This document shows positions 1 to 64,000 of a stretch of DNA of 64,000 nt, one piece after another. The stretch's first letter is position 1. Each line of letters opens with the position of its first letter. A program made the translations under genes and the position numbers. This DNA is from Nitratireductor basaltis. GTDB lineage: Bacteria > Pseudomonadota > Alphaproteobacteria > Rhizobiales > Rhizobiaceae. Where the stretch lies: positions 62,001 to 126,000 of the forward strand of contig NZ_JMQM01000003.1 of NCBI RefSeq assembly GCF_000733725.1, read 5' to 3'. Below the pieces are notes generated by a model, which saw only the letters and a program-made list of their open reading frames with translations, had not been told where the DNA came from and did not search any database.

Positions 1-269
1 TCACCGAAATCATTCTGCCGCATCTGGCGCGCGCCATCACCATCGTGGTGCTGATCCAGACGATTTTCCTTCTGTCAATCTTCGCGGAAATCTTCGTCAC
101 CACCCAGGGCTCCTTCGGCACCCGCACGCTTACCTATCTGATTTTCCAGCGTGTGCTTGAAAGCCAGAATGTGGGCCTTGGCTCGGCCGGCGGCATCTAT
201 GCGGTCATCCTTGCCAATATCGTCGCCATCTTCCTGATGCGCATTGTCGGCAAGAACCTGGACGCCTGA
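1..269 (+). CDS. smoF: ABC polyol transporter permease, C-terminal part
   Basis: This is the 3' end of a gene that begins before the window; it reads in frame from base 3 to a TGA at 267-269 (about 88 codons). The visible protein is hydrophobic, with two membrane segments, and ends in the short cytoplasmic tail usual for MalF/UgpA-type inner-membrane permeases. It lies 15 bases before a second permease, which is followed by an MsmK-type ATPase and sorbitol and mannitol dehydrogenases. That order matches the smoEFGK-smoS-mtlK polyol operon of rhizobia and Rhodobacter. The binding protein should lie upstream, outside the window. The family is clear; the polyol assignment rests on neighbours. 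Confidence 0.8.
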   Translation, partial: TEIILPHLARAITIVVLIQTIFLLSIFAEIFVTTQGSFGTRTLTYLIFQRVLESQNVGLGSAGGIYAVILANIVAIFLMRIVGKNLDA

Positions 270-284
270 GGAGGGAGAACGATC

Positions 285-1115
285 ATGGCACGTGCTGTCA
301 CCACCCGCCGCAAGGCACTCAACACCGCCCTGGCCTGGGGTGTAGGTCTTCTGATCTTCTTCCCCATTCTCTGGACGATCCTGACCAGCTTCAAGACAGA
401 GGCCACGGCCATCGCCGATCCGCCCGTCTTCCTGTTCTTCGACTGGACGCTGGAGAATTACGCGGTCGTGCAGGAGCGCTCCGACTATATGCGCTTCCTG
501 TGGAACTCGATCTTCATTGCCGGCGGCTCGACGCTCCTGGGCGTGATCATCGGCGTGCCGGCTGCATGGTCCATGGCTTTCGTGCCCTCGAAGCGCACCA
601 AGGACATACTGCTGTGGATGCTGTCCACCAAGATGCTTCCGGCGGTGGGCGTGCTTTATCCGATCTATCTGATCTTCATCAAGCTTGGCCTGCTCGACAC
701 GCGTTTCGGCCTGACCATCGTATTGATGCTGATCAATTTGCCGATCATCGTGTGGATGCTCTACACCTATTTCCGCGAGATCCCCGGCGAGATCCTTGAG
801 GCAGCACGGATGGATGGCGCTTCACTGCGCGAAGAAATCCTCTATGTGCTCACACCCATGGCCGTGCCGGGCATCGCCTCCACCATTCTGCTCAATTTCA
901 TTCTCGCCTGGAACGAAGCGTTCTGGACACTCAACCTCACGGCAGCGCAAGCCGCACCGCTGACGGCCTTTATCGCCAGCTATTCCAGCCCCGAAGGCCT
1001 CTTCTACGCAAAGCTTTCCGCCGCCTCGACCATGGCCATTGCACCGATCCTCATTCTTGGCTGGTTCAGCCAGAAGCAGCTCGTGCGCGGTCTCACCTTC
1101 GGCGCGGTCAAGTAA
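285..1115 (+). CDS. smoG: ABC polyol transporter permease (MalG type)
   Basis: The 276-residue inner-membrane permease has the six-segment layout of carbohydrate ABC permeases. Around residues 175-195 lies the EAA loop ([14 protein letters not shown]), which docks onto the ATPase. An AGGGAG-like ribosome site at about 270-276 supports the ATG at 285. It should pair with the preceding permease and use the ATPase that starts 11 bases downstream. With sorbitol and mannitol dehydrogenase genes in the same transcription unit, the likely substrates are D-sorbitol and D-mannitol. Substrate choice cannot be read from the permease itself. Confidence 0.87.
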
Positions 1116-1126
1116 GGACGAAACTC

Positions 1127-2127
<1,001 letters not shown>

Positions 2128-2131
<4 letters not shown>

Positions 2132-2901
2132 AACGGCTCGACGGGAAAACGGCGCTCATCACGGGCGCAGCGCGTGGAATCGGGCGTGCCTTTGCCGAAG
2201 CCTATATGCGTGAAGGCGCGCGTGTTGCCATTGCCGACATCGACATTAAGCGCGCGAAAGCGACCGCTGCCGAGATCGGCGAGGCTGCTATCGCGGTGAA
2301 GATGGATGTCACCAACCAGACGAGCATCGACGAGGCCGTTGCGCAAGTCGCAAGAAGCTTCGGCGGCATCGACATTCTCGTCAACAATGCAGCGCTTTTC
2401 ACCGCCGCGCCCATCGTCGAGATCGAGCGGGCGGACTATTCGCGCGTCTTCAACATCAATGTCGCGGGAGTGCTCTTCACCATGCAGGCAGTGGCGCGCC
2501 ACATGATCGAGCGCGGCAAGGGCGGCAAGATCATCAATATGGCAAGCCAGGCGGGACGACGCGGCGAGTCGCTGGTCGCGGTCTATTGCGCGTCCAAGGC
2601 AGCCGTCATCAGCCTCACCCAGTCCGCGGGGCTGAACCTCATCCGCCACGGCATAAACGTGAACGCCATCGCGCCCGGTGTGGTTGATGGCGAGCACTGG
2701 GACGGGGTGGATGCATTCTTCGCCAGATACGAAGGCAAGGCACCGGGGCAGAAAAAGCAGGAAGTCGGCGAGGCCGTACCCTATGGGCGCATGGGAACGC
2801 CCGAAGACTTGACGGGCATGGCGATCTTCCTCGCCAGTGAAGAAGCAAATTATGTGGTGGCCCAATGCTACAATGTGGACGGCGGACAATGGATGAGCTG
2901 A
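2128..2901 (+). CDS. smoS: Sorbitol dehydrogenase (SDR family)
   Basis: A 257-residue classical short-chain dehydrogenase. The cofactor motif TGAARGIG is near residue 10, the NNA motif near residue 87 and the catalytic YCASK near residue 153. The C-terminus ends in the usual NVDGGQWMS. Its place directly after an smoK-like ATPase and before a mannitol dehydrogenase matches SmoS, which oxidises D-sorbitol (and galactitol in Rhodobacter) with NAD. It is cytoplasmic. The 3' end overlaps the mtlK start by 13 bases. SDR specificity cannot be proved from sequence, but context and the C-terminal signature agree. Confidence 0.85.
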
Positions 2902-4370
2902 CGCCCCTCTGCAACGAGACGCTGCCTCGGCTTGCCGACCATGTGCGCATACCGCGCTACGACCGCAGCGGCCTGACGCCGGGGATCGTGCATATCGGGC
3001 TTGGCAACTTCCACCGCGCACACCAGGCCTGGTATCTTCACAGGCTGATGGAACTGGGGCTGGCCAGTGACTGGGCCATCATCGGCGCGGGTGTCCGCCC
3101 TGCCGATTCCGTTCAGCGCGAGCGGCTTAAGGCGCAGGACTGCCTGACAACGCTCATAGAGCTTCAACCGGACGCTGTTTCCGCAGAAATCACCGGCTCC
3201 ATGATCGACTTCGTTCCCGTTGAGCCGGACAATGCCGCCCTGATCGCGCAGATGACCGATCCGGCAATCCGCATCGTCTCGCTGACCGTGACGGAAGGCG
3301 GCTACTACCGCAACGCCGCGGGCGGGTTTGACGAGAGTCACCCTGACATCGTTCATGATGCTGCCAATCCCGACAAGCCGCGCACGGCCTTCGGCGCGAT
3401 GATCGCTGCGTTGAGGGTCAGACGCGAGGCAGGAACCGGTCCCTTCACCGGTCTTAGCTGCGACAATCTCCAGGGTAATGGCGCGATCCTGCACGATACC
3501 ATGGTCTCGCTTGCCCGTTTGGTCGATGCACGGCTCGCCGCATGGATCGACGCCAACTGCACCTTCCCGAACTCCATGGTCGACTGCATCGTGCCTGCGA
3601 CGGGCGAAAAGGAACTGGCGCTTGCGCACAAGTTCGGCATCGGTGACCGCGCACCGGTTACGCATGAACATTTCCGCCAATGGGTGATCGAGGACCGCTT
3701 CTGCCGTGGCCGACCCGACTGGGATCGCGTGGGCGCGACCTTCTCCGACCATGTGCATGCCTATGAAACCATGAAGATCCGGCTGCTTAATGGCGGCCAT
3801 CAGCTCCTGGCCAATGCGGGCGAACTCCTGTCGATCGAAACGATCTCGGAATGCATGCTGGACCCCGCCATCCGGGCATTCTTCCGCAAGGTTGAAGACG
3901 AGGAGATTGCCCCGCATGTTTCGGCAGTGCCGGGCATGTCGCCTGCTTCCTATGTGGAGCTGATCGAGAAGCGCTTCGCCAATCCTGCCATTGTCGATAC
4001 GACACGCCGCGTTGCCTTCGACGGCTCCTCACGTCACCCGGGCTTTCTCCACCCCGTGCTTCGTGAGCGACTCGGCAGGGAGAAATCCGTCCATGGGCTG
4101 GCACTCGCCGAGGCGCTGTGGGCGCGCATGTGCACTGGCCGCCGCGACGACGGCACGACAATCGAGCCCAATGATCCCCATTGGGAATTACTTCGAAAGG
4201 CCGCTCTCGAAGCAGAGATCCGTCCCCGCGCATGGATCGAACAGGAGCAATTCTATGGGGACCTTGCAGGGGCTGCGGACTTTGCGTCGACATTCGTGCG
4301 ATGCTTCGTGATGTTGCAGGAGATCGGCACCCGCCGCACCCTTGAAACCTTCGCAAAAGGGACGATCTAG
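2889..4370 (+). CDS. mtlK: Mannitol 2-dehydrogenase
   Basis: This is a 493-residue long-chain polyol dehydrogenase that oxidises D-mannitol to D-fructose with NAD. It has the N-terminal HIGLGNFHRAHQ motif and, around residue 300, the K-x4-N-x2-H catalytic pattern (KIRLLNGGH), where lysine, asparagine and histidine are the known active-site residues. Length fits the family (about 490). I chose the ATG at 2889, inside the end of smoS; the in-frame ATG at 2865 would add eight residues that extend beyond the usual MtlK N-terminus. It completes the polyol operon by feeding fructose to central metabolism. Confidence 0.9.
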   Translation: MDELTPLCNETLPRLADHVRIPRYDRSGLTPGIVHIGLGNFHRAHQAWYLHRLMELGLASDWAIIGAGVRPADSVQRERLKAQDCLTTLIELQPDAVSAEITGSMIDFVPVEPDNAALIAQMTDPAIRIVSLTVTEGGYYRNAAGGFDESHPDIVHDAANPDKPRTAFGAMIAALRVRREAGTGPFTGLSCDNLQGNGAILHDTMVSLARLVDARLAAWIDANCTFPNSMVDCIVPATGEKELALAHKFGIGDRAPVTHEHFRQWVIEDRFCRGRPDWDRVGATFSDHVHAYETMKIRLLNGGHQLLANAGELLSIETISECMLDPAIRAFFRKVEDEEIAPHVSAVPGMSPASYVELIEKRFANPAIVDTTRRVAFDGSSRHPGFLHPVLRERLGREKSVHGLALAEALWARMCTGRRDDGTTIEPNDPHWELLRKAALEAEIRPRAWIEQEQFYGDLAGAADFASTFVRCFVMLQEIGTRRTLETFAKGTI

Positions 4371-4401
4371 GAGTACCTGTCTCCAAGGTGAGTGCTCCTT
4401 C

Positions 4402-5190
4402 ATGTCCACGAAAACCATCCTTGTCACCGGCGCCACCGACGGGCTCGGTCTCGCCGCTGCGAAGAAGCTGGCCGCCAAGGGCCATCGCCTCTTTCTTCAC
4501 GGTCGCGACCAGGAAAAGCTGGAAGCTGCTAAGGCCGAGATCTCGGGAGAGGCAGAGACGCTCATTGCGGATCTGTCCAACATGACGGAAGTCAACGCGC
4601 TCGCCGACAAGGCTGCTGCCCGCGCCGGCAAGATCGACGTGCTGATCAACAATGCAGGTGTCTTCAAGGCTGATGAAGCCATCACCCCCGAGGGTCTCGA
4701 CATCCGCTTTGCGGTCAACACGCTCGCCCCTTATCTTTTGACGCGCCTCTTGCTGCCCTCGATGCCAAAGGATGGGCGGGTCGTCTCGCTCTCCTCGGCC
4801 GCACAGGAGCCTGTTGATATCCGTGCCCTGAAAGGCAATCACCAGCTTGGCGACATGGACGCCTATGCACAAAGCAAGCTGGCGCTGATCATCTGGACAA
4901 AGGCACTCGCCGCAGAACATCCGGACGGCCCCACCTTCATCGCGCTCAATCCCGGCTCCCTGCTGGCCACCAAGATGGTGCGCGAAGGATTCGGCATTGA
5001 CGGTAGCGATGTGAATATCGGCGGCGATATCATCACGGAAGCTGCCTTGTCCGATGATTTCGCGGATCGTTCAGGCGAATATTACGACAATGATGGCGGC
5101 GGCTTCTCCGAACCGCATCCCGCTGCACTGGACGTGAATGCGAGCGCCAATGTCATGGAAGCGATCAAGGAACTGGTCGGTCTGGGATAA
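4402..5190 (+). CDS. Short-chain dehydrogenase, unknown substrate
   Basis: A 262-residue SDR with the cofactor motif TGATDGLG at about residues 8-15, NNAG near 87-90 and a YAQSK active site near 155. It resembles retinol-dehydrogenase/WW-oxidoreductase-like SDRs that have no fixed substrate in bacteria. It starts 31 bases after mtlK in the same direction and may be the last gene of the polyol operon. The ATG at 4402 was chosen because the Rossmann fold begins right there; an in-frame ATG at 4342 lies inside mtlK and adds an unrelated basic stretch. The substrate is unknown. Confidence 0.75.
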   Translation: MSTKTILVTGATDGLGLAAAKKLAAKGHRLFLHGRDQEKLEAAKAEISGEAETLIADLSNMTEVNALADKAAARAGKIDVLINNAGVFKADEAITPEGLDIRFAVNTLAPYLLTRLLLPSMPKDGRVVSLSSAAQEPVDIRALKGNHQLGDMDAYAQSKLALIIWTKALAAEHPDGPTFIALNPGSLLATKMVREGFGIDGSDVNIGGDIITEAALSDDFADRSGEYYDNDGGGFSEPHPAALDVNASANVMEAIKELVGLG

Positions 5191-5335
5191 GCGCAGCACG
5201 CCCTTCGAACTGATTTCCCGCCCTCCCCTGCACCTGCGGCTCTGGCCAGGCAGTTGATTTATCAGATTGAACCGCGCCGTTACGGCCGGACGATTCGCGT
5301 TGGCTCCGGTTTCCTGAGATTTTAATTCCTACTTG

Positions 5336-5363
5336 TTGACATCTCAATATGAATGGTTAGCAT
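5336..5363 (+). promoter_or_regulatory. Candidate sigma-70 promoter for the GntR gene
   Basis: TTGACA at 5336-5341 matches the -35 consensus and is followed after 16 bases by TAGCAT at 5358-5363 (four of six -10 positions). Transcription would begin near 5370, which leaves a short leader with AAAGGAG at 5371-5377 and supports translation from the ATG at 5383 rather than the one at 5353. Confidence 0.5.
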
Positions 5364-5382
5364 CTTACCCAAAGGAGCAGCC

Positions 5383-6189
5383 ATGTACGATCCTTCTTCG
5401 CCATTCACCAGCGCCACGCCGTTCAAGCCCTCACAGAAGGCTGATTTTGCGGAAGAGCGGCTGCGCGCCGCGGTTCAGTGGTGCGAGCTTCTGCCCGGTG
5501 AAATGGTGGGTGAACAGGATCTGGTTGAGCGTTTCGGGTTGGGGCGTGCCGGTGTGCGCGCGGCGCTTGCCAAACTTGCCGTGACCGGCATGGTCGAGGC
5601 GGTGCCGCGTGCAGGCTGGCGTATTCAGCCGATCAGCGGCGCCTTGATCGGCAATGTCATTGATGCACGCCGTCTCGTCGAGCCGGCCATGGCCAAGGTC
5701 GAGCTCTCGCCCGAACAGGTTCTGCGGGCACGCGAGATGCAAAGCGTGATCTCTGCGCTCGTACAGTCCGGTGATCATGGTGCGGCACAGACCGCCTCCC
5801 AGGAATATGGCCGCGAGGTTCTCGAGCTGGTGCGAGCCGGCGTCAATCCGCTTGTCGGAAATCTTCTGGGAGAGCTTTGGGACCAGAGCGAGCGCATCGT
5901 GCGCTTCCTCGAACTCAAAGGCAGCAAGACTTTTGCGGTGGTGGATGCAGGTCCGTTGCTGGAGGCGCTTCTTGCCCGTGATCCGGCTGCGATCCTGATG
6001 CAGCGCAAGAGCGACATCGACCGCTTCGAACGCCATATGACCGCGTGCCTGTTCCGCGACGACACGGCAATTGCGGCATCCTCGACAAAACAAAACAATC
6101 GGCCGGCTGATAATGCCGAGCCCAAGAAAACTTCAACTGGGAACATAAGCGAAAAATGGGAGACCGGAGATGACAAATACTTCGAATAG
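5383..6189 (+). CDS. GntR-family regulator of the peptide/amide operon
   Basis: A 268-residue regulator with an N-terminal winged helix (RFGLGRAGVRAALAKLAVTGMVE) and an alpha-helical ligand domain of the FCD type. It opens the operon and overlaps the first binding-protein gene by 20 bases, so it probably controls its own transcription unit, most likely as a ligand-relieved repressor. The ATG at 5383 has AAAGGAG six bases upstream. The last 30 or so residues are polar, asparagine/lysine-rich and probably disordered. The effector is unknown; by context it should be the imported compound or a breakdown product. Confidence 0.8.
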   Translation: MYDPSSPFTSATPFKPSQKADFAEERLRAAVQWCELLPGEMVGEQDLVERFGLGRAGVRAALAKLAVTGMVEAVPRAGWRIQPISGALIGNVIDARRLVEPAMAKVELSPEQVLRAREMQSVISALVQSGDHGAAQTASQEYGREVLELVRAGVNPLVGNLLGELWDQSERIVRFLELKGSKTFAVVDAGPLLEALLARDPAAILMQRKSDIDRFERHMTACLFRDDTAIAASSTKQNNRPADNAEPKKTSTGNISEKWETGDDKYFE

Positions 6190-7681
6190 CAGGATTCTTG
6201 GCGCGCTTGCGCTCGCGCTGTCACTGAGCACCGCACTGCCCGGCATGGCCGAGGCGAAAGAGGTTCTGACGATCGATCTCGTCAATGAGCCTGCCACGCT
6301 GGACCCGCACAAGCAGTGGAATCCGGACAGCTACTACGTATACCGCAACATTTTCGACAATCTCGTCACTCGTGATGATGCTGGCGAAATCATGCCGCAG
6401 ATCGCCACCGAGTGGGACCAGATCTCCGACACGGAAGTCGTCTTCACAATCCGCGACGACGTGATGTTTCACGATGGTGAAAAACTGACGCCTGAAGACG
6501 TGGTCTTCACGGTCAAGCGCATCACCGACCCGGCTTTTGCCAGCCCGCAGCTCGGCCAGTTCGACAAGATCGTCGAAGCCGAGGTGATGGAAGGCAACAA
6601 GGTCAAGCTGACGACGGACGGACCTTACCCCGCACTTCTGGCGCAGCTCGTGAAGCTGTCCATCGTGCCGGAACATGTGGTCACGGAAGTTGGCGATGAT
6701 GCGTTCAATGCCAATCCGGTTGGCAGCGGGCCCTACAAATTCGCGAGCTGGAACCGCGGCGTCGACGTGAAGCTTGAGCGCAACGACGAATATTGGGGCG
6801 AGAAGGGCGTTTTCGAAAGTGCGGTCTTCCGTGGCGTGCCGGATGCTTCGACCCGTCTGGCCAATCTGCAGGCAGGCACCGCCGACCTCGTCGTGACGCT
6901 GAACGCCGATCTGGCACAGCAGCTTGAAGCCAGCGGCCGCGGCAAGGTCATGACGGTCAACACCGAGCGCGTTGCCTATTTCGCCATGAACAGCGCGCTT
7001 GAGCCGCTCGACAACATGGAGCTGCGCAAGGCGATCGGCTATGCAATCGACCGCGAAGGCATCGTGGAAGGCCTGCTTGGCGGCTACCCGAAGGTGGTGG
7101 ACGAGCTCGTCTCTCCCGCACATTTCGGCTGGGTCGATGGCGTTGAAGGCTTCAGCTACGATCCCGATCAGGCAAAGGAGATCATCTCCGGTCTGGGCGA
7201 GGATGCAAAGCAGACTATGAAGCTGGCGACTTCGCCGGTATTTGATCAGCGCGTCGTCCAGGCCATCCAGCAGATGCTCACCGATGTGGGCTTGAGCGTC
7301 GAGATCGAGACCACCGATATGGCCACCTGGCTGAAGGACCAGCAGACGACGCCGGACCAGGCGCCGATGCTCACTTTCAGCCGCTGGTCCTGCGCCTGTC
7401 AGGATGCGGACGGCATCATGTATCCGCTGCTTCACTCATCGAGTGCCTGGTCACGCTTCAATGACGGCGAAATCGACAAGCTGCTCGATGACGCACGCAG
7501 TGAGCTGGATGTCGAGAAGCGCCAGCAGCTCTACGCGGATCTGCACGATCTCGTGATCGACAAGGTAGCGATCCTGCCCCTCTACCAGGCCGCAATCATC
7601 TATGGTGGCGCAGAAGCGCTTGAATGGCAGCCCACCTCGAATGAAAGCCTGTTCCTCAACCGTATGGGCTGGGCGGAATAA
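6170..7681 (+). CDS. Family 5 periplasmic binding protein, copy 1 (peptide/opine type)
   Basis: This 503-residue exported protein has a basic N-terminus and hydrophobic core ending in GMAEAKE, a signal peptide. It is a DppA/OppA-type (SBP family 5) receptor, with the family signature around TPEDVVFTVKRI and the NPVGSGPYKF hinge region. It delivers solute to the permeases at 9254-11043. It is strikingly similar along its whole length to the next gene product. The start overlaps the end of the GntR gene by 20 bases, with GGAG a few bases before the ATG. Substrate unknown; the operon enzymes suggest a peptide-like or amide-linked molecule. Confidence 0.88.
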   Translation: MTNTSNSRILGALALALSLSTALPGMAEAKEVLTIDLVNEPATLDPHKQWNPDSYYVYRNIFDNLVTRDDAGEIMPQIATEWDQISDTEVVFTIRDDVMFHDGEKLTPEDVVFTVKRITDPAFASPQLGQFDKIVEAEVMEGNKVKLTTDGPYPALLAQLVKLSIVPEHVVTEVGDDAFNANPVGSGPYKFASWNRGVDVKLERNDEYWGEKGVFESAVFRGVPDASTRLANLQAGTADLVVTLNADLAQQLEASGRGKVMTVNTERVAYFAMNSALEPLDNMELRKAIGYAIDREGIVEGLLGGYPKVVDELVSPAHFGWVDGVEGFSYDPDQAKEIISGLGEDAKQTMKLATSPVFDQRVVQAIQQMLTDVGLSVEIETTDMATWLKDQQTTPDQAPMLTFSRWSCACQDADGIMYPLLHSSSAWSRFNDGEIDKLLDDARSELDVEKRQQLYADLHDLVIDKVAILPLYQAAIIYGGAEALEWQPTSNESLFLNRMGWAE

Positions 7682-7702
7682 TCTGCCACGCTTGAAAAGC
7701 GC

Positions 7703-7728
7703 GCGTGTGCCATGAAACTGGCACACGC
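7703..7728 (+). other. Intergenic RNA hairpin between the two binding-protein genes
   Basis: A perfect nine-base stem, GCGTGTGCC at 7703-7711 and GGCACACGC at 7720-7728, closes an eight-base loop. There is no T-run, so it is more likely an mRNA-stabilising or attenuating structure than a terminator. The ATG at 7712 lies in the loop, which argues for the downstream start at 7751. Confidence 0.6.
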
Positions 7729-7750
7729 AATCCAGCCAAGGAGTATATCC

Positions 7751-9250
7751 ATGCGTATCCGCACCGCTTTGCTGGCCGCTACCTGTGCGATGATTTTCGC
7801 TCAGCCGCTCGGCGCGAAGGAACTTCTGACGATCGATCTCGTCAACGAGCCGACCACGCTTGACCCGCACATGCAGTGGAATCCGGACAGCTACTATGTC
7901 TACCGGAACATTTTCGACAACATCGTCACCCGCGACAATGATGGCAAGATCGTGCCGCAGGTGGCCGAAAGCTGGGAGCAGATTTCCGATACGGAACTCG
8001 CTCTGACGATCCGCGAAGGCATCAAGTTCCACGACGGTTCGGACTTGACGGCTGAGGATGTCGCTTTCTCGGTGAAGCGCATCATCGACCCCGAATTCGC
8101 AAGCCCCCAGCTTGGTCAGTTCAACAAGATCACGGACGCACGCGTCGAAGGTGACAACAAGGTCGTTCTCGTAACCGATGGTCCTTACCCGGCGCTGCTC
8201 GCACAGCTCGTGAAGCTGTCGGTGGTGCCAAAGGCCGTTGTCGAGGAAGCCGGCAAGGATGGCTTCAATGCCAATCCGGTGGGTTCCGGCCCCTACAAGT
8301 TCGGCGAACAGCAGCGCGGCGTGTCGGTCACGCTCGTGCGCAACGACGACTATTGGGGCGAGAAGGGCGAGTTCGAGGAAGCCGTCTTCCGCGCGGTTCC
8401 CGATGCGGCAACACGCGTTGCCAATCTGAAGGCCGGTACGTCGGACCTCGTCGTGAGCCTCGATTCCGATCTGGCGCTCCAGCTTGAAAACGACCCGCAG
8501 GTTCAGCTTCTGACCGCTCTGACAGAACGCGTCGGCTTCATGGGCATCAACACAACCCGCGAGCCGCTGGACGACCCGGAGCTTCGCAAGGCGCTCGCCA
8601 TGGCGATCGACCGTGAAGGTATCGTGGAAGGCATTCTGGGCGGCGGCGAGAAGGTTGTTTCGCAGATGGCGACCTCGGCGCATTTCGGTTATGTCGAAGG
8701 CATCGAGCCGATCCCTTACGATCCCGAGCAGGCAAAGCAGATTGTCGAGGCCGCAGGTGATGCGGCCAAGACCAAGATGGAATTTGCCACGGCTCCGGTC
8801 TTCGATCAGCGTATCGTCCAAGCCATCCAGCAGATGCTCAATGATGTCGGCTTCAATGTCGAGATCAACATGTCGGACATGGCAACCTATCTGAAGACGG
8901 TGCAGCAGCCCGAACAGGGAAGCCGCCCCTACCTCTCCTTCGGTCGCTGGTCCTGCGCCTGTCAGGATGTTGACGGCGTACTCTTCCCGCTTCTGCATTC
9001 CGGTTCCAACTGGTCGCGCGTTTCCAGCGAGACGATCGACGAGGCACTTGAAACCGGTCGTTCCTCACTCGATGAGCAGGAGCGCCTGGACGCATACAAG
9101 ACCGTGCATCAGCTGGTCCACGACGAGACGCTCATCCTGCCGCTCTACCAGGCAGCCGCACTTTACGGTGGTGCTGCAGAACTGGAATGGGAACCGACGG
9201 CGAATGAGAGCCTCTTCCTCAACCGCATGAGCTGGAAAGAACAGGAATAA
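7751..9250 (+). CDS. Family 5 periplasmic binding protein, copy 2
   Basis: A 499-residue paralogue of the preceding protein. Both mature regions share NPDSYYVYRNIFDN, FASPQLGQF, DGPYPALLAQLVKLS, NPVGSGPYKF and a RWSCACQD motif. The signal peptide runs from the ATG at 7751 to about QPLGAKE. AAGGAG at 7739-7744 supports that start. Two receptors with one permease pair suggests two related ligands or different affinities. The conserved CxC pair in RWSCACQD occurs in both and may form a disulfide or bind something; this is inference. Confidence 0.88.
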   Translation: MRIRTALLAATCAMIFAQPLGAKELLTIDLVNEPTTLDPHMQWNPDSYYVYRNIFDNIVTRDNDGKIVPQVAESWEQISDTELALTIREGIKFHDGSDLTAEDVAFSVKRIIDPEFASPQLGQFNKITDARVEGDNKVVLVTDGPYPALLAQLVKLSVVPKAVVEEAGKDGFNANPVGSGPYKFGEQQRGVSVTLVRNDDYWGEKGEFEEAVFRAVPDAATRVANLKAGTSDLVVSLDSDLALQLENDPQVQLLTALTERVGFMGINTTREPLDDPELRKALAMAIDREGIVEGILGGGEKVVSQMATSAHFGYVEGIEPIPYDPEQAKQIVEAAGDAAKTKMEFATAPVFDQRIVQAIQQMLNDVGFNVEINMSDMATYLKTVQQPEQGSRPYLSFGRWSCACQDVDGVLFPLLHSGSNWSRVSSETIDEALETGRSSLDEQERLDAYKTVHQLVHDETLILPLYQAAALYGGAAELEWEPTANESLFLNRMSWKEQE

Positions 9251-9253
9251 GGC

Positions 9254-10183
9254 GTGGTCGTCTTCCTAGCAAAAAGAGCGGGCCAGGCACTGGTCGCGAT
9301 TTTCGGGGTCATGACGCTGGTGTTCTTCATCCAGCGTCTGACCGGCGATCCGACCTATCTGCTGGTGCCTGAAACCGCCACTCAGGAAGACATCGAGGCC
9401 ATGCGTCAGTCGCTTGGCCTCGACCGTCCCCTGCTGGTTCAGTATCTGTCCTTTCTGGCAGACATCGTCCGCTTCGACCTCGGGCGCTCCTTCATCCAGA
9501 ACATCCCCGTGACGGATATCGTCGCCTCGCGCCTGCCCTATACGTTGCAGCTTGCCGGTGGTGCGCTGTTCGTCGCCTTCGTGATCGGGCTGCCGATCGG
9601 CCTGATCCTGGCGCTGGCGCGCAAATACAAGAGCTCCAACATCCTGATGGGTGTCGTGCTTGCCGCCCAAAGCCTGCCGACCTTCTGGAGCGGCATATTG
9701 ATGATCATGGTGTTCGGCGTCTGGCTCGGCTGGCTTCCGCCGTCCGGTTCGGGAACATTTGCGCATCTGATCATGCCGTCGATTGCGCTCGGGCTGCTGT
9801 CCATGGCGACCTATGCCCGCATCGCGCGCTCTTCCGTTCTTGATGAACTCTCCAAGGATTATGTGCGCTCCGCGCGAGCCCGCGGCGTGCCGCAGGGCCG
9901 CCTCGTGCGCCGCCACCTCCTGCGCAACTCGGTCATACCCGTTATCTCCATCACGGCTCTTGAAATCTCCCAGCTTCTGGCTGGCGCGGTGATCGTCGAG
10001 ACGGTGTTCGCCTGGCCCGGCCTGGGGCTGCTGACCGTCCAGTCCGTCGTCGCTCGCGACTTCGTCGTCGTCCAGGGCGTGGTGCTTCTGGGTGCCTTCG
10101 TCACCATCGCGGTGAACTTCATCGCCGACATACTCTACAGCGTGGTCGATCCGCGCATCAGGCTGGACGGAGCGGGCCAATGA
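9254..10183 (+). CDS. ABC permease, DppB type
   Basis: A 309-residue inner-membrane permease with the N-terminal segment and TFFIQRLTGDP-like start of DppB/OppB proteins (here VFFIQRLTGDP), six predicted membrane segments, and the EAA-like loop DYVRSARARGVPQGRLVRRHLLRN around residues 200-222. It starts at GTG 9254, three bases after the second binding-protein stop, so the operon is continuous. It pairs with the DppC-type permease downstream, with a four-base ATGA overlap at 10180-10183. Confidence 0.9.
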   Translation: MVVFLAKRAGQALVAIFGVMTLVFFIQRLTGDPTYLLVPETATQEDIEAMRQSLGLDRPLLVQYLSFLADIVRFDLGRSFIQNIPVTDIVASRLPYTLQLAGGALFVAFVIGLPIGLILALARKYKSSNILMGVVLAAQSLPTFWSGILMIMVFGVWLGWLPPSGSGTFAHLIMPSIALGLLSMATYARIARSSVLDELSKDYVRSARARGVPQGRLVRRHLLRNSVIPVISITALEISQLLAGAVIVETVFAWPGLGLLTVQSVVARDFVVVQGVVLLGAFVTIAVNFIADILYSVVDPRIRLDGAGQ

Positions 10184-11043
10184 CGACACTCATCAACCGC
10201 ATCCGCCCGATCTTCCTGTCGTCAGGCAGCGGCGTTCCAACCGGCTTCTTTATCGGTGTGGTCGCACTGATGGTGATTGTCGCGATCTTTGCCCCCTGGA
10301 TCGCGCCTTATGACCCCAATGCGCAGAACCTGCTTGGGCGTCTGAAGGCACCGGGCACAGAAGCGCGCAACGTCCTCTATGTCCTGGGCTCGGATGAGCT
10401 TGGCCGCGATCTGCTAAGCCGGCTCATCTATGGGGCCCGCATCTCGCTGTCGGTAGCGTTTCTTTCGGTCATCCTCTCGGGCTGTGTGGGCATCCTGCTC
10501 GGCATGCTGGCCGGTTATCGGCGGGGCTGGGTCGAAACCGTCATCATGCGCCTGGTCGACATCTTCCTGTCGGTCCCGGCGATCCTCCTTGCGATCATCA
10601 CGGTCGCGGTTCTGGGACCTGGCTTCGTCAATGTGATCCTCGTGCTCGCACTGACCCGCTGGCCGCGCTATGCCCGTGTTGCCTATGGCCAGACACTCTC
10701 GGTCGCAGGGCAGCCCTATGTGCGCCTGGCGCGGGCAATGGGTGCCAGTTGGGGTCGCATTCTGCTTCTGCACATCCTGCCGAACATCATCGCTCCGCTC
10801 TCGGTCGTCGCGACGCTGGAATTCGGCCTGATGGTGCTTTTCGAAGCGGGTTTGTCCTTCCTTGGCCTCGGTGTTCAACCGCCAACCGCAAGCTGGGGCG
10901 CGATGCTTTCGGTGGGACGCAATTACGTCTCCAACGCCTGGTGGATCGCCACCTTTCCCGGCCTCTGTCTTTTCATGCTCGTGCTTTCGGTCAACCTGAT
11001 CGGTGACCGGCTGAGCGAATATCTCAACCCGAAATCACGGTGA
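10180..11043 (+). CDS. ABC permease, DppC type
   Basis: The 287-residue partner permease has the long first periplasmic part containing the DppC signature GSDELGRDLLSRLIYGARISL (about residues 69-89), followed by membrane segments and an EAA-type loop (YVRLARAMGASWGRIL). With the DppB-type subunit it forms the inner-membrane channel for the two binding proteins. The stop overlaps the start of the SDR gene by four bases (GTGA at 11040-11043), so transport and catabolic genes are tightly coupled here. Confidence 0.9.
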   Translation: MTTLINRIRPIFLSSGSGVPTGFFIGVVALMVIVAIFAPWIAPYDPNAQNLLGRLKAPGTEARNVLYVLGSDELGRDLLSRLIYGARISLSVAFLSVILSGCVGILLGMLAGYRRGWVETVIMRLVDIFLSVPAILLAIITVAVLGPGFVNVILVLALTRWPRYARVAYGQTLSVAGQPYVRLARAMGASWGRILLLHILPNIIAPLSVVATLEFGLMVLFEAGLSFLGLGVQPPTASWGAMLSVGRNYVSNAWWIATFPGLCLFMLVLSVNLIGDRLSEYLNPKSR

Positions 11044-11840
11044 TACCTATGGAATTCGGCAATCATTTCGAGGGCCGTCGCGTGGTCCTGACCGGTGCTG
11101 CAGGTCTTTTCGGCAGCGGTCTTGCCAAGGTCTTTGCAGCACATGGCGCAAAACTCTGCCTCACGGACCGCAACCAGCAGGATGTCGAGAAGGTACTCGG
11201 CGAGATCGAGGCTCCGGCAGGAAGCTTCGCCCATGCGGCCGAACTGACCGAGAAGGACTCCATGCAGGCCCTTGTCGATGCGGTTGGCGAGAAGTGGGGT
11301 GCTGCAGACATCGTCATCAACAATGCGGCGATCTACCCCTCCGGCTTCATGCTCGACATCGAGCTCGAAGACTGGGATCGAATGATGAACATCAATCTGC
11401 GCGCGCCCTATTTTCTCACGCGGCAGTTCTCGCGCCAGATGATCGATCAGGGCGTGAAGGGCAACTTCATCAATATCGGCTCAGGCGCCTCGCGAAAGAT
11501 GCGTCTCACCGTTGCCCCCTACTGCATCTCGAAATCCTCGCTCGACCGCCTCACCAAGGGTTGGGCGCAGGAACTCGCGCAGTTCGGCATCCGCGTCAAT
11601 TCGCTCGAGCCCGGCTTCTCTGCCGGCAGCACCGTCAGCCATCTTTCAGACGAACACATCAAGCGGGCAACTGCGGCAGTGCCTCTTGGCCGTGCTTCCT
11701 CCATAGAAGATATCGGTCCGGCAGCACTCTATCTGGCATCGGACTTCGCAGCCTATGTCACCGGCGCCACGATGACCGTGGACGGCGGCAATTCGCTTGG
11801 CTCAATGGATGTATACCAAGACAAGAAGAGGCCGCTTTGA
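11040..11840 (+). CDS. Short-chain dehydrogenase in the peptide/amide operon
   Basis: The 266-residue SDR has a cofactor motif TGAAGLFGSG (about residues 17-26), NNAA near 95-98, catalytic YCISK near 160 and the C-terminal TVDGGNSLGS. A GTG start at 11040 overlaps the permease stop; an ATG three codons later (11049) is equally possible. It is presumed cytoplasmic and to oxidise or reduce a hydroxyl or keto group of the imported compound. Substrate unknown. It is followed two bases later by the deacetylase-like gene. Confidence 0.82.
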   Translation: MIPMEFGNHFEGRRVVLTGAAGLFGSGLAKVFAAHGAKLCLTDRNQQDVEKVLGEIEAPAGSFAHAAELTEKDSMQALVDAVGEKWGAADIVINNAAIYPSGFMLDIELEDWDRMMNINLRAPYFLTRQFSRQMIDQGVKGNFINIGSGASRKMRLTVAPYCISKSSLDRLTKGWAQELAQFGIRVNSLEPGFSAGSTVSHLSDEHIKRATAAVPLGRASSIEDIGPAALYLASDFAAYVTGATMTVDGGNSLGSMDVYQDKKRPL

Positions 11841-11842
11841 CC

Positions 11843-12727
11843 ATGAAGATGCCCGCTCCCTACAAGTGGCCCGAAGGCAAGAAGGCGGCCTTTTGCTTCA
11901 GCGTCGACGTGGACGCCCATTCACCGTGGATGTGGAACAACCGCAACGACCAGCCGCAGCTTCTCTCCCATCTCGAGCAGCGCCATTTTGGCCCGCGCGT
12001 CGGACTGCCACGCATTGTCGAGATGCTGGACAGGCTTGGCGTCAAGGGCAGCTTCTTCGTCCCTGCCGCCGTCGCCGAGAAATATCCCGACATGCTGCCT
12101 TCGCTCGTCGAAGGGGGCCACGAAATAGGCCTGCACGGCTATTTCCACGAGCTCGTAAACCAAACGAGCGACGAGGAATTTACGCGCATGCTCGAAGCCT
12201 CCATCGCGCTGTTTGAAAAACAGGTCGGCTTCAAGCCTGCAGGCTTCCGTTCTCCTGCCTGGGAAATGACCCCGCATATGGTGGCCGAGATCAGGAAGCA
12301 CGGCTTCTATGATAGCTCGCTCATGGGCTACGACACGCCTTATGAAGTCGATCAGGTGACCGAGGTGCCCGTCAACTGGAGCACGGATGACGCGATCTTC
12401 TTCAAATTTCTGGGCGGTGCGGGCTTCGACATGTGGCCGCCGGTCGGCACCGACCGTGTGCTCGCCGCATGGACGGACGAACTTGACGCGCTTCATGACG
12501 CGGGCGCGCTCTTCATGCTGACCATCCACGACTGGATCTCCGGCCGCGCGCCGCGCACCGTCATGGTCGAGAAGCTGCTTCAGGACGTGCTCTCGCGCTC
12601 CGATCTCTGGGTCGCGACGGTCGGTGAAGTGGCTGCCCACCATGAAGCGGAGAACAAGGGCGCGAATGAGGTCGGCATCGACATTCCCGCCCCCATGTTC
12701 GACCACCCAGCCTGGAAAGGTGAATGA
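11843..12727 (+). CDS. Polysaccharide-deacetylase-fold amidohydrolase
   Basis: A 294-residue NodB-homology protein with no signal peptide, hence cytoplasmic. Metal and catalytic motifs are visible: SVDVDAHS near residues 20-27 (aspartates), the HGYFH metal pair at 98-102, and GFRSPAWEMTP replacing the usual RxPY motif. These features place it with PuuE/HpPgdA-like members that act on small amides or peptidoglycan rather than with chitin deacetylases. The ATG at 11843 follows the SDR stop by two bases. Its stop overlaps the GGT-like start (ATGA). It probably removes an acyl or carbamoyl group from the imported compound; this is inference. Confidence 0.8.
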   Translation: MKMPAPYKWPEGKKAAFCFSVDVDAHSPWMWNNRNDQPQLLSHLEQRHFGPRVGLPRIVEMLDRLGVKGSFFVPAAVAEKYPDMLPSLVEGGHEIGLHGYFHELVNQTSDEEFTRMLEASIALFEKQVGFKPAGFRSPAWEMTPHMVAEIRKHGFYDSSLMGYDTPYEVDQVTEVPVNWSTDDAIFFKFLGGAGFDMWPPVGTDRVLAAWTDELDALHDAGALFMLTIHDWISGRAPRTVMVEKLLQDVLSRSDLWVATVGEVAAHHEAENKGANEVGIDIPAPMFDHPAWKGE

Positions 12728-14286
12728 TGCAAACCTGGCAGATCAAGAAGGGCCAGCTTTCCAGCGACAAGGGTGTTGTCGCAGCCCAGCATTTCGAGGC
12801 AGCCCGCGCGGCAGCCGACGTGCTGGCCCGCGGTGGCAATGCGATGGACGCGGCTGTCACCTGCGCGCTCGCACTCTCCGTGGTCGAGCCCTGGCTGAGC
12901 GGTGTCGGCGGTGGCGGCTTCCTGCTTTACGGCGATGGCAAGACGGGTGAAGTCGACACGCTCGACTTCAATGTCCGCGCCTCGCGCAATATCGATCCCG
13001 CACGATATCCGCTCGTTGAAGGCAATGACGGCGAATGGTTCAACTGGCCGGCGGTCAAGGATGACCGTAACATTATCGGCTACGAATCCATCTGCATTCC
13101 CGGTGCCGTCGATGGCCTGGCGCAGGCGCTTGAGAAATACGGCACGATCAGCTTCGCAGAAGCCGTCCAGCCTGCCATAGAACTTGCCGAGCGCGGCATG
13201 ATCGTCGACTGGTTCACCGCCTTGTGCTTCGCCATCGATGCACGCGGCCTTGCCCGCTACGAGCATTCCGCAGAACTCTTCCTTGAAGACGGAATGCCGA
13301 TCCGCACTCCCGCGTCCGGTGGCGCGGAATATCTGCCGATGCCCGCCAAGGCTAGAATGCTGAAGCGGCTTGCCGAAGCCGGTCCCCGCGACTTCTATGA
13401 AGGCCAGACTGCAAGTCAGATCGTGGAAGATCTCAAAGCAGGCGGCAATGTGATCGACGCACAAGACCTGGCAGGCTTCTCATCACGCTGGGCAAAGCCC
13501 GCAACGGCGAGTTACCGCGACACCGAGATAAATGTGATCGCGGACCTCTCCGGCGGTCCGAGCTTCATCCACGCCATGGCAGAAGTGGAAGCCAAGCTTG
13601 ATGTGACGAAGCGCCCGGATGCTGCCGCTTCCCGGCTCTATGCGCAGGCGATACGCCGTGCCTACGAGTACCGCCTGCAGAACATGGGACATGCCGCCAG
13701 GCGCGAGGACTGCACCAGCCACATGTCGGTGGTGGATTCCGAGGGCAACATGGTGTCGCTGACCAACACGCTGCTCTCGCGCTTCGGCTCCAAGGTGACG
13801 CTGCCACAGACCGGCATGCTGATGAACAACGGCATGATGTGGTTCGACCCGCGTCCGGGTGCGGCCAATGCGATTGCACCCGCAGCACAGCCGCTCGCCA
13901 ATATGTGTCCCGTTCTCTTCCGCAAGAACGGCAAGCCATATCTGGCTATAGGTGCAGCCGGCGGACGGCAGATCTTCCCTGCCCTCGTTCAGCTTTCATC
14001 CTATGTCATCGACTATGGCATGAATCTCGAAAATGCCTTCCACGAGCCTCGCATAGACGCCAGCACGCCGACCATTCTGGTCGACCGCATGGCGCAGACC
14101 GATGTGGCAGCGGCAATCGCTGAGGACTTCCCGGTGAAGATCGTGTCGAATACGCTTCATCCGGTGAATTTCGCAATCCCCTCGGCTGTTCTGCGCGACG
14201 CGGAGGGCATGCATCACGGCATGAGCCACCCAAGCAATCCATGGGCCGGCGTGGCCGGGGAGGGCGATGATGGCAGCAGCGGTTGA
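12724..14286 (+). CDS. GGT-like Ntn hydrolase with altered substrate pocket
   Basis: This 520-residue protein belongs to the gamma-glutamyltranspeptidase family, which self-cleaves to expose a catalytic threonine. That residue is T331 in the motif TSHMSVVD, and the oxyanion GAAGG is at 410-414. No signal peptide is seen, so it is cytoplasmic, unlike most GGTs. Residues that hold the gamma-glutamyl group in E. coli GGT are changed: the R-E-x-A-P segment reads FNVRAS (82-87), NNQMDDF reads NNGMMWF (368-374) and PLSSM reads PLANM (390-394). True GGT activity is therefore doubtful; another amide bond is more likely. It lies between a deacetylase-like gene and the transporter ATPases. Confidence 0.82.
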   Translation: MMQTWQIKKGQLSSDKGVVAAQHFEAARAAADVLARGGNAMDAAVTCALALSVVEPWLSGVGGGGFLLYGDGKTGEVDTLDFNVRASRNIDPARYPLVEGNDGEWFNWPAVKDDRNIIGYESICIPGAVDGLAQALEKYGTISFAEAVQPAIELAERGMIVDWFTALCFAIDARGLARYEHSAELFLEDGMPIRTPASGGAEYLPMPAKARMLKRLAEAGPRDFYEGQTASQIVEDLKAGGNVIDAQDLAGFSSRWAKPATASYRDTEINVIADLSGGPSFIHAMAEVEAKLDVTKRPDAAASRLYAQAIRRAYEYRLQNMGHAARREDCTSHMSVVDSEGNMVSLTNTLLSRFGSKVTLPQTGMLMNNGMMWFDPRPGAANAIAPAAQPLANMCPVLFRKNGKPYLAIGAAGGRQIFPALVQLSSYVIDYGMNLENAFHEPRIDASTPTILVDRMAQTDVAAAIAEDFPVKIVSNTLHPVNFAIPSAVLRDAEGMHHGMSHPSNPWAGVAGEGDDGSSG

Positions 14287-15268
14287 GAACGAAGCAGCCA
14301 CCGCACTTCAGGTCGAGGATCTGAAGGTCTCGATCGGCGGCAAGATGGTCGTCGATGGCGTGGATCTTGAAGTCGGACAGGGCGAGATCGTGGCCCTGGT
14401 CGGTGAGAGCGGCTCGGGCAAAAGCCTGAGTGCCCTTTCGATCATGGGGCTCCTGGCTGGAAATCTGGAACGTTCAGCAAAATCGATCAGGCTCGGCGAC
14501 GAGGCCATCGAGACCTATGGCGATGCCCGGATGCGCCATCTTCGCGGCGATGCCATGTCCATGATTTTCCAGGAACCGGTGGCCTCTCTCAATCCGCTGA
14601 TGAGTGTCGGTGAACAGGTGTCGGAAAGCCTTGTGGTCCACGGCCATGCCTCGAAGGACGAGGCCTGGGACAAGGCGGTGAAGATGCTGGCCGATGTCGG
14701 CATCCCGGAACCGGAACGCCGCGCGCGCCAGTTTCCCGCGGAACTCTCCGGCGGCATGTGCCAGCGTGTCATGATCGCTTCGGCCCTCATCGCCCGCCCT
14801 CGCCTGCTGATCGCCGATGAGCCGACGACTGCACTGGACGTGACCATTCAGGCGCAGATCCTGGAACTGATGAAGCGCCTTCGCGACGAGACCGGTACAT
14901 CCGTTCTCATCATCACGCACGATATGGGTGTTGTTGCCGCCCTCGCCGACAAGGTCTGTGTCATGTATGGCGGGCGCATCGTTGAACAGGCGGAGGTCTA
15001 CGAGATATTCCGCAATCCCTCGCACCCCTACACGAAGCTCCTCCTTTCAACGATCCCCAAGCTCGGCGGGGCGCGCAAGGAAGCGCTGTTCTCGATCAAG
15101 GGCACCGTGCCCGATCTGAATTCCTGGCCGGAAGGTTGCCGCTTTCGCACGCGCTGCCCGCTGGCGGACGAGAAATGCGCCGAGCGGCCGCCCTTCCTGC
15201 CCGTGAATGGCGAAGGCGATCACCGATCCGCATGCTGGCACATGGACAGGCTGGAGGAACTCGCATGA
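14267..15268 (+). CDS. ABC transporter ATPase, DppD type
   Basis: The 333-residue ATPase has Walker A GESGSGKS near residues 46-53, signature LSGGMCQR near 163-170 and Walker B LLIADEP near 184-190. The C-terminal oligopeptide-transporter extension contains the cysteine cluster CRFRTRCPLADEKC, which in DppD/DppF proteins binds an iron-sulfur cluster. It overlaps the GGT-like gene by 20 bases and the next ATPase by four (ATGA at 15265-15268). It drives the permeases at 9254-11043. Placing catabolic genes between permease and ATPase genes shows that import and breakdown are one unit. Confidence 0.9.
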   Translation: MMAAAVENEAATALQVEDLKVSIGGKMVVDGVDLEVGQGEIVALVGESGSGKSLSALSIMGLLAGNLERSAKSIRLGDEAIETYGDARMRHLRGDAMSMIFQEPVASLNPLMSVGEQVSESLVVHGHASKDEAWDKAVKMLADVGIPEPERRARQFPAELSGGMCQRVMIASALIARPRLLIADEPTTALDVTIQAQILELMKRLRDETGTSVLIITHDMGVVAALADKVCVMYGGRIVEQAEVYEIFRNPSHPYTKLLLSTIPKLGGARKEALFSIKGTVPDLNSWPEGCRFRTRCPLADEKCAERPPFLPVNGEGDHRSACWHMDRLEELA

Positions 15269-16263
15269 GCCGCGAAACAATTCTCTCCGTCCGCAATCTG
15301 AAGGTTCATTTTCCGGTCAAGGGTGGCATCAACCGCCCCTCCGGCACGGTGAAGGCAGTCGATGGCGTCAGCTTTGATGTCCAGGCAGGCGAGACGGTTG
15401 CCGTTGTCGGCGAGTCCGGTTGCGGCAAGTCAACCACGGGCAACGCGATCCTGAGCCTCGCGCCCATCACCGCAGGTGAAGTGCATTTCAACGGTCAGGA
15501 CATTGCCCGCATGAAGCCTGCCGAGCGCAAGACGCTGTGGCGTGATCTTCAGGTTGTCTTTCAGGACCCGGTCTCCGCGCTCAATCCGAAACGGACCATC
15601 GCGCAATCCATCGCCGAACCGCTGGCGATCAACGGCTACAGCCGCAAGGAACAGGACGCGCGGGTGGACGAACTGGTGGCGCTCGTAGGCCTGAACCAGA
15701 GCCAGCGCGACCGCTATCCCAACGAGCTTTCCGGCGGTCAGCGCCAGCGCGTCGTCATAGCGCGCGCGCTTGCGCTCAATCCGAAGCTGGTCATCTGCGA
15801 CGAGCCTGTTTCCGCCCTCGACGTCTCCATCCAGTCGCAGATCCTCAATCTGCTGATGGAGCTCCAGGAGCGGCTGGGGCTTTCCTATCTCTTCATCTCG
15901 CACGACCTGTCAGTGGTCCGCCATCTCGCAGACCGCGTGATCGTGATGTATCTCGGCACGATCGTCGAGGAAGCGCAAACGGACGAGCTCTTCACAAATC
16001 CGCGCCATCCCTATACGCGCGCACTGTTGAGCGCCATTCCGGAGCCCGACCCCGTCGTCCAGCGTGCAAAGAAGCCCATCCCCTTGCAGGGCGAACTGCC
16101 AAGCCCGCTGAACCCGCCCGCCGGATGTCCGTTCGTCACGCGTTGTCCGCTGCGCGAAGAAGCATGCAGCACGATCAGGCCGGAGCTGACGCCCGATCCG
16201 ACTTCGCCCACCCATCACTTCGCCTGCCTCGTCGAAGCGCGGGCAGTGCCCGTGAACGTCTAG
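15265..16263 (+). CDS. ABC transporter ATPase, DppF type
   Basis: The 332-residue partner ATPase has Walker [13 protein letters not shown] near residues 51-62, signature [15 protein letters not shown] near 156-170, Walker [13 protein letters not shown] and the C-terminal [14 protein letters not shown] cysteine motif. The ATG at 15265 overlaps the previous stop; longer upstream frames would run through the DppD gene and are not credible. With the DppD subunit it completes the importer. The gene ends 36 bases before the amidohydrolase gene. Confidence 0.9.
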
Positions 16264-16299
16264 CGCCCGACACGCCAACTTCTACAGGAGGCCTGAAAT

Positions 16300-17445
16300 A
16301 TGGATCTCGCACCGATCGTCAATGATGCACGCCAATGGCGCCGTCATCTGCACCAGATGCCCGAACTGCAATTTGTCGAGCACAAGACCGCCGATTTCGT
16401 CGCGGAGAAACTCGCCTCCTTCGGGCTTGAGGTACATCGCGGCATGGGTGGCACCGGCGTTGTTGCGGTCATAGATGGCAAAGGTCCAGGCAAGAACATT
16501 GCACTGCGCTGCGAGCTCGACGCCCTTCCGATCGAGGAACAGACAAATGTGGAATATTCCTCGCGCAATGAAGGCGCGATGCATGCCTGTGGACATGACG
16601 GGCATATGTCCATGCTGCTTGGCGCTGCGCGCAGCCTGAGCGAGAACCGCGACTTTGGCGGGACCGTCACGGTTATCTTCCAGCCCGCCGAAGAATTCGG
16701 CGGTGGCGGCAACAAGATGATCGAGGACGGCTTGTTCGAGAAGTTCCCGGTCGACGAAGTCTACGCCATTCACAACATGCCGGGCGTGAAGGCAGGTCAG
16801 GTCGCGGCCCTTGCAGGCCCGGTCATGGCGGCCGCGCGCAGCTGGGACCTCATCATCCGTGGCAAAGGCGCTCACGCAGGCTGGCCGCATACGGGCATCG
16901 ACGGCATCGCCATCGCCCATGACTTCACCAGCGGCTGCAACACCATCGTCGCGCGCGAGACCGACCCGGTCGAGGCAGTCGTCATCTCGCCAACGCAGAT
17001 CCATGCCGGCACCAACTACAATGTGGTACCCGAAGTGGTGAAGGTCGGCGGCACGATCCGCACCTTGAGCAACGAATCCATGGCAATGGTCATGGACAAG
17101 ATGCGCCAACTTGCGAAGGGCCTTGCCATCGCCAAGGGCTGCGAGATCGAGCTGGACATCCATGAAGGCTATCCCGTCACGGTCAACCATGCGGCACAGG
17201 TGGATGCGGCATTGCAGATCGCCCGCGATACTTTCGGAGCCGACGCCGTGGACGAGGAAGTCGCGCCAAAGATGGGCACGGAAGATTTCAGCTACATGCT
17301 GGCGAAAAAGCCCGGCGCCTATATCTTCCTGGGCTCTGGCGACACTGCCCCGCTGCACAATCCCAAATACGACTTCAACGACGACATCCTGGAGCGCGGT
17401 ATCGGGCTGCTCGCAAGCCTCGCACGCAAACGAACGGCCGCCTGA
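16300..17445 (+). CDS. M20 family amidohydrolase (hippurate/N-acyl amino acid hydrolase type)
   Basis: A 381-residue cytoplasmic di-metal hydrolase. It carries the metal and catalytic motifs ACGHDGH (96-102), PAEE (129-132), HAGWPH (near 187-192) and GTEDFSYM near the C-terminus. The family splits N-acyl or N-aroyl amino acids and related amides. AGGAGG at 16285-16290 gives a strong ribosome site. As the last gene of the operon it probably releases an amino acid from an intermediate left by the other hydrolases. Exact substrate unknown. Confidence 0.87.
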   Translation: MDLAPIVNDARQWRRHLHQMPELQFVEHKTADFVAEKLASFGLEVHRGMGGTGVVAVIDGKGPGKNIALRCELDALPIEEQTNVEYSSRNEGAMHACGHDGHMSMLLGAARSLSENRDFGGTVTVIFQPAEEFGGGGNKMIEDGLFEKFPVDEVYAIHNMPGVKAGQVAALAGPVMAAARSWDLIIRGKGAHAGWPHTGIDGIAIAHDFTSGCNTIVARETDPVEAVVISPTQIHAGTNYNVVPEVVKVGGTIRTLSNESMAMVMDKMRQLAKGLAIAKGCEIELDIHEGYPVTVNHAAQVDAALQIARDTFGADAVDEEVAPKMGTEDFSYMLAKKPGAYIFLGSGDTAPLHNPKYDFNDDILERGIGLLASLARKRTAA

Positions 17446-17466
17446 ACCAGACAGTCGCCGGCGCCG

Positions 17467-17590
17467 TCAGTCGGCGGACAACGGTTTCTGTCCGAGCACG
17501 TTTGTCAGATGGTCAGCCAACATCTTCACGCGGCGGGGCTGCGTGCGGCCGGGCGGGAAAAGAAGTTGCAGTGGCGCCGGGGGTGTCGTT
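17467..17590 (-). pseudogene. C-terminal remnant of a LysR-type regulator
   Basis: Read on the minus strand, this stretch translates to a typical LysR C-terminus, APLQLLFPPGRTQPRRVK followed by MLADHLTNVLGQKPLSAD, and ends with TGA at 17467-17469. The match to the end of CrgA/AaeR-like LysR proteins is good for about 38 codons. Upstream of about 17590 the reading frame loses resemblance, and no HTH domain is present before the intact LysR gene that ends at 17680. I read it as the leftover of a deleted regulator gene. Confidence 0.65.
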
Positions 17591-17679
17591 TGACGAGCAC
17601 CCGGCCCCCGTGTCCGGGTGTTTCGGGACTGCCGAATTTCACATGGAGTGAGGCTGGATGATCAACCCGGATTCCACTC

Positions 17680-18633
17680 TCACGGCAGAGGCAGCTCGCC
17701 GCCCTCGTTCAGCGATGAAAGCACCTGCGCAATCTCTTCCCGCATGAAGCGGTGGGCGGGATTGGCCGAGGAGCGGCGGTGCCATGCGCTGATGATCAAC
17801 GGCGGGTCAATCGGCATGGGCGGGGGATGGATCGACAGCGCCAGCTGGTCGGAGAGTTGCTCGGCAAGCTGGCGCGGTACGAGTGCGATCAGATCGCTGA
17901 CGCTGACGGCCCGACACACGCCCGAGAAGACTGGCATGGTCATGACCACCCGCCTCTGCCTTCCCACCCGTGCCAGCGCGGCATCTCCCATCGCACTGGT
18001 CTTGCCTTCGGGCGAGAACAGTACATGGCCAAGGTCGCAGAAGAGATCCATCGGAAGCATTTCGCCGGCTTTGATTCCTGCTGCGGCGATCCGTGGATTG
18101 CCCCTTGCGGCGATCGCCACGAAGCTTGAGCGGAAGAGCGCGCGTTTTTCCACCCAATCGGGCACCTGCGTGTCCGGCAGAAGGGCAAGGTCGGCCTCGT
18201 AGCGTTCCAGCGTTTCGACATAGCTGTATGGCACGAGGTCGACGAGCTGCACCCTGATACCCGGTGCCTTCCGGCGCAGATCGGTCGCCAGCCGCGGCAT
18301 CAGCATCTCGGCGAAGAAATCGCTGCCCGCGATCTTGAAGGACAATTCCGCTTCATGGGGAACAAAGCGTTCGCCCCCGCACAGCAGTTCCTCCAGCCGG
18401 TCCAGTTCCACGCGCAGCGGCGTGGCCAGTGACGCAGCGTAGTCTGTTGCACGCAGCCCCTGCCCGTGACGCACGAAAAGCGGATCGCCAAGCGCATGGC
18501 GCAGCCGCGACAGCGCTCCCGAGACAGCCGACTGCGACATGCCCAGCCGCTCTCCGGCTTTCACCGTGGAGCCCTCATGCAGCAGTGCATCGAGCACGCG
18601 CAGAAGATTGAGATCGAGGGTCAAAAAATTCAT
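17680..18633 (-). CDS. LysR-type regulator, NodD/NahR-like
   Basis: The 317-residue regulator has an N-terminal winged helix (LNLLRVLDALLHEGSTVKAGERLGMSQ region, residues 7-33) and an effector domain of the NodD/NahR/LinR type, which begins with LSFKIAGSDFFAEMLMP. It is divergent from the cupin-GST pair, with a 116-base intergenic region holding a symmetric LysR-box-like sequence. It probably activates that pair in response to an aromatic or other small effector; the effector is unknown. The start ATG at 18633 is the natural N-terminus for this family. Confidence 0.87.
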   Translation of the reverse strand: MNFLTLDLNLLRVLDALLHEGSTVKAGERLGMSQSAVSGALSRLRHALGDPLFVRHGQGLRATDYAASLATPLRVELDRLEELLCGGERFVPHEAELSFKIAGSDFFAEMLMPRLATDLRRKAPGIRVQLVDLVPYSYVETLERYEADLALLPDTQVPDWVEKRALFRSSFVAIAARGNPRIAAAGIKAGEMLPMDLFCDLGHVLFSPEGKTSAMGDAALARVGRQRRVVMTMPVFSGVCRAVSVSDLIALVPRQLAEQLSDQLALSIHPPPMPIDPPLIISAWHRRSSANPAHRFMREEIAQVLSSLNEGGELPLP

Positions 18634-18641
18634 GGCGCTGA

Positions 18642-18659
18642 TAGTCTATATCGAAACTA
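18642..18659. promoter_or_regulatory. Candidate LysR binding box
   Basis: The sequence TAGT-N10-ACTA at 18642-18659 is an inverted repeat of the T-N11-A type bound by LysR regulators. It lies nine bases from the LysR start codon, between divergent genes, where autorepression and activation of the cupin gene could both be exerted. Confidence 0.4.
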
Positions 18660-18749
18660 GCGATTTTTCACATACCGCAGCCTCGGCTATCGTCGTCCCC
18701 GCGAAAGTGCTCCCGTTCCCCATGGGAACCCAGCCTGGAGGCGGTGACA

Positions 18750-19199
18750 ATGGAACAACTTCTGAAGGAAACCCAGCCCATCAGCTGGAACGGGGTCACG
18801 TACAAGACACTGCTCGATGGTTTGGGCAGTGGTGGTGCAATGTCCATCGTGGACAGCATCTCGCCACCCGGTTTCGGGCCTCCCCGTCATATTCACGATG
18901 CCGAGGACGAAGCCTTCGTCCTATTGACCGGCCGCTGCCGCTTCTGGATGGAGGGTGAGACCTTCGAACGGGGCGCGGGCGCGGCTGTCTTCGTGCCGCG
19001 GGGAAAGGAACACACTTTTCAGGTCGTCGGTGACGAGCCGTGTCGGCACCTGCTCATCCTCACGCCCTCGGGCTTTGAGAATTTCTTCGCGGATATGGCT
19101 GCGGGCGCATTCCGCATACCCGAAGACATGGGCGATGTCGAAGAGGCAGCTGCGCGGCACAATCTGCGTTTCACCGGCCCGCCACTGGGAGCTGAATGA
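18750..19199 (+). CDS. Cupin-domain protein
   Basis: A 149-residue single-domain cupin with a conserved PRHIHDAEDEAFVLLTGR motif (metal-binding histidines and glutamate) and a second motif near VPRGKEHTFQVVG. Such proteins are often dioxygenases, isomerases or ligand sensors; this one has no assigned function. I chose the ATG at 18750, preceded by GGAGG at 18737-18741; a GTG two codons earlier is possible. It is followed within seven bases by a glutathione-transferase-like gene, and LysR is divergent. Possible role in stress response or aromatic metabolism, by context only. Confidence 0.75.
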   Translation: MEQLLKETQPISWNGVTYKTLLDGLGSGGAMSIVDSISPPGFGPPRHIHDAEDEAFVLLTGRCRFWMEGETFERGAGAAVFVPRGKEHTFQVVGDEPCRHLLILTPSGFENFFADMAAGAFRIPEDMGDVEEAAARHNLRFTGPPLGAE

Positions 19200-19206
19200 A
19201 GCGCAG

Positions 19207-20001
19207 ATGCAGAAATCAACCGTCTACCACATCCCGGTCTGCCCTTTCTCCCAAAGGCTCGAGATCCTTCTGGAACTCAAGGGGCAACGGGAGGCCGTAT
19301 CCTTCGAAGTCGTGGACATAACCAGGCCGCGCGACCCGGCTCTTTTGGAAAAGACGCGAGGCACCACTGCGCTGCCCGTTCTGGAGACGCCCGACGGGAA
19401 GATCATCAAGGAAAGCCTTGTTATCCTCGATTATCTTGACGAGGCACTGCCCGGACCGCTCATCCGCCGCTCCGACCCGTTGCAGCACGCCATTGAACGC
19501 ATGCTGATTGTGAAGGAAGGCGCGTTCACCGCCGCAGGCTATTCGCTTGTGATGAACCAGAAAGAAAAGGCGCGTGACCAGATGACGGACAAGCTCGTCG
19601 CGCTCTACGCAGAGCTTGATGATTTCCTGCGCTTCCACAATCCTCACGGAATCTTTCTCTTCGACGACTTCGGCCTTGCGGAAGCGGTGTTCACGCCGGT
19701 CTTCATGCGCTTCTGGTTCCTTGAATATTACGAGGGATTTGAGCTGCCGCGCCGCGCCGAATTCGACCGCGTCCATGTATGGCGTGAAGCCTGCCTGGCG
19801 CATGAAGCTGCCCAGCAGGTGAGCCGCGAGGAGGTCGTGAAGCTCTACTACGATTACGCTCTGGGCGCGGGCAATGGTGCGCTGCCCGAGGGGCGCAAGC
19901 GCTCAAGCTTTGCGTTTGAACCGCATTGGCGCGAGCGGCCCTGGCCGCCGAGGGAAAAATACGGACCAACCGCATCAGATAAGGCACTTGGCCTCGTCTG
20001 A
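19207..20001 (+). CDS. Glutathione S-transferase family protein
   Basis: A 264-residue protein with an N-terminal thioredoxin fold (YHIPVCPFSQRLEILLELKG, where CPFS is the active-site region) and the glutathione-binding ES dipeptide near IIKESLVILDYLDE. A helical C-terminal domain follows. The CPFS motif resembles omega- or beta-like GSTs that use cysteine. The ATG at 19207 follows the cupin stop by seven bases; a longer frame upstream would overlap the cupin gene and is not supported. The two genes are probably one transcript. Substrate unknown. Confidence 0.82.
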   Translation: MQKSTVYHIPVCPFSQRLEILLELKGQREAVSFEVVDITRPRDPALLEKTRGTTALPVLETPDGKIIKESLVILDYLDEALPGPLIRRSDPLQHAIERMLIVKEGAFTAAGYSLVMNQKEKARDQMTDKLVALYAELDDFLRFHNPHGIFLFDDFGLAEAVFTPVFMRFWFLEYYEGFELPRRAEFDRVHVWREACLAHEAAQQVSREEVVKLYYDYALGAGNGALPEGRKRSSFAFEPHWRERPWPPREKYGPTASDKALGLV

Positions 20002-20013
20002 TCCTGCTTCGCC

Positions 20014-21003
20014 CTAAGGCGTGACCAGAACCTTCACAAGCTTCTCGCGGTCTTCAACAAGAGCCGGAAATTGCTTTGGCAGGTCCGGCAGCGCGATCGT
20101 TCGGGAGGCGATGGCGTCGGTGGGAATATGGCCGTCGCGGATAGCCTTCATGACGCGCTCGAAATCGTCCTTCAGAGCGTTGCGCGAACCGATGATCCGC
20201 GCCTCGCGCTTATGAAACTCGCTGTCGGTGAAAGAAATGTCGTCCTTCACCACGCTCACCAGCACGGTCGAGCCGCCATGCGCGACGAGCGGGAAACCGG
20301 CTTCGATTGCCTTGGCATTGCCTGTTGCATCGAAAACCACGTCGAAACCTTCGGCGCGATCGCCCTGCAGGATGTCGTCACCGGGCTTGTGGTTCTTGTC
20401 GAAACCGAAGTGGGAGCGTGCCAGATCCAGCCGCGCATCGCTGAGATCCATCAGGTGAACCTCGGCTCCGGCAATGCGCGCGAACAGTGCTGCGCCGATC
20501 CCGATGGGTCCTGCACCCGTCACCAGAACGAGATCACCCGGCCCCGTGCCGGAGCGCTGGACAGCATGAGCACCAATGGCCAGGAACTCGACCATGGCCG
20601 CCTGCTGCGGCGTTAGTCCGTCGGCCGGATAGAGGTTTTCCGCTGGCACCGCGATGCGCTGGCACATGCCACCGTCACGATGAACGCCGAGAACCTCGAT
20701 CCGCGTGCAGCAATTGGGCTTGCCGCGGCGGCAGGCGCGGCAGGTGCCGCAGGAGATATAGGGATTGATCACGACGAGCCGGCCCTGGTCGGGTCCGGAT
20801 GCGACATGTCCGGATAGCTCATGCCCGATCATCCGCGGATATTGCAGGAATGGATGCTTGCCTTCGAAGATGTGGTAGTCCGTACCGCATATGCCCGCAG
20901 CCGCGATGTCCACCAGCACCCAGCCCTCGCGCGCTTCAAGAGGCAGATCGCGCTCATGGATGGAAATCTTGCCCGGCTCGTCACACACCACGCATTGCAT
21001 CAT
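20014..21003 (-). CDS. Zinc-dependent dehydrogenase, sugar acid/polyol type
   Basis: A 329-residue medium-chain dehydrogenase of the sorbitol/L-threonine/L-idonate group. Catalytic zinc ligands lie in CGTDYHIFEG and GHELSGH; the four-cysteine structural zinc site CGTCRACRRGKPNCC is present; the NAD motif is TGAGPIGIGAA. I chose the ATG at 21003 since longer frames add non-homologous residues. The neighbours, a GntR gene, an L-fucose-dehydrogenase-like AKR and a tagaturonate-reductase-like protein, suggest an L-galactonate 5-dehydrogenase role (L-galactonate to D-tagaturonate), but L-idonate 5-dehydrogenase or a polyol dehydrogenase are alternatives. Confidence 0.82.
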   Translation of the reverse strand: MMQCVVCDEPGKISIHERDLPLEAREGWVLVDIAAAGICGTDYHIFEGKHPFLQYPRMIGHELSGHVASGPDQGRLVVINPYISCGTCRACRRGKPNCCTRIEVLGVHRDGGMCQRIAVPAENLYPADGLTPQQAAMVEFLAIGAHAVQRSGTGPGDLVLVTGAGPIGIGAALFARIAGAEVHLMDLSDARLDLARSHFGFDKNHKPGDDILQGDRAEGFDVVFDATGNAKAIEAGFPLVAHGGSTVLVSVVKDDISFTDSEFHKREARIIGSRNALKDDFERVMKAIRDGHIPTDAIASRTIALPDLPKQFPALVEDREKLVKVLVTP

Positions 21004-21065
21004 CGAAGCAGAACTCCCTGTCATTGCTCGCTGCCGCGCGGAGCGGATCAACCGCACCATGCGCT

Positions 21066-21080
21066 TGTACTTTTATTATT
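21066..21080. promoter_or_regulatory. Candidate GntR operator before the zinc dehydrogenase gene
   Basis: TGTACTTTTATTATT at 21066-21080 closely matches TGTACGTTATTATTA at 24210-24224, upstream of the other enzyme genes of this cluster. It is AT-rich within GC-rich surroundings and lies in the gap between the zinc dehydrogenase and GntR genes. A further half-site, TGTACG on the minus strand, is at about 21131-21136. Confidence 0.5.
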
Positions 21081-21181
21081 AAATACGGTTACGTGGCAGG
21101 TGACGCCGGGTCAAATGTTTTTTATGATTCCGTACATGGCTTGCGGACACAACCGCGACCTTTCGGCGGGAAAGTGTGATT

Positions 21182-22084
21182 ATGGCGCGCAGCGACAGGC
21201 GTTACAGGGAAGCCCATAACCATCTGCTCGACTATTGCGCGCGTCTGACCGTAGGTGACGCCATTCCATCCGAGAAAGCGCTAGGCGAGGAAATTTCCGT
21301 CAGCCGCACCGTCGTGCGTCGCTGCCTCAGCGGATTTGCGGAGATCGGCCTGATCTCCTGGGAAGGGCGCGACAAGCGCCTTCTGCGCCTTCCGCAAGAA
21401 GGCGACCGGCTGGACGAGATCGACGGAGGATTGTCTTCCGATGATCTCGAGCAGCGCTTCTTTGACTGGATCCTGCGCTTCGACGTTGCTGCCGACACAC
21501 CGCTTTCGGTGGCGGAACTGTCGCGAACATTCAATGTCCCCCAGCATGAGCTTAAGGAGTTCCTTGCCGGCCTCAGCCGCTTCGGTCTTGTCACCCGTCG
21601 GCGCCAGGGCGGCTGGATGTTGCGCGGTTTCACCAAGGATTTCGCGGTCGAGCTTTCCGATTTCCGTTCGGTGCTGGAGCTGAACGCCATCGCTCAACTT
21701 CTGGAAGCGCCGGTGGATCACCCGATCTGGAAACAGCTCGAGCAGCTACGCGCGCAACATGTCGATCTCGCCCGCCGCATCGATGCCGACTTTCACGAAT
21801 TTTCCAAGCTGGACGAAGCCTTTCACCGCGCGGTCAATTCGGTTGTCGCCAACCGCTTCACCCGCGAGTTCCAGAAGGTCATCTCGCTGATCTTCCACTA
21901 CCACTATCTGTGGAACAAGGCGGAGGAGAAGGAGCGGAACCTGGCGGCGATCCAAGAGCATCTGGCGATCATCGACGCACTGGAAGCGCGCGACGAGGAT
22001 GCCGCCATGAAGGCGGCACGCGCGCATCTGCGCACCTCGAAGACCACGCTTCTGTCCTCGTTGCGCTATCACGAACTTGGTTAG
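21182..22084 (+). CDS. GntR/FadR-family regulator
   Basis: The 300-residue regulator has an N-terminal winged helix (EKALGEEISVSRTVVRRCLS) followed by what looks like a second helical DNA-binding-like region (SVAELSRTFNVPQHELKEFL) and a C-terminal FCD ligand domain. A 300-residue length with two HTH-like parts is longer than the typical 230-250. The ATG at 21182 is used; a GTG two codons earlier is possible. It lies between minus-strand sugar-oxidation genes and probably controls both via the shared TGTAC motifs at 21066 and 24210. Effector likely a sugar acid. Confidence 0.82.
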   Translation: MARSDRRYREAHNHLLDYCARLTVGDAIPSEKALGEEISVSRTVVRRCLSGFAEIGLISWEGRDKRLLRLPQEGDRLDEIDGGLSSDDLEQRFFDWILRFDVAADTPLSVAELSRTFNVPQHELKEFLAGLSRFGLVTRRRQGGWMLRGFTKDFAVELSDFRSVLELNAIAQLLEAPVDHPIWKQLEQLRAQHVDLARRIDADFHEFSKLDEAFHRAVNSVVANRFTREFQKVISLIFHYHYLWNKAEEKERNLAAIQEHLAIIDALEARDEDAAMKAARAHLRTSKTTLLSSLRYHELG

Positions 22085-22106
22085 GCAGACGCGTAAAGCG
22101 GGGTTT

Positions 22107-23087
22107 TCACCAATCCGGGCTTCTGAAGCCCAATGCCTTCTTTGCCTCCAGCGGCACGCTCACCTCGAGCGCCTTGAGATTGCGCGTTAGCGAGGATGGC
22201 TTGGCCGTCCCCAGGAGCACGGCTGCGGCTGCGGGATGCTCGCGTGCGAAATGGATGGCAGCCGTCGGCAGCGCAACATCGTGCGCTTCGGCAACCGCCT
22301 TCAACTCGCCCACCCGTTCAAGCACATCCTGTGGTGCCGGACCATAATCATAGGTCGCACCCGGTACGGGTCCGGTTGCAAGAATGCCCGAGTTGAAGAT
22401 GCCGCCAAGAACCAGGCTGGTGCCTTCCTCCAGGCATCGCGGCACAAGGGCTTCTTCACCGGAGCGGTCGAGCAATGACAGCCGGCCGGCCAGAAGGATG
22501 ACGTCGATGGGGCCGTGATCCATCACATCCAGGCAGACCTGGCACTCGTTCACGCCAAGGCCGAAGGCGCCGATCCGCCCCTTTTCCTTCAGCCGCAACA
22601 GCCGCTCATAGCCGGAGCCGAAAAAGGCGTCCATATGGTCCGCATTGGCCGTGCCGTGGGTATATTCGCCTATGTCATGCACGAAGATGATGTCGGCGCG
22701 GGTGACACCCAGCCGCTCGAAACTCTGCTCGAGACTTTCCTCGATGCCATCACCGGAATAGTCGTAGCGCACATCGTTCTGGGCGGGATTTATGAAGCCG
22801 TCGGCCTCTGCGATTGGGGATTGCGCCGGACTGAGGACACGCCCCACCTTGGTGGAAATCTGGAAACCGTTCCGTCCTTCAAGGAATTGGCCAAGACGCA
22901 TTTCGGATAGCCCGCGACCATAGTGCGGCGCTGTGTCAAAATAGCGAATGCCCGCATCCCAGGCGGTTTTCAATACCGATTGCACGTCCTCATCGGACAC
23001 TTCGCGATAGAGATTGCCGATCCCGGCACAGCCAAAGGCGATTTCGCTCACCTCGACCTCGGTCTTGCCGATCTTGCGCGTCCTCAT
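22107..23087 (-). CDS. Aldo/keto reductase, L-fucose/L-galactose dehydrogenase-like
   Basis: A 326-residue TIM-barrel AKR. Catalytic aspartate and tyrosine lie in YFDTAPHYGRGLSE (near residues 48-61), and the lysine in STKVGR. The N-terminus VSEIAFGCAGIGNLYREVSDE resembles the D-threo-aldose/L-fucose 1-dehydrogenase group, whose members oxidise L-fucose, L-galactose and D-arabinose to lactones with NAD(P). The start overlaps the stop of the upstream reductase gene by four bases, so both are cotranscribed. Pyridoxal 4-dehydrogenase, a close relative, is an alternative. Confidence 0.8.
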   Translation of the reverse strand: MRTRKIGKTEVEVSEIAFGCAGIGNLYREVSDEDVQSVLKTAWDAGIRYFDTAPHYGRGLSEMRLGQFLEGRNGFQISTKVGRVLSPAQSPIAEADGFINPAQNDVRYDYSGDGIEESLEQSFERLGVTRADIIFVHDIGEYTHGTANADHMDAFFGSGYERLLRLKEKGRIGAFGLGVNECQVCLDVMDHGPIDVILLAGRLSLLDRSGEEALVPRCLEEGTSLVLGGIFNSGILATGPVPGATYDYGPAPQDVLERVGELKAVAEAHDVALPTAAIHFAREHPAAAAVLLGTAKPSSLTRNLKALEVSVPLEAKKALGFRSPDW

Positions 23088-24190
23088 GCGCCAGCCCTCC
23101 CCATTGCATGTCCCAGTTTCGACTTTTGCGCTTGATCGCCATTTTCGCGCGCCCAGTCGAGAAAGGCGCCGATGCGCCGTTCGAGCTTCTCGCCATGGTT
23201 TTGCGCGATATCCTCGAGTCGATGATCGAGGAAGGGATTGGCAAAACGCTCCAGCGTCGCGGCAATGTAATCCTCAACGCCGTCGCCCTCCCCGGCCGCC
23301 TTGAAGGTGGGCAGCACTTCCTCTCCATAAACAGCGCGCAGACGCGCGGAAAAATCCGGATCCCCCATCACGTCACGAACAAAGACCGCGCCCTTGCGAT
23401 CATTCGCAAGCCATCGCGAGACCATCCAGGTGTGGCCGAGATTGAGGATGAAAAGCTTGCGACGTTCGATGACGCCGAGATCCTTCACCCGCTGCACATC
23501 CGCGTGCTGGCACGGCATGACGAGCCCGGGACAGTCCTCGATGGCCCAGAGCGCATAGGGTTCGGCGACCGCTCCTGCCGGTTCGAGCGGCTCCGACACG
23601 ATCCGGTCGACCAGCGAATTGACCCAGCGCACTTGCGTTGAAAGCCATTCGCGAAATTCCGGCTCCATCTTTGAAGCGACTTCAAGCACGAGGCCGCGCA
23701 GCACCCTGCCATTGTCCTGCACGAGTTCGGTCGGCATGATCTGGATCGGGCGCGCATTGGCCTTGAAACGCGCATGAAGCAGATGTGTCAGCTTTGCCGG
23801 ATATGACATTGCGTGGTCGAACCCGGTCGCGATATCGGCGGCCTGTGGCTTGAAACCGGCATCGGCCGTATTGGAGAGAATGATCTCCGCCTCCTCGACA
23901 ATGGTGTCACGCACGGCATCGAGATCGGCAGCCAGAGACATGGCGCGCGCAACACTGGTCACTCGCCGCGTCTCGTCTAGCCGCGCACCGTCACGCAGGC
24001 CCCGCACCTTTACATCGAAGCCATCGGAAAGAGCTGCAAGGCGACGCGCCCGCGAAGCGTCACCGCTCGTCTGAACCACCGTGATCGGGCCGATGGCCTC
24101 ACCACGCTCCAGCGCTTCGGAAACGAACAGGTCCACATGCGCCTGCAGAAACCGGCTCGTGCCGAACTGCACGATGGGTGTTTTCACCAT
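23084..24190 (-). CDS. Mannitol dehydrogenase family protein, tagaturonate reductase-like
   Basis: This 368-residue protein resembles UxaB-type tagaturonate reductases, which use NADH to reduce D-tagaturonate to D-altronate. It starts with VQFGTSRFLQAHVDLF and has the MPTELVQDNGRVLRGLV segment typical of this group. It is shorter than E. coli UxaB (about 480), so it is a compact subfamily and its exact substrate is uncertain. The ATG at 24190 follows GGGAGGAG; a TTG one codon earlier also exists. It is the first gene of a two-gene unit with the AKR and has a palindromic candidate operator just upstream at 24210-24230. Confidence 0.75.
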   Translation of the reverse strand: MVKTPIVQFGTSRFLQAHVDLFVSEALERGEAIGPITVVQTSGDASRARRLAALSDGFDVKVRGLRDGARLDETRRVTSVARAMSLAADLDAVRDTIVEEAEIILSNTADAGFKPQAADIATGFDHAMSYPAKLTHLLHARFKANARPIQIMPTELVQDNGRVLRGLVLEVASKMEPEFREWLSTQVRWVNSLVDRIVSEPLEPAGAVAEPYALWAIEDCPGLVMPCQHADVQRVKDLGVIERRKLFILNLGHTWMVSRWLANDRKGAVFVRDVMGDPDFSARLRAVYGEEVLPTFKAAGEGDGVEDYIAATLERFANPFLDHRLEDIAQNHGEKLERRIGAFLDWARENGDQAQKSKLGHAMGRAGA

Positions 24191-24209
24191 CAAACTCCTC
24201 CCTTAGTTC

Positions 24210-24230
24210 TGTACGTTATTATTATGTACA
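24210..24230. promoter_or_regulatory. Palindromic candidate GntR operator before the UxaB-like gene
   Basis: A 21-base imperfect palindrome begins TGTAC (24210-24214) and ends GTACA (24226-24230), with an ATTATTAT core. It lies 19 bases upstream of the UxaB-like start codon and shares TGTAC-n-TT-n-ATTATT with the site at 21066-21080 beside the GntR gene. Confidence 0.55.
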
Positions 24231-24279
24231 AAACTGAGCTGCAAGGTCTGCCGACCGGGTGAACAGTTCCGCTCAAGCG

Positions 24280-25887
24280 TCAGGCCGCGTTGTCGCGCAG
24301 ACTGCGGCCCATTTCCTGAAGCGAGACAAATGCCGCGTAACGGCGATCATGGAGCGCACTTTGCGCCTCATTCGGCTTGGCGGCTTCGGCGACGCGCGAA
24401 AGCGTCTTCATCGCCGTCGCAAGATCAGGCTGCGTGCCTGCCGCAACCGCCGCCGCCATGGCCGAACCGAGCAGAACGGGCTCGGGTGAGCTGCAGGTGG
24501 CAATAGAAAGGCCGGTGGCATCCGCCAGCACCTGGCGTACAAGTGGACTCTTGCCCGCACCGCCGGAAACAACGACCTGTGTCAGGTCGGCCCCCTTGGC
24601 ACGAAGCGTCTCCACGATCTGCCGCAGGCCGTAGCCGATGGAGGCGACACCGGCGAGGTAAAGCCGCACAAGGCTCCTCTCGTCCTGCGCCATGTCGAGG
24701 CCTGCAACAATCGCGCGGGCGTCGGGATCGGCAAAGGGCGCGCGATTGCCGAGGAACTCGGCAACGACGTGAAGACCGCCGACAATCTCGCCAAAGCTTT
24801 CCGACTGCAGGAGCGCGCCCGCGCGCTCATCGAACCAGGCGGTCAGGCTCTTGCCTTCTGCCTTGGCCTTTGCTTCCGCCTCACCGGCCAGCCCATGCTG
24901 GCGCACGAGGTGGTCGATGGCTGCACCGGCGGCAGACTGTCCGCCTTCGCTGAGCCACAGGCCTGGAATGAGTGCTGAATGATACGGTCCCCAGACACCG
25001 GGCACGAAAGCGGGCTCCTCACCCACATTCAGCGTGCAGGCCGAGGTTCCGAAGACGTATGCCAGCCGCTGGTCGAGCGAACCATCAAGCCCCTGCGCAC
25101 CAAGCGTGCCGAGCGCACCGGCATGGGCATCGATCAGCCCCATGGCGACCGCCGTGCCGGGCTTCAGCCCAAGCTCTTGCGCAGCCTTTTCGCTCAAGCC
25201 CCCGGGAATGGCCGTGCCCGGCGGGCAGATCTCATGGCCGATGCGGACGAAATCTTCATCTGCAAGCTGACCCAGTCCGATCTGGCGGAAATAGTAAGGG
25301 TCCCACCGGTCCTCATGGGCAAGATAGGTCCATTTGCACGTTACGGTGCAGGTGGAGCGCCACAGGCTTCCCGTCGCCCGCCATGTCAGGAAATCGGTGA
25401 GGTCCAGAAAGTGCGCGGCCCGCGCGAAGGTCTCGGGCAGTTCCTCGGCAAGCCAGAGCAGTTTCGGTGTCTGCATTTCGGGCGAAATGCGCCCGCCGAC
25501 ATAGTCGAGAACGCTCGCCTTGGTATCATTGATGCGCCTGGCCTGAGGCGTCGCGCGGTGGTCCATCCAGACAATGATGTTGCGCTGGTTCTCGCCTTGC
25601 GCATTGACGGCAAGTGGCTTGCCCTCGCGGTCAAGCACGACCATCGAACAGGTGGCATCGAATCCTATCCCGGCGATTTCATCCGCCCGGACACCGGCCT
25701 CGCTCACCGCCTGCCGGATGCAGGAGGTGACGGCAGCCCATATATCGTCGCTCGATTGCTCCACATGCAACGCCTTTTCGCGCCACATGCGGATGGGGTG
25801 AGAGACAGCGCCCAAGAGCTGCCCCTCGCGATCGAACACACCTGCACGCGCACTGCCCGTGCCGACATCAACGCCGATATAATACAA
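24280..25887 (-). CDS. FGGY-family carbohydrate kinase, D-ribulokinase-like
   Basis: A 535-residue FGGY kinase: phosphate motif GVDVGTGSARAGVFD at residues 5-19, a WMDHRA motif near 110 and a glycine-rich ATP segment VVSGGAGKSPLVRQVLAD near the C-terminus. DATCSMVVLD near residue 79 resembles the TCSLV motif reported for D-ribulokinases. It would phosphorylate D-ribulose or a related ketose or polyol. It is the last gene of the minus-strand rbs-type operon, 29 bases after the ALDH gene. The importer in the same unit suggests that its sugar, or a precursor, is taken up by that system. Confidence 0.83.
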   Translation of the reverse strand: MYYIGVDVGTGSARAGVFDREGQLLGAVSHPIRMWREKALHVEQSSDDIWAAVTSCIRQAVSEAGVRADEIAGIGFDATCSMVVLDREGKPLAVNAQGENQRNIIVWMDHRATPQARRINDTKASVLDYVGGRISPEMQTPKLLWLAEELPETFARAAHFLDLTDFLTWRATGSLWRSTCTVTCKWTYLAHEDRWDPYYFRQIGLGQLADEDFVRIGHEICPPGTAIPGGLSEKAAQELGLKPGTAVAMGLIDAHAGALGTLGAQGLDGSLDQRLAYVFGTSACTLNVGEEPAFVPGVWGPYHSALIPGLWLSEGGQSAAGAAIDHLVRQHGLAGEAEAKAKAEGKSLTAWFDERAGALLQSESFGEIVGGLHVVAEFLGNRAPFADPDARAIVAGLDMAQDERSLVRLYLAGVASIGYGLRQIVETLRAKGADLTQVVVSGGAGKSPLVRQVLADATGLSIATCSSPEPVLLGSAMAAAVAAGTQPDLATAMKTLSRVAEAAKPNEAQSALHDRRYAAFVSLQEMGRSLRDNAA

Positions 25888-25916
25888 GCCGTCACCCCAT
25901 ATTGCCGTTCAGCCGA

Positions 25917-28298
25917 TCAGGCGCCGTACGGCACCCAGATCGTCTTGACCTGCGTTGCACGCTCCATGAAGTCGCGGCCACGCGCTGCCGCATCGTCGCT
26001 CCAGTCGATGAGGCGTCCGCCATTGGTCCAGACCTGCTTGAGATTGCCCGCCGACATGGTCTCGACTGCTGCCGCACCTTCTGCGGTGCCGTAGTACCAG
26101 ATGCCGTCAACGGCGGCATGTTCGCCAAGGGTCTTGGCCAGCACGTCGCGCTCGCCGGTGACCAAATTCACCACACCGCCCGGCAGATCGGAGGTGTCGA
26201 AGACCTGGAACAGCGGCTGGGCGATCAGCGCATGCGCGCCTGAAGGCACGGCCACGACGCGGTTGCCGGTGGCGATCAGCGGCAGGATCATGGACATCAG
26301 CCCCAGAAGCGGTGCTTCATCGGGTGCAAGCACGCCCATCACGCCGATCGGCTCCTTCAGCGAAAGCGTCAGATGGCGCGGCTTGGTGGCGTGGATCGCG
26401 CCGTCATCCTTGTCGGCAAGACCGGCATAGTAAAAGCAGCGCTCGATGGTCTGGCGCACTTCGCGTTCTGCCTGGCTCTTGGAGACACCTGTCAACGTCT
26501 GCAGCTGTGCGGAAAGCTCGTCGGCACGCGCGGAGATGTTTTCCGCGATGAAATAGATCACCTGCGCGCGGCCATGCGGGTTGGCGGCCCAGCTTGAAGC
26601 CTTGAGTGCGGCTTCGACCGCATTGCGCACATCCTTGCGGTTGGAGAGCGGCGCAAGACCCAGAACGTCACCCTTCGGACCGCGCACGATATAGCTTGCG
26701 CCGCCATCGGGCCGCGCCTGCTTGCCCCCGACATAGTTCTTCATGGTGCGATCGACGAGATCGGCGGAAGAACCATCCGTGGCGGTTGCCGCGGTGAAGT
26801 CGATTTCGGAGGGCTTGCCCGGCTTGCCCGGCTTCCCGGCCTTGCGCTTCAGATAGCCGCCCATGCCTTCGCGCGCGCCTTCACGGCCATAGCCGCTTTC
26901 CTTCATGCCGCCAAAGGGAGCATTGGCGTCGAACATGTTGGTGGCGTTGACCCAGACAACACCGGCCTTCACCCGCGCGGCGAGCTCGGTCGCGGCATTG
27001 ATGTTTTCCGACCAGATCGAAGCGGAAAGACCATATGCCGTGTTATTGGCAAGCTCGACCGCCTCATCCACGGTGCGGAAGGTGGTCGTGACCGCGATGG
27101 GGCCAAAGATTTCCACCTGCGAGACGGTTGCTGCCGGATCGGCCTCGGCAAAGAAGCCCGGCGCGATATAGTGGCCGGTATCGGGCAGCGGGCAGGACGA
27201 CTGTTCAAGCTGATAGCCTTCCGCAGTCGCCCCCTGCAGCAGTCCCTCGATGCGCGCTTTCTGACCGGCAGATACGATCGCACCCATATCCGTGGTCTTG
27301 TCGAGCGGGTCGCCGACGCGGATACGGCTCATGCGCTCGCGCAGCTTCGCAAGGAAGCGGTCGGCAATGCCTTCCTGTACCAGCAGACGCGAGCCGGCGC
27401 AGCAGACTTCGCCCTGGTTGAACCAGACGCCATCGACAACGCCTTCAACCGCAGCATCGAGATCGGCATCGGCACAGATGATGAAGGGCGACTTGCCGCC
27501 AAGCTCGAGCGAAAGCTTCTTGCCCGAACCTGCCGTGGCACGACGGATCTCGCGACCGACAGCCGTGGAGCCGGTGAAGGCAATCTTCGCAATATCCGGA
27601 TGGCGCACGATCAGCGAGCCGGTTTCCGCACCACCATGAACGATATTCACCACGCCCTTGGGCAGGCCGATCTCGACCAGAAGCTCGGCAAAGGCGATGG
27701 CCGTCAGTGGTGTCAGGTCGGCAGGTTTGAGAACAACCGTATTGCCGGCCGCAAGGGCGGGTGCGATCTTCCATGCAAGCATCAGAAGCGGGAAATTCCA
27801 CGGGATGATCTGCCCGCAAACGCCAAGCGCCTCGTGATCGGCAAATTCGGTCTCGGAAGCCGCTGCCCAGCCTGCATGGTGGTAGAAATGGCGAATGACC
27901 AGGGGGATGTCCGCCGTGCGGCTCTCGCGGATCGCCTTGCCATTGTCGAGGCTTTCCAGAACCGAGAAGAAGCGCTCACGCTTCTGCAGTTGACGGGCGA
28001 TGGCGTAGAGATAGCGGCTGCGCTCGAAGCCCGAAAGTTTCGACCAGGCGGGAAACGCCTTTGCCGCGGCGGCAACGGCTGCATTCACCTCGTCCTCGCC
28101 TGCGGCGGGAATATGGGCGAGCACTTCGCCATTGGCAGGATTTTCGACCGCGATACCGGCCTTCTTCGCATCGGTGAAGCTGCCATTGATGAAATGGCCG
28201 AAGCTGCGTCCGCGCGCTTCCAGCCAAGCGACCACATCTGTCGTGGCCTCCGGTGCCGGACCGTAATCCATGGTTTGCATGATGTCCTTGATGTTCAT
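25917..28298 (-). CDS. Two-domain aldehyde dehydrogenase, ALDH16 type
   Basis: The 793-residue protein has a full N-terminal ALDH domain (PWNFP at 166-170, glutamate E265 in LELGGKSP, catalytic cysteine near C299 in FNQGEVCCAGSR) followed, after a GKPGKP linker at about 487-495, by a partial second ALDH-like domain that lacks a catalytic cysteine. This architecture is ALDH16; a bacterial member from Loktanella is known to be active, whereas the human protein lacks the cysteine. Placed ten bases after deoC, it may oxidise the acetaldehyde released by DeoC; that is inference. Confidence 0.85.
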   Translation of the reverse strand: MNIKDIMQTMDYGPAPEATTDVVAWLEARGRSFGHFINGSFTDAKKAGIAVENPANGEVLAHIPAAGEDEVNAAVAAAAKAFPAWSKLSGFERSRYLYAIARQLQKRERFFSVLESLDNGKAIRESRTADIPLVIRHFYHHAGWAAASETEFADHEALGVCGQIIPWNFPLLMLAWKIAPALAAGNTVVLKPADLTPLTAIAFAELLVEIGLPKGVVNIVHGGAETGSLIVRHPDIAKIAFTGSTAVGREIRRATAGSGKKLSLELGGKSPFIICADADLDAAVEGVVDGVWFNQGEVCCAGSRLLVQEGIADRFLAKLRERMSRIRVGDPLDKTTDMGAIVSAGQKARIEGLLQGATAEGYQLEQSSCPLPDTGHYIAPGFFAEADPAATVSQVEIFGPIAVTTTFRTVDEAVELANNTAYGLSASIWSENINAATELAARVKAGVVWVNATNMFDANAPFGGMKESGYGREGAREGMGGYLKRKAGKPGKPGKPSEIDFTAATATDGSSADLVDRTMKNYVGGKQARPDGGASYIVRGPKGDVLGLAPLSNRKDVRNAVEAALKASSWAANPHGRAQVIYFIAENISARADELSAQLQTLTGVSKSQAEREVRQTIERCFYYAGLADKDDGAIHATKPRHLTLSLKEPIGVMGVLAPDEAPLLGLMSMILPLIATGNRVVAVPSGAHALIAQPLFQVFDTSDLPGGVVNLVTGERDVLAKTLGEHAAVDGIWYYGTAEGAAAVETMSAGNLKQVWTNGGRLIDWSDDAAARGRDFMERATQVKTIWVPYGA
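26812..26838 (-). repeat. 9-bp tandem repeat encoding the ALDH16 inter-domain linker
   Basis: GGCTTGCCC occurs at 26812-26820 and 26821-26829, then a one-base variant pair (GGCTTCCCG) at 26830-26838. On the coding strand this reads as repeated Gly-Lys-Pro. It forms the linker between the two ALDH domains and could vary in copy number between strains. Confidence 0.7.
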
Positions 28299-28308
28299 CT
28301 GACGGGCC

Positions 28309-29268
28309 TCAGCTTAAGGCGTGGTGCGCGGCGCTAGCATAGCGGCCGGTGATATGATGTTCGAGCTGACGCTCGATATCGGCGAGAAGCGACGAAGCGC
28401 CAATGCGGAAAAGATCAGGCTCCATCCATGGGCCACCCAGCTCTTCCTTCATGAGCGCGAGCCAGTTCATCGCATCCTTGGCGGTCTTCAGGCCGCCGGC
28501 GGGCTTGAAGCCGACCTTGTGGTCGGTGAGATCGCGATAGTCGCGAAGCGCGCGCAGCATGGTCAGCGAAACGGGAAGCGTCGCATTTTCCGGCTCCTTG
28601 CCAGTCGATGTCTTGATGAAGTCTGACCCCGCCTGCATCGCCACCATGGAGGCGCGATAGACATTGGTGAGCGTGCCCAGTTCACCGGTGGCAAGGATCG
28701 CCTTCATATGCGCCTCGCCACAGGCCTCACGCATGGCGCGGATCTCGTCATAGAGCTTCTGCCATTCGCCGAGCAGCGCATATTCGCGGGTGATAACGAT
28801 ATCGATCTCGGCCGCACCCTCTTCCACCGCGTAGCGGATTTCCGCCAGACGCTGGGGTAGCGGGGTGAGGCCGGCGGGAAAGCCGGTGGCGACGGACGCG
28901 ACGGGAATGCCGGTACCCGTCAGAGCCTTCACCGCATGGGGAACCATGGTGGGATAGACACATACGGCACCGGTCTTCAGGCCGATATCGCCCACGCCCA
29001 TACGGTCCAGAATGTCCTGGCGAACAGGGTTACGGGCCTTGTTGCACAGCCGGCGCACGCGACCGGGCGTATCGTCACCGGCAAGCGTGGTCAGGTCGAT
29101 GCACTGGATCGCGCGCAGCAGCCACGCCGCCTGATATTCCTTCTTCACCGTGCGCGCGGCAGCGATTGTCGCGGCGCGGCGCTCGGAAGCGGAACGGTTG
29201 ACCTGCACATCCTCGAACCAGCCGCGTTCTAGCGCGGTGCCGGGATTGCGTTCATGAGTTTCAGACAT
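28309..29268 (-). CDS. deoC: Deoxyribose-phosphate aldolase
   Basis: A 319-residue class I aldolase that cleaves 2-deoxyribose-5-phosphate to glyceraldehyde-3-phosphate and acetaldehyde. The Schiff-base lysine is K219 in DFIKTSTGK, and the second catalytic lysine K255 is in VGFKPAGG; EIDIVI near 154-159 holds the acidic partner. The ATG at 29268 follows GGGACACCC-type spacing directly after the ribokinase stop; longer upstream frames add a non-homologous arginine/proline-rich stretch. Located between ribokinase and ALDH16 genes, it forms a complete deoxyribose route with them. Confidence 0.92.
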   Translation of the reverse strand: MSETHERNPGTALERGWFEDVQVNRSASERRAATIAAARTVKKEYQAAWLLRAIQCIDLTTLAGDDTPGRVRRLCNKARNPVRQDILDRMGVGDIGLKTGAVCVYPTMVPHAVKALTGTGIPVASVATGFPAGLTPLPQRLAEIRYAVEEGAAEIDIVITREYALLGEWQKLYDEIRAMREACGEAHMKAILATGELGTLTNVYRASMVAMQAGSDFIKTSTGKEPENATLPVSLTMLRALRDYRDLTDHKVGFKPAGGLKTAKDAMNWLALMKEELGGPWMEPDLFRIGASSLLADIERQLEHHITGRYASAAHHALS

Positions 29269-29278
29269 TGGGTGTCCC

Positions 29279-30232
29279 TTATGATGCAGAGGGGGCCAGC
29301 CCCTCGCAGAATGACACGAATTCCGCAGCCGAAGCATAGGATTTCTGGGTTCCGCGCTTGCCAACGGACTGCGCGGCGTAGCGGGCGGCCTGTTTGAGCG
29401 CTTCTTCCGTGTTGCCACTGGCTGCGAAGAAATGGGCAAAGGAGCCGATGAAGGCGTCGCCCGCACCGGTCGTGTCGACCGGCGTCACGCGCACGGGCTC
29501 GATTGGTGTGACCTTGTCGGCGGTGATCAGGCGCGCGCCGCGACCCCCAAGCGTTACGATGACCGTGCCGATGCCCTGCGCAATCAGGCTGCGCGCAGCA
29601 GCGTTGATCTCGTCCTCGCTGTCTGTCGGCATGCCCGACAGAAGCGCAAGTTCGCTTTCATTAGGCACGAGAAAGCTCAGGCTGCGCAGATCGCCGACAT
29701 TGAGTTCGGGCGTGGCAGGCGCGGGATTGAGAATGGTCGGAACACCCCATTCCGCCGCGCGCCTGACCGTATGGCGCACCGTCTCCAGCGGCACTTCAAG
29801 CTGCATGAGAATGAGATCGGCCTGGCGCAATGTCTCTTCGGCGGCATCCACATCAGCCGGCAAAAGATCGGCATTCGCACCCTTCACGATGAGGATGGAG
29901 TTTTCGCCGGACTCCTCCACGAAAATGGGTGCAACGCCCGAAGACTTGCCCTCGACCTTCGCGACATGGGTCGTATCGATGCCGAACTGCTGGAAATTGG
30001 CAATCGTGTTGTCACCGAACAGGTCGCTGCCAACCTTTGTCACCATGGAGACCTGCGAGCCGAGCTTGGCCGCGGCAACCGCCTGGTTGGCCCCCTTGCC
30101 GCCGCAACCGATCTCGAAATCGGGCGCTTCCAGCGTTTCGCCGGGGGCCGGCATGCGGGTGATATAGGTGATCAGGTCGACCATGTTCGAGCCGACAACG
30201 GCAATGCGGCCGATGCGCTTTTGATCTTCCAT
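29279..30232 (-). CDS. rbsK: Ribokinase (PfkB family), possibly deoxyribokinase
   Basis: The 317-residue PfkB-type kinase shows the substrate glycine motif GCGGKGANQAVAAAKLG near residues 42-58 and the ATP/anion-hole motif DTTGAGDAFIGSFAHF near 255-270, with the catalytic aspartate in GAGD. It would phosphorylate ribose or, given deoC downstream, 2-deoxyribose at O5 in the cytoplasm. It is three bases from the mutarotase-like gene and ten from deoC in the same direction. Ribose versus deoxyribose cannot be decided from sequence alone. Confidence 0.9.
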   Translation of the reverse strand: MEDQKRIGRIAVVGSNMVDLITYITRMPAPGETLEAPDFEIGCGGKGANQAVAAAKLGSQVSMVTKVGSDLFGDNTIANFQQFGIDTTHVAKVEGKSSGVAPIFVEESGENSILIVKGANADLLPADVDAAEETLRQADLILMQLEVPLETVRHTVRRAAEWGVPTILNPAPATPELNVGDLRSLSFLVPNESELALLSGMPTDSEDEINAAARSLIAQGIGTVIVTLGGRGARLITADKVTPIEPVRVTPVDTTGAGDAFIGSFAHFFAASGNTEEALKQAARYAAQSVGKRGTQKSYASAAEFVSFCEGLAPSAS

Positions 30233-30235
30233 GGT

Positions 30236-31342
30236 TCAGTCCTTGTTGAAATTCTTGATGGCGGACAATGCCGACTGCGCTTCCGCAGCGTCGAGCAGGC
30301 CGATCGTGACGGGGAAGAACTGCTTCTCGCCAGGTGCAAGCAGACGCACATGCCCCTTCGCCTTTTCGGCCGAGTAGCCCTCCGGCTCGCAGGTCGATGG
30401 CAATGCGAAGGCAGCCACCTGCGCATCCCCGTCATTCAGGATCCAGCGCACGCAATAGGGGAAGTCGTCGGGGCTATAGGCGACCGAAAAGGCACCGCCC
30501 TCGGGCAGCTCCATCGCAAGTCGCGTGCGGCCATTCTCGTCGCGCTTCAGACCGCGGATATAGAAGACCTGCTCGGGGCTGTAGAGATCCGGCTCCGAAA
30601 GCGTCTGCATCCGTACCGGATTGGTCTTGAGGTCTTCAAGAAGCGCCAGAAATTCCGGCGATGGTGTCACATGACCGGGGATTGCCTGACGCACCACGGT
30701 CTGCTCCGGCGAATAGTCCGCCGGCTGGTGGATCGTGGCCTCTGCGACGAAATCGAAATTGGCGTGGAGCATATACATGAGCTCCATCTCGTGAGCGGAG
30801 AGGTTTTCAACCTCCATCGCCACATCCAGAAGCCCGCTGTCCCGCTTCACCGTAACGCTCGGGCGCGCGACATAGTGCGGGCCGAAGCCCATCACATATT
30901 CGACATGGCCGCCAATGCGCAGCCAGGCATCTTCGCCCACGCCACCAATCACCAGATAGGCGCTGTCCATACGCTGCACGGGCATTTCGCCATGCAGCGG
31001 ATGCGTGTCTTCCGGTCCCGGCGTGCCATTGCGCAAGACACCTGCATGATAGGCAAAGGCGCCATAGGTCTCCAGGATCGAGGCACCGTTGCGCGGATAG
31101 GGGAAGACATTGCCCATGCCGAGGCTGCGTCCGTCAAAGACGGCTTCCCAGATCATCTGGCCGAGGAAGGGCAGGACGACCACATGGCCACGCTCGTTTT
31201 CGATGCGCAGACCCTCGACGGAAGAGGGATAGCGGAAGGCCGAAACGGAAAAGCCGCGGCCTTCGATCAGCAAGCGCTCACCATTGGCCGGAAACAGGTC
31301 CTGCGTCAGGTGAAGCACGGTTTCATTGGTGGCAGCACTCAT
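30236..31342 (-). CDS. DUF4432 aldose 1-epimerase-like protein
   Basis: A 368-residue protein of the galactose-mutarotase fold, DUF4432 group. It has beta-rich segments and conserved histidines, including DTHPLHGEMP and MLHANFDF. In sugar operons such proteins probably interconvert alpha and beta anomers before phosphorylation. The ATG at 31342 overlaps the permease stop by four bases; longer frames would run through the permease gene. Its position between permease and ribokinase suggests action on the imported pentose or deoxypentose. Confidence 0.75.
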   Translation of the reverse strand: MSAATNETVLHLTQDLFPANGERLLIEGRGFSVSAFRYPSSVEGLRIENERGHVVVLPFLGQMIWEAVFDGRSLGMGNVFPYPRNGASILETYGAFAYHAGVLRNGTPGPEDTHPLHGEMPVQRMDSAYLVIGGVGEDAWLRIGGHVEYVMGFGPHYVARPSVTVKRDSGLLDVAMEVENLSAHEMELMYMLHANFDFVAEATIHQPADYSPEQTVVRQAIPGHVTPSPEFLALLEDLKTNPVRMQTLSEPDLYSPEQVFYIRGLKRDENGRTRLAMELPEGGAFSVAYSPDDFPYCVRWILNDGDAQVAAFALPSTCEPEGYSAEKAKGHVRLLAPGEKQFFPVTIGLLDAAEAQSALSAIKNFNKD

Positions 31343-32349
31343 TTGCGCGACCTCAGATAGTTGATGGCTATGACAAGCACGAGGAACCCGCCCCAGACCG
31401 CATCGATCAGGAAGTTTGATGCACGCATCATCTGCATGCCCGATGACAGGAACATGAGAGCGACAAGCGCCAGAAGCACGCCCAGCACCTTGCCCTTGCC
31501 GCCTGCGGGATTGGTGCCGCCCAGAACGGCAATCAGCACCGCCTGCAAGAGATAGGATGCACCGAAATCGGCCTTGGCGGAATTGGTGCGGCCGGACAGA
31601 AGGATGCCTGCAATGGCAGCCATGACGCCGGTCAGCGCATAGGAATAGAGGATCATGCGCGAGCTTCTGATGCCGGCAAAGACGGCCGCACGCGCATTGG
31701 TACCGATCAGCATCAGATTGACGCCCAGATGCGTGCGGCGCAGCAGGACCGCCACCACGACCGCCACGAAGACCAGCACCCAGAAGGGTGTCGCAACGCC
31801 AAGCATCTTGCCCGTTCCGAGCCAGCCCCATGTCTGCGGAAAGCCGACAATGGCCGGGCCACCCGTCAGGACAAGCGCCAGACCCGCAAAGACCTGACCC
31901 GTGCCCAAGGTTGCAAGGATCGGGATGATGCGCAGCCGCGCGATCAGAAGTCCGTTCAAAAGCCCTGCGGCCAGACCAACCGTGAGCGCGATCAAAACGC
32001 CCATGATCGTGTGCAGCACGACACCCGCACCACCGGCGGCAATGGCTTCGGCCACGGCCGGATGGCGGAAATAGACGCCCGCCGTGATGGCCGCCAGATT
32101 GGCGATGCCCACGATCGAGAGGTCGATGCCGCCCGTCAGCATCGCCACCATCATAGCGATGGAGAGAATGCCGAGTTCGGGCATCACATAGGTGATGGAC
32201 TCGAAATTGTAGTAGCGCAGGAACTTGTCGGGGTTCATCGCCGACATCAACGCGAAGATCACGAGCGTGATGATCGCAAGCTGGATGATCGAGGCGTCTT
32301 CGCCCAGAAGTCGGCGCAGGAGCGGTTTTTGTTCGGCCTTGGCGGTCAT
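31339..32349 (-). CDS. Sugar ABC permease, RbsC type (second)
   Basis: A 336-residue hydrophobic inner-membrane protein with about ten membrane segments and the RbsC-family features GGIDLSIVGIANLAA and GTNPAGGKGKVLGV. The ATG at 32349 has GGGAGG upstream; an in-frame start six codons earlier is less likely. Its stop overlaps the mutarotase-like start by four bases. It should form the channel together with the other RbsC-type permease and the ATPase in this operon. Confidence 0.88.
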   Translation of the reverse strand: MTAKAEQKPLLRRLLGEDASIIQLAIITLVIFALMSAMNPDKFLRYYNFESITYVMPELGILSIAMMVAMLTGGIDLSIVGIANLAAITAGVYFRHPAVAEAIAAGGAGVVLHTIMGVLIALTVGLAAGLLNGLLIARLRIIPILATLGTGQVFAGLALVLTGGPAIVGFPQTWGWLGTGKMLGVATPFWVLVFVAVVVAVLLRRTHLGVNLMLIGTNARAAVFAGIRSSRMILYSYALTGVMAAIAGILLSGRTNSAKADFGASYLLQAVLIAVLGGTNPAGGKGKVLGVLLALVALMFLSSGMQMMRASNFLIDAVWGGFLVLVIAINYLRSRK

Positions 32350-32363
32350 GATGCTCCCTCCCC

Positions 32364-33341
32364 TCAAGCCAGTTTCTTGCGATCGCGCCAGGCGGTAATC
32401 GCCGTTGCGATGATGATGATGGCGCCCACGACCACGCGCTGCCAGGTGGTGTCGACCTTCATCAGGATCAGCGAGTTCTTGACCATGACGAGCGTGAAGA
32501 CGCCGATCATGGTGCCAAGAACCGAGCCCCGTCCGCCAAAGATCGACGCACCGCCCAGAACCACCGCGGCGATCACGTCGAGTTCAAGCCCGATGAAGTC
32601 GCGTGGATTGGCCTGCCAGATCATGGAGGAGTGAAGGAGGCCCGCAAAACCGGCCAGAAGCCCCGCCGTGCAATAGACGAAGAAGATCGTGCGGCGCGTG
32701 TTCACGCCCGCCCGGCGTGCCGCTTCCGGATCGCCGCCATAGGCATAGACGGAGCGGCCGGTCATCGTGTGCTTCAGGATGAAGTGGATGACAAAGGCAA
32801 TTGCCACATAGACAAGCACCATGCCCGTCAGGCCCACATTCGCGCCGTTGGATGCGGTTGCGGTGGCGATGTTCTGGCTGCCGAATGCGATCAGCCCGTC
32901 TGGCATCTTGTTGATGTTGACGATTGAGGTGCCAAGAAGCCCCAGCACCAGACCACGCACGATGGAGGCGGTGCCCAGTGTCACGATCAGCGGTATCATC
33001 TTGAACCGGTCGATGATGAAGGCATTGAAGGCGCCAAGCGCCACGCCGATCACGCAAGCCGCGATGAAGGGCAGAAGCACGCCGTCATAGTCCAACGCCA
33101 CCATGGTTCGCACGGTGATGTAGAGGGCGGCAGCCGCGATCGCGGGAAACGACACGTCGATGCCGCCTGAAATCATGATCAGGAGCACGCCAAGCGCCAT
33201 GATGCCGATCACGACATTGGCCTTGGCGAGGCTGAACAGATTGCCCACGCCCCAGAAGGCGGGATTGACCAGCCCGATCAGCACCATGACCAGGATCAGG
33301 ACAATGGCGATAATGGCTTCGGTGGATTGTAACCTTTTCAT
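32364..33341 (-). CDS. Sugar ABC permease, RbsC type (first)
   Basis: A 325-residue RbsC-family permease. The motif MISGGIDVSFPAIAAAALY and the late loop VLGGASIFGGRGSVLGTMIG mark the family. It starts nine bases after the ATPase stop and ends 14 bases before the second permease. Many rbs-type systems in rhizobia have two distinct permease genes that form a heterodimer, as here. Confidence 0.88.
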   Translation of the reverse strand: MKRLQSTEAIIAIVLILVMVLIGLVNPAFWGVGNLFSLAKANVVIGIMALGVLLIMISGGIDVSFPAIAAAALYITVRTMVALDYDGVLLPFIAACVIGVALGAFNAFIIDRFKMIPLIVTLGTASIVRGLVLGLLGTSIVNINKMPDGLIAFGSQNIATATASNGANVGLTGMVLVYVAIAFVIHFILKHTMTGRSVYAYGGDPEAARRAGVNTRRTIFFVYCTAGLLAGFAGLLHSSMIWQANPRDFIGLELDVIAAVVLGGASIFGGRGSVLGTMIGVFTLVMVKNSLILMKVDTTWQRVVVGAIIIIATAITAWRDRKKLA

Positions 33342-33350
33342 CTGGCTGCC

Positions 33351-34847
33351 CTATTTCAGCGCCTTCAGGCTGTCATTGATTGCGTCTTCGTTCATGTGCG
33401 TGCCCTCGAAGTGAGCCACGAAGCGCCCGTCATGCATGACGTGGATGCGGTTGCAGTTGCCGGTCAGTTCCGGCACGTCGTCGGAGATCATCATCACGGC
33501 CAGACCTTGGCTTTGCGCCAGATCGCGGATGATCTTGTGGATCTTTGCCTTGGAGCCGACATCCACACCAACCGTCGGGCCATTGAGGATGAGGATTTTT
33601 GCCCCGGTCAGAAGCCAGCGGCCCAGCATCACGCGTTGCGCATTGCCGCCGGACAGATTGCCCACCGCCGTGTCGGCCGAGGGGGCTGCGATCTGCATCT
33701 TGGCGAACATCTCTTCCGTGCGCGAGCGCATGGCCTTGCGGTCCAGGAACATGCCCTTGCGCAGCCGGTCCATGATGGAGACCACCATGTTGCGCTCGAT
33801 TGACTGTGTCAGGAACAAGCCTTCGCTCAACCGGTCCTCGGGCACATAGGCAATGCCCAGATCGACCGCGTCCTGAACCGAATGGGGGAACACGTCCCGG
33901 CCTTCAATGCGGAAGACATCCGCCGTGGCATTCTCCATGCCGAACAATGCGCGGGCGAGCTCCGTGCGGCCCGAACCGATCAGGCCGGAAATGCCGACGA
34001 TCTCGCCGGGACGCAGCGTCAGGTCCACGCCTTCGACCATGCCGGGAACGCTGAGATTTCTCACCTCGAGTGCCGGTGCGGCATCGGCAGAGATGTTGGC
34101 GATAAAAGGCTCTTCCTCAAGCTCCAGCCCGGTCATCGCATGGGTAATGGCAGCTTCGTCGAAATCCGACATCGGCCCCTCGGCAACCTTCTTGCCATTG
34201 CGGAAAACCGTCAAACGCTCGGAAATTTCGAGCATCTCGCGCATCTTGTGGGAGACGAACAGAACCGCGATGCCATGGGACTGCAGGTCGCGCACGATCT
34301 TGAAGAGCGCATCCACCTCGTGACCGGTGAGCGCGGTTGTCGGCTCATCCATGATGATGAGGCGTGCTTCGGCGAGAATGGCACGCGCGATGGCCACCAC
34401 CTGCTTGCCCGAAGTCGGCAGCGTCTCGACATCGGCGTCGATGTCGATCTCGACATCAAGCTTTGCCAGCACTTCGCGCGCCATTCTGCGGGCCCGCGCC
34501 CAGTCCATGCGGCTGCGGCCTTCGAGAATATAGGTGTTGAGTGCCAGGTTCTCGGCAACTGTCAGATTCCCGAAAAGGGAGAAGTCCTGCCAGATGACCT
34601 GAATGCCCTTCTGGACGGCCTTGATCGGGTCGAGATGCGACACCGGCTTGCCGTCGATTAGGATCTGGCCTTCTTCCGGCGTATAGACACCGGACATGAC
34701 CTTGATGATGGTCGATTTTCCCGATCCATTCTCGCCTGCAAGGCAGTGGATCTCGCCGGGGCGGATGCTCATGGAAACATCATCCAGAGCGCGCACGCCA
34801 CCGAAGCGCTTGCTGATATTTTTCAGCTCGATCAGATTTTCGGACAT
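33351..34847 (-). CDS. Sugar ABC ATPase, RbsA type, with degenerate second Walker B
   Basis: A 498-residue fusion of two ABC domains. Domain 1 has Walker A GENGSGKST (38-46), a signature-like LPTSGKQVVAIARAI and an intact Walker B LIIMDEPTTAL. Domain 2 has Walker-A-like GLIGSGRTE (lysine replaced by arginine, usual for RbsA proteins) and signature NLSGGNAQR, but its Walker B reads LILNGPTVGVDVG near residue 422, so both the aspartate and the catalytic glutamate of DEPT are gone. Domain 1 must therefore do the ATP hydrolysis. The ATG at 34847 was chosen because the ABC fold begins there. Confidence 0.88.
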   Translation of the reverse strand: MSENLIELKNISKRFGGVRALDDVSMSIRPGEIHCLAGENGSGKSTIIKVMSGVYTPEEGQILIDGKPVSHLDPIKAVQKGIQVIWQDFSLFGNLTVAENLALNTYILEGRSRMDWARARRMAREVLAKLDVEIDIDADVETLPTSGKQVVAIARAILAEARLIIMDEPTTALTGHEVDALFKIVRDLQSHGIAVLFVSHKMREMLEISERLTVFRNGKKVAEGPMSDFDEAAITHAMTGLELEEEPFIANISADAAPALEVRNLSVPGMVEGVDLTLRPGEIVGISGLIGSGRTELARALFGMENATADVFRIEGRDVFPHSVQDAVDLGIAYVPEDRLSEGLFLTQSIERNMVVSIMDRLRKGMFLDRKAMRSRTEEMFAKMQIAAPSADTAVGNLSGGNAQRVMLGRWLLTGAKILILNGPTVGVDVGSKAKIHKIIRDLAQSQGLAVMMISDDVPELTGNCNRIHVMHDGRFVAHFEGTHMNEDAINDSLKALK

Positions 34848-34901
34848 GATTTTCCCGGCAGGCTGAAGCTGATGCGCCGGCATGGTGCCGCGCAAGATCG
34901 G

Positions 34902-34937
34902 GCTGACGCCTGCCCGTGAAGAAGGGCAGGCGTCGGC
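34902..34937 (-). other. Intergenic RNA hairpin after the binding-protein gene
   Basis: GACGCCTGCCC (34905-34915) pairs perfectly with GGGCAGGCGTC (34924-34934), and the stem extends by about three more pairs. There is no T-run. It lies between the binding-protein stop and the ATPase start, the usual place for a structure that stabilises the upstream mRNA segment and lowers expression of the membrane components. Confidence 0.65.
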
Positions 34938-34954
34938 TTGTTCAGACAGGACGA

Positions 34955-36001
34955 TCAGAAGTCGTACTTGTCCATGTTTTCAGCGGTCACACCGACCCAG
35001 CCTGCACCATAGAGCAGGTTCGGGCGGCTCTCATCCGGCGTGATGAGGGAGTCGTAACCTTCGAGACCGAGATTGAGGCCAGCCTTGATCTGGTCGCCCT
35101 TGCCTTCAAGTGCGGCAACGGCAAGCATGTTCATGGCGTAACCCGCAACAGCCGGATCCCAGAACTGGATGTACTGGATGTCGCCATTGGCCAGATACTC
35201 ACCGGCAACGGAAGGCAGACCCGTACCTGCGAAGAAGACCTTGTCCTTCAGACCGCTCTCGGCGATCAGACGGCCGGCACCTGCCGAAGTCGGCATGGGC
35301 GCACCAAGAATGCCCTTGATGTCCGGATAGGTGGTCATGGCTTCCTTCAGCTTGGTGTAGTCGGTTGCCGCATCGTCATAGGTTTCAAGACGATCGCCAA
35401 CCATTTCCATGTTCGGGAAGTTCTCTTCCTGATAGGCGACGGCACCGTCGATCCACTCCATCTGGCTCTTGGAAGTGAGCGAGCCGACGGTGGTGACATA
35501 TTTGCCTTCACCACCCATGAACTTGCCAAGCTCCTTCATGAGATTGGCGCCATAGGCGAGATTGTCGAAGGCTTCCAGATCGTAGTCGGTGTTCTGCAGG
35601 TTGGAGGCTTCGTGCGAGATCACGACGATGCCGCGGTCACGTGCCTTCTTCAGAACCGGCTCGACAGCTTCCACGGAGAACGGCACGACGGCAATTGCGT
35701 CAACGCCCTGCGCGATCAGGTTCTCGATGATCTGCACCTGAGCGGCAGCGTCGGCCTGGCTCGGGCCCACCATCCACACATCGTGGCCGGTGTCTTCCTT
35801 GAACTGCTCAACGCCGTCGCGCATGCGGTCGAACCAGGCAATGCCGTCGACCTTCACCACGGTGGCGATGGTGTATTTCTTGTCGTCCTTGGTCGCGATC
35901 AGGTCTTCATTGACATTGGTGGTGTCGACAACCTGCTGTGCAAGCGCAGACGACGCCATGAGGGACAGGGCAACCGAAGCTGCCGTCAGCAAAGTCTTCA
36001 T
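34955..36001 (-). CDS. Periplasmic sugar-binding protein, RhaS/LsrB type
   Basis: This 348-residue exported receptor has a clear signal peptide (MKTLLTAASVALSLMASSALAQ) and the type I periplasmic-binding fold: VVKVDGIAWFDRMRDGVEQF at the start of the mature domain and GVDAIAVVPFSVEAVEP in the first half. It resembles rhamnose/autoinducer-2 class receptors. The ATG at 36001 precedes the signal peptide. It is the first gene of the minus-strand operon that ends in the FGGY kinase; deoC and rbsK suggest a ribose- or deoxyribose-type ligand. Confidence 0.87.
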   Translation of the reverse strand: MKTLLTAASVALSLMASSALAQQVVDTTNVNEDLIATKDDKKYTIATVVKVDGIAWFDRMRDGVEQFKEDTGHDVWMVGPSQADAAAQVQIIENLIAQGVDAIAVVPFSVEAVEPVLKKARDRGIVVISHEASNLQNTDYDLEAFDNLAYGANLMKELGKFMGGEGKYVTTVGSLTSKSQMEWIDGAVAYQEENFPNMEMVGDRLETYDDAATDYTKLKEAMTTYPDIKGILGAPMPTSAGAGRLIAESGLKDKVFFAGTGLPSVAGEYLANGDIQYIQFWDPAVAGYAMNMLAVAALEGKGDQIKAGLNLGLEGYDSLITPDESRPNLLYGAGWVGVTAENMDKYDF

Positions 36002-36070
36002 ACTAACTCCTCCTCGCCCGGCGACCTGCGAAATGAGATGCAGGCTGGGCACTTGGTGACAAAATCGATG

Positions 36071-36091
36071 CAATATCGCGATGCCATATTG
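36071..36091. promoter_or_regulatory. Inverted repeat upstream of the sugar operon
   Basis: CAATAT at 36071-36076 and ATATTG at 36086-36091 form an inverted repeat with partly symmetric flanks (CGAT on both sides). It lies 70 bases upstream of the binding-protein start, in the AT-rich region where the operon promoter should be. Confidence 0.35.
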
Positions 36092-36147
36092 ATCGACACG
36101 GCACATTATGATCATTTCCTTTCATAACTCGCAACCCCTCCGGAAAA

Positions 36148-36165
36148 GATTTGCACTTGCAAATC
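36148..36165. promoter_or_regulatory. Perfect 18-bp palindrome, candidate DeoR operator
   Basis: GATTTGCA (36148-36155), CT, TGCAAATC (36158-36165) is a perfect inverted repeat in the gap between the sugar operon and the divergent DeoR-type gene. Its position suits an operator that controls both directions. Confidence 0.6.
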
Positions 36166-36222
36166 GTTGGTCCAGAGGTCCAATGAGCAGTGGGACACCA
36201 CGCGCATGGAGAGAAATTACAC

Positions 36223-36960
36223 GTGGCCAGACCCTCTGGACGAGAATTGCGCATCAAGGCGCTGAAGAAGCTTTGTGAAGGCGGAGCGATCCTCCACATC
36301 ACGGAAGCTGCGCAGCAGTTGGAGACGTCCGAGATCACGATTCGCCGCGATCTGGGAGACGGGGAAAGCGGGATCCTGTGCCTTGGCGGCTACATCATGC
36401 TGGCCGAGGAAAAGGGCGAGCGCTACTCGCTCACCCATGCGCAAAGCACGAACATCGCCGCCAAGCGACGCATTGCCGCCGAAGCCGCAAAACTGATCGA
36501 ACCGGAAGACACGGTCTTCATCGATGCCGGCTCGACGCTCCATCATCTGGCACCGCTGGTACCGCAGAACGCCAACATCACTGTCGTGACGCAGGCCATG
36601 AATATCGCCGAATCGATCGTGCGCCTGGAAGGCGTGACGCTGATGATGGTCTCGGGCATCTATCATCCCGAAAGCGGCAGTTTCTCGTCCGACACCGCGC
36701 TGCAGATGCTGCAGGAAGTTAACATTACAAAGGGTTTCTTCTCCGCCGCCGGCATTCACGAGAGCGAAGGCGTAACCTGTTTCCATTTCCACGAGATCGC
36801 GGTGAAAAAGGCGGCAATCGTGCGTTCACAGCGCCGCTTCCTCGTCTCTGACCCCACCAAATGGGGCAAGCTGCGGCCCGCCACCTTCGGACATCTGCAG
36901 GATTTTGAACTCTGGATAGGTCGCGATCAGGAGCAGGTTTCGCAGGACCACGGATCATAA
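36223..36960 (+). CDS. DeoR-family transcriptional regulator
   Basis: The 245-residue regulator has an N-terminal DeoR helix-turn-helix (ITEAAQQLETSEITIRRDL) and a sugar-phosphate-sensing C-terminal domain with DTVFIDAGSTLHHLAP and VTQAMNIAESI. A GTG start at 36223 with GGAGAG at 36207-36212 fits best; an upstream GTG at 36190 would add 11 residues. It is divergent from the rbs-type/deoC operon and likely represses it until a phosphorylated sugar such as deoxyribose-5-phosphate accumulates. Confidence 0.87.
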   Translation: MARPSGRELRIKALKKLCEGGAILHITEAAQQLETSEITIRRDLGDGESGILCLGGYIMLAEEKGERYSLTHAQSTNIAAKRRIAAEAAKLIEPEDTVFIDAGSTLHHLAPLVPQNANITVVTQAMNIAESIVRLEGVTLMMVSGIYHPESGSFSSDTALQMLQEVNITKGFFSAAGIHESEGVTCFHFHEIAVKKAAIVRSQRRFLVSDPTKWGKLRPATFGHLQDFELWIGRDQEQVSQDHGS

Positions 36961-37033
36961 GTCACTGCTGAACTGGTACTGACCAGACAATTATGATGAA
37001 TTGCCATGACACGAGATCACTCAGGACTGTATC

Positions 37034-37822
37034 ATGGCAACCCTTGCCCCAGCGGCTTCACGAGATGACGGCGCCCATCCTCAAACCCATGCACGCGCAG
37101 GCGCGCCGCGGCTCCAGATCGTCGATCTGGTGCGGGGCCTGGCCATTGCAGGCGTGGTCATCTTTCATCTGGTCTGGGATCTCGAACTGACGGGGCTTGC
37201 GCTGCAGGGCGCAAATTCCAATCCCTGGTGGATTCTCTTCGGTCGCTCGCTTGCCACCAGCTTCATGTTTCTGGTCGGCGTCAGCCTGGTTCTGGCACAC
37301 CCGAACGGCGTGCGCTGGAAGGCCTTTGGCAAGCGCATCGCCATGATCGGTCTGGCGGCCCTTGTGATCACCGTCGCGACCTATTTCACCTTTCCCCAAG
37401 CCTTCATCTTTTTCGGCATTCTGCATGCGATCGTGTTCGCAAGCTTGCTCGGCGCGCTGCTTCTGCCATTGCCGGCCCTTCTCCTCACGCTCGCCGGTAC
37501 CGTCATCGTCATCGCGCCGGAGCTTTATGCAGCCGACATGTTCAACAGCCGGTGGCTCGCCTGGATCGGCTTTTCCACCATCTCCCCGCCGAGCAACGAC
37601 CTTGTGCCGGTTTTCCCCTGGGTGGGCGTAACGCTGCTTGGCATGGGCGTGACCAAGGCTGCACTCGCAAAGAGTTGGGACCGGACCCTGTCGCGCTTTT
37701 CCGGCACAAGTCCGCTCTCGCGCGCCTTCACCTTCATGGGCAGGCACAGTCTGGCGATCTATCTTCTCCATCAACCGGTTCTGCTGGGGCTGCTCATCCC
37801 GCTGGGAAACCTGCTGCGTTAG
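37034..37822 (+). CDS. DUF1624 membrane protein (acetyltransferase-like)
   Basis: The 262-residue protein has seven or so membrane segments and the DUF1624/heparan-alpha-glucosaminide N-acetyltransferase-like signature IVDLVRGLAIAGVVIFHLVWDL near residues 28-49, ending with HSLAIYLLHQPVLLGLLIP. AGGA at 37024 precedes the ATG at 37034 by several bases. Function in bacteria is unknown; it may acylate an envelope component. It stands alone between the DeoR gene and a convergent lytic transglycosylase gene, with which it shares a 14-base gap. Confidence 0.75.
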   Translation: MATLAPAASRDDGAHPQTHARAGAPRLQIVDLVRGLAIAGVVIFHLVWDLELTGLALQGANSNPWWILFGRSLATSFMFLVGVSLVLAHPNGVRWKAFGKRIAMIGLAALVITVATYFTFPQAFIFFGILHAIVFASLLGALLLPLPALLLTLAGTVIVIAPELYAADMFNSRWLAWIGFSTISPPSNDLVPVFPWVGVTLLGMGVTKAALAKSWDRTLSRFSGTSPLSRAFTFMGRHSLAIYLLHQPVLLGLLIPLGNLLR

Positions 37823-37836
37823 AGACCCCGAAGGGA

Positions 37837-38673
37837 TCAGCGGTTTCGAACGACAATGCAGGCGCCACCGGACTGGCGCATGCGCGTGCACATGCGCTCC
37901 GCTTCTGCCCTGCTGTCCGCGCCCAGCCGGACTGCGTAGATGCGCTTGCTGCCTCGCGTCGACTTCACCCGATCGACATTGGGCGAGATGTTCCGCAGAT
38001 TGGCGGGCAGCTTTCGCCGCGTCTGTTCCCACAGCCTCAGCGCCACGCCGCGATTGAAATGGCCGGCCACTTGCACGCCCCACGGCTTGCGCGGCGCCTG
38101 CACATGCAATGCGCCAGAGGAAACCGGCATCAACATGCAGGCTTTCTGGAAGGGCAGATCGGGCTTCAGGGGCGGGATATCGACACTGCCTTCCAGTTTG
38201 CGGAAGCTCTCAGCGGGCTTGCCGAAGATCGAATAGACATAATCCTCGGTTTCCGCTGGAAGATTGCCGCCGCGCAGAATCCATCGCGCCACCCGATTTT
38301 CACCCGAATTATAGGCCGCGGCGGCTAGCGCGCTGTTGCCGAACTGGCGCTTGAGATCGGCGAGATAGGAGGCGGATGCAGGTATTGCCTGTTCAATGTC
38401 GAACGCATTCTTCAAGCCGCGCAACCTGGCCGTGGAGGGTATGAATTGTGCAATGCCCTGCGCGCCCTTGTGGCTTACCGCATCGGGCCTGAACAGGCTT
38501 TCCTTCCAGATAAGCCGCGCAAAGAAATGGGGGGAGATGCCGTTTGCATCCGCATGCTCCTCGAGGAGTTGGCAGATGCGTGGGAGCATGTCGCGAGCGG
38601 TCTTGGCCGCGTGAGCGCTTGGAACCAACATCAGGAAGATGCCCGCTAGTAGCGCGCTGCGCCAAGGGCTCAT
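37837..38673 (-). CDS. Lytic transglycosylase with SPOR-like C-terminus
   Basis: A 278-residue exported murein hydrolase with a signal peptide (ending SAHAAK). The SLT domain has the catalytic glutamate in LIWKESLFRPDAVS, followed by GAQGIAQFIPSTA and AAAYNSGENRVARW. The last 35 residues (RIYAVRLGADSRAEAERMC...) look like a SPOR peptidoglycan-binding repeat, which would target it to denuded glycan at the septum. I chose the ATG at 38673 because it starts at the signal peptide; an ATG at 38745 is possible. Confidence 0.82.
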   Translation of the reverse strand: MSPWRSALLAGIFLMLVPSAHAAKTARDMLPRICQLLEEHADANGISPHFFARLIWKESLFRPDAVSHKGAQGIAQFIPSTARLRGLKNAFDIEQAIPASASYLADLKRQFGNSALAAAAYNSGENRVARWILRGGNLPAETEDYVYSIFGKPAESFRKLEGSVDIPPLKPDLPFQKACMLMPVSSGALHVQAPRKPWGVQVAGHFNRGVALRLWEQTRRKLPANLRNISPNVDRVKSTRGSKRIYAVRLGADSRAEAERMCTRMRQSGGACIVVRNR

Positions 38674-38767
38674 GCCGTATCCGTCCACATATATCGCCTG
38701 CAAACCGGGCGCTGTCCCACGCCCGCTCTTCAGGAACTGTAGCATAAAGATGGCACGGTGATGGCGC

Positions 38768-39970
38768 TCAGGTCTCGCCCTTCATCAGGCGCGCCACGGT
38801 TTCGCGCGCCCTGCGGCCCATGCCGCGCCTTTTCCAGTCTTCAAGTGTCGTCAGGACGCTGTTTTGCCGGTCTTCGTCGAAGTGGCTGTCCATCGTCTGG
38901 GTAAAGGCCGGGTCAAGCACACACAGAGCGATCTCGTCATCCTTGCTGGATGAACGCTGATTGAAATTGGCCGAACCGATGCAGGAAAGCATACCATCCA
39001 CCGTCACGAGCTTCGTGTGGATCATGGTGGGCTGGTAGCGCCAGATCTTCACGCCCGCTTCGAACAAGGGCTCGAAATCATCCGAAGCCGCAAGTTCGGA
39101 TACCCGCTTGTCGATATGCGGACCCGGCAGGATGATCTCGATATCCACCCCGCGCCTGGCAGCGTCCACGATTACCTCGACGTCACGTTCATGCGGAGCA
39201 AAATAGGGTGTGGTGATCCGCAGGCGCTTCCTTGCCAGGAGTACCAACGCCTCATGCAGGATTGCTATGTCGGTGAAGCCGACAGAAGCGGTGGACGCCA
39301 GCACCTGGACAAGCGTGTCGCCTGCCTCCTGCGAGGGCCAGACCCTCTCCAACGCACAATCCACCCGATATTCGGCCTCCACCCAGTCTTGGTAAAAGGC
39401 TGCACGCAAGGCAGGGACCGAAGGGCCGCGCACACGGAAATGCGTTTCGCGCCAGTGGTCTGAATCCTGTGCATGACCTTCCCACTCAGCCGCGATCCCG
39501 ACACCGCCGGTAAAGCCGGTCTGACCATCACAAACGAGGATCTTGCGATGGGTGCGGTTGTCGACATTCCAGACCTTCCATTGCGGCAATGGCCGGAACC
39601 AGCGCACTTGCACGCCGGCATCCTCCATCCGCTCGACAAGCCGCTGCGGCATGGGGCGTGCACCGAACCCGTCGAGCAACACCCGGACGGTTACGCCCGC
39701 GCGAGCGCGCTCGGACAAAACCTCCACAAATTTCTCCGCAATGTCGCCCTTCCAGTAGATGAAGGTCAGAAGCTCGACCATTTCCTCGGAACGTGAGATG
39801 GCATCAAGCATTGGCGGAAAGATCTCATCGCCATTGCGGTAGACATCTATGGCGTTGCCTGCGGTAAACGGGATGCCTAGCGCCGTCTCAAGCCCATGCC
39901 TGTAGCGGTCGAGCGTGGCCGCGCTCGTCCCTTCGGCGATCTGGCACTTCTTGACGCTTGATGTTGCCAT
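38768..39970 (-). CDS. Phospholipase D/cardiolipin synthase family protein
   Basis: A 400-residue protein with two HKD motifs: HRKILVCDG (first half) and HTKLVTVDG followed by GSANFNQRSS (second half), the complete PLD active site. It lacks the N-terminal membrane segments of ClsA, so it resembles ClsB/ClsC-like or other soluble PLD enzymes that make or exchange phospholipid headgroups. The ATG at 39970 was chosen because upstream codons are not conserved-looking; its ribosome site is weak. It is the last gene of a minus-strand group with a PmtA-like methyltransferase and an SDR. Confidence 0.82.
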   Translation of the reverse strand: MATSSVKKCQIAEGTSAATLDRYRHGLETALGIPFTAGNAIDVYRNGDEIFPPMLDAISRSEEMVELLTFIYWKGDIAEKFVEVLSERARAGVTVRVLLDGFGARPMPQRLVERMEDAGVQVRWFRPLPQWKVWNVDNRTHRKILVCDGQTGFTGGVGIAAEWEGHAQDSDHWRETHFRVRGPSVPALRAAFYQDWVEAEYRVDCALERVWPSQEAGDTLVQVLASTASVGFTDIAILHEALVLLARKRLRITTPYFAPHERDVEVIVDAARRGVDIEIILPGPHIDKRVSELAASDDFEPLFEAGVKIWRYQPTMIHTKLVTVDGMLSCIGSANFNQRSSSKDDEIALCVLDPAFTQTMDSHFDEDRQNSVLTTLEDWKRRGMGRRARETVARLMKGET

Positions 39971-40013
39971 GAAGATGCAATGCGCAAAGGACAGAGCAGT
40001 TCCAGCAGAACTC

Positions 40014-40607
40014 TCACGGTTCCCCCTGATAAGTCCATACGACCGCAGGCGGCAGGTTCTGCCAGATACGGCGCGAGGCATAGGCTCTCATGCCTGGCTG
40101 TCGGGAGATCGGAGAAACAGGCCCATAGGTGAACTGCACCATGCGTCCGGCAGGACCGGTTATGCGCAGCGCGGCTCTCGCAAGCTCCTGACGTTTCTGC
40201 CTGGGATAGACGAACAAGGGCAGACTGGACACAACGGCACCGGCGGTCATGCCGCTATCTGCCCAACGCGACATGATTGCAAAGGCATCGGCCTCGATGA
40301 CACTGGCCTCAGGAAAGCGTTGCCTGAGAAGGCGCGCGAGATCGGGATCGGCTTCAACGAGAACCAGATTGCCTTCCCACACGCCACGCATCAGAAGCTC
40401 CTGCGTGACCACGCCCGTGCCAGGGCCGAGTTCGATCACGGTCTCGCCCGGCTTGATCGCCGCGCTGAAGGCCATTGCATCGCAAAGCATTGCTCCGCTT
40501 GGTGCTATCGCCCCGGTGCGAAGCGGCGCGCGAAGCCAACTCTTGAGAAAGCGTATCCAGTCACGCCCCCGCGGCGGCGTGCCCAATTGTTCTTCGATGA
40601 AGGTCAT
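40014..40607 (-). CDS. PmtA-like phospholipid N-methyltransferase
   Basis: A 197-residue SAM-dependent methyltransferase with motif I VIELGPGTGVVTQELL near residues 57-72 and an acidic loop VLVEADPDLARLL. Overall layout and length match the Sinorhizobium-type PmtA, which methylates phosphatidylethanolamine towards phosphatidylcholine, and related KsgA-like proteins. The N-terminus DWIRFLKSWLRAPLRTGAIAPSG also fits that family. It lies between a PLD-family gene and an SDR gene in one direction, which supports a lipid role. Headgroup substrate unproven. Confidence 0.75.
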   Translation of the reverse strand: MTFIEEQLGTPPRGRDWIRFLKSWLRAPLRTGAIAPSGAMLCDAMAFSAAIKPGETVIELGPGTGVVTQELLMRGVWEGNLVLVEADPDLARLLRQRFPEASVIEADAFAIMSRWADSGMTAGAVVSSLPLFVYPRQKRQELARAALRITGPAGRMVQFTYGPVSPISRQPGMRAYASRRIWQNLPPAVVWTYQGEP

Positions 40608-40616
40608 GAAAAGCTC

Positions 40617-41360
40617 CTAGCTCAGGATACGCTGCACAAGCGCAGGCGAAATGCGGTTGATGATCGGAAGAAATCTGGACTTGCCGATCCAGTAACGCGG
40701 CCTTTCAGCCTCTATGGCGGACAGCAACCCCTTGGCTGCCCTTTCGGCGGAAATCTTCCCTCTCCCACGGCCGCGCGTCATATCCGTTTCAACCAGCGGC
40801 ATGACAGCTTCGAGAATATGCAGATGCGGCGCTTCGCTTGCGCATTGCTTGGCCAATGCGGCGCTGAAACTGGAAAGCGCGGCCTTGCTTGCACAATAAA
40901 CCGGTGCTGCGGCCTTGGGAGAGAGCACAAGCGCGCTCGTGACATTCAAAACGGCACTCTCGGGCTGCCGTAGAAGCACAGGCAACAGCCGCGTCGTCAG
41001 CATCATGGGCGCCAGAAGATTGGTCGCGATCTCGTTGTGCAGGCCAGTCATCAGCGCATCGCGATCATCTAGAATGAAATTCATCTCCTGCTGGAGGGCC
41101 GCGTTGTTCACGATGACGGAGAGGCGTGGATGATCCTGCTCGATCCTTTCCATCAGAGCCGACAGGGCAGCCGGATCAGCCAGATCACAGGTAATCGGAA
41201 TTGCATTTTCGCCGATAAATCGCGCCTGCCCGCGCAGCCGCTGCTCATCGCGTCCAACCAACAGCACCTTCGCGCCGCGTGCCCCGGCAAGACGCGCGAA
41301 GCGACTGCCAATGCCGCGCGTGGCACCCGTTACCAATATCGTGTGTCCGAGAAGTTTCAC
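40617..41360 (-). CDS. Short-chain dehydrogenase, DltE-like
   Basis: A 247-residue SDR with the cofactor motif TGATRGIG near residues 8-15, NNAA in the middle, and catalytic YCASK. The C-terminus is unusual for soluble sugar SDRs (ending FLPIINRISPALVQRILS) and resembles DltE-like SDRs that act on lipidic or cell-envelope substrates. A GTG start at 41360 matches the beginning of the fold. It starts 75 bases from the divergent TetR gene with a perfect palindrome between them, and probably heads the SDR-pmtA-PLD transcript. Confidence 0.75.
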   Translation of the reverse strand: MKLLGHTILVTGATRGIGSRFARLAGARGAKVLLVGRDEQRLRGQARFIGENAIPITCDLADPAALSALMERIEQDHPRLSVIVNNAALQQEMNFILDDRDALMTGLHNEIATNLLAPMMLTTRLLPVLLRQPESAVLNVTSALVLSPKAAAPVYCASKAALSSFSAALAKQCASEAPHLHILEAVMPLVETDMTRGRGRGKISAERAAKGLLSAIEAERPRYWIGKSRFLPIINRISPALVQRILS

Positions 41361-41401
41361 CCTGCAATGCCCTTGCCGTTTCAAGCTTTCAGGAGCATAA
41401 T

Positions 41402-41415
41402 CGAGCAATTGCTCG
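41402..41415. promoter_or_regulatory. Perfect 14-bp palindrome, candidate TetR operator
   Basis: CGAGCAATTGCTCG at 41402-41415 is a perfect palindrome lying between the divergent SDR (start 41360) and TetR (start 41436) genes. TetR proteins bind such sites to repress themselves and the neighbour. Confidence 0.65.
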
Positions 41416-41435
41416 TATTGGGAAACTCGCATTTC

Positions 41436-42092
41436 ATGCCGCCGAAATCCGACAGCGTGCGCCCGAGAAAAAAGCCGCGTCAGGCACGTGCGGAAGCAAC
41501 GGTGGATGCCATTCTCGAAGCGGCTGCTCGCATTTTGAGCGCCGAGGGCCTGATGGGATTCAACACCAACAGCGTTGCCCGCGTGGCCGGCGTGAGCGTC
41601 GGCTCTCTATACCAGTATTTCCCCTCAAAGGAGGCGATCCTGGCGGAGATGCTCCGGCGCAAGCAGAAGAACGTGTTGAGCGCGCTTGAAGCGGCTTTCA
41701 CGGATGTCGAGAAGAAGCGTGCCGATCAGGCATTGCGGGATCTGGCGCATGCCGGCTTGCTTCATCAGCCGCGAACCTTGTCGCTCGCCCAGGCACTCGA
41801 TTACGCCTCTGCGGTCTTGCCGCTCCACGAGCAGACCCATGAGATCAACAAGTCCATCGTCGCATGCGTGGGGCGCTTTCTGACCGCTCTTGATGTGCCG
41901 GCCAATGCCCAGATGATTGCAGCACAGGACATCACGGGCATGGCACGTGGCATCATGCTTCAGGCCCTGCGCGGTGGAACGGCAGTGGACGAGGATGCGC
42001 TTGCCGAACGGGTGTTCATGGCCGTCAAAGGCTATCTGAACGAGGTGCGAAAGAAGGCTGGGACTGACCAGCCTTCCATTTGCGGCACCTAG
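41436..42092 (+). CDS. TetR-family regulator
   Basis: The 218-residue regulator has a basic N-terminus followed by a TetR helix-turn-helix (FNTNSVARVAGVSVGSLYQYF) and a helical ligand domain. The ATG at 41436 gives the expected short basic arm before the first helix; longer upstream frames run over the SDR promoter. It likely represses itself and the divergent SDR-pmtA-like-PLD genes through the palindrome at 41402. Ligand probably a fatty or lipid-related compound; this is inference. Its 3' end overlaps the convergent kduD stop by four bases. Confidence 0.85.
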   Translation: MPPKSDSVRPRKKPRQARAEATVDAILEAAARILSAEGLMGFNTNSVARVAGVSVGSLYQYFPSKEAILAEMLRRKQKNVLSALEAAFTDVEKKRADQALRDLAHAGLLHQPRTLSLAQALDYASAVLPLHEQTHEINKSIVACVGRFLTALDVPANAQMIAAQDITGMARGIMLQALRGGTAVDEDALAERVFMAVKGYLNEVRKKAGTDQPSICGT

Positions 42093-42832
42093 CGTGCCAA
42101 CCAGCCGCCATCCACGTTGAGAATTGCGCCATGGACATATTTGGCCGCAGGCGAGGCCAGATAGACGGCGGTGCCGCCGATATCGTCCGGATCACCCCAG
42201 CGTCCCGCCGGAATACGGTCGAGAATGGCTTTCGAGCGGTCGGGATCTTCGCGCAGCGCCTGCGTGTTGTTGGTGGCGATATAGCCCGGCGCGATGGCAT
42301 TCACATTGATGCCCCTGGCCGCCCATTCATTGGCGAAAAGTTTCGTAAGCCCGGCGACGGCGTGCTTCGACGCCGTATAGGCCGGAACGCGTATTCCACC
42401 CTGGAAGGACAGAAGCGAGGCGATGTTGACGATTGCGCCCCCTGCCCCGCGCGCGAAAGCCGCCTTGGCAAATTCCTGGCACATGAAGAACAGGGCGCGC
42501 TGATTGACATCGATCACGGCGTCCCAGTCTTCCTCGGAATAATCGACGGCATCCGCGCGCCGGATGATACCGGCATTGTTGACGAGGATGTCGACGTGCT
42601 TCTCGGCTGCGAAAAGCTTGCGGGGGGCATCACGCTCCGACAGATCCAGATGAAGGTACCGGGCATCACCACCGCCAGCCTTGATCTCGGCTACGGTTTC
42701 GTCGCAGGGCGAGCGCCCTGCGGCAATCACGCTGGCACCGGCTTCTGCCATGCACCGCGCGATCGCCCGGCCGATGCCGGTATTGGCACCCGTCACCAGC
42801 GCGCTCTTGCCTTCAAGCGAGAACATTTTCAT
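42089..42832 (-). CDS. kduD: 2-dehydro-3-deoxy-D-gluconate 5-dehydrogenase
   Basis: A 247-residue SDR with the KduD N-terminus MKMFSLEGKSALVTGANTGI, NNAGI near residues 85-89 and YTASK near 155. It reduces 2,5-diketo-3-deoxygluconate to 2-keto-3-deoxygluconate in breakdown of unsaturated uronates from pectin or alginate-like polymers. Its ATG overlaps the kduI stop by one base (TGATG). Position after kduI and kdgF makes the assignment secure for the pathway. Confidence 0.9.
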   Translation of the reverse strand: MKMFSLEGKSALVTGANTGIGRAIARCMAEAGASVIAAGRSPCDETVAEIKAGGGDARYLHLDLSERDAPRKLFAAEKHVDILVNNAGIIRRADAVDYSEEDWDAVIDVNQRALFFMCQEFAKAAFARGAGGAIVNIASLLSFQGGIRVPAYTASKHAVAGLTKLFANEWAARGINVNAIAPGYIATNNTQALREDPDRSKAILDRIPAGRWGDPDDIGGTAVYLASPAAKYVHGAILNVDGGWLAR

Positions 42833-43653
42833 CAGCGGATTTCTCCCATGCCGACCATCTCGACATCCTTGTAGTTCACATTGTCACCGGCCATCGCCCA
42901 GATGAATGTATATGAGGCAGAGCCGGCACCGGAGTGAATGGACCAGGGCGGAGAAATCGCCCCTTCCTCATTGCGCACGATCAGGTGGCGCGTTTCCGTT
43001 GGTTCACCCATCAGATGCACCGCCATCTGGTCTTCCGGCAGGTCGATGTAAAGATAGGCTTCCATGCGGCGGTCGTGCACATGGGCGGGCATGGTGTTCC
43101 AGACCGAGCCGTTGTGAAGCTTCGTCATGCCCACGACGAGCTGGCAGGATTCCATCACGTCCGGATGCACGAACTGGTGGATGGTGCGCTCGTTGGAGGT
43201 TTCTTGGGAACCGAGATCCACACGCGCGGCATCTTCGATCCTGACCAGGCGCGAGGGCAGCTCTTTGTGGGCCGGTGCAGACAGGATGTAGAAGCGACCA
43301 TTGCCCGCGAAGGTGACCGGTCCGCTTCCCCGTCCCAGATATAGCATGTCGCCCTTGGCCATGGCGTAGGTCTCGCCCGCTTTCACGGTGCCCTCAGCCC
43401 CGATATTGACCACAACCATTTCGCGGCGGTCCAAAATGCTTGCGGTGCCGCAATGCTTGACCTCGTCCAGCACAAGTTCACCACCTGCAGGAACCGCGCC
43501 GCCCACAATCATCCGGTCGTAATGGGTGTAGATCAGCTTGATCTCACCATCGGCAAAGATGCCGCCGACATGGAAATTCTTGCGCAGCTCGTCGGAGTCG
43601 AAGCGGCGCGCGGTCATCGGATCGATGGCATAGCGGTTCTCGATGGAAAGCAT
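42832..43653 (-). CDS. kduI: 5-keto-4-deoxyuronate isomerase
   Basis: The 273-residue cupin-type isomerase converts 5-keto-4-deoxyuronate to 2,5-diketo-3-deoxygluconate. The zinc-site histidines and glutamate lie in MPAHVHDRRMEAYLY and in WSIHSGAGS. N-terminal FDSDELRKNFHVGGIF is typical of KduI. It lies between kdgF (23 bases upstream) and kduD in the same transcript, cytoplasmic. Length matches the E. coli enzyme (278). Confidence 0.93.
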   Translation of the reverse strand: MLSIENRYAIDPMTARRFDSDELRKNFHVGGIFADGEIKLIYTHYDRMIVGGAVPAGGELVLDEVKHCGTASILDRREMVVVNIGAEGTVKAGETYAMAKGDMLYLGRGSGPVTFAGNGRFYILSAPAHKELPSRLVRIEDAARVDLGSQETSNERTIHQFVHPDVMESCQLVVGMTKLHNGSVWNTMPAHVHDRRMEAYLYIDLPEDQMAVHLMGEPTETRHLIVRNEEGAISPPWSIHSGAGSASYTFIWAMAGDNVNYKDVEMVGMGEIR

Positions 43654-43676
43654 GGGGTACTCCTTGGGTATGAATT

Positions 43677-43997
43677 TCAGAGAAAGTCGTCGCGGCGCGG
43701 CGTGAAGCTGTCGATCAGGACACCCGGTTCAAGCGCCTTGCAGCCATGTTCGGCATTGGAAGGAATGACGAAGCTGTCGCCGGGGCCTACTTCGAATTCC
43801 TCGCCTTCGATGGTGAAGGCGAAGCGTCCGGATTTGACATAGGTCGCCTGGATGTGGGGATGAGAGTGAAGTGCACCGACGCCGCCTTCGGCGAAGGTGA
43901 ATGCGACAACCATCATCGCTTCATTCTCGCTGAGGACCTGACGGGTGACGTTGTTTCCGGCATCCACCGCCGGAAAGCTTTTCAGATATTCGGGCAT
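43677..43997 (-). CDS. kdgF: KdgF, unsaturated uronate linearisation cupin
   Basis: A 106-residue small cupin. The pattern HSHPHIQATYV contains the H-x-H-x4-Q metal ligands, with a further histidine in NAEHGC, matching the KdgF site. KdgF converts cyclic unsaturated galacturonate or mannuronate to the linear 5-keto-4-deoxyuronate, the substrate of KduI. The ATG at 43997 has GGAG upstream; an alternative ATG at 44009 overlaps the DctM stop (TGATG) and would add four residues. Small cupins can be misassigned, but kduI and kduD directly downstream support it. Confidence 0.85.
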   Translation of the reverse strand: MPEYLKSFPAVDAGNNVTRQVLSENEAMMVVAFTFAEGGVGALHSHPHIQATYVKSGRFAFTIEGEEFEVGPGDSFVIPSNAEHGCKALEPGVLIDSFTPRRDDFL

Positions 43998-44008
43998 TCT
44001 TTTCTCCA

Positions 44009-45289
44009 TCAACGGAAGAGCGCGGGCAGCCACAGCGAAAGCGCGGGGATGTAGGTGACGAGCAGAAGCGTGGCGAGTGCAGCGAAGTAGAACGGCCAGA
44101 TGCTGCGCACGGCCTGCCACACAGGCACATTGCCCACCGCACAGCCAACGAACAGCACCGCACCGACAGGCGGTGTGCAAAGGCCGATCCCCAGATTGAG
44201 GATCATGATGATCCCGAAATGAACCGGGTCGACGCCAAAGGCCACGGCAACCGGCAGGAAGATCGGCGTCGTGATGACGATCAGCGGCGACATGTCCATG
44301 AAGGTGCCCAGCACCAGAAGCGCGATATTGATCATCAGCAGGATGACGAAGGGGTTTTCCGAGAGACCCTGCAGGAAGACCACCAGTTCCGCCGGCACGC
44401 GCAGATAGGCCAGAAGCCAGCCGAAGGACGCCGCACAGCCGATGACGAGCAGCACCATCGCAGTGGTGCGCACTGCCGCGAAAGTCGCATCGGTGAAGGC
44501 TTCCCAGCTCAGCGTGCGATAGGCGAGTGCAGTGATGAGGAAGGCGTAGACAACCGCGATGCACGAGCTTTCCGACGCGGTAAATACGCCCGAACGCACA
44601 CCACCGAAAATGATCGCGATCAGGATCAGCCCCGGCACCGCGCCGATGAAGAGCGAGCCCATGATCCGGAAGCCGGGGAAAGGCTCTGTCGGATAATTGT
44701 GTTTCTTCGCGACGAACCAGGCTGCCGTCATCAGCGACAGGGCCAGGATGATGCCCGGAATGATGCCGGCGGTGAACAGATCGGCGATCGAGATGCGCCC
44801 GCCGCCGGAGATGGAATAGATGATGAGATTGTGTGAAGGCGGCAGCATCAGCGCGATGATCGAGGATACCACGGTGACATTCACCGCATAGTCGACGTCA
44901 TATCCCTTGTCGCGCATCTGCGGGATCATCAGACCGCCGATGGCCGATGCGTCAGCGGCTGCGGAACCCGACACGCCTCCGAAAAGCACGGAGGCGACGA
45001 TGTTCACCTGTCCAAGCCCGCCGCGGAAACTGCCGACCCAGGTTCCAGCCAGTGCGACAAGCCTGCGCGCGATGTCGCCGCGCACCATCAGGACGCCGGC
45101 ATAGATGAAGAACGGGATGGCCATCAGCGCGAAGACCGAGACGCCGGAATTCAGGCGTTGGAACACAACCACCGGCGGCAGGCCCAGATAGACGATTGTG
45201 GCGAAGGAAGCCGTGCCGAGACAGAAGGCGACCGGCGTGCCGATGAGCAGAAGCACCGTAAAGGTGCCAAAAAGGACATAGAGTTCCAT
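44009..45289 (-). CDS. TRAP transporter large permease (DctM type), uronate uptake
   Basis: The 426-residue protein has about twelve membrane segments and DctM landmarks AIPFFIYAGVLM, FGGVSGSAAADASAIG and the LGIGLCTPPVGAVLF motif near the C-terminus. It imports an organic acid using a sodium gradient, together with DctQ and the DctP receptor. Neighbouring uxaC and kdu genes point to galacturonate or unsaturated oligogalacturonides. It starts three bases after the small permease stop. Confidence 0.9.
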   Translation of the reverse strand: MELYVLFGTFTVLLLIGTPVAFCLGTASFATIVYLGLPPVVVFQRLNSGVSVFALMAIPFFIYAGVLMVRGDIARRLVALAGTWVGSFRGGLGQVNIVASVLFGGVSGSAAADASAIGGLMIPQMRDKGYDVDYAVNVTVVSSIIALMLPPSHNLIIYSISGGGRISIADLFTAGIIPGIILALSLMTAAWFVAKKHNYPTEPFPGFRIMGSLFIGAVPGLILIAIIFGGVRSGVFTASESSCIAVVYAFLITALAYRTLSWEAFTDATFAAVRTTAMVLLVIGCAASFGWLLAYLRVPAELVVFLQGLSENPFVILLMINIALLVLGTFMDMSPLIVITTPIFLPVAVAFGVDPVHFGIIMILNLGIGLCTPPVGAVLFVGCAVGNVPVWQAVRSIWPFYFAALATLLLVTYIPALSLWLPALFR

Positions 45290-45292
45290 GGA

Positions 45293-45808
45293 TCAGTCGC
45301 CGTCGGTGTTGTCGATGTCTGCAAAGCGGACGGTGGAAAGGCCTGCAAATCTGCGCAGGACGCGCTCGATCGAGAAGAGAACCATCAGGAAGCCGCCGAA
45401 AACCAGCGCGAGATAGGTCACGCCCACCGGCCACCCGACATTCGGGATCGTGCTCGACCATGTCTGTTGCGCAAGCTGCAGGCCAAAGCCCGCCATTCCG
45501 CCGCCAAAGGCAATCACGACCGTGTCCGAAACCGTGTGCAGGATCTTTCGGACGCGACGCGGCAATATGTGGAGCATCACATCGAAGCTGAGGTGATATC
45601 CTTCCCTGATGCCGACTGCGGCACCCAGAAAGATGAACCATCCCATGATGATGACCGAAACGCTTTCGGTCCAGGTCGGCGTGTCGTTCAAAACGAAGCG
45701 GCCAAAGACCTGCCAGGTGATGAAAACGGTCATCAAGACGAGACCGATCCCGGATGCCCAGAGTGAAAATGTAGCCAGCGCACCTGTGAAATGCGCCGCA
45801 CGCAACAT
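45293..45808 (-). CDS. TRAP transporter small permease (DctQ type)
   Basis: A 171-residue four-segment membrane protein of the DctQ family, with WQVFGRFVLNDTPTWTESVSVIIMGWFIFLG in the second segment region. The ATG at 45808 is used; a TTG four codons earlier (45820) has GGGAG at good spacing and may be the true start. Longer frames add a basic, non-hydrophobic stretch that overlaps the DctP gene and the hairpin. It bridges DctM and the periplasmic receptor. Confidence 0.85.
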   Translation of the reverse strand: MLRAAHFTGALATFSLWASGIGLVLMTVFITWQVFGRFVLNDTPTWTESVSVIIMGWFIFLGAAVGIREGYHLSFDVMLHILPRRVRKILHTVSDTVVIAFGGGMAGFGLQLAQQTWSSTIPNVGWPVGVTYLALVFGGFLMVLFSIERVLRRFAGLSTVRFADIDNTDGD

Positions 45809-45851
45809 GGTGGACCGCAACGCGCGTCTCCCGAGAAAGAAGGAAAGGATG

Positions 45852-45873
45852 GGCGGGGGCTTCCGCCCCCGCC
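45852..45873 (-). other. Intergenic RNA hairpin after the DctP gene
   Basis: GGCGGGGGC (45852-45860), loop TTCC, GCCCCCGCC (45865-45873) is a perfect nine-base GC stem just after the dctP stop. No T-run follows in the transcribed direction. It probably stabilises dctP mRNA and lowers expression of the permease genes. Confidence 0.65.
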
Positions 45874-45884
45874 TTTTCCGGTCG

Positions 45885-46865
45885 TTACTTGACCGCCTGG
45901 ATGCGCTCGACAATCTGCTTAAGATTGTCGGAGGTGACGTGCTTCTCGTAGACAGGCTTCATGGCGTCGATGAATGCGGTCTTGTCGACCTCTTCAACGA
46001 TCTCAGCACCGGCCTTCAGCACCTGCTCGCGTGAAGCCTCCTCGCGTTCGGCCCACATCTTGCGCATGAAGGGCACGGATTCGCGTGCTGCTTCACGCAG
46101 TGCTTCCTGATCTTCGGCGCTCAGCTTTTCCCAGCTCTTCTTCGACATGACGAGCACTTCCGGCACCATCAGATGCTGGTCGAGCGTGTAGTATTTCGCC
46201 ACCTCGAAGTGACCGGAGCTCTCATAGGACGGCCAGTTGTTCTCTGCGCCGTCGATCACGCCGGTCTGGATCGAGGAGTAGACCTCGCCATAAGGCATGG
46301 GCGTCGCGTTGCCGCCAAGGGCACTGACCATGTCCACGAAAACGTCGGACTGCATGACGCGGAATTTCATGCCCTTGAGGTCTTCCAGCGTCTTCACCGG
46401 CTTCTGCGAATTGTAGAAGGAGCGTGCGCCTGCATCGTAATAGGCAAGACCGATCAGATCGTGATCCTCGAACGCAGCCAGCACATCCTGGCCGATCTCG
46501 CCATCAAGCACCTGATGCATGTGTTCGGTGGAGCGGAAGATATAGGGCAGCGAGAAGACCTTCGTCTCTTCGATGATGTTGTTGAACGGCCCCATGCTGA
46601 CACGGTTCATGTCGATCACGCCGAACTGTGTCTGCTCGATCGTATCCTTTTCCTCGCCGAGCTGCGCGGAATGATAGACCTCGACGCATACGCGACCGTC
46701 GGTCCGCTCCTTCACCAATTCGCCCAGATGCTCCACGGCCGCCACCGTTGGATAGCCTTCGGGATGGGTGTCGGACGAGCGCAGGGTGATCTCACAGGCC
46801 GCGGCAGCACCTGCAAAGGCGACACCTGCAAGGAGCGTGGTGGTGAATGTCTTGAGATTCTTCAT
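45885..46865 (-). CDS. TRAP transporter periplasmic receptor (DctP type)
   Basis: A 326-residue exported receptor with a signal peptide ([20 protein letters not shown]) and the conserved DctP arginine in [11 protein letters not shown], which binds the ligand carboxylate. [21 protein letters not shown] is also characteristic. The ATG at 46865 precedes the signal peptide. Located between uxaC and the permeases, it likely binds galacturonate or related uronates. Its start is 23 bases after the uxaC stop. Confidence 0.9.
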
Positions 46866-46888
46866 GGATTCCTCCCGTTGAGTTGGCA

Positions 46889-48295
46889 TCAAAGCCGATA
46901 GGCCTGCTTGGCAAGCCGGTAAGCGAGGTCGTGGGCGACCTCATGCGCCTCTTCTTCCGCCAGTCGTCCCTCCGCGACGAGCCTGGCCAGAAAGGCACAA
47001 TCCACCCGCCGCGCCACGTCATGGCGGGCGGGAATCGAGCAAAAAGCACGTGTGTCGTCATTGAAGCCGACCGTGTTGTAGAAACCGGCGGTTTCGGTGG
47101 TCATCTCGCGAAAGCGCATCATCCCTTCGGGACTGTCATGAAACCACCAGGCAGGGCCGAGCTTCAGCGCCGGATAGACACCGGCAAGCGGGGCCAGTTC
47201 ACGCGCATAGGCGGTCTCGTCCAGGGTAAAGAGGATGATCGAAAGCTTCGGCTCTGTGCCCACCGCGTCAAGCAGCGGCTTGAGTGCCTGCACGTAATCG
47301 GTCCGGGTGGGGATGTCGAAGCCTTTGTCCCGGCCATAAAGGGCCATCATCCGCATGGAATGATTGCGATGGGCGCCCGGATGGATCTGCATGACGAGCC
47401 CGTCATCAAGGCTCATTCGTGCCATTTCGGTCAGCATGTGACCACGAAATGCGTCAGCTTCCCCGGCGCTGCAGTTGCCTGCAAGCGCCTTGAGGAAGAG
47501 CTGCTCGGCCTGCTTGGGAGGCAGATTTTCCGTGCGAGCGGTCGGATGTCCATGGTCGCTGGCCGTCGCCCCGTGCTGACGGAAGAAGATGCGCCGCTGA
47601 CGGTGCGCCTCGAGATAGCCGCTCCAGCTTTGCGTGTCGCATCCGGTCAGTTCGCCGAACGCCGTCACATTGCCTGCAAAATTTTCGAATTCCGGATCGA
47701 CAACCGCGTCGGGCCGGTAGGTCGTGACAACCTTGCCGGACCAGCCGGACTGGCCGATCATTTCATGCCATCCAAGATTGTCGAGTGGACTTTCAGTCGT
47801 CGCGATGGCCTCGATATTGAAACGCTCGAACAGGGCGCGAGGCAGGAATTCCGGTTTGTTCAGACAATCGGCGATATGATCATAGTAGTGATCCGCCGTT
47901 GCTGCCGACAGCGGAACCTCAAGCCCGAAAACCTCCTGAAAGGAGTGATCCAGCCACAAGCGGCTGGGCGTTCCGCGAAACAGGTGATAGTTCTGGGCAA
48001 ACAGGCGCCAGACCGCACGGGGATCGGTCTCGCCAGCAGTTCCGTCCACCCGCCGTACCCCAAGATCATCGAGGTTGATCCCCTGCGAGAACAACATCCG
48101 GAAGACGTAGTGATCAGGTGTCACGAACAATTCAGCGGGATCTGGAAACGGTTTGTTTTCCGCATACCAGCGCGGATCCGTATGGCCGTGAGGGCTGATG
48201 ATCGGCAAGTCCTGCACATGCGAGTAAAGGCTGCGCGCAATGTCTCTGCTGCGCGCTTCCGCAGGAAAAAGCCTATCCTCATCCAGAAGTGCCAA
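46889..48295 (-). CDS. uxaC: Glucuronate/galacturonate isomerase
   Basis: The 468-residue amidohydrolase-fold enzyme converts D-galacturonate to D-tagaturonate and D-glucuronate to D-fructuronate. Metal-site motif [17 protein letters not shown] lies near residue 40, and the C-terminal part has [21 protein letters not shown]. Length matches E. coli UxaC (470). I prefer a TTG start at 48295, preceded by GGGGAGGAG, over the GTG at 48319 that has no ribosome site. It heads the uronate operon, divergent from the GntR gene. Confidence 0.92.
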
Positions 48296-48341
48296 CTGTC
48301 TGCTCCTCCCCAGGTGCACCAGACTTGCGCTGTTCTGATAA

Positions 48342-48355
48342 ACTAATATGTTAGT
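48342..48355. promoter_or_regulatory. Candidate GntR operator abutting the regulator start codon
   Basis: ACTAA (48342-48346), TATG, TTAGT (48351-48355) is an inverted repeat of the FadR-family type, ending directly at the regulator ATG (48356) and 47 bases from the uxaC start. It could block both directions. Confidence 0.45.
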
Positions 48356-49084
48356 ATGCGAATGCTGTCAACGGAGAGTGTGTTGCTCGACCAACTGCCC
48401 TTGAGGCCCATAGAAGAAGCACGCGGCCCATCGGTCACGGATCTTGTTTTCGACGCCCTTTACCGGCAGGTGGTGGAGTTGAGGATCGAGCCGGGTACAA
48501 AGATTTCCGAGGCGGAAGTCTCGAAGCTGATGGGCGTTTCCCGGCAACCCGTTCGCGACGCCTTCTACCGACTGTCACAGCTCGGCTTTCTTCTGGTCCG
48601 GCCGCAACGTGCAACCGTTGTCACTCATATCTCGCCGCAGGCCGTGCGTGAGGCAGCCTTCATGCGCACCGCGATCGAGCTGGAGACTGTTCGGGCGGCT
48701 GCCCTTGCGATGGACAGCAAACAATGCGCTAAGCTGGAAGCGCTCGTAGCCGAACAGATCGAAGCCATAAAAGACGGCAACCGCGTGCTCTTCCATGAAC
48801 TTGACGACCGGTTCCACAAGCAGATCTGCGAAGTTGCGGGACATGGCTATGCCTGGAAACTGATCCGCGACTTCAAGGCCCATATGGACCGTGTGCGCTA
48901 TCTCAGCCTTGCCTTCAGCGCCGACCGCGCACTCAATGATCATATCGCGCTGATGGAGGCGATGAAGCGCAAGGACGAAACCGCCATCCAGGAGATCATT
49001 CGCGAGCATCTCTCGCGTATCGCGACAGTCATCGAAAGACTGAAGGACGAACATCGCGACTATTTCGTCGATGATGACGAGTAG
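48356..49084 (+). CDS. GntR/FadR-family regulator of uronate catabolism
   Basis: A 242-residue regulator with a winged helix (ISEAEVSKLMGVSRQPVRDAFYRLSQLG) and an FCD domain whose metal/ligand histidines are visible in FHELDDRFHKQI and LNDHIALMEAM. It is divergent from uxaC. FCD-type GntR proteins in such positions (UxuR/ExuR class) are repressors released by uronates. The ATG at 48356 is used; a second ATG is two codons later (48362). Confidence 0.87.
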   Translation: MRMLSTESVLLDQLPLRPIEEARGPSVTDLVFDALYRQVVELRIEPGTKISEAEVSKLMGVSRQPVRDAFYRLSQLGFLLVRPQRATVVTHISPQAVREAAFMRTAIELETVRAAALAMDSKQCAKLEALVAEQIEAIKDGNRVLFHELDDRFHKQICEVAGHGYAWKLIRDFKAHMDRVRYLSLAFSADRALNDHIALMEAMKRKDETAIQEIIREHLSRIATVIERLKDEHRDYFVDDDE

Positions 49085-49096
49085 ACCGGTCCTCCC

Positions 49097-49118
49097 GCGC
49101 TGCCCTCAAGGGTAGCGC
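49097..49118 (+). terminator. Terminator-like hairpin after the GntR gene
   Basis: GCGCTGCCCT (49097-49106) pairs with AGGGTAGCGC (49109-49118) with one G-T wobble and a two-base gap, 12 bases after the GntR stop. No T-run follows, so intrinsic termination is uncertain. Confidence 0.35.
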
Positions 49119-49131
49119 AGTTGCGGCGTTG

Positions 49132-49172
49132 GCGGATTGGAACTTCCCTCCGCTTGCGGACTGGAATTGCCC
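49132..49172. repeat. Imperfect 17-bp direct repeat
   Basis: GCGGATTGGAACTTCCC at 49132-49148 recurs as GCGGACTGGAATTGCCC at 49156-49172 (three mismatches), 24 bases apart, in the gap before the nitronate monooxygenase gene. It could be a regulatory pair of sites; function unknown. Confidence 0.4.
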
Positions 49173-49258
49173 GTTGCTGCATGTCACGCTGCCCAAAACT
49201 TCCATTGCAAATGATCGCGGGACCAGTATTTTGACGTGAACGTAAACGGGAGGTACCT

Positions 49259-50260
49259 TTGGCGCTACCAGCAGTCTTCAACAATCTCCGCTTGCCGGTG
49301 ATTGCTTCACCCATGTTCATCGTCTCCGGTCCCGAGCTTGTCATTGCCCAGTGCAAGGCGGGTGTGGTGGGCTCGTTTCCCGCACTCAATGCGCGCGAGA
49401 AGGAAGGCGAACCGGTACAACTCGAAGCGTGGCTGAAACGGATCACCGAGGAACTCGACCGGCACAATCAGGAGAACCCCGACCAACCGGCAGCCCCCTT
49501 CGCGGTCAACCAGATCGTCCACCGCTCCAATGCAAGGCTGGAACGCGACATCGAGATCTGCATGCGCTGGAAGGTGCCGATCTGGATCACCTCACTTGGC
49601 GCGCGTCCTGAGTTGAACGAGGCTGCTCATGCCGGTGGTGGTATCGCGCTCCATGACGTGATCAACAACCGATTTGCGAAGAAGGCGATCGAAAAGGGCG
49701 CGGACGGGTTGATTGCCGTTGCAGCCGGTGCGGGCGGCCATGCGGGCGCGATTTCGCCTTTTGCGCTGGTGCAGGAAATCCGCTCCTGGTTCGACGGCCC
49801 GCTCGCACTTTCCGGCTCCATCGCTAATGGCAAGGCCATTCTGGCTTCCCAGGCCATGGGCGCCGATCTTGCCTATATCGGCTCGGCCTTCATCGCCACG
49901 AAGGAAGCCCATGCGGTCGAGCCCTACAAGCAGATGATCGTCGACGGCACGTCCGACGATATCGTCTATTCCAACTACTTCACCGGGGTTCACGGCAACT
50001 ATCTCAAGCCGTCCATCGCCGCTTCGGGCATGGACCCGGACAATCTGCCTTCGAGCGATCCCACGACCATGAACTTTTCCGACAAGGGCGAGAAGCCCAA
50101 GAGCTGGAAGGAGATCTGGGGATCGGGCCAGGGCATAGGCGCAGTTGATGAGGTGCTCTCGGTCGGCGACTACGTCGCCAAGCTTGAACGCGAATATCGC
50201 GAGGCGCAGAGCGAGTTGCAGCGCAAGATCATTGCCGACGCGCTTGAATCTGCCAGCTAG
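49259..50260 (+). CDS. Nitronate monooxygenase
   Basis: A 333-residue FMN-dependent TIM-barrel enzyme of the 2-nitropropane dioxygenase group. It has the N-terminal LRLPVIASPMFIVSGPELV segment, the catalytic histidine in AGAGGHAGAISPFAL and the FMN-phosphate stretch ALSGSIANGKAIL. It oxidises toxic alkyl nitronates such as propionate-3-nitronate. The TTG at 49259 with GGGAGG upstream gives the standard N-terminus. A flavin-binding-fold gene follows 53 bases later. Enoyl-reductase FabK is a distant alternative. Confidence 0.87.
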   Translation: MALPAVFNNLRLPVIASPMFIVSGPELVIAQCKAGVVGSFPALNAREKEGEPVQLEAWLKRITEELDRHNQENPDQPAAPFAVNQIVHRSNARLERDIEICMRWKVPIWITSLGARPELNEAAHAGGGIALHDVINNRFAKKAIEKGADGLIAVAAGAGGHAGAISPFALVQEIRSWFDGPLALSGSIANGKAILASQAMGADLAYIGSAFIATKEAHAVEPYKQMIVDGTSDDIVYSNYFTGVHGNYLKPSIAASGMDPDNLPSSDPTTMNFSDKGEKPKSWKEIWGSGQGIGAVDEVLSVGDYVAKLEREYREAQSELQRKIIADALESAS

Positions 50261-50267
50261 AAGGTTG

Positions 50268-50294
50268 CGGGCGCGAGCGCTAGGATCGCGCCCG
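50268..50294 (+). other. Hairpin between nitronate monooxygenase and flavin-binding genes
   Basis: CGGGCGCGA (50268-50276) pairs with TCGCGCCCG (50286-50294) in a perfect nine-base stem, eight bases after the stop codon. No T-run; it may weaken read-through into the next gene. Confidence 0.45.
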
Positions 50295-50313
50295 AACTCT
50301 CTCTTGCCGGTGG

Positions 50314-50925
50314 ATGGGGCACATGCAGCCAATTGCGGATATAGCCGAACTCGAAGCGCACTATGGCACCATCAGCCAGCCAGCCCGCGACAAGGTCACG
50401 CCACGTCTCACGCCCCTTTATCGCCAGTGGATCGACGCATCCCGCTTCCTGATCCTCGCCACCGTGGGTCCGGAAGGCACTGATGGAAGCCCGCGCGGCG
50501 ATGACGGGCCGGTCGTGCGTATTGCCGACGACCAGACCCTGCTTTTGCCGGACTGGCGCGGCAACAACCGGCTCGACTCCCTCCGCAACATCGTGGCTGA
50601 CGGTCGTGTCAGCTTGCTCTTCATGGTGCCGGGCTCCAACAATGTGGTGCGGGTGAACGGCACGGCCATCGTCACCGCCGATGAGGCAACACGCCAAGGC
50701 TTCGAACGCAACGGCAAGACGCCTGCCACGGTCACCGTCGTCACCATCGGCGAAGTCTATTTCCAATGCGCCAAGGCCATCATGCGCTCTCGCCTCTGGT
50801 CGGGTGAAGACATGAGTGCACAGCTTCCCACTGCCGGAGATTTCATCAAGGAGATGAATGCCACTTTCGATGGCGAGGCCTATGACCGCAACTATCCCGA
50901 ATATGCCAAGCCGTTGACGTGGTAG
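50314..50925 (+). CDS. Pyridoxamine-phosphate-oxidase-fold FMN protein
   Basis: A 203-residue split-barrel protein of the MSMEG_1061-like PNPOx group. Typical parts are WIDASRFLILATVGPEGTDGSPRGDDG near residues 39-65, LLLPDWRGNNRLDSLRNI and VYFQCAKAIMRSRLW near 149-163. Such proteins bind FMN or F420-like cofactors; reaction unknown. ATG at 50314, or three codons later at 50323, could be the start. It lies downstream of nitronate monooxygenase in the same direction and converges with the LacI gene, three bases away. Confidence 0.8.
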   Translation: MGHMQPIADIAELEAHYGTISQPARDKVTPRLTPLYRQWIDASRFLILATVGPEGTDGSPRGDDGPVVRIADDQTLLLPDWRGNNRLDSLRNIVADGRVSLLFMVPGSNNVVRVNGTAIVTADEATRQGFERNGKTPATVTVVTIGEVYFQCAKAIMRSRLWSGEDMSAQLPTAGDFIKEMNATFDGEAYDRNYPEYAKPLTW

Positions 50926-50928
50926 CCG

Positions 50929-51987
50929 TTATCCCCGGCTGGGACCGGGCTTCACTCTTGAAGCGGGATGAAGCGGCGGAGCCACCGAGTTGCGCACGAT
51001 CAGTTCCGCGCGCAACAGAACTTTCCTTTCCGGCGGATCGCGGCCTTCCAGAAGAGCGAGCAGCGTATCCATCGCCCGCTCCCCGATCTTCAGGCGCGGC
51101 TGCTTCATGGTGGTCAGCGAGGGCGTGACGAAGCTGGCAAAGGAAATGTCGTCAAAGCCCATGACAGAGAAGTCACGGGGCAGATCATAGCGACGGGCGT
51201 TCAACGCTATCGTCACGCCAAGCGCCGCGGCATCATTGATGCACATGAAGGCAGTGGGCAGCCTGTCGCGCACGAAAAGAAGTTCCGCCGCCGCCCGCCC
51301 GCTTTCGGTTGAACCGTCGCAATCGATGATCAGTGCTGGATCAACCTCCAGCCCCGCCCCTGCCAATGCCTTGCGATAGCCCTCCTCGCGCATCTGATTG
51401 ATGGACCGCGAGGCGGAGCGACCGATGAATGCAATGCGGCGATGCCCTTGCGCAATCAGATGTTCGGTCGCCACCCGCGCGCCCTCCACATTGTCAACGC
51501 CAATGAAGGGAATGTCGCTGTCCGGCACGGGCTCGGATACCGCCACCATGGGCGGCAGCGGTGTGGCCACATCCCTACCCGCGATGCCATAGGGCAAGTG
51601 CCCGGTGAAGAGAATGAGCCCGTCTGCCTGGTTGGATGCGATGAAGCGCAGATAGTCGCTTTCGCGCTCAGCATCGTTCTGCGTATTCCCGATGAGAATG
51701 CCATAGCCGCGTTTGCTGGCTTCCGTCTCCAGTCCTACGAGAATGTTGGAGAAGTTCGGATCACCCACATCGGGCGCAAGGATCAGGATCATGTTGGAGC
51801 GGCGCATGCGCAAGCTGCGCGCCATGGCATTGGTCGTATAGCCCGTGCGGGCAACCGCATCAGCCACGCGCCGACGCGTGGAATCGGCCACCTTGGTCGG
51901 CTCGTTGATTGCCCGGCTCACCGTTGCGATGGAAACGCCGGCCATGGCTGCAACATCTTCAATGGTGGCCAGCTTCTTGTGCTTCAA
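50929..51987 (-). CDS. LacI-family repressor
   Basis: A 352-residue LacI/GalR regulator. The HTH ATIEDVAAMAGVSIATVSRAIN is at about residues 6-27, the hinge helix around NAMARSLRMRRSN, and the ligand domain includes FSVMGFDDISFASF. I chose the TTG at 51987, with GGAGGA upstream, because the HTH begins five codons in; an ATG far upstream would add 36 unrelated residues. It is divergent from the importer at 52182-55739 and two operator-like palindromes lie between them, so it probably represses that importer. Confidence 0.87.
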   Translation of the reverse strand: MKHKKLATIEDVAAMAGVSIATVSRAINEPTKVADSTRRRVADAVARTGYTTNAMARSLRMRRSNMILILAPDVGDPNFSNILVGLETEASKRGYGILIGNTQNDAERESDYLRFIASNQADGLILFTGHLPYGIAGRDVATPLPPMVAVSEPVPDSDIPFIGVDNVEGARVATEHLIAQGHRRIAFIGRSASRSINQMREEGYRKALAGAGLEVDPALIIDCDGSTESGRAAAELLFVRDRLPTAFMCINDAAALGVTIALNARRYDLPRDFSVMGFDDISFASFVTPSLTTMKQPRLKIGERAMDTLLALLEGRDPPERKVLLRAELIVRNSVAPPLHPASRVKPGPSRG

Positions 51988-52097
51988 CCGATCTCGTCCT
52001 CCACCCCTCCCCGCTACCGACGGGAAGCGCCAAGCAGATGCAGCGCTTCTTTCAGCCAGGTAAAGCGAAATCGTTTCTACCTGCCGATAACGCACAA

Positions 52098-52111
52098 TGT
52101 AAACCTTTACA
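52098..52111. promoter_or_regulatory. LacI operator candidate 1
   Basis: TGTAAACCTTTACA: six-base arms (TGTAAA/TTTACA) around CC, the symmetry expected for a LacI-family site. It lies between the repressor and importer genes. Confidence 0.65.
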
Positions 52112-52118
52112 GCGGGAA

Positions 52119-52132
52119 TGAAAACCTTTACA
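52119..52132. promoter_or_regulatory. LacI operator candidate 2
   Basis: TGAAAACCTTTACA differs from the first site at one base and its centre is 21 bases away, two helical turns, so two dimers could bind on the same face. It is 50 bases upstream of the ATPase start. Confidence 0.62.
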
Positions 52133-52181
52133 TCATTGTTCAGGAGCGGGCGGGAAACTGCCCTTGGGAGGAGAGACAGTC

Positions 52182-53723
52182 ATGCAGCCAGCCGACACAA
52201 TCGGCGGCCCGGTGATCCTGTCTGCTGAACGCATCAGCAAGTCGTTCGGCGAGGTGCCGGTGCTTTTCAGCATCGATTTCGACATTCGCCAGGGCGAGTG
52301 CCATGCCATTATCGGCGAAAACGGTGCGGGCAAATCCACACTCATCAAGATCCTGTCCGGGCTGGAACAGCCCACCTCGGGCCATGTCTGCCTCGATGGT
52401 CAGCGGGTCGAACTGCCGCCGCACGGCGAGGCCGAAAAGCTGGGCATCGTGGTCATTCACCAGGAGCTAAATCTCGCCGAGCATCTGACGGTGGCCGATT
52501 CCATCTTCCTGGGCCGTGAGCTGAAGTCGCATGGCTTCCTGAAGCTGAAGGAGATGCGCGAAGCCGCGCGACATATCCTTGACACGCTTCATGTGGACAT
52601 CGACCCCGATGCGCGCATCCACTCCCTTTCCGTCGCCGACAAGCAGATGGTGGAGGTCGCCAAGGCGATCAGCCGCGATGCTCGCGTGCTCATCATGGAC
52701 GAGCCGACCGCCGTTCTTTCCCAGGCCGAGACCGAGAACTTCTTCGAGCAGGTGGACCGGCTGAAGGCCAAGGGCGTTTCCATCATCTTCATCTCGCACA
52801 AGCTCGACGAGGTCATGCGCCTTGCCGACCGCGTGACGGTGCTGCGCGACGGCCAGCACATTGCCACCGTCGGCACCGAGGCGCTGACGCCCGATTCCAT
52901 CGCGCAGATGATGGTCGGACGCGAGCTTTCAAACCTTTATCCTCCCAAGCATGAACCCGATGTCGATGCCCCCGTCGTGTTAAAGGTCGAGAACCTTTCC
53001 GGCGAGAGCATCGAAAATGTGTCCTTCACGCTGAAACGCGGGGAAATTGTTGGCTTTGCCGGTCTTATCGGCTCCGGTCGCACGGCAGTTGCCGAGACGA
53101 TTGTCGGCCTGCAGCACAGGGACAGCGGCAAGGTCGAGCTCAACGGTGAGCCGGTCCATTTCACGGAAGTCTCGCAGAGCATTGCCCGCGGGCTTGCCTA
53201 TATGACCAAGGACCGCAAGGGCCGCGGGCTTTTGCTCAATACGGGACTTCGCCCCAACCTGACGCTTCTGACGCTGAAGAAGCACTCCCGCGGGCTTTTC
53301 ATCAATGAAGCGAGTGAGGACGAGGCGCTGGCGCGGGCCGTGCGCCGTTTCGACATCCGCGCGCGCGACGCCTCGGTCAAGGTCGGGCAGTTGTCAGGTG
53401 GCAACCAGCAGAAGCTGATGCTGGGCAAGATGATGGAGACCGAGCCTGACATCATCATCATCGACGAGCCGACGCGCGGCATCGATGTCGGCACCAAGCA
53501 GCAGATCTATCACATCATCGCGGCACTGGCCGCTGAAGGAAAATCGATCATCGTCATCTCGTCGGAGATGCCCGAGATCATCGGGCTGTCGCACCGCGTC
53601 GTCGTCATGCGCGAGGGGCGCGTGGCGGGTGTGATCGAGGGGCAGGAAATAACCGAGGCCGAAATCATGCGCTACGCCGCAGGCCTCAAGCAGGATGGGG
53701 ATCATGAGCGTATCAGCGCGTGA
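52182..53723 (+). CDS. Sugar ABC ATPase, RbsA type
   Basis: A 513-residue double ABC ATPase. Domain 1: Walker A GENGAGKST near residues 46-54, LSVADKQMVEVAKAI signature, LIMDEPTAVL. Domain 2: GLIGSGRTAVAE, LSGGNQQKLMLGKMM, IIIDEPTRGID, so unlike the other RbsA protein in this window its second Walker B is intact. GGGAGGAG at 52166-52173 supports ATG 52182. It is the first gene of a three-gene importer unit (ATPase, permease, receptor) under LacI control. Confidence 0.9.
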   Translation: MQPADTIGGPVILSAERISKSFGEVPVLFSIDFDIRQGECHAIIGENGAGKSTLIKILSGLEQPTSGHVCLDGQRVELPPHGEAEKLGIVVIHQELNLAEHLTVADSIFLGRELKSHGFLKLKEMREAARHILDTLHVDIDPDARIHSLSVADKQMVEVAKAISRDARVLIMDEPTAVLSQAETENFFEQVDRLKAKGVSIIFISHKLDEVMRLADRVTVLRDGQHIATVGTEALTPDSIAQMMVGRELSNLYPPKHEPDVDAPVVLKVENLSGESIENVSFTLKRGEIVGFAGLIGSGRTAVAETIVGLQHRDSGKVELNGEPVHFTEVSQSIARGLAYMTKDRKGRGLLLNTGLRPNLTLLTLKKHSRGLFINEASEDEALARAVRRFDIRARDASVKVGQLSGGNQQKLMLGKMMETEPDIIIIDEPTRGIDVGTKQQIYHIIAALAAEGKSIIVISSEMPEIIGLSHRVVVMREGRVAGVIEGQEITEAEIMRYAAGLKQDGDHERISA

Positions 53724-54729
53724 AGAAACGGCGAAACCGGTGAGGAATTTCGGCATAGACCTGAAGACGGCAGGCCCGCTTGTCGCGCTGATCGTGCTGT
53801 GCGTGCTCGGCTATTCGCTGAACCCGGCATTTCTGAGCGAAGGCAATCTGGCGAACCTTCTGACCCGCTCCGCCTTTATCGGCATCATTGCCGTGGGCGC
53901 CACATTCGTCATCACCGCAGGCGGCATCGACCTTTCCGTCGGCTCCATGGCGGCCTTCGTGGCAGGCATGATGATCATCATCATGAACGGCGCGATAGAC
54001 GTGATGGGCGTCAGCGTGTGGACTGTCATCCTCGGCTGTGGCTGCTCGCTGATCCTCGGCATCGGTGCCGGCTTCATCAACGGCTTTCTGACCACCAAGG
54101 GCAAGATCGAAGCCTTCATCGTCACGCTTGGTACCATGGGTATCTACCGCTCGCTGGTGACCTATTTTGCCGATGGCGGCACGCTGTCCCTGGCCTCTGC
54201 CGCGCGCGACATCTACCGCCCGGTCTATTACGACTCGTTCCTGCGCATTCCCATCCCGGTCTGGGTGTTCATCGGTGTCGCCATCATTGGCTGGATCCTG
54301 ATGAACCGCACCGCCTTTGGCCGCTATTGCATGGCGATCGGCTCCAACGAGCATGTGGCGCGCTATTCGGCCATCAAGGTCGACCGCGTGAAGACCTGGA
54401 CCTATGTGCTGCAGGGGCTTTGCGTCTCGCTTGCCACCATCATCTATGTGCCGCGTCTGGGCTCGGCATCATCCGCCACCGGCGTGTTGTGGGAGCTCGA
54501 AGCAATTGCTGCCGTCATCATCGGCGGCACGATGCTGAAAGGCGGTTTCGGCCGCGTCGGCGGCACGGTGATCGGCGCGCTGATCCTGACGGCCATCGGC
54601 AATATCCTGAACCTCACCGACATCATCTCGAATTATCTGAACGGCGCGGTCCAGGGCGTCATCATCGTGGTTGCAGTCTATCTGCAACGGGGGAATCTGC
54701 GCGCGCCGAAGCGCAAGGCGCAGGAGTAG
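53704..54729 (+). CDS. Sugar ABC permease, RbsC type
   Basis: A 341-residue RbsC-family membrane protein with TAGGIDLSVGSMAAFVAGM, LGTMGIYRSLVTYFADGGT and the C-terminal GGTMLKGGFGRVGGTVIGA. It overlaps the ATPase end by 20 bases; ATG 53704 follows GGATGGGG, and an in-frame ATG at 53695 is possible. A single permease gene indicates a homodimer, in contrast to the two-permease importer upstream. Confidence 0.88.
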   Translation: MSVSAREETAKPVRNFGIDLKTAGPLVALIVLCVLGYSLNPAFLSEGNLANLLTRSAFIGIIAVGATFVITAGGIDLSVGSMAAFVAGMMIIIMNGAIDVMGVSVWTVILGCGCSLILGIGAGFINGFLTTKGKIEAFIVTLGTMGIYRSLVTYFADGGTLSLASAARDIYRPVYYDSFLRIPIPVWVFIGVAIIGWILMNRTAFGRYCMAIGSNEHVARYSAIKVDRVKTWTYVLQGLCVSLATIIYVPRLGSASSATGVLWELEAIAAVIIGGTMLKGGFGRVGGTVIGALILTAIGNILNLTDIISNYLNGAVQGVIIVVAVYLQRGNLRAPKRKAQE

Positions 54730-54791
54730 CCGCGAAAGCGGAGAAACGGTGCCGGAGGAGGCACCAATCATCTCAGGGAGGAGTACCTGCA

Positions 54792-55739
54792 ATGAAATTG
54801 AAGACACTTCTGGCGGGCTTGGTGGTTTCGACCGCCATGATCGGGGCGGCAGCTGCCCAGGACAAGATCAAGATCGGCGTATCCATTCCCGCCGCCACCC
54901 ACGGCTTCATGGGCGGGTTGAACTGGCATGCACAGGAAGCCGAAAAGCGCCTTGAGGCGCAGCACGAGAATATCGACATCATTATCGTGACCGCCAATGG
55001 TCCAAGCGATCAGGCAAGCGACCTGGAAGATCTTGTTTCCGTCCACCAGATCGACGCGCTTGTCGTGCTGCCTTTCGAATCCGAGCCGCTAACCGACCCC
55101 GTCAAGCAGGTGAAGCAGACCGGCGCATTCATCACCGTTGTCGACCGCGGCCTTTCCGAGCCCGGCATCGAGGACATCTATGTCGCCGGCAATAATACCG
55201 AGATGGGCCGAGTCTCTGCCGAATACATGAAGTCGCGGCTGAAGGAAGGCGACAATATCGTCATCCTGCGCGGCATTCCGACTGTGCTGGACACCGAGCG
55301 CTTCGACGCCTTCATGGCAGAGATCGAAGGTTCGGGCATCAATGTTCTGGACAACAAGTTCGCAAACTGGAACCGCGATGACGGCTTCGAGGTCATGCAG
55401 GACTTCCTCTCCCGCTTCCCCGACATCGACGGCGTGTGGGCGCAGGACGACGACATCACGCTCGGTGTGGTCGAAGCCATCAAGCAGGCTGGCCGCGAGA
55501 AGGAGATGTTCGTGGTTGGTGGTGCAGGCATGAAGGAGATCATCAAGGGCGTGATGGAAGGCGACGAGCTCGTCCCCGTCGACGTGCTCTATCCGCCGGC
55601 ACAGATCGCCACCGCGATGGATGTGACCGTCGCAAACTACACCTCGAATGCACCGGTTCGCGGGCGCTACATTCTCGGCGCCCCGCTGATCACGCCCGAG
55701 AACGCCGAAGAATTTTACTTCCCGGATTCGCCGTTCTGA
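54792..55739 (+). CDS. Periplasmic sugar-binding protein, RbsB type
   Basis: A 315-residue exported receptor: signal peptide MKLKTLLAGLVVSTAMIGAA, then the ribose-type fold (IGVSIPAATHGFMGGLNWHAQEA) with GPSDQASDLEDLVSVHQIDALVVLP. Near the end DVLYPPAQIATAMDVTVAN is typical. GGAGGAG at about 54778-54784 is the ribosome site. It is followed by a clear terminator. The ligand is unknown as no catabolic gene is in the unit. Confidence 0.88.
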   Translation: MKLKTLLAGLVVSTAMIGAAAAQDKIKIGVSIPAATHGFMGGLNWHAQEAEKRLEAQHENIDIIIVTANGPSDQASDLEDLVSVHQIDALVVLPFESEPLTDPVKQVKQTGAFITVVDRGLSEPGIEDIYVAGNNTEMGRVSAEYMKSRLKEGDNIVILRGIPTVLDTERFDAFMAEIEGSGINVLDNKFANWNRDDGFEVMQDFLSRFPDIDGVWAQDDDITLGVVEAIKQAGREKEMFVVGGAGMKEIIKGVMEGDELVPVDVLYPPAQIATAMDVTVANYTSNAPVRGRYILGAPLITPENAEEFYFPDSPF

Positions 55740-55762
55740 TCCTGCGATCAGCGGGCGTGAAG

Positions 55763-55796
55763 AGAGGGGGTGCCCGCAAGGCGCCCCCTTTTTTGT
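55763..55796 (+). terminator. Intrinsic terminator after the LacI-controlled importer
   Basis: GGGGGTGCC (55767-55775), loop CGCAA, GGCGCCCCC (55781-55789) with one G-T pair, then a T-run. This is a strong Rho-independent terminator about 27 bases after the binding-protein stop. Confidence 0.85.
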
Positions 55797-55914
55797 TGCG
55801 ATCCAGCTTCGCGACGAGACTTCCACCCGAACAAAACACCCCTCGCCTATTGTTCTTTCAGCCCCATATGCCTATGACCCGCCGCAACGCGACCGCACCT
55901 TGTGGAGAAACCCG

Positions 55915-57012
55915 ATGCTGCGCACGCCCTATTACCTGATCGACCGTGCCAAACTTGCCCGCAATCTCGAGATCATCGACCGCGTGCGCAAGGAATCCGG
56001 CGCCAAGGCGCTTCTGGCGCTGAAATGCTTCGCGACCTGGAGCGTCTTCGACCAGATGCGCGAGCATATGGACGGCACGACTTCCTCCTCGCTCTACGAG
56101 GTGCATCTGGGGCATGAGAAATTCGGCGGCGAGACGCACGCCTATTCGGTTGCCTATGGCGACGACGAGATCGACGAGGTCGTCTCCTATGCCGACAAGA
56201 TCATCTTCAATTCCATCAGCCAGCTTGAGCGTTACTCAGATGCGGCGAAGGATATTGTTCGCGGCCTGCGGCTCAACCCGCAGATCTCCTCCTCAAGCTT
56301 CGATCTGGCAGACCCCGCCCGTCCCTTCTCGCGGCTGGGCGAATGGGATGTCGCCAGGATCGAAAAGGTCATGGACCGCATTTCCGGCTTCATGATCCAC
56401 AACAACTGCGAGAACGCGGATTTCGACCTCTTCGACAACATGCTCTCTCAGATCGAGGAGCGTTTCGGCACGCTTCTGGAGCGCGTCGAATGGGTCAGCC
56501 TTGGCGGCGGCATCCATTTCACGGGCGAGAACTATCCGGTCGACCGCTTCTGCGCCCGGCTGAAGGCATTTTCGGAAAAGTTTGGCGTGCAGGTCTATCT
56601 GGAGCCGGGCGAAGCCGCGATCACCAATTCCACCACGCTGGAGGTGACTGTTCTGGACACCCTCAACAATGGCAAGGATCTTGCCATCGTCGACTCCTCG
56701 ATCGAGGCCCATATGCTGGACCTCCTGATCTATCGGGAGAAGGCCAAGATCGCGCCCGATGAGGGCGAGCATCTCGTCACCATCTGCGGCAAGTCCTGCC
56801 TGGCGGGCGATATTTTTGGCGAGTTCCGCTTCCCCGAACCGGTGAAGGTGGGCGACCGCATCTCCATTCAGGATGCAGCCGGTTATACCATGGTCAAGAA
56901 GAACTGGTTTAACGGCGTACGCATGCCCGCAATCGCCATCCGCGAACCGGATGGCAAAGTGCGCACGGTGCGCGAATTTGGCTACGAGGATTACAGGGCC
57001 AGCCTCTCGTGA
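55915..57012 (+). CDS. nspC: Carboxynorspermidine/carboxyspermidine decarboxylase
   Basis: A 365-residue PLP enzyme of the alanine-racemase-fold decarboxylases. The PLP lysine is in LLALKCFATWSVF near residue 40, the glycine loop is SLGGGIHFTG, and the active-site cysteine lies in CGKSCLAGDIFG. It decarboxylates carboxyspermidine or carboxynorspermidine to spermidine or norspermidine in the cytoplasm. ATG 55915 has GGAG upstream. The dehydrogenase that makes its substrate follows 45 bases later. Confidence 0.9.
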   Translation: MLRTPYYLIDRAKLARNLEIIDRVRKESGAKALLALKCFATWSVFDQMREHMDGTTSSSLYEVHLGHEKFGGETHAYSVAYGDDEIDEVVSYADKIIFNSISQLERYSDAAKDIVRGLRLNPQISSSSFDLADPARPFSRLGEWDVARIEKVMDRISGFMIHNNCENADFDLFDNMLSQIEERFGTLLERVEWVSLGGGIHFTGENYPVDRFCARLKAFSEKFGVQVYLEPGEAAITNSTTLEVTVLDTLNNGKDLAIVDSSIEAHMLDLLIYREKAKIAPDEGEHLVTICGKSCLAGDIFGEFRFPEPVKVGDRISIQDAAGYTMVKKNWFNGVRMPAIAIREPDGKVRTVREFGYEDYRASLS

Positions 57013-57057
57013 CAGGCTGGGGCGAAGTGACAGGGTAACAAGGAGACGACCGCGAAG

Positions 57058-58296
57058 ATGAAAAAGAACGTGTTGATTGTCGGCGCCGGTGGTGTGGCGC
57101 AGGTCGTGGCGCATAAATGCGCGCAGCATAATGACGTGCTTTGCGATATTCATATCGCTTCGCGCACCGTCTCCAAATGCGAGAAGATCATCGCCTCGGT
57201 CCACGAGAAGAAGGCGATGAAGGTGGAAGGCAAGCTCAAGGCCCACGCGCTCGACGCCATGGATGTTGCCGCCACCAGGGCGCTGATCGAGAAGACCGGC
57301 AGCCAGATTGTCATCAATGTCGGCTCCGCTTTCGTGAATATGAGCGTGCTCTCAGCCTGTATCGAAACGGGTGCGGCCTATATCGACACTGCCATCCACG
57401 AAGACCCGCTCAAGATCTGCGAGACGCCGCCATGGTACGCCAATTACGAATGGAAGCGCCGCGAGGAATGCGAGAAGGCAGGGGTTACCGCCGTGCTCGG
57501 TGCGGGCTTTGACCCCGGCGTGGTGAACGCCTATGCCGCGCTTGCAGCGGATGAATATTTCGACGAAATCACCGATATCGACATCATCGACGTCAATGCC
57601 GGCAGCCACGGGCGCTGGTTCTCCACGAATTTCGATCCGGAAATCAATTTCCGCGAATTCACGGGCCAAGTCTATTCCTGGCAGGACAATGAGTGGAAAT
57701 CGAACCAGATGTTCGAGATCCGCAAGGAATGGGATCTGCCCACCGTCGGCACCCAGACCACATATATGACTGGCCATGACGAGGTGCATTCCATCTCGCA
57801 GAATATGGGCATTCCCAACGTCCGCTTCTGGATGGGCTTTGGCGACCGTTACGTCCAGGTCTTCACGGTGCTGAAGAATCTGGGCCTTCTGTCCGAGCAG
57901 CCTGTCACTACCGCCGAGGGTCTGGAAGTCGTGCCTCTGAAGGTGGTGAAGGCCGTTCTGCCCGATCCATCATCGCTTGCCCCCGATTATACCGGCAAGA
58001 CCTGCATCGGCGACCTGGTGAAGGGCAAGAAGGATGGCAAGGACCGCGAGGTCTTCATCTACAATGTGGCTGACCACGAGGAAGCCTATGCCGAAGTCGG
58101 CAGCCAGGGCATCTCCTACACCGCCGGCGTGCCACCGGTCGCAGCCGCACTACTCATCGCCAAGGGCGACTGGGACGTGAAGAAGATGGTCAATGTGGAA
58201 CAGCTCCCACCCCAGCCCTTCCTCGGTCTCCTTAACGAAATGGGCCTGCCAACCCGCCTGCGCGAAGACGAAGAGGACCGTGCGTTGAAATTCTGA
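57058..58296 (+). CDS. Carboxy(nor)spermidine dehydrogenase (saccharopine dehydrogenase family)
   Basis: A 412-residue oxidoreductase with NADPH motif VLIVGAGGVAQVVAHK at residues 5-20 and the CASDH-like segment AVLGAGFDPGVVNAYAA. It condenses aspartate semialdehyde with putrescine (or diaminopropane) and reduces the product to carboxyspermidine or carboxynorspermidine. AAGGAG at 57039-57044 is a likely ribosome site. Together with nspC it forms the SAM-independent spermidine route common in rhizobia. A terminator lies directly downstream. Confidence 0.9.
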   Translation: MKKNVLIVGAGGVAQVVAHKCAQHNDVLCDIHIASRTVSKCEKIIASVHEKKAMKVEGKLKAHALDAMDVAATRALIEKTGSQIVINVGSAFVNMSVLSACIETGAAYIDTAIHEDPLKICETPPWYANYEWKRREECEKAGVTAVLGAGFDPGVVNAYAALAADEYFDEITDIDIIDVNAGSHGRWFSTNFDPEINFREFTGQVYSWQDNEWKSNQMFEIRKEWDLPTVGTQTTYMTGHDEVHSISQNMGIPNVRFWMGFGDRYVQVFTVLKNLGLLSEQPVTTAEGLEVVPLKVVKAVLPDPSSLAPDYTGKTCIGDLVKGKKDGKDREVFIYNVADHEEAYAEVGSQGISYTAGVPPVAAALLIAKGDWDVKKMVNVEQLPPQPFLGLLNEMGLPTRLREDEEDRALKF

Positions 58297-58322
58297 TCCC
58301 CGCGGATAGTACGAGACTGCGG

Positions 58323-58354
58323 AAAGGCGGCGCCCGAGGGTGCCGCCTTTTTTA
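58323..58354 (+). terminator. Intrinsic terminator after the polyamine genes
   Basis: GGCGGCGCCC, a short loop, GGGTGCCGCC (one G-T pair) and a six-base T-run form a strong Rho-independent terminator about 27 bases after the dehydrogenase stop. Confidence 0.87.
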
Positions 58355-58428
58355 ATTCACCACCACCAGCTTGAACTTCATGCCCGAATGCGTTCACAAG
58401 TTTGGAGGCTTGAGGAGATTTGCGCGCG

Positions 58429-59331
58429 ATGTTTGGTTTCAGGGATGTGGAGATCGTGAAGGCGGTGGTGCGCGCCGGTGGCTTTCGTGCGGCAGCGCAG
58501 CGTCTCAACCTTGCCCAATCAGCGATCTCCACGCGTATTGCCGCCCTTGAAAAGCGGCTGGGTCTCACGCTCTTTGACCGCGTCGGGCGGCAGGTGCGCC
58601 TTTCTTCGGCGGGTCGACGCTTTCTTGAAGAAGCCGATCGGCTGGTGCAAAGCCGCGACCGCATCGTGCAGGAGCTGACCCAGACAAGCGGTCTGAACGG
58701 CACGGTGCGCATCGGTGTCGCCGAGACTATCGTGCACACGATCCTGACGCAGATGCTCAAGCAGTTGCGGCAGGACCATCCGCATGTGCGTTTCGAACTC
58801 TCCGTGGACACATCCGAACAGCTCGCGCGCAAGCTGAGCGATGACGAGCTCGATGTCGCCATCCTGCTCCGCGAGTTGCAGCCGCGTGGTGTTGTTGGCA
58901 CGGCTTTGCGGCCCGTCGAGCTCGGCTGGTACGCCTCCACGGCCATGCCGGAGCGCAACCGCGCTTGGACATTGCAGGAGCTGGCCGAGCATCCCATCGT
59001 GACATTTCCGAAGGGCACCCTGCCCTACAAGCAGGTGGAGCGCCTGTTCGCCGGCGCAATATCGGAGCCGCCGGTCCTGCACGGCTCCGCTTCACTCTCG
59101 ACCGTTTTGCATCTGGTCGCCGACCAGTTCGGCATTGGTGTCCTTCCGAGGCGGATCGCCACATCCCATTCCCTAGGTGCTGCAGAACATATCCGCCGGA
59201 TTGACGTGGAGCCGGAAGCAGAGCCGCAGGAGCTCAACTTCATTGTCATCTACTTCCCGGAGCGCAATCGCGAAGCCGGAACGATCATCACTGAAGCCGC
59301 GACACAGGCTGATCAAAATGATCGCCCATAG
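58429..59331 (+). CDS. LysR-type regulator of the DUF1445-TRAP cluster
   Basis: The 300-residue LysR protein has a canonical HTH (GGFRAAAQRLNLAQSAISTRIA) followed by a RLGLTLFDRVGRQVRLSSAG wing and a substrate domain (GTVRIGVAETIVHTILTQML). ATG 58429 fits the family; TTG 58420 is an alternative. It lies upstream of, and in the same direction as, the DUF1445-TRAP-DUF2848 genes. GATC-rich repeats at its 3' end and beyond may be its binding sites. Effector unknown. Confidence 0.87.
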   Translation: MFGFRDVEIVKAVVRAGGFRAAAQRLNLAQSAISTRIAALEKRLGLTLFDRVGRQVRLSSAGRRFLEEADRLVQSRDRIVQELTQTSGLNGTVRIGVAETIVHTILTQMLKQLRQDHPHVRFELSVDTSEQLARKLSDDELDVAILLRELQPRGVVGTALRPVELGWYASTAMPERNRAWTLQELAEHPIVTFPKGTLPYKQVERLFAGAISEPPVLHGSASLSTVLHLVADQFGIGVLPRRIATSHSLGAAEHIRRIDVEPEAEPQELNFIVIYFPERNREAGTIITEAATQADQNDRP

Positions 59332-59369
59332 AGATCAATTATTACATCAAATGATCGATTGACATGATC
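59311..59369. promoter_or_regulatory. Cluster of GATC-centred sites with a -35-like TTGACA
   Basis: Five GATC sequences lie at 59311, 59320, 59333, 59353 and 59366. ATCAAAATGATCG and ATCAAATGATCG recur nearly identically. TTGACA at 59359-59364 may be a -35 box for the downstream genes; no good -10 is seen, as expected for an activated promoter. The arrangement suits multiple LysR contacts. Confidence 0.45.
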
Positions 59370-59420
59370 GTGTGAGTTTGGAATCCTTCTGCCGTCCATC
59401 GGAGGAGGCAGCAGGTCATC

Positions 59421-60272
59421 GTGTTGGCGCAGGATATCCATAGCCAGTCAGGGCAGGAAAAGGTGTTCGATACCGGTCTTGCATTGCGTCAGGCTGTTCG
59501 CGAAGGCCGTTTCAGCGGCGACACTGCGGGCAAGGCGCCGGGCCTTTTACAGGGCAATCTGGCGATCCTGCCGAAAGCCCTTGCACATGACTTCCTGCTT
59601 TTCTGCCAACGCAATCCAAAGCCCTGTCCCATCATCGGCATCGGCGAAGCGGGTGAGGTTTCGCTGCCCGATCTGGGGCAGGATATCGACATCCGCACCG
59701 ATGTGCCCGCCTATCGCATCTTTCGTCCAGGACAGGCGCCCGAACGCGTTGATGATCTCAACTCCGTGTGGCGGGATGACCTCGTCACCTTCGTTCTCGG
59801 CTGCTCCTTCTCCTTCGAGGAGGCGCTGGTCGCTGCCGAAATTCCCGTGCGCCATATCGATGCCGGGCGCAATGTGCCGATGTATGTGACCTCGATCGAG
59901 ACGCGGCCCGCCGGCGCATTTTCCGGCCCGCTCGTCGTCTCCATGCGCTCTTTCAGTCCGGCCGATGCCATCCAGGCCATCTTGCTTTCGTCGCGCCAGC
60001 CGCTCGCCCATGGTGCACCGGTGCATATCGGCGACCCCGCGCAGATCGGCATTCGCGATATCATGTCGCCTGACTTCGGTGATCAACCCATTATGAACGA
60101 TCGCGACATTCCCGTATTCTGGGCCTGTGGCGTGACACCGCAAATGGCAATCCGCAATTGCGATGCCGATCTCGCCATTACCCATGATCCCGGTCACATG
60201 CTGGTGACCGACATACCCGCAGAGACGGCAGAAAGCCGCCTCTGGGGCATTGCCCAAAACAACAACAACTGA
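59421..60272 (+). CDS. DUF1445 (putative hydro-lyase/D-glutamate cyclase family)
   Basis: A 283-residue cytoplasmic protein of the DUF1445/YcsI family. Visible family features include RTDVPAYRIFRPG, TFVLGCSFSFEEALVAAEIPVRH and the C-terminal ITHDPGHMLVTDIPAE. The eukaryotic relative is D-glutamate cyclase; bacterial members are called hydro-lyases without firm substrates. GTG 59421 is used. It is the first gene after LysR and precedes a TRAP importer, so it probably acts on the imported acid. Confidence 0.83.
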   Translation: MLAQDIHSQSGQEKVFDTGLALRQAVREGRFSGDTAGKAPGLLQGNLAILPKALAHDFLLFCQRNPKPCPIIGIGEAGEVSLPDLGQDIDIRTDVPAYRIFRPGQAPERVDDLNSVWRDDLVTFVLGCSFSFEEALVAAEIPVRHIDAGRNVPMYVTSIETRPAGAFSGPLVVSMRSFSPADAIQAILLSSRQPLAHGAPVHIGDPAQIGIRDIMSPDFGDQPIMNDRDIPVFWACGVTPQMAIRNCDADLAITHDPGHMLVTDIPAETAESRLWGIAQNNNN

Positions 60273-60295
60273 AGCAAACCACAGAGGAAACGAAG

Positions 60296-61339
60296 ATGAA
60301 GATCATTCGCAACGCATTGCTGGCCGGAACGGCCCTTATCGCGGGCGCCGCCATGGCCCAGGCCGAAGAACTTTCCGTGGTTGGCAGCTGGAGCAGCCTG
60401 CCGCTCTACAAGCAGTATGAAGCGCCCTTCTGGACCGAAACCCTGCCGGGCGCTGAAGGCAGCGATTTTGAAGTGTCGATGACGACCTTCGACCAGATGG
60501 GCATTGCAGGCGGCGATGTCTACCGCATGCTGGGCGACGGCGTGTTCGATGTCGGCATGACGGTCGCAGACTACACGGTCGGCGACGCGCCGGAGCTTGA
60601 AGGTCTCGACGTGCCGCTGGTTGCCACCACGGCAGATGATGCCCGCAAGATGGTGGATGCTGCGCGCCCCATGGTGGAGGACATCATGAAGGAGCGCTTC
60701 AACGCCAAGCTTCTGGCAATCGCGCCCTACCCGCCGCAGGTCGTCTTCTGCAAGGACGAGGTCTCCTCGCTTGATGATCTGAAGGGCAAGAAGATCCGTG
60801 GTTCGGGCCGCATGACCACCAAGCTTCTGGAAGCACTCGGCGCCGAGGGCATCAATGTGGCATTTTCGGAAGTCCCGGGCGCGCTTGAGCGCGGTGGGGT
60901 CGACTGCGCCGTCACCGGTGCAGGTTCGGGCTATAGTGCGGGTTGGTGGGAAGTCTCCTCGCACCTCATGACCCTGCCGCTCGGCGGCTGGGACCCGGTT
61001 GTGACCGCCATGAACATGGACAAGTGGGAGTCGCTTTCCGACGAGCAGAAGGAGATGCTTCAGACCCAGCTTACGGAGAAGTTCGAAGCTCCTGCATGGG
61101 ATGCGGCAGCTGGTGCGCTTGAGTCCGATATTGCCTGCCTAACCGGCAATGGCGAATGTGCCGCCGGTGAAGCGGCCAGCATGACACTTGTCGAGCCGAC
61201 CGAAGCCGACACCCAGCAGGCGCGCAAGATCCTTGAAGAGACGGTTCTGCCGGAGTGGGCAGAGCGCGCGGGTTCCGATTGGGCCAAGCGTTGGAACGAG
61301 AGCGTCGGCAAGACCGTCGGCGTTCAGGTTCCGCTCTGA
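60296..61339 (+). CDS. TRAP transporter periplasmic receptor
   Basis: The 347-residue exported protein has a signal peptide ending AMAQAEE and the DctP-type core KGKKIRGSGRMTTKLLEALG, where the arginine likely binds a carboxylate. Two cysteines in ACLTGNGEC may form a disulfide. It begins 23 bases after the DUF1445 gene. It differs clearly from the uronate DctP protein at 45885-46865, so its ligand is different and unknown. Confidence 0.87.
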   Translation: MKIIRNALLAGTALIAGAAMAQAEELSVVGSWSSLPLYKQYEAPFWTETLPGAEGSDFEVSMTTFDQMGIAGGDVYRMLGDGVFDVGMTVADYTVGDAPELEGLDVPLVATTADDARKMVDAARPMVEDIMKERFNAKLLAIAPYPPQVVFCKDEVSSLDDLKGKKIRGSGRMTTKLLEALGAEGINVAFSEVPGALERGGVDCAVTGAGSGYSAGWWEVSSHLMTLPLGGWDPVVTAMNMDKWESLSDEQKEMLQTQLTEKFEAPAWDAAAGALESDIACLTGNGECAAGEAASMTLVEPTEADTQQARKILEETVLPEWAERAGSDWAKRWNESVGKTVGVQVPL

Positions 61340-61371
61340 TCTGATGAGGTGGGCGCCGGAGGCCGATAAAA

Positions 61372-61914
61372 ATGTTTGAAACAATCGTGGACGTTCTCCG
61401 GCGCATCAACCGCCTGATCGCTCTCATCGTGGGTGCAGTTCTTGCACTCACGGTGCTTTTCATTCTCGCCGACATCACGCTTCGCCAGTTCGGCCATTCC
61501 TTTGGTGGCTCGGATGAAGTCTCCGGCTATGTCATGGCTTTCGTGGCGAGCTGGGGCCTCTCATTCGCGCTTCTGGAACTGGCCCATGTGCGCATCGACC
61601 TCCTGCGGTTGAAGCTCGCGCAGACCGGCCGCAGCATACTTGATCTTATCGCCATCTCGGCCACGGCCGCGGTAACAACCGTGGTGGCGTGGCAATGCTG
61701 GCCGGTGCTGGCCAAGAGCCTCGAACGAGGTTCTCGCGCCAACACGCCGCTGGAAACCCCATTGTGGATACCACAAAGCATATGGTTCAGCGGCTGGGTC
61801 TGGTTTGCGACCGCTTCCGTGCTGCTGCTTATCTGCGCCTTCGGCATGCTCGCCCAACGCCAGCAAAGCCAGTTTGAAAACGCCGTCGGTACGGCCACCG
61901 AGACGGAGATTTGA
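61372..61914 (+). CDS. TRAP transporter small permease (DctQ type)
   Basis: A 180-residue four-segment inner-membrane protein with the DctQ pattern FILADITLRQFGHSFGGSDEVSGYVMAF in segment 2. GGAGG at about 61357 precedes ATG 61372. It links the receptor and the large permease, whose start is four bases after this stop. Confidence 0.87.
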   Translation: MFETIVDVLRRINRLIALIVGAVLALTVLFILADITLRQFGHSFGGSDEVSGYVMAFVASWGLSFALLELAHVRIDLLRLKLAQTGRSILDLIAISATAAVTTVVAWQCWPVLAKSLERGSRANTPLETPLWIPQSIWFSGWVWFATASVLLLICAFGMLAQRQQSQFENAVGTATETEI

Positions 61915-61918
61915 ACCC

Positions 61919-63199
61919 ATGATCTGGTCCGTATCCATCAGCCTTCTGGGCCTTCTGACACTCTCCATTCCCGTCGGCATCGTCCTTTTCATTCTGGGCT
62001 TCGGCATCGACCAGTTCTTCTCGCCCTTTCCGCTCATTCGCGGTTTGGGCCAGGTCGTCTGGTCCTCCTCCAACAGCTCGACGCTGATCGCCATCCCCTT
62101 CTTCGTGCTGCTTGGCGAAATCCTTGTGCGCGGCGGCGTGGCGGAGCGCACCTATGCCTCGCTCGACAAATGGTTCTCCTGGCTGCCGGGCGGGCTGGTG
62201 CATGCCAATATCGGCACCGCCACCATGTTCTCCGCCACCTCCGGCTCCTCCGTCGCAACGGCTGCAACGGTGGCAACCGTCGCCATGCCGCAGGCCGAAA
62301 AGCTTGGTTATGATCCGCGCCTCTTCTCCGGCGCCATTGCAGCGGGCGGCACGCTTGGCATTCTCATTCCGCCTTCGATCAATCTGATCGTCTACGGCTT
62401 CCTGACCGAGACCTCGATCCCGCAGCTCTTCCTTGCCGGGCTCATTCCCGGTCTTCTTATGGCAGTTGCCTTCATGGCCATCACCGCGCTGATCTGCTGG
62501 TTCAAGCCCTCGCTTGGCGGCTCCAGCCGCAGCTTTACCTGGGGCGAGCGCGTCTCTAGCCTGCGCCAGCTTGTACCCATCATCCTGCTCTTCGTGGTGG
62601 TGATCGGCTCGATCTATGCTGGCTGGGCCACACCCACCGAGTCTGCTGCCGTGGGCGTGTTCATGGCGCTTCTCATTGCCTTAGCCAATGGGGGCGTGAA
62701 CATGGAGATGCTGCGCCATTCCGCCCTTGGCACCGTGCGCATCACCGCCATGATCATGCTCGTCATCATCGGCGCCTATTTCCTGAACTTCACCATGGCA
62801 TCCGCGGGTCTTGGCCGCGAGCTGACATCGCTTCTGGAAAATTCCGGCCTGTCGCCGCTCGGCACACTGTTCCTGGTCATCCTGCTCTACATCATTCTCG
62901 GCTTCTTCATCGAGACCCTGTCCCTGATGGTGGCGACCATTCCCATCGTCGTGCCGATCATGGCCGGACTTGGCTATGACAAGGTGTGGTTCGGCGTCTT
63001 GATGATCGTGCTTGTCGAAATGGCGCTCATCACGCCGCCTGTCGGGCTCAATCTCTATGTCGTGCAGGGCTCGCGCAAGAGCGGCACGCTTGGCGAGGTC
63101 ATGGTCGGGGCCATGCCATATGTGCTGGTGATGCTCGCCATGGTCGGCTTCCTCATTCTCTTCCCCGGCCTGGCTCTCTTCCTGCCGGCTGCCCTCTAG
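61919..63199 (+). CDS. TRAP transporter large permease (DctM type)
   Basis: A 426-residue multi-span protein with AIPFFVLLGEILVRGGVAER, the serine-rich SATSGSSVATAATVATVAMP and VEMALITPPVGLNLYVVQG near the C-terminus, all DctM landmarks. ATG 61919 lies four bases after the small permease. It completes the sodium-driven importer whose substrate is presumably processed by the DUF1445 and DUF2848 proteins. Confidence 0.9.
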   Translation: MIWSVSISLLGLLTLSIPVGIVLFILGFGIDQFFSPFPLIRGLGQVVWSSSNSSTLIAIPFFVLLGEILVRGGVAERTYASLDKWFSWLPGGLVHANIGTATMFSATSGSSVATAATVATVAMPQAEKLGYDPRLFSGAIAAGGTLGILIPPSINLIVYGFLTETSIPQLFLAGLIPGLLMAVAFMAITALICWFKPSLGGSSRSFTWGERVSSLRQLVPIILLFVVVIGSIYAGWATPTESAAVGVFMALLIALANGGVNMEMLRHSALGTVRITAMIMLVIIGAYFLNFTMASAGLGRELTSLLENSGLSPLGTLFLVILLYIILGFFIETLSLMVATIPIVVPIMAGLGYDKVWFGVLMIVLVEMALITPPVGLNLYVVQGSRKSGTLGEVMVGAMPYVLVMLAMVGFLILFPGLALFLPAAL

Positions 63200-63223
63200 T
63201 TTCTCATTTTCAGGAGTAACCCC

Positions 63224-63895
63224 ATGCGCTTTACCTGCGCCGGAAACACGCTCGACCTCTCCTTCACCAACTGCGTCGTGGCAGGCTGGACCGGACGAAA
63301 CCCGGATGCGATCCAGCATCACATCGACGAGCTTGCGGAGCTCGGTGTCGCGCCGCCTTCCACCGTTCCGCTTTACTACCGCGTCTCTGCCAATCTGCTG
63401 ACGCAGGATGACAAGCTGCAGTTTGTGGGCGAAGGCACTTCGGGTGAGGTAGAGCCCATGATCGTGATTGCCGACGGCAAGCGCTATCTGGGTCTTGGCT
63501 CCGATCACACCGACCGCGAACTCGAAGCCCATTCGGTTGCACTCTCCAAACAGGCCTGTGCGAAGCCCTGCGCAAGCGAGCTTTGGGAGCTTGATCCGCT
63601 TCTCGACCGTCTGGATTCAATCGAACTGCGTTCCTGGATCAGGGAAAATGGCGACTGGACGCTTTATCAGGAAGGCACACTTGCCGCGATGCGCCCGATG
63701 GCCGATCTGATGGAGGGCTGCGCGCTTGAGAAACTCGCGCAGGACGGTGCGGCTGCCATGCTGGGCGGCACGCTCGGCGTGAAGTCCGGCGGCGTGCGCC
63801 CTGCTGCCGCCTTCAGGATGGAGATGCGTGACCCCGAGACGGGAAACGTCATCACCCATGAATACGAGATCGAGACGCTGCCGATCGTCGCCTGA
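63224..63895 (+). CDS. DUF2848 family protein
   Basis: A 223-residue cytoplasmic protein matching DUF2848: RFTCAGNTLDLSFTNCVVAGW at the start, VPLYYRVSANLLTQDD and YLGLGSDHTDRELEAHSVALSKQ in the middle. The fold resembles the fumarylacetoacetase-type C-C hydrolase group, but no reaction is established. AGGAGT precedes ATG 63224. It is cotranscribed with the TRAP importer and followed by a further gene that leaves the window. Confidence 0.78.
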   Translation: MRFTCAGNTLDLSFTNCVVAGWTGRNPDAIQHHIDELAELGVAPPSTVPLYYRVSANLLTQDDKLQFVGEGTSGEVEPMIVIADGKRYLGLGSDHTDRELEAHSVALSKQACAKPCASELWELDPLLDRLDSIELRSWIRENGDWTLYQEGTLAAMRPMADLMEGCALEKLAQDGAAAMLGGTLGVKSGGVRPAAAFRMEMRDPETGNVITHEYEIETLPIVA

Positions 63896-63930
63896 CGATC
63901 AGTTGGCCCCAGCACAAGGAACCGGACCGG

Positions 63931-64000
63931 ATGGACATGGTATCAAAAGCGGAAGAAGCGATTGCGAAGGTCGAAGCGCTTGGACCCGAGGCCGGGCGCA
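63931..64000 (+). CDS. Start of an unidentified gene (possibly an amidase)
   Basis: An ATG at 63931 with AAGGA about ten bases upstream opens a frame running to the window end: 23 codons reading MDMVSKAEEAIAKVEALGPE and on. The helical, alanine/glutamate-rich start is compatible with amidase-signature proteins, which often lie in DUF1445-TRAP-DUF2848 clusters, but too little is visible to call it. Confidence 0.4.
   Translation, partial: MDMVSKAEEAIAKVEALGPEAGR

Follow-up and report, generated by a model that had tools for sequence, protein, structure and literature searches.

The window, a stretch of 64,000 nucleotides from Nitratireductor basaltis (contig NZ_JMQM01000003.1, positions 62,001 to 126,000), was found to contain a forward-strand operon in the order GntR regulator, solute-binding proteins, OppB-OppC, short-chain dehydrogenase/reductase (SDR), deacetylase-fold hydrolase, gamma-glutamyltransferase (GGT)-like hydrolase and OppD-OppF (Table 1). 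The GGT-like gene, which was the feature under study, runs from an ATG start to a stop codon and encodes 520 amino acids; the frame and strand given in the initial annotation, which was made from the sequence alone, were confirmed. Family scans with Pfam and NCBIfam covered ten of the operon proteins. The OppF of the window was assigned from its relatives rather than by a family scan; these follow OppD in the operon loci and are annotated as oligopeptide/dipeptide ATPases. The M20 amidohydrolase matched TIGR01891 at 352.5 bits (cut-off 153.75). The junctions from the SDR through OppF were +2, -4, -20, and -4 bases, and that between the deacetylase-fold gene and the GGT-like gene was an ATGA overlap.

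Table 1. Operon genes and key codons of the GGT-like gene in the window. Residue counts refer to the 72-sequence alignment and locus counts to the 43 relatives at 50% identity or more.
Feature	Positions	Strand	Basis
GntR-family regulator, operon head (ORF from first ATG)	5353..6189	+	PF00392; 39/43 loci
Peptide-type solute-binding protein 1, N-terminal hydrophobic segment	6170..7681	+	PF00496; hydropathy
Peptide-type solute-binding protein 2, 63% identical to solute-binding protein 1	7712..9250	+	family scan; hydropathy
OppB-type permease	9254..10183	+	family scan; 42/43 loci
OppC-type permease	10180..11043	+	family scan; 42/43 loci
SDR, 266 aa, GTG start	11040..11840	+	family scan; 42/43 loci
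Polysaccharide-deacetylase-fold hydrolase (HpPgdA/PuuE-like), 294 aa	11843..12727	+	PF01522; PDB matches; adjacent in 42/43 loci
GGT-fold Ntn hydrolase, 520 aa (feature studied; fold predicted)	12724..14286	+	PF01019, 323.7 bits; AlphaFold2; hydropathy
Codon of Asn83 (E. coli Arg114, alpha-carboxylate ligand)	12970..12972	+	alignment; N 35, G 34, S 3 of 72
Codon of Thr331, predicted nucleophile, predicted autocleavage point Cys330/Thr331	13714..13716	+	alignment; T 72/72
Codon of Leu351 (E. coli Asn411, amino-group ligand)	13774..13776	+	alignment; L 59, M 13 of 72
Codons of Gly370-Met371-Met372-Trp373 (E. coli Gln430-Met431-Asp432-Asp433)	13831..13842	+	alignment; W373 72/72
Codons of Ala392-Asn393 (E. 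coli Ser462-Ser463)	13897..13902	+	alignment; N393 72/72
Codons of oxyanion Gly413-Gly414 and Arg415 (Ser485 in E. coli)	13960..13968	+	alignment; all 72/72
OppD-type ATPase, 20-base overlap with the end of the GGT-like gene	14267..15268	+	family scan; 40/43 loci
OppF-type ATPase, start set by ATGA overlap (mechanical ORF start 15136)	15265..16263	+	position and annotation of relatives
M20 amidohydrolase, 36 bp past OppF, optional operon member	16300..17445	+	TIGR01891; 9/43 loci

The score of the GGT-like protein with PF01019 lies far above the gathering score of 27, which places it in the GGT fold superfamily, whereas its scores with the equivalog models TIGR00066 (281.7 bits; curated cut-off 357.85) and NF007187 (201.5; cut-off 990) fell under the cut-offs. 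The structure modelling proposed in the initial annotation gave an AlphaFold2 model (pLDDT 91.1, pTM 0.93) with a predicted GGT fold, which in a structural search matched the GGT-family structures along its length. The top TM-score over the model was that of 2i3o (0.85); the LmbA2991 structures 6j3i and 6j3a were at ranks 10-12, and the HpxW structure 5HFT was found at rank 50, with a weak sequence match (E 5.9e-10). As had been claimed, no signal peptide was visible; in a hydropathy scan, used in place of SignalP, the maximum 12-residue mean in the first 45 residues was 0.84, against 2.08 in E. coli Ggt and 2.2-2.3 in the two solute-binding proteins of the operon. The protein is probably cytosolic. 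From the conserved threonine alone, autoproteolysis of the precursor into two subunits would be expected.

The protein was aligned to Ggt of E. coli K-12 by BLASTP and by profile, which gave a residue map; the two shared 30% identity across 484 aligned positions. The catalytic residues were kept, T391 corresponding to T331, Thr409 to Thr349, and the oxyanion G483/G484 to G413/G414. None of the six glutamyl-binding residues was kept; R114 was replaced by N83, N411 by L351, Q430 by G370, D433 by W373, S462 by A392, and S463 by N393. The assignment of the E. coli residues to the glutamyl groups they bind follows published GGT papers and, in part, general knowledge. The retained T331 and glycines and the changes of R114, D433, S462, and S463 had been noticed in the initial annotation, which had proposed this alignment as the check, and the changes of N411 and Q430 come in addition. 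Its pocket observation is both correct and stronger than it was stated. Compared with E. coli Ggt, the protein also lacked a 10-residue stretch of the lid loop and a stretch of about 40 residues ahead of the nucleophile.

The conservation of these residues was read from an alignment of the window protein and 71 of 80 loci, these being the best 80 of 200 relatives (L051, L068, L079, L089, L090, L099, L106, L107, and L109 were omitted). The residues T331, H333, T349, G370, M371, M372, W373, N393, G413, G414, and R415 were invariant in all 72 sequences. The relatives had been fetched by the pattern LMNNGMM, which forces residues 366-372, so the invariance of 370-372 is not independent evidence; positions 83, 351, 373, 392, 393, and 415 lie outside the pattern. 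Arg was never found at position 83, and position 392 contained A in 42, S in 13, C in 11, and T in 6 sequences; the substitutions at positions 83 and 351 are given in Table 1. Among 16 relatives beyond the alignment, position 373 contained Trp in 13 and Tyr in 3, so Trp marks the clade of the feature and not the sister group. Twenty other GGT-superfamily genes, hand-picked from the hit list, contained the canonical R/N/E/D/S/S set in 12 cases and other sets in 8. In a tree of 56 rows, which included 18 of the 71 aligned relatives and had long branches at L206, L216, L217, and L222, the clade of the feature (32 rows) formed one side of a branch with a support of 99/97, and this clade together with its sister group was split from 13 canonical GGTs with a support of 100/99. 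Public records name these proteins 'gamma-glutamyltransferase'.

The initial annotation had concluded from the pocket that the enzyme is probably an Ntn amidase for a different substrate. Previous studies reported that several such changes are tolerated singly: R109S of B. licheniformis GGT left 85% activity, D433N of E. coli GGT left 82% of hydrolysis, Ala at either serine raised the activity of B. licheniformis GGT, and the extremophile GtGGT naturally contains Ser in place of Arg and His-Thr in place of Ser-Ser. Other changes were damaging, E. coli R114L and R114D showing no detectable activity and B. subtilis D445Y a 91% loss. The pocket argument alone is therefore weaker than was held. 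Nor is GGT activity excluded by the lack of a signal peptide, since the glutathione-cleaving Ggt of S. aureus is a cytosolic protein. LmbA and Ant6 are reported as GGT homologs without gamma-glutamyl activity.

The main rival explanation is that the enzyme is still a gamma-glutamyl hydrolase, that is, a cytosolic Ggt with a divergent working pocket acting on imported glutathione or gamma-glutamyl peptides. The tolerated variants and the natural changes of GtGGT speak for it, as does S. aureus GisABCD-Ggt, in which an ABC importer is coupled to a cytosolic Ggt cleaving GSH and GSSG. The solute-binding proteins also matched the model of the glutathione-binding GsiB, but at 156 and 144 bits, far under its cut-off of 594. 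In the genome of the window no other PF01019 gene was found, so the enzyme could be the sole GGT there. Against this, the amino-group and carboxylate ligands are altered together and the site of Asp433 is Trp throughout the alignment, and the SDR and deacetylase-fold partners appear to have no obvious role in glutathione use. The gene content of related genomes also counts against it. All six other genomes with the SDR/deacetylase-fold/GGT-like/OppD/OppF core contained further PF01019 genes, with R/N/E/D/S/S pockets in three and R/E/E/D/S/S pockets in two; five of the six thus possess a separate GGT with an R/x/E/D/S/S pocket, so the feature enzyme is no substitute for GGT there. We consider a gamma-glutamyl function unlikely on balance. 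The operon genomes were also found to carry paralogs with a Ser...His-Thr pocket, as in the branch B2 GGTs.

The operon was counted in 43 relatives at 50% identity or more and 37 more distant ones (the best 80 of 200 relatives). The GGT-like gene directly followed the deacetylase-fold gene in 42 of the 43, whereas same-strand adjacency was found in none of the 37, which suggests that the close loci form one isofunctional set. In seven annotated plasmid loci at 39-42% identity, two of which are near-identical Pseudochrobactrum loci, the GGT-like gene always formed part of a gene run containing an Opp-type ABC transporter, beside an M20 metallopeptidase in six and two amidases in the seventh. 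Two related loci (L164 and L165) contained the SDR, deacetylase-fold, and Opp genes without a GGT-like gene between them; the step there would be dispensable or the job of another enzyme. These two operons, together with the loss of the glutamyl pocket, could point to a pseudoenzyme, or to a protein that partners the deacetylase-fold protein without catalysing a reaction; this is the least probable explanation, as all 72 sequences share the nucleophile, the helper Thr, and the oxyanion glycines, which is not expected of a dead enzyme.

A class IV cephalosporin-acylase-like enzyme, which would strip the acyl side chain from a beta-lactam-like substance or some other acylated compound, was also considered. 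One ortholog record carries the name 'Acylase ACY 1', and class IV acylases are GGT relatives altered at Asp433 according to a review. In these the Asp is changed to Asn, whereas the window protein contains Trp373 and thus lacks the class IV residue; the label stands on a single record. Other GGT-superfamily genes of the operon genomes fit the class better: of the 30 loci L223-L252, all but L240 were readable, and 4 of these 29 contained Asn at the site. This explanation is very unlikely. Slightly less probable still is the cleavage of a C-C bond, releasing an oxalyl or other 2-keto acyl group as in Ant6 and LmbA2991. Such chemistry is established in the GGT fold by published work, and LmbA2991 is among the structural matches (ranks 10-12), but the ten operon proteins scanned included no oxidase of the type producing the LmbA substrate, and the gene context is one of uptake and amide hydrolysis.

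The deacetylase-fold protein had 3rxz, 3qbu, and 1z7a as its top PDB matches and no signal peptide by hydropathy. For the HpPgdA-like deacetylase fold, HP0310 has a published metal triad of Asp14, His86, and His90, and the Asp and both His were present at the aligned places (phmmer against 3qbu, numbering matched by eye). The label of PuuE allantoinase was rejected, TIGR03212 scoring 55.5 bits against a cut-off of 424.6. In a wider sample, 40 of the 42 non-own places of deacetylase-fold relatives in the class, the amide-hydrolase seeds found were creatininase (4 regions), HyuA/B-like (4), and GGT-like (1); 31 of the 40 regions contained no such seed, and asparaginase and amidase seeds were found in none. 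On plasmids chosen by eye, the deacetylase-fold gene adjoined an isoaspartyl peptidase/asparaginase (L127 and L129) or an amidase (L128 and L132), and L130 and L131 contained SDR and deacetylase-fold genes with no GGT-like gene in view. The SDR of the L127 operon was dropped as an ortholog at 29% identity.

The clade-wide loss of the glutamyl site, the separation from the canonical GGTs, and the conserved uptake operon together favour the reading of a different substrate, so that this conclusion of the initial annotation remains the likeliest one on a broader footing than the pocket. We propose, with a probability of about 0.62, that this GGT-fold protein works in the cytosol as an N-terminal-nucleophile amidohydrolase and has lost its specificity for gamma-glutamyl donors. 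A small amide, peptide-like or cyclic, would enter through the Opp/Dpp-type ABC importer. The enzyme precursor would cleave itself before Thr331, freeing the Thr nucleophile, which would attack the amide carbonyl with the assistance of oxyanion glycines 413-414, and water would then release the acid. The acyl group would be held by a rebuilt pocket of Leu351, Gly370, Trp373, and Asn393 in place of the lost Arg/Asp/Ser-Ser set, and Arg415 or Arg85 might serve as the carboxylate partner. The coupled deacetylase-fold hydrolase would probably either make the substrate or receive it, and the products would be acted on by the SDR and M20 enzymes.

The substrate is perhaps the ring-opened product of the neighbouring deacetylase-fold enzyme, an imported, non-gamma-glutamyl, peptide-like amide; the deacetylase-fold protein may instead act on an unrelated part of it. 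Among the open-licence papers listed, none dealt with this operon or with a route that combines GGT and deacetylase-fold enzymes. A bolder and doubtful proposal is that of an unreported catabolic route for a cyclic amide (imide, lactam, or cyclic-dipeptide-like) taken up through the ABC importer. The deacetylase-fold protein would open the ring as a cyclic amidohydrolase, and the GGT-fold Thr hydrolase would cut the resulting linear half-amide; the glutamyl pocket of the latter would have been rebuilt a single time, at the root of a large proteobacterial clade, around the invariant Trp/Asn pair. Since most regions of the wider sample were devoid of amide-hydrolase seeds, and all of asparaginase and amidase seeds, the cyclic-amide idea gains little from it. 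The data suggest that the whole clade is misnamed as 'gamma-glutamyltransferase' and that, in Alphaproteobacteria, the GGT fold has diverged into several types of pocket, each of which probably serves a substrate of its own. The solute-binding proteins of the operon offer a handle for finding the substrate, which would assign the clade.

Among known systems, E. coli Ggt (PF01019; MEROPS T03; EC 2.3.2.2), the canonical gamma-glutamyltransferase, resembles the window protein in the fold, Thr nucleophile, TxH motif, Thr409 equivalent, and GxxGG oxyanion motif; the window protein differs in the six replaced glutamyl-binding residues and in lacking the lid loop, pre-nucleophile stretch, and signal peptide. 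Like S. aureus GisABCD-Ggt, described as a five-gene locus of transporter and ggt, the operon combines an ABC importer with a GGT-family protein without a signal peptide. The branch B2 GGTs of extremophiles and archaea (B. halodurans 2NLZ, T. acidophilum 2I3O, GtGGT, and YwrD) have no lid loop, and the window protein resembles them in its 10-residue gap there and in the altered R114, N411, and Ser-Ser positions. This branch is described as containing Ser at R114, Tyr/Phe at N411, and, in GtGGT, His-Thr at Ser-Ser, and its extremophile and archaeal clades as having lost the TxH motif. In Bact4ext and Arch, TTH is replaced by aromatic or hydrophobic residues and TXN by SXY/F, whereas the window protein contains TSH and TLL at those places and its clade keeps TSH/TTH and has the Trp/Asn pair. 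HpxW oxamate amidohydrolase, an amide hydrolase of purine breakdown in a pathway that also uses PuuE-type allantoinase, shares the GGT fold, the likeness being weak in sequence and low in structural rank. Ant6 and LmbA2991 share the GGT fold and Thr nucleophile and have a function other than gamma-glutamyl transfer; unlike the window protein they are actinobacterial, and the native role of LmbA2991 is unclear according to its paper.

The GGT-like gene (coordinates in the table) encoded 520 residues, and its product was a clear member of PF01019 (323.7 bits; gathering score 27), yet it stayed below the curated cut-off of each of the two GGT equivalog models that it matched. The residue map was drawn against E. 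coli K-12 Ggt, from MG1655 (30% identity over 484 positions in BLASTP), and BLASTP and the profile comparison gave an identical map. Both alignments bore out the initial annotation, which had described a retained catalytic Thr331 and oxyanion glycines, and the replacement of four glutamyl-binding residues (Arg114 by Asn83, Asp433 by Trp373, and Ser462 and Ser463 by Ala and Asn393, respectively); its finding was real and its residue claims were right. The nucleophile, the helper Thr and the oxyanion glycines of E. coli Ggt were all present. Beyond these four positions, N411 and Q430 were also replaced, by L351 and G370, respectively, and the lid loop was absent. The N-terminus contained no hydrophobic signal-like segment, in line with the claim of a missing signal peptide.

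Coordinates of the features in the window and in related loci
Feature	Sequence	Position	Strand
Operon, from GntR regulator to M20 amidohydrolase	window	5353-17445	
Tandem solute-binding protein pair	window	6170-9250	
GGT-like gene	window	12724-14286	plus
Arg415 codon	window	13966-13968	
Creatininase-family, SDR, deacetylase-fold and isoaspartyl peptidase genes	L127	4501-9739	
Same set of genes	L129	4483-9755	
HyuA/HyuB-like pair	L073	16995-20758	

The AlphaFold2 model, built from an alignment of 72 sequences (the window protein and 71 of 80 fetched loci), had a mean pLDDT of 91.1 and a pTM of 0.93. In the Foldseek search against the PDB, the GGT precursors 2e0w and 4y23 were on top by E-value, the highest TM-score over the model (0.85) was that of the T. 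acidophilum GGT-related protein 2i3o, and LmbA2991, CapD and the oxamate amidohydrolase HpxW were further down. No sequence-close solved structure was found in the PDB, where the structural matches were 20-29% identical.

Across the 72 aligned sequences the catalytic positions, Trp373, Asn393 and Arg415 were invariant, Arg was never found at position 83 and Asn never at position 351; the loci had been fetched with a pattern that included residues 366-372, so only positions outside that stretch count as independent. Position 373 in 16 nearer relatives was Trp in 13 and Tyr in three. Among 20 other GGT-superfamily genes hand-picked from the match list, 12 contained the canonical pocket and eight contained different sets. 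In the maximum-likelihood tree of 56 rows, which had long branches among the unassigned rows, a branch (99/97) separated the 32 Trp-clade rows from the others, and the Trp clade, three Tyr-type rows and the locus L222 were split from 13 canonical rows (100/99). The invariance and the separation in the tree indicate, at the level of sequence, that the rebuilt pocket is an old and stable feature of a clade. Arg415, for which the canonical GGTs examined have Ser, adjoins the oxyanion glycines and is a possible candidate for a new carboxylate ligand.

The operon consisted of eleven co-directional genes, in the order GntR, two solute-binding proteins, OppB, OppC, SDR, deacetylase-fold hydrolase, GGT-like, OppD, OppF and M20. 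Eight of its ten junctions were between -20 and +3 bases and the remaining two were 30 and 36. The two solute-binding proteins were 63% identical to each other; other loci had a single gene, a tandem pair or a divergent copy. Of 200 relatives, the best 80 were surveyed for the operon, as loci in named genome records; 43 were at >=50% identity and 37 below. The deacetylase-fold gene was directly upstream of the GGT-like gene in 42 of these 43 loci, the sole locus without the operon being on a MAG contig (L060); SDR, OppC and OppB were each found in 42 loci and solute-binding proteins in 41; OppD was present in 40, GntR in 39 and M20, an optional neighbour, in nine, with some of the 43 loci cut by contig ends. 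Other optional neighbours were RidA (L112, L117), an M81 gene and an amidohydrolase (9/50 loci each), the nearest model of the latter being Xaa-Pro dipeptidase (246.5 bits, under the cut-off of 500). The order was repeated on annotated plasmids of Microvirga ossetica, Rhizobium tumorigenes, Agrobacterium leguminum and a Paracoccaceae strain, and was present but in two pieces on A. tumefaciens pAtCFBP5877a. The locus L069, in a record titled Mycobacterium sp. KBS0706, had the operon layout of Inquilinus limosus (L067, L068), with almost equal identities to the window; its record name or assembly may be wrong. No publication on this operon was found in the open-licence literature searched.

None of the 37 loci below 50% identity (best 80 of 200) contained a same-strand deacetylase-fold gene upstream; in three (L072, L073, L080) it was adjacent on the opposite strand. 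No consistent partner of the uptake or amide-hydrolysis kind was seen around these loci, many from marine Gammaproteobacteria. An Opp-type ABC transporter lay in the gene run of the GGT-like gene in each of seven plasmid loci (annotated records, 39-42% identity), a non-random sample from the best matches in which two (Pseudochrobactrum) were near copies of each other. An M20 metallopeptidase was directly downstream of the GGT-like gene in six, and two amidases and an M81 gene were found in the seventh. The Pseudochrobactrum loci contained an extra enolase-family protein, annotated o-succinylbenzoate synthase, and the Salipiger locus an extra D-serine ammonia-lyase. The shared theme is peptide-like amide uptake and hydrolysis.

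The top PDB matches of the deacetylase-fold protein were 3rxz and H. pylori HP0310 (3qbu), followed by 1z7a and further PuuE-type entries. In a published report, HP0310 has no polysaccharide groove and is a likely small-molecule binder, and the PuuE substrate is described there as a small cyclic imide; aligned counterparts of the HP0310 metal-binding Asp/His/His were present in the window protein. On four hand-chosen plasmids, deacetylase-fold relatives (34-39% identity) adjoined an amidase or an isoaspartyl peptidase/asparaginase, an Ntn hydrolase of a family other than the GGT fold. Among 40 regions around deacetylase-fold relatives, creatininase-family genes were found in four, HyuA/B-like genes in four and a GGT-like gene in one (L163); asparaginase and amidase seeds matched in none, and 31 had no amide-hydrolase seed match. 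Two of the 40 (L164, L165) contained SDR, deacetylase-fold and OppD/OppF genes without a GGT-like gene; judged by eye, their further neighbours were TauD-type dioxygenase-like and, in L165, also AstE-type deacylase-like. A two-step amide route with the deacetylase-fold hydrolase is favoured, and the neighbour context supports it weakly. L127 and L129 also contained GntR, a ketopantoate-reductase-like gene and a divergent ABC transporter, with another Ntn hydrolase directly 3' of the deacetylase-fold gene. The nearest models of the L073 pair, located near a deacetylase-fold gene that adjoins a GGT-like gene, were caprolactamase subunits, under cut-off.

The GGT-like gene was the only PF01019 gene of the window genome, and six further genomes carrying the operon core contained several additional ones apiece. 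Pockets were read in 29 readable loci of L223-L252, three being the operon gene itself. The canonical set R/N/E/D/S/S was found in L223 (G286), L224 (G245) and L225 (G159), and L227 (G129) and L228 (G271) differed from it by Glu at the N411 position, which a review gives for B. subtilis GGT. G311 had no canonical pocket among its loci examined. Judged from these residues, the GGT-like enzyme would be no substitute for GGT in operon genomes holding canonical-type paralogs. The paralogs differed at the positions that bind the glutamyl group, with no fewer than five residue sets among them; the Asp433 site was Asn in 4/29 readable loci.

The initial annotation had also proposed an Ntn amidase for a different substrate, which is probable, yet the pocket changes are strong but not decisive evidence against gamma-glutamyl activity, because single changes are tolerated in several GGTs. 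According to PMC8062742 and PMC6769717, BlGGT R109S keeps 85% activity, EcGGT D433N and BsGGT D445A keep 82% and 40% hydrolysis, respectively, BlGGT S460A and S461A have raised activity, and the natural GtGGT lacks the Arg and Ser-Ser; EcGGT R114L and R114D have undetectable activity, BsGGT D445Y shows a 91% reduction and human GGT Ser to Ala retains about 1%. A cytosolic S. aureus Ggt coupled to an ABC importer is described, in PMC10355420, as cleaving glutathione, which likewise keeps the pocket evidence from being decisive. The GGT-like protein probably acts inside the cell as an Ntn amidohydrolase on an imported amide that is not gamma-glutamyl. Within the superfamily, PMC6085292 and PMC5519988 describe Ant6 and LmbA2991 as GGT homologs cutting a C-C bond, LmbA and Ant6 being said to lack gamma-glutamyl activity, and Verma and others (PMC4568574) describe clade-specific changes at glutamyl-binding positions in branch B2. 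The GGT-like clade is best classed as uncharacterised within the GGT fold superfamily, and not as GGT.
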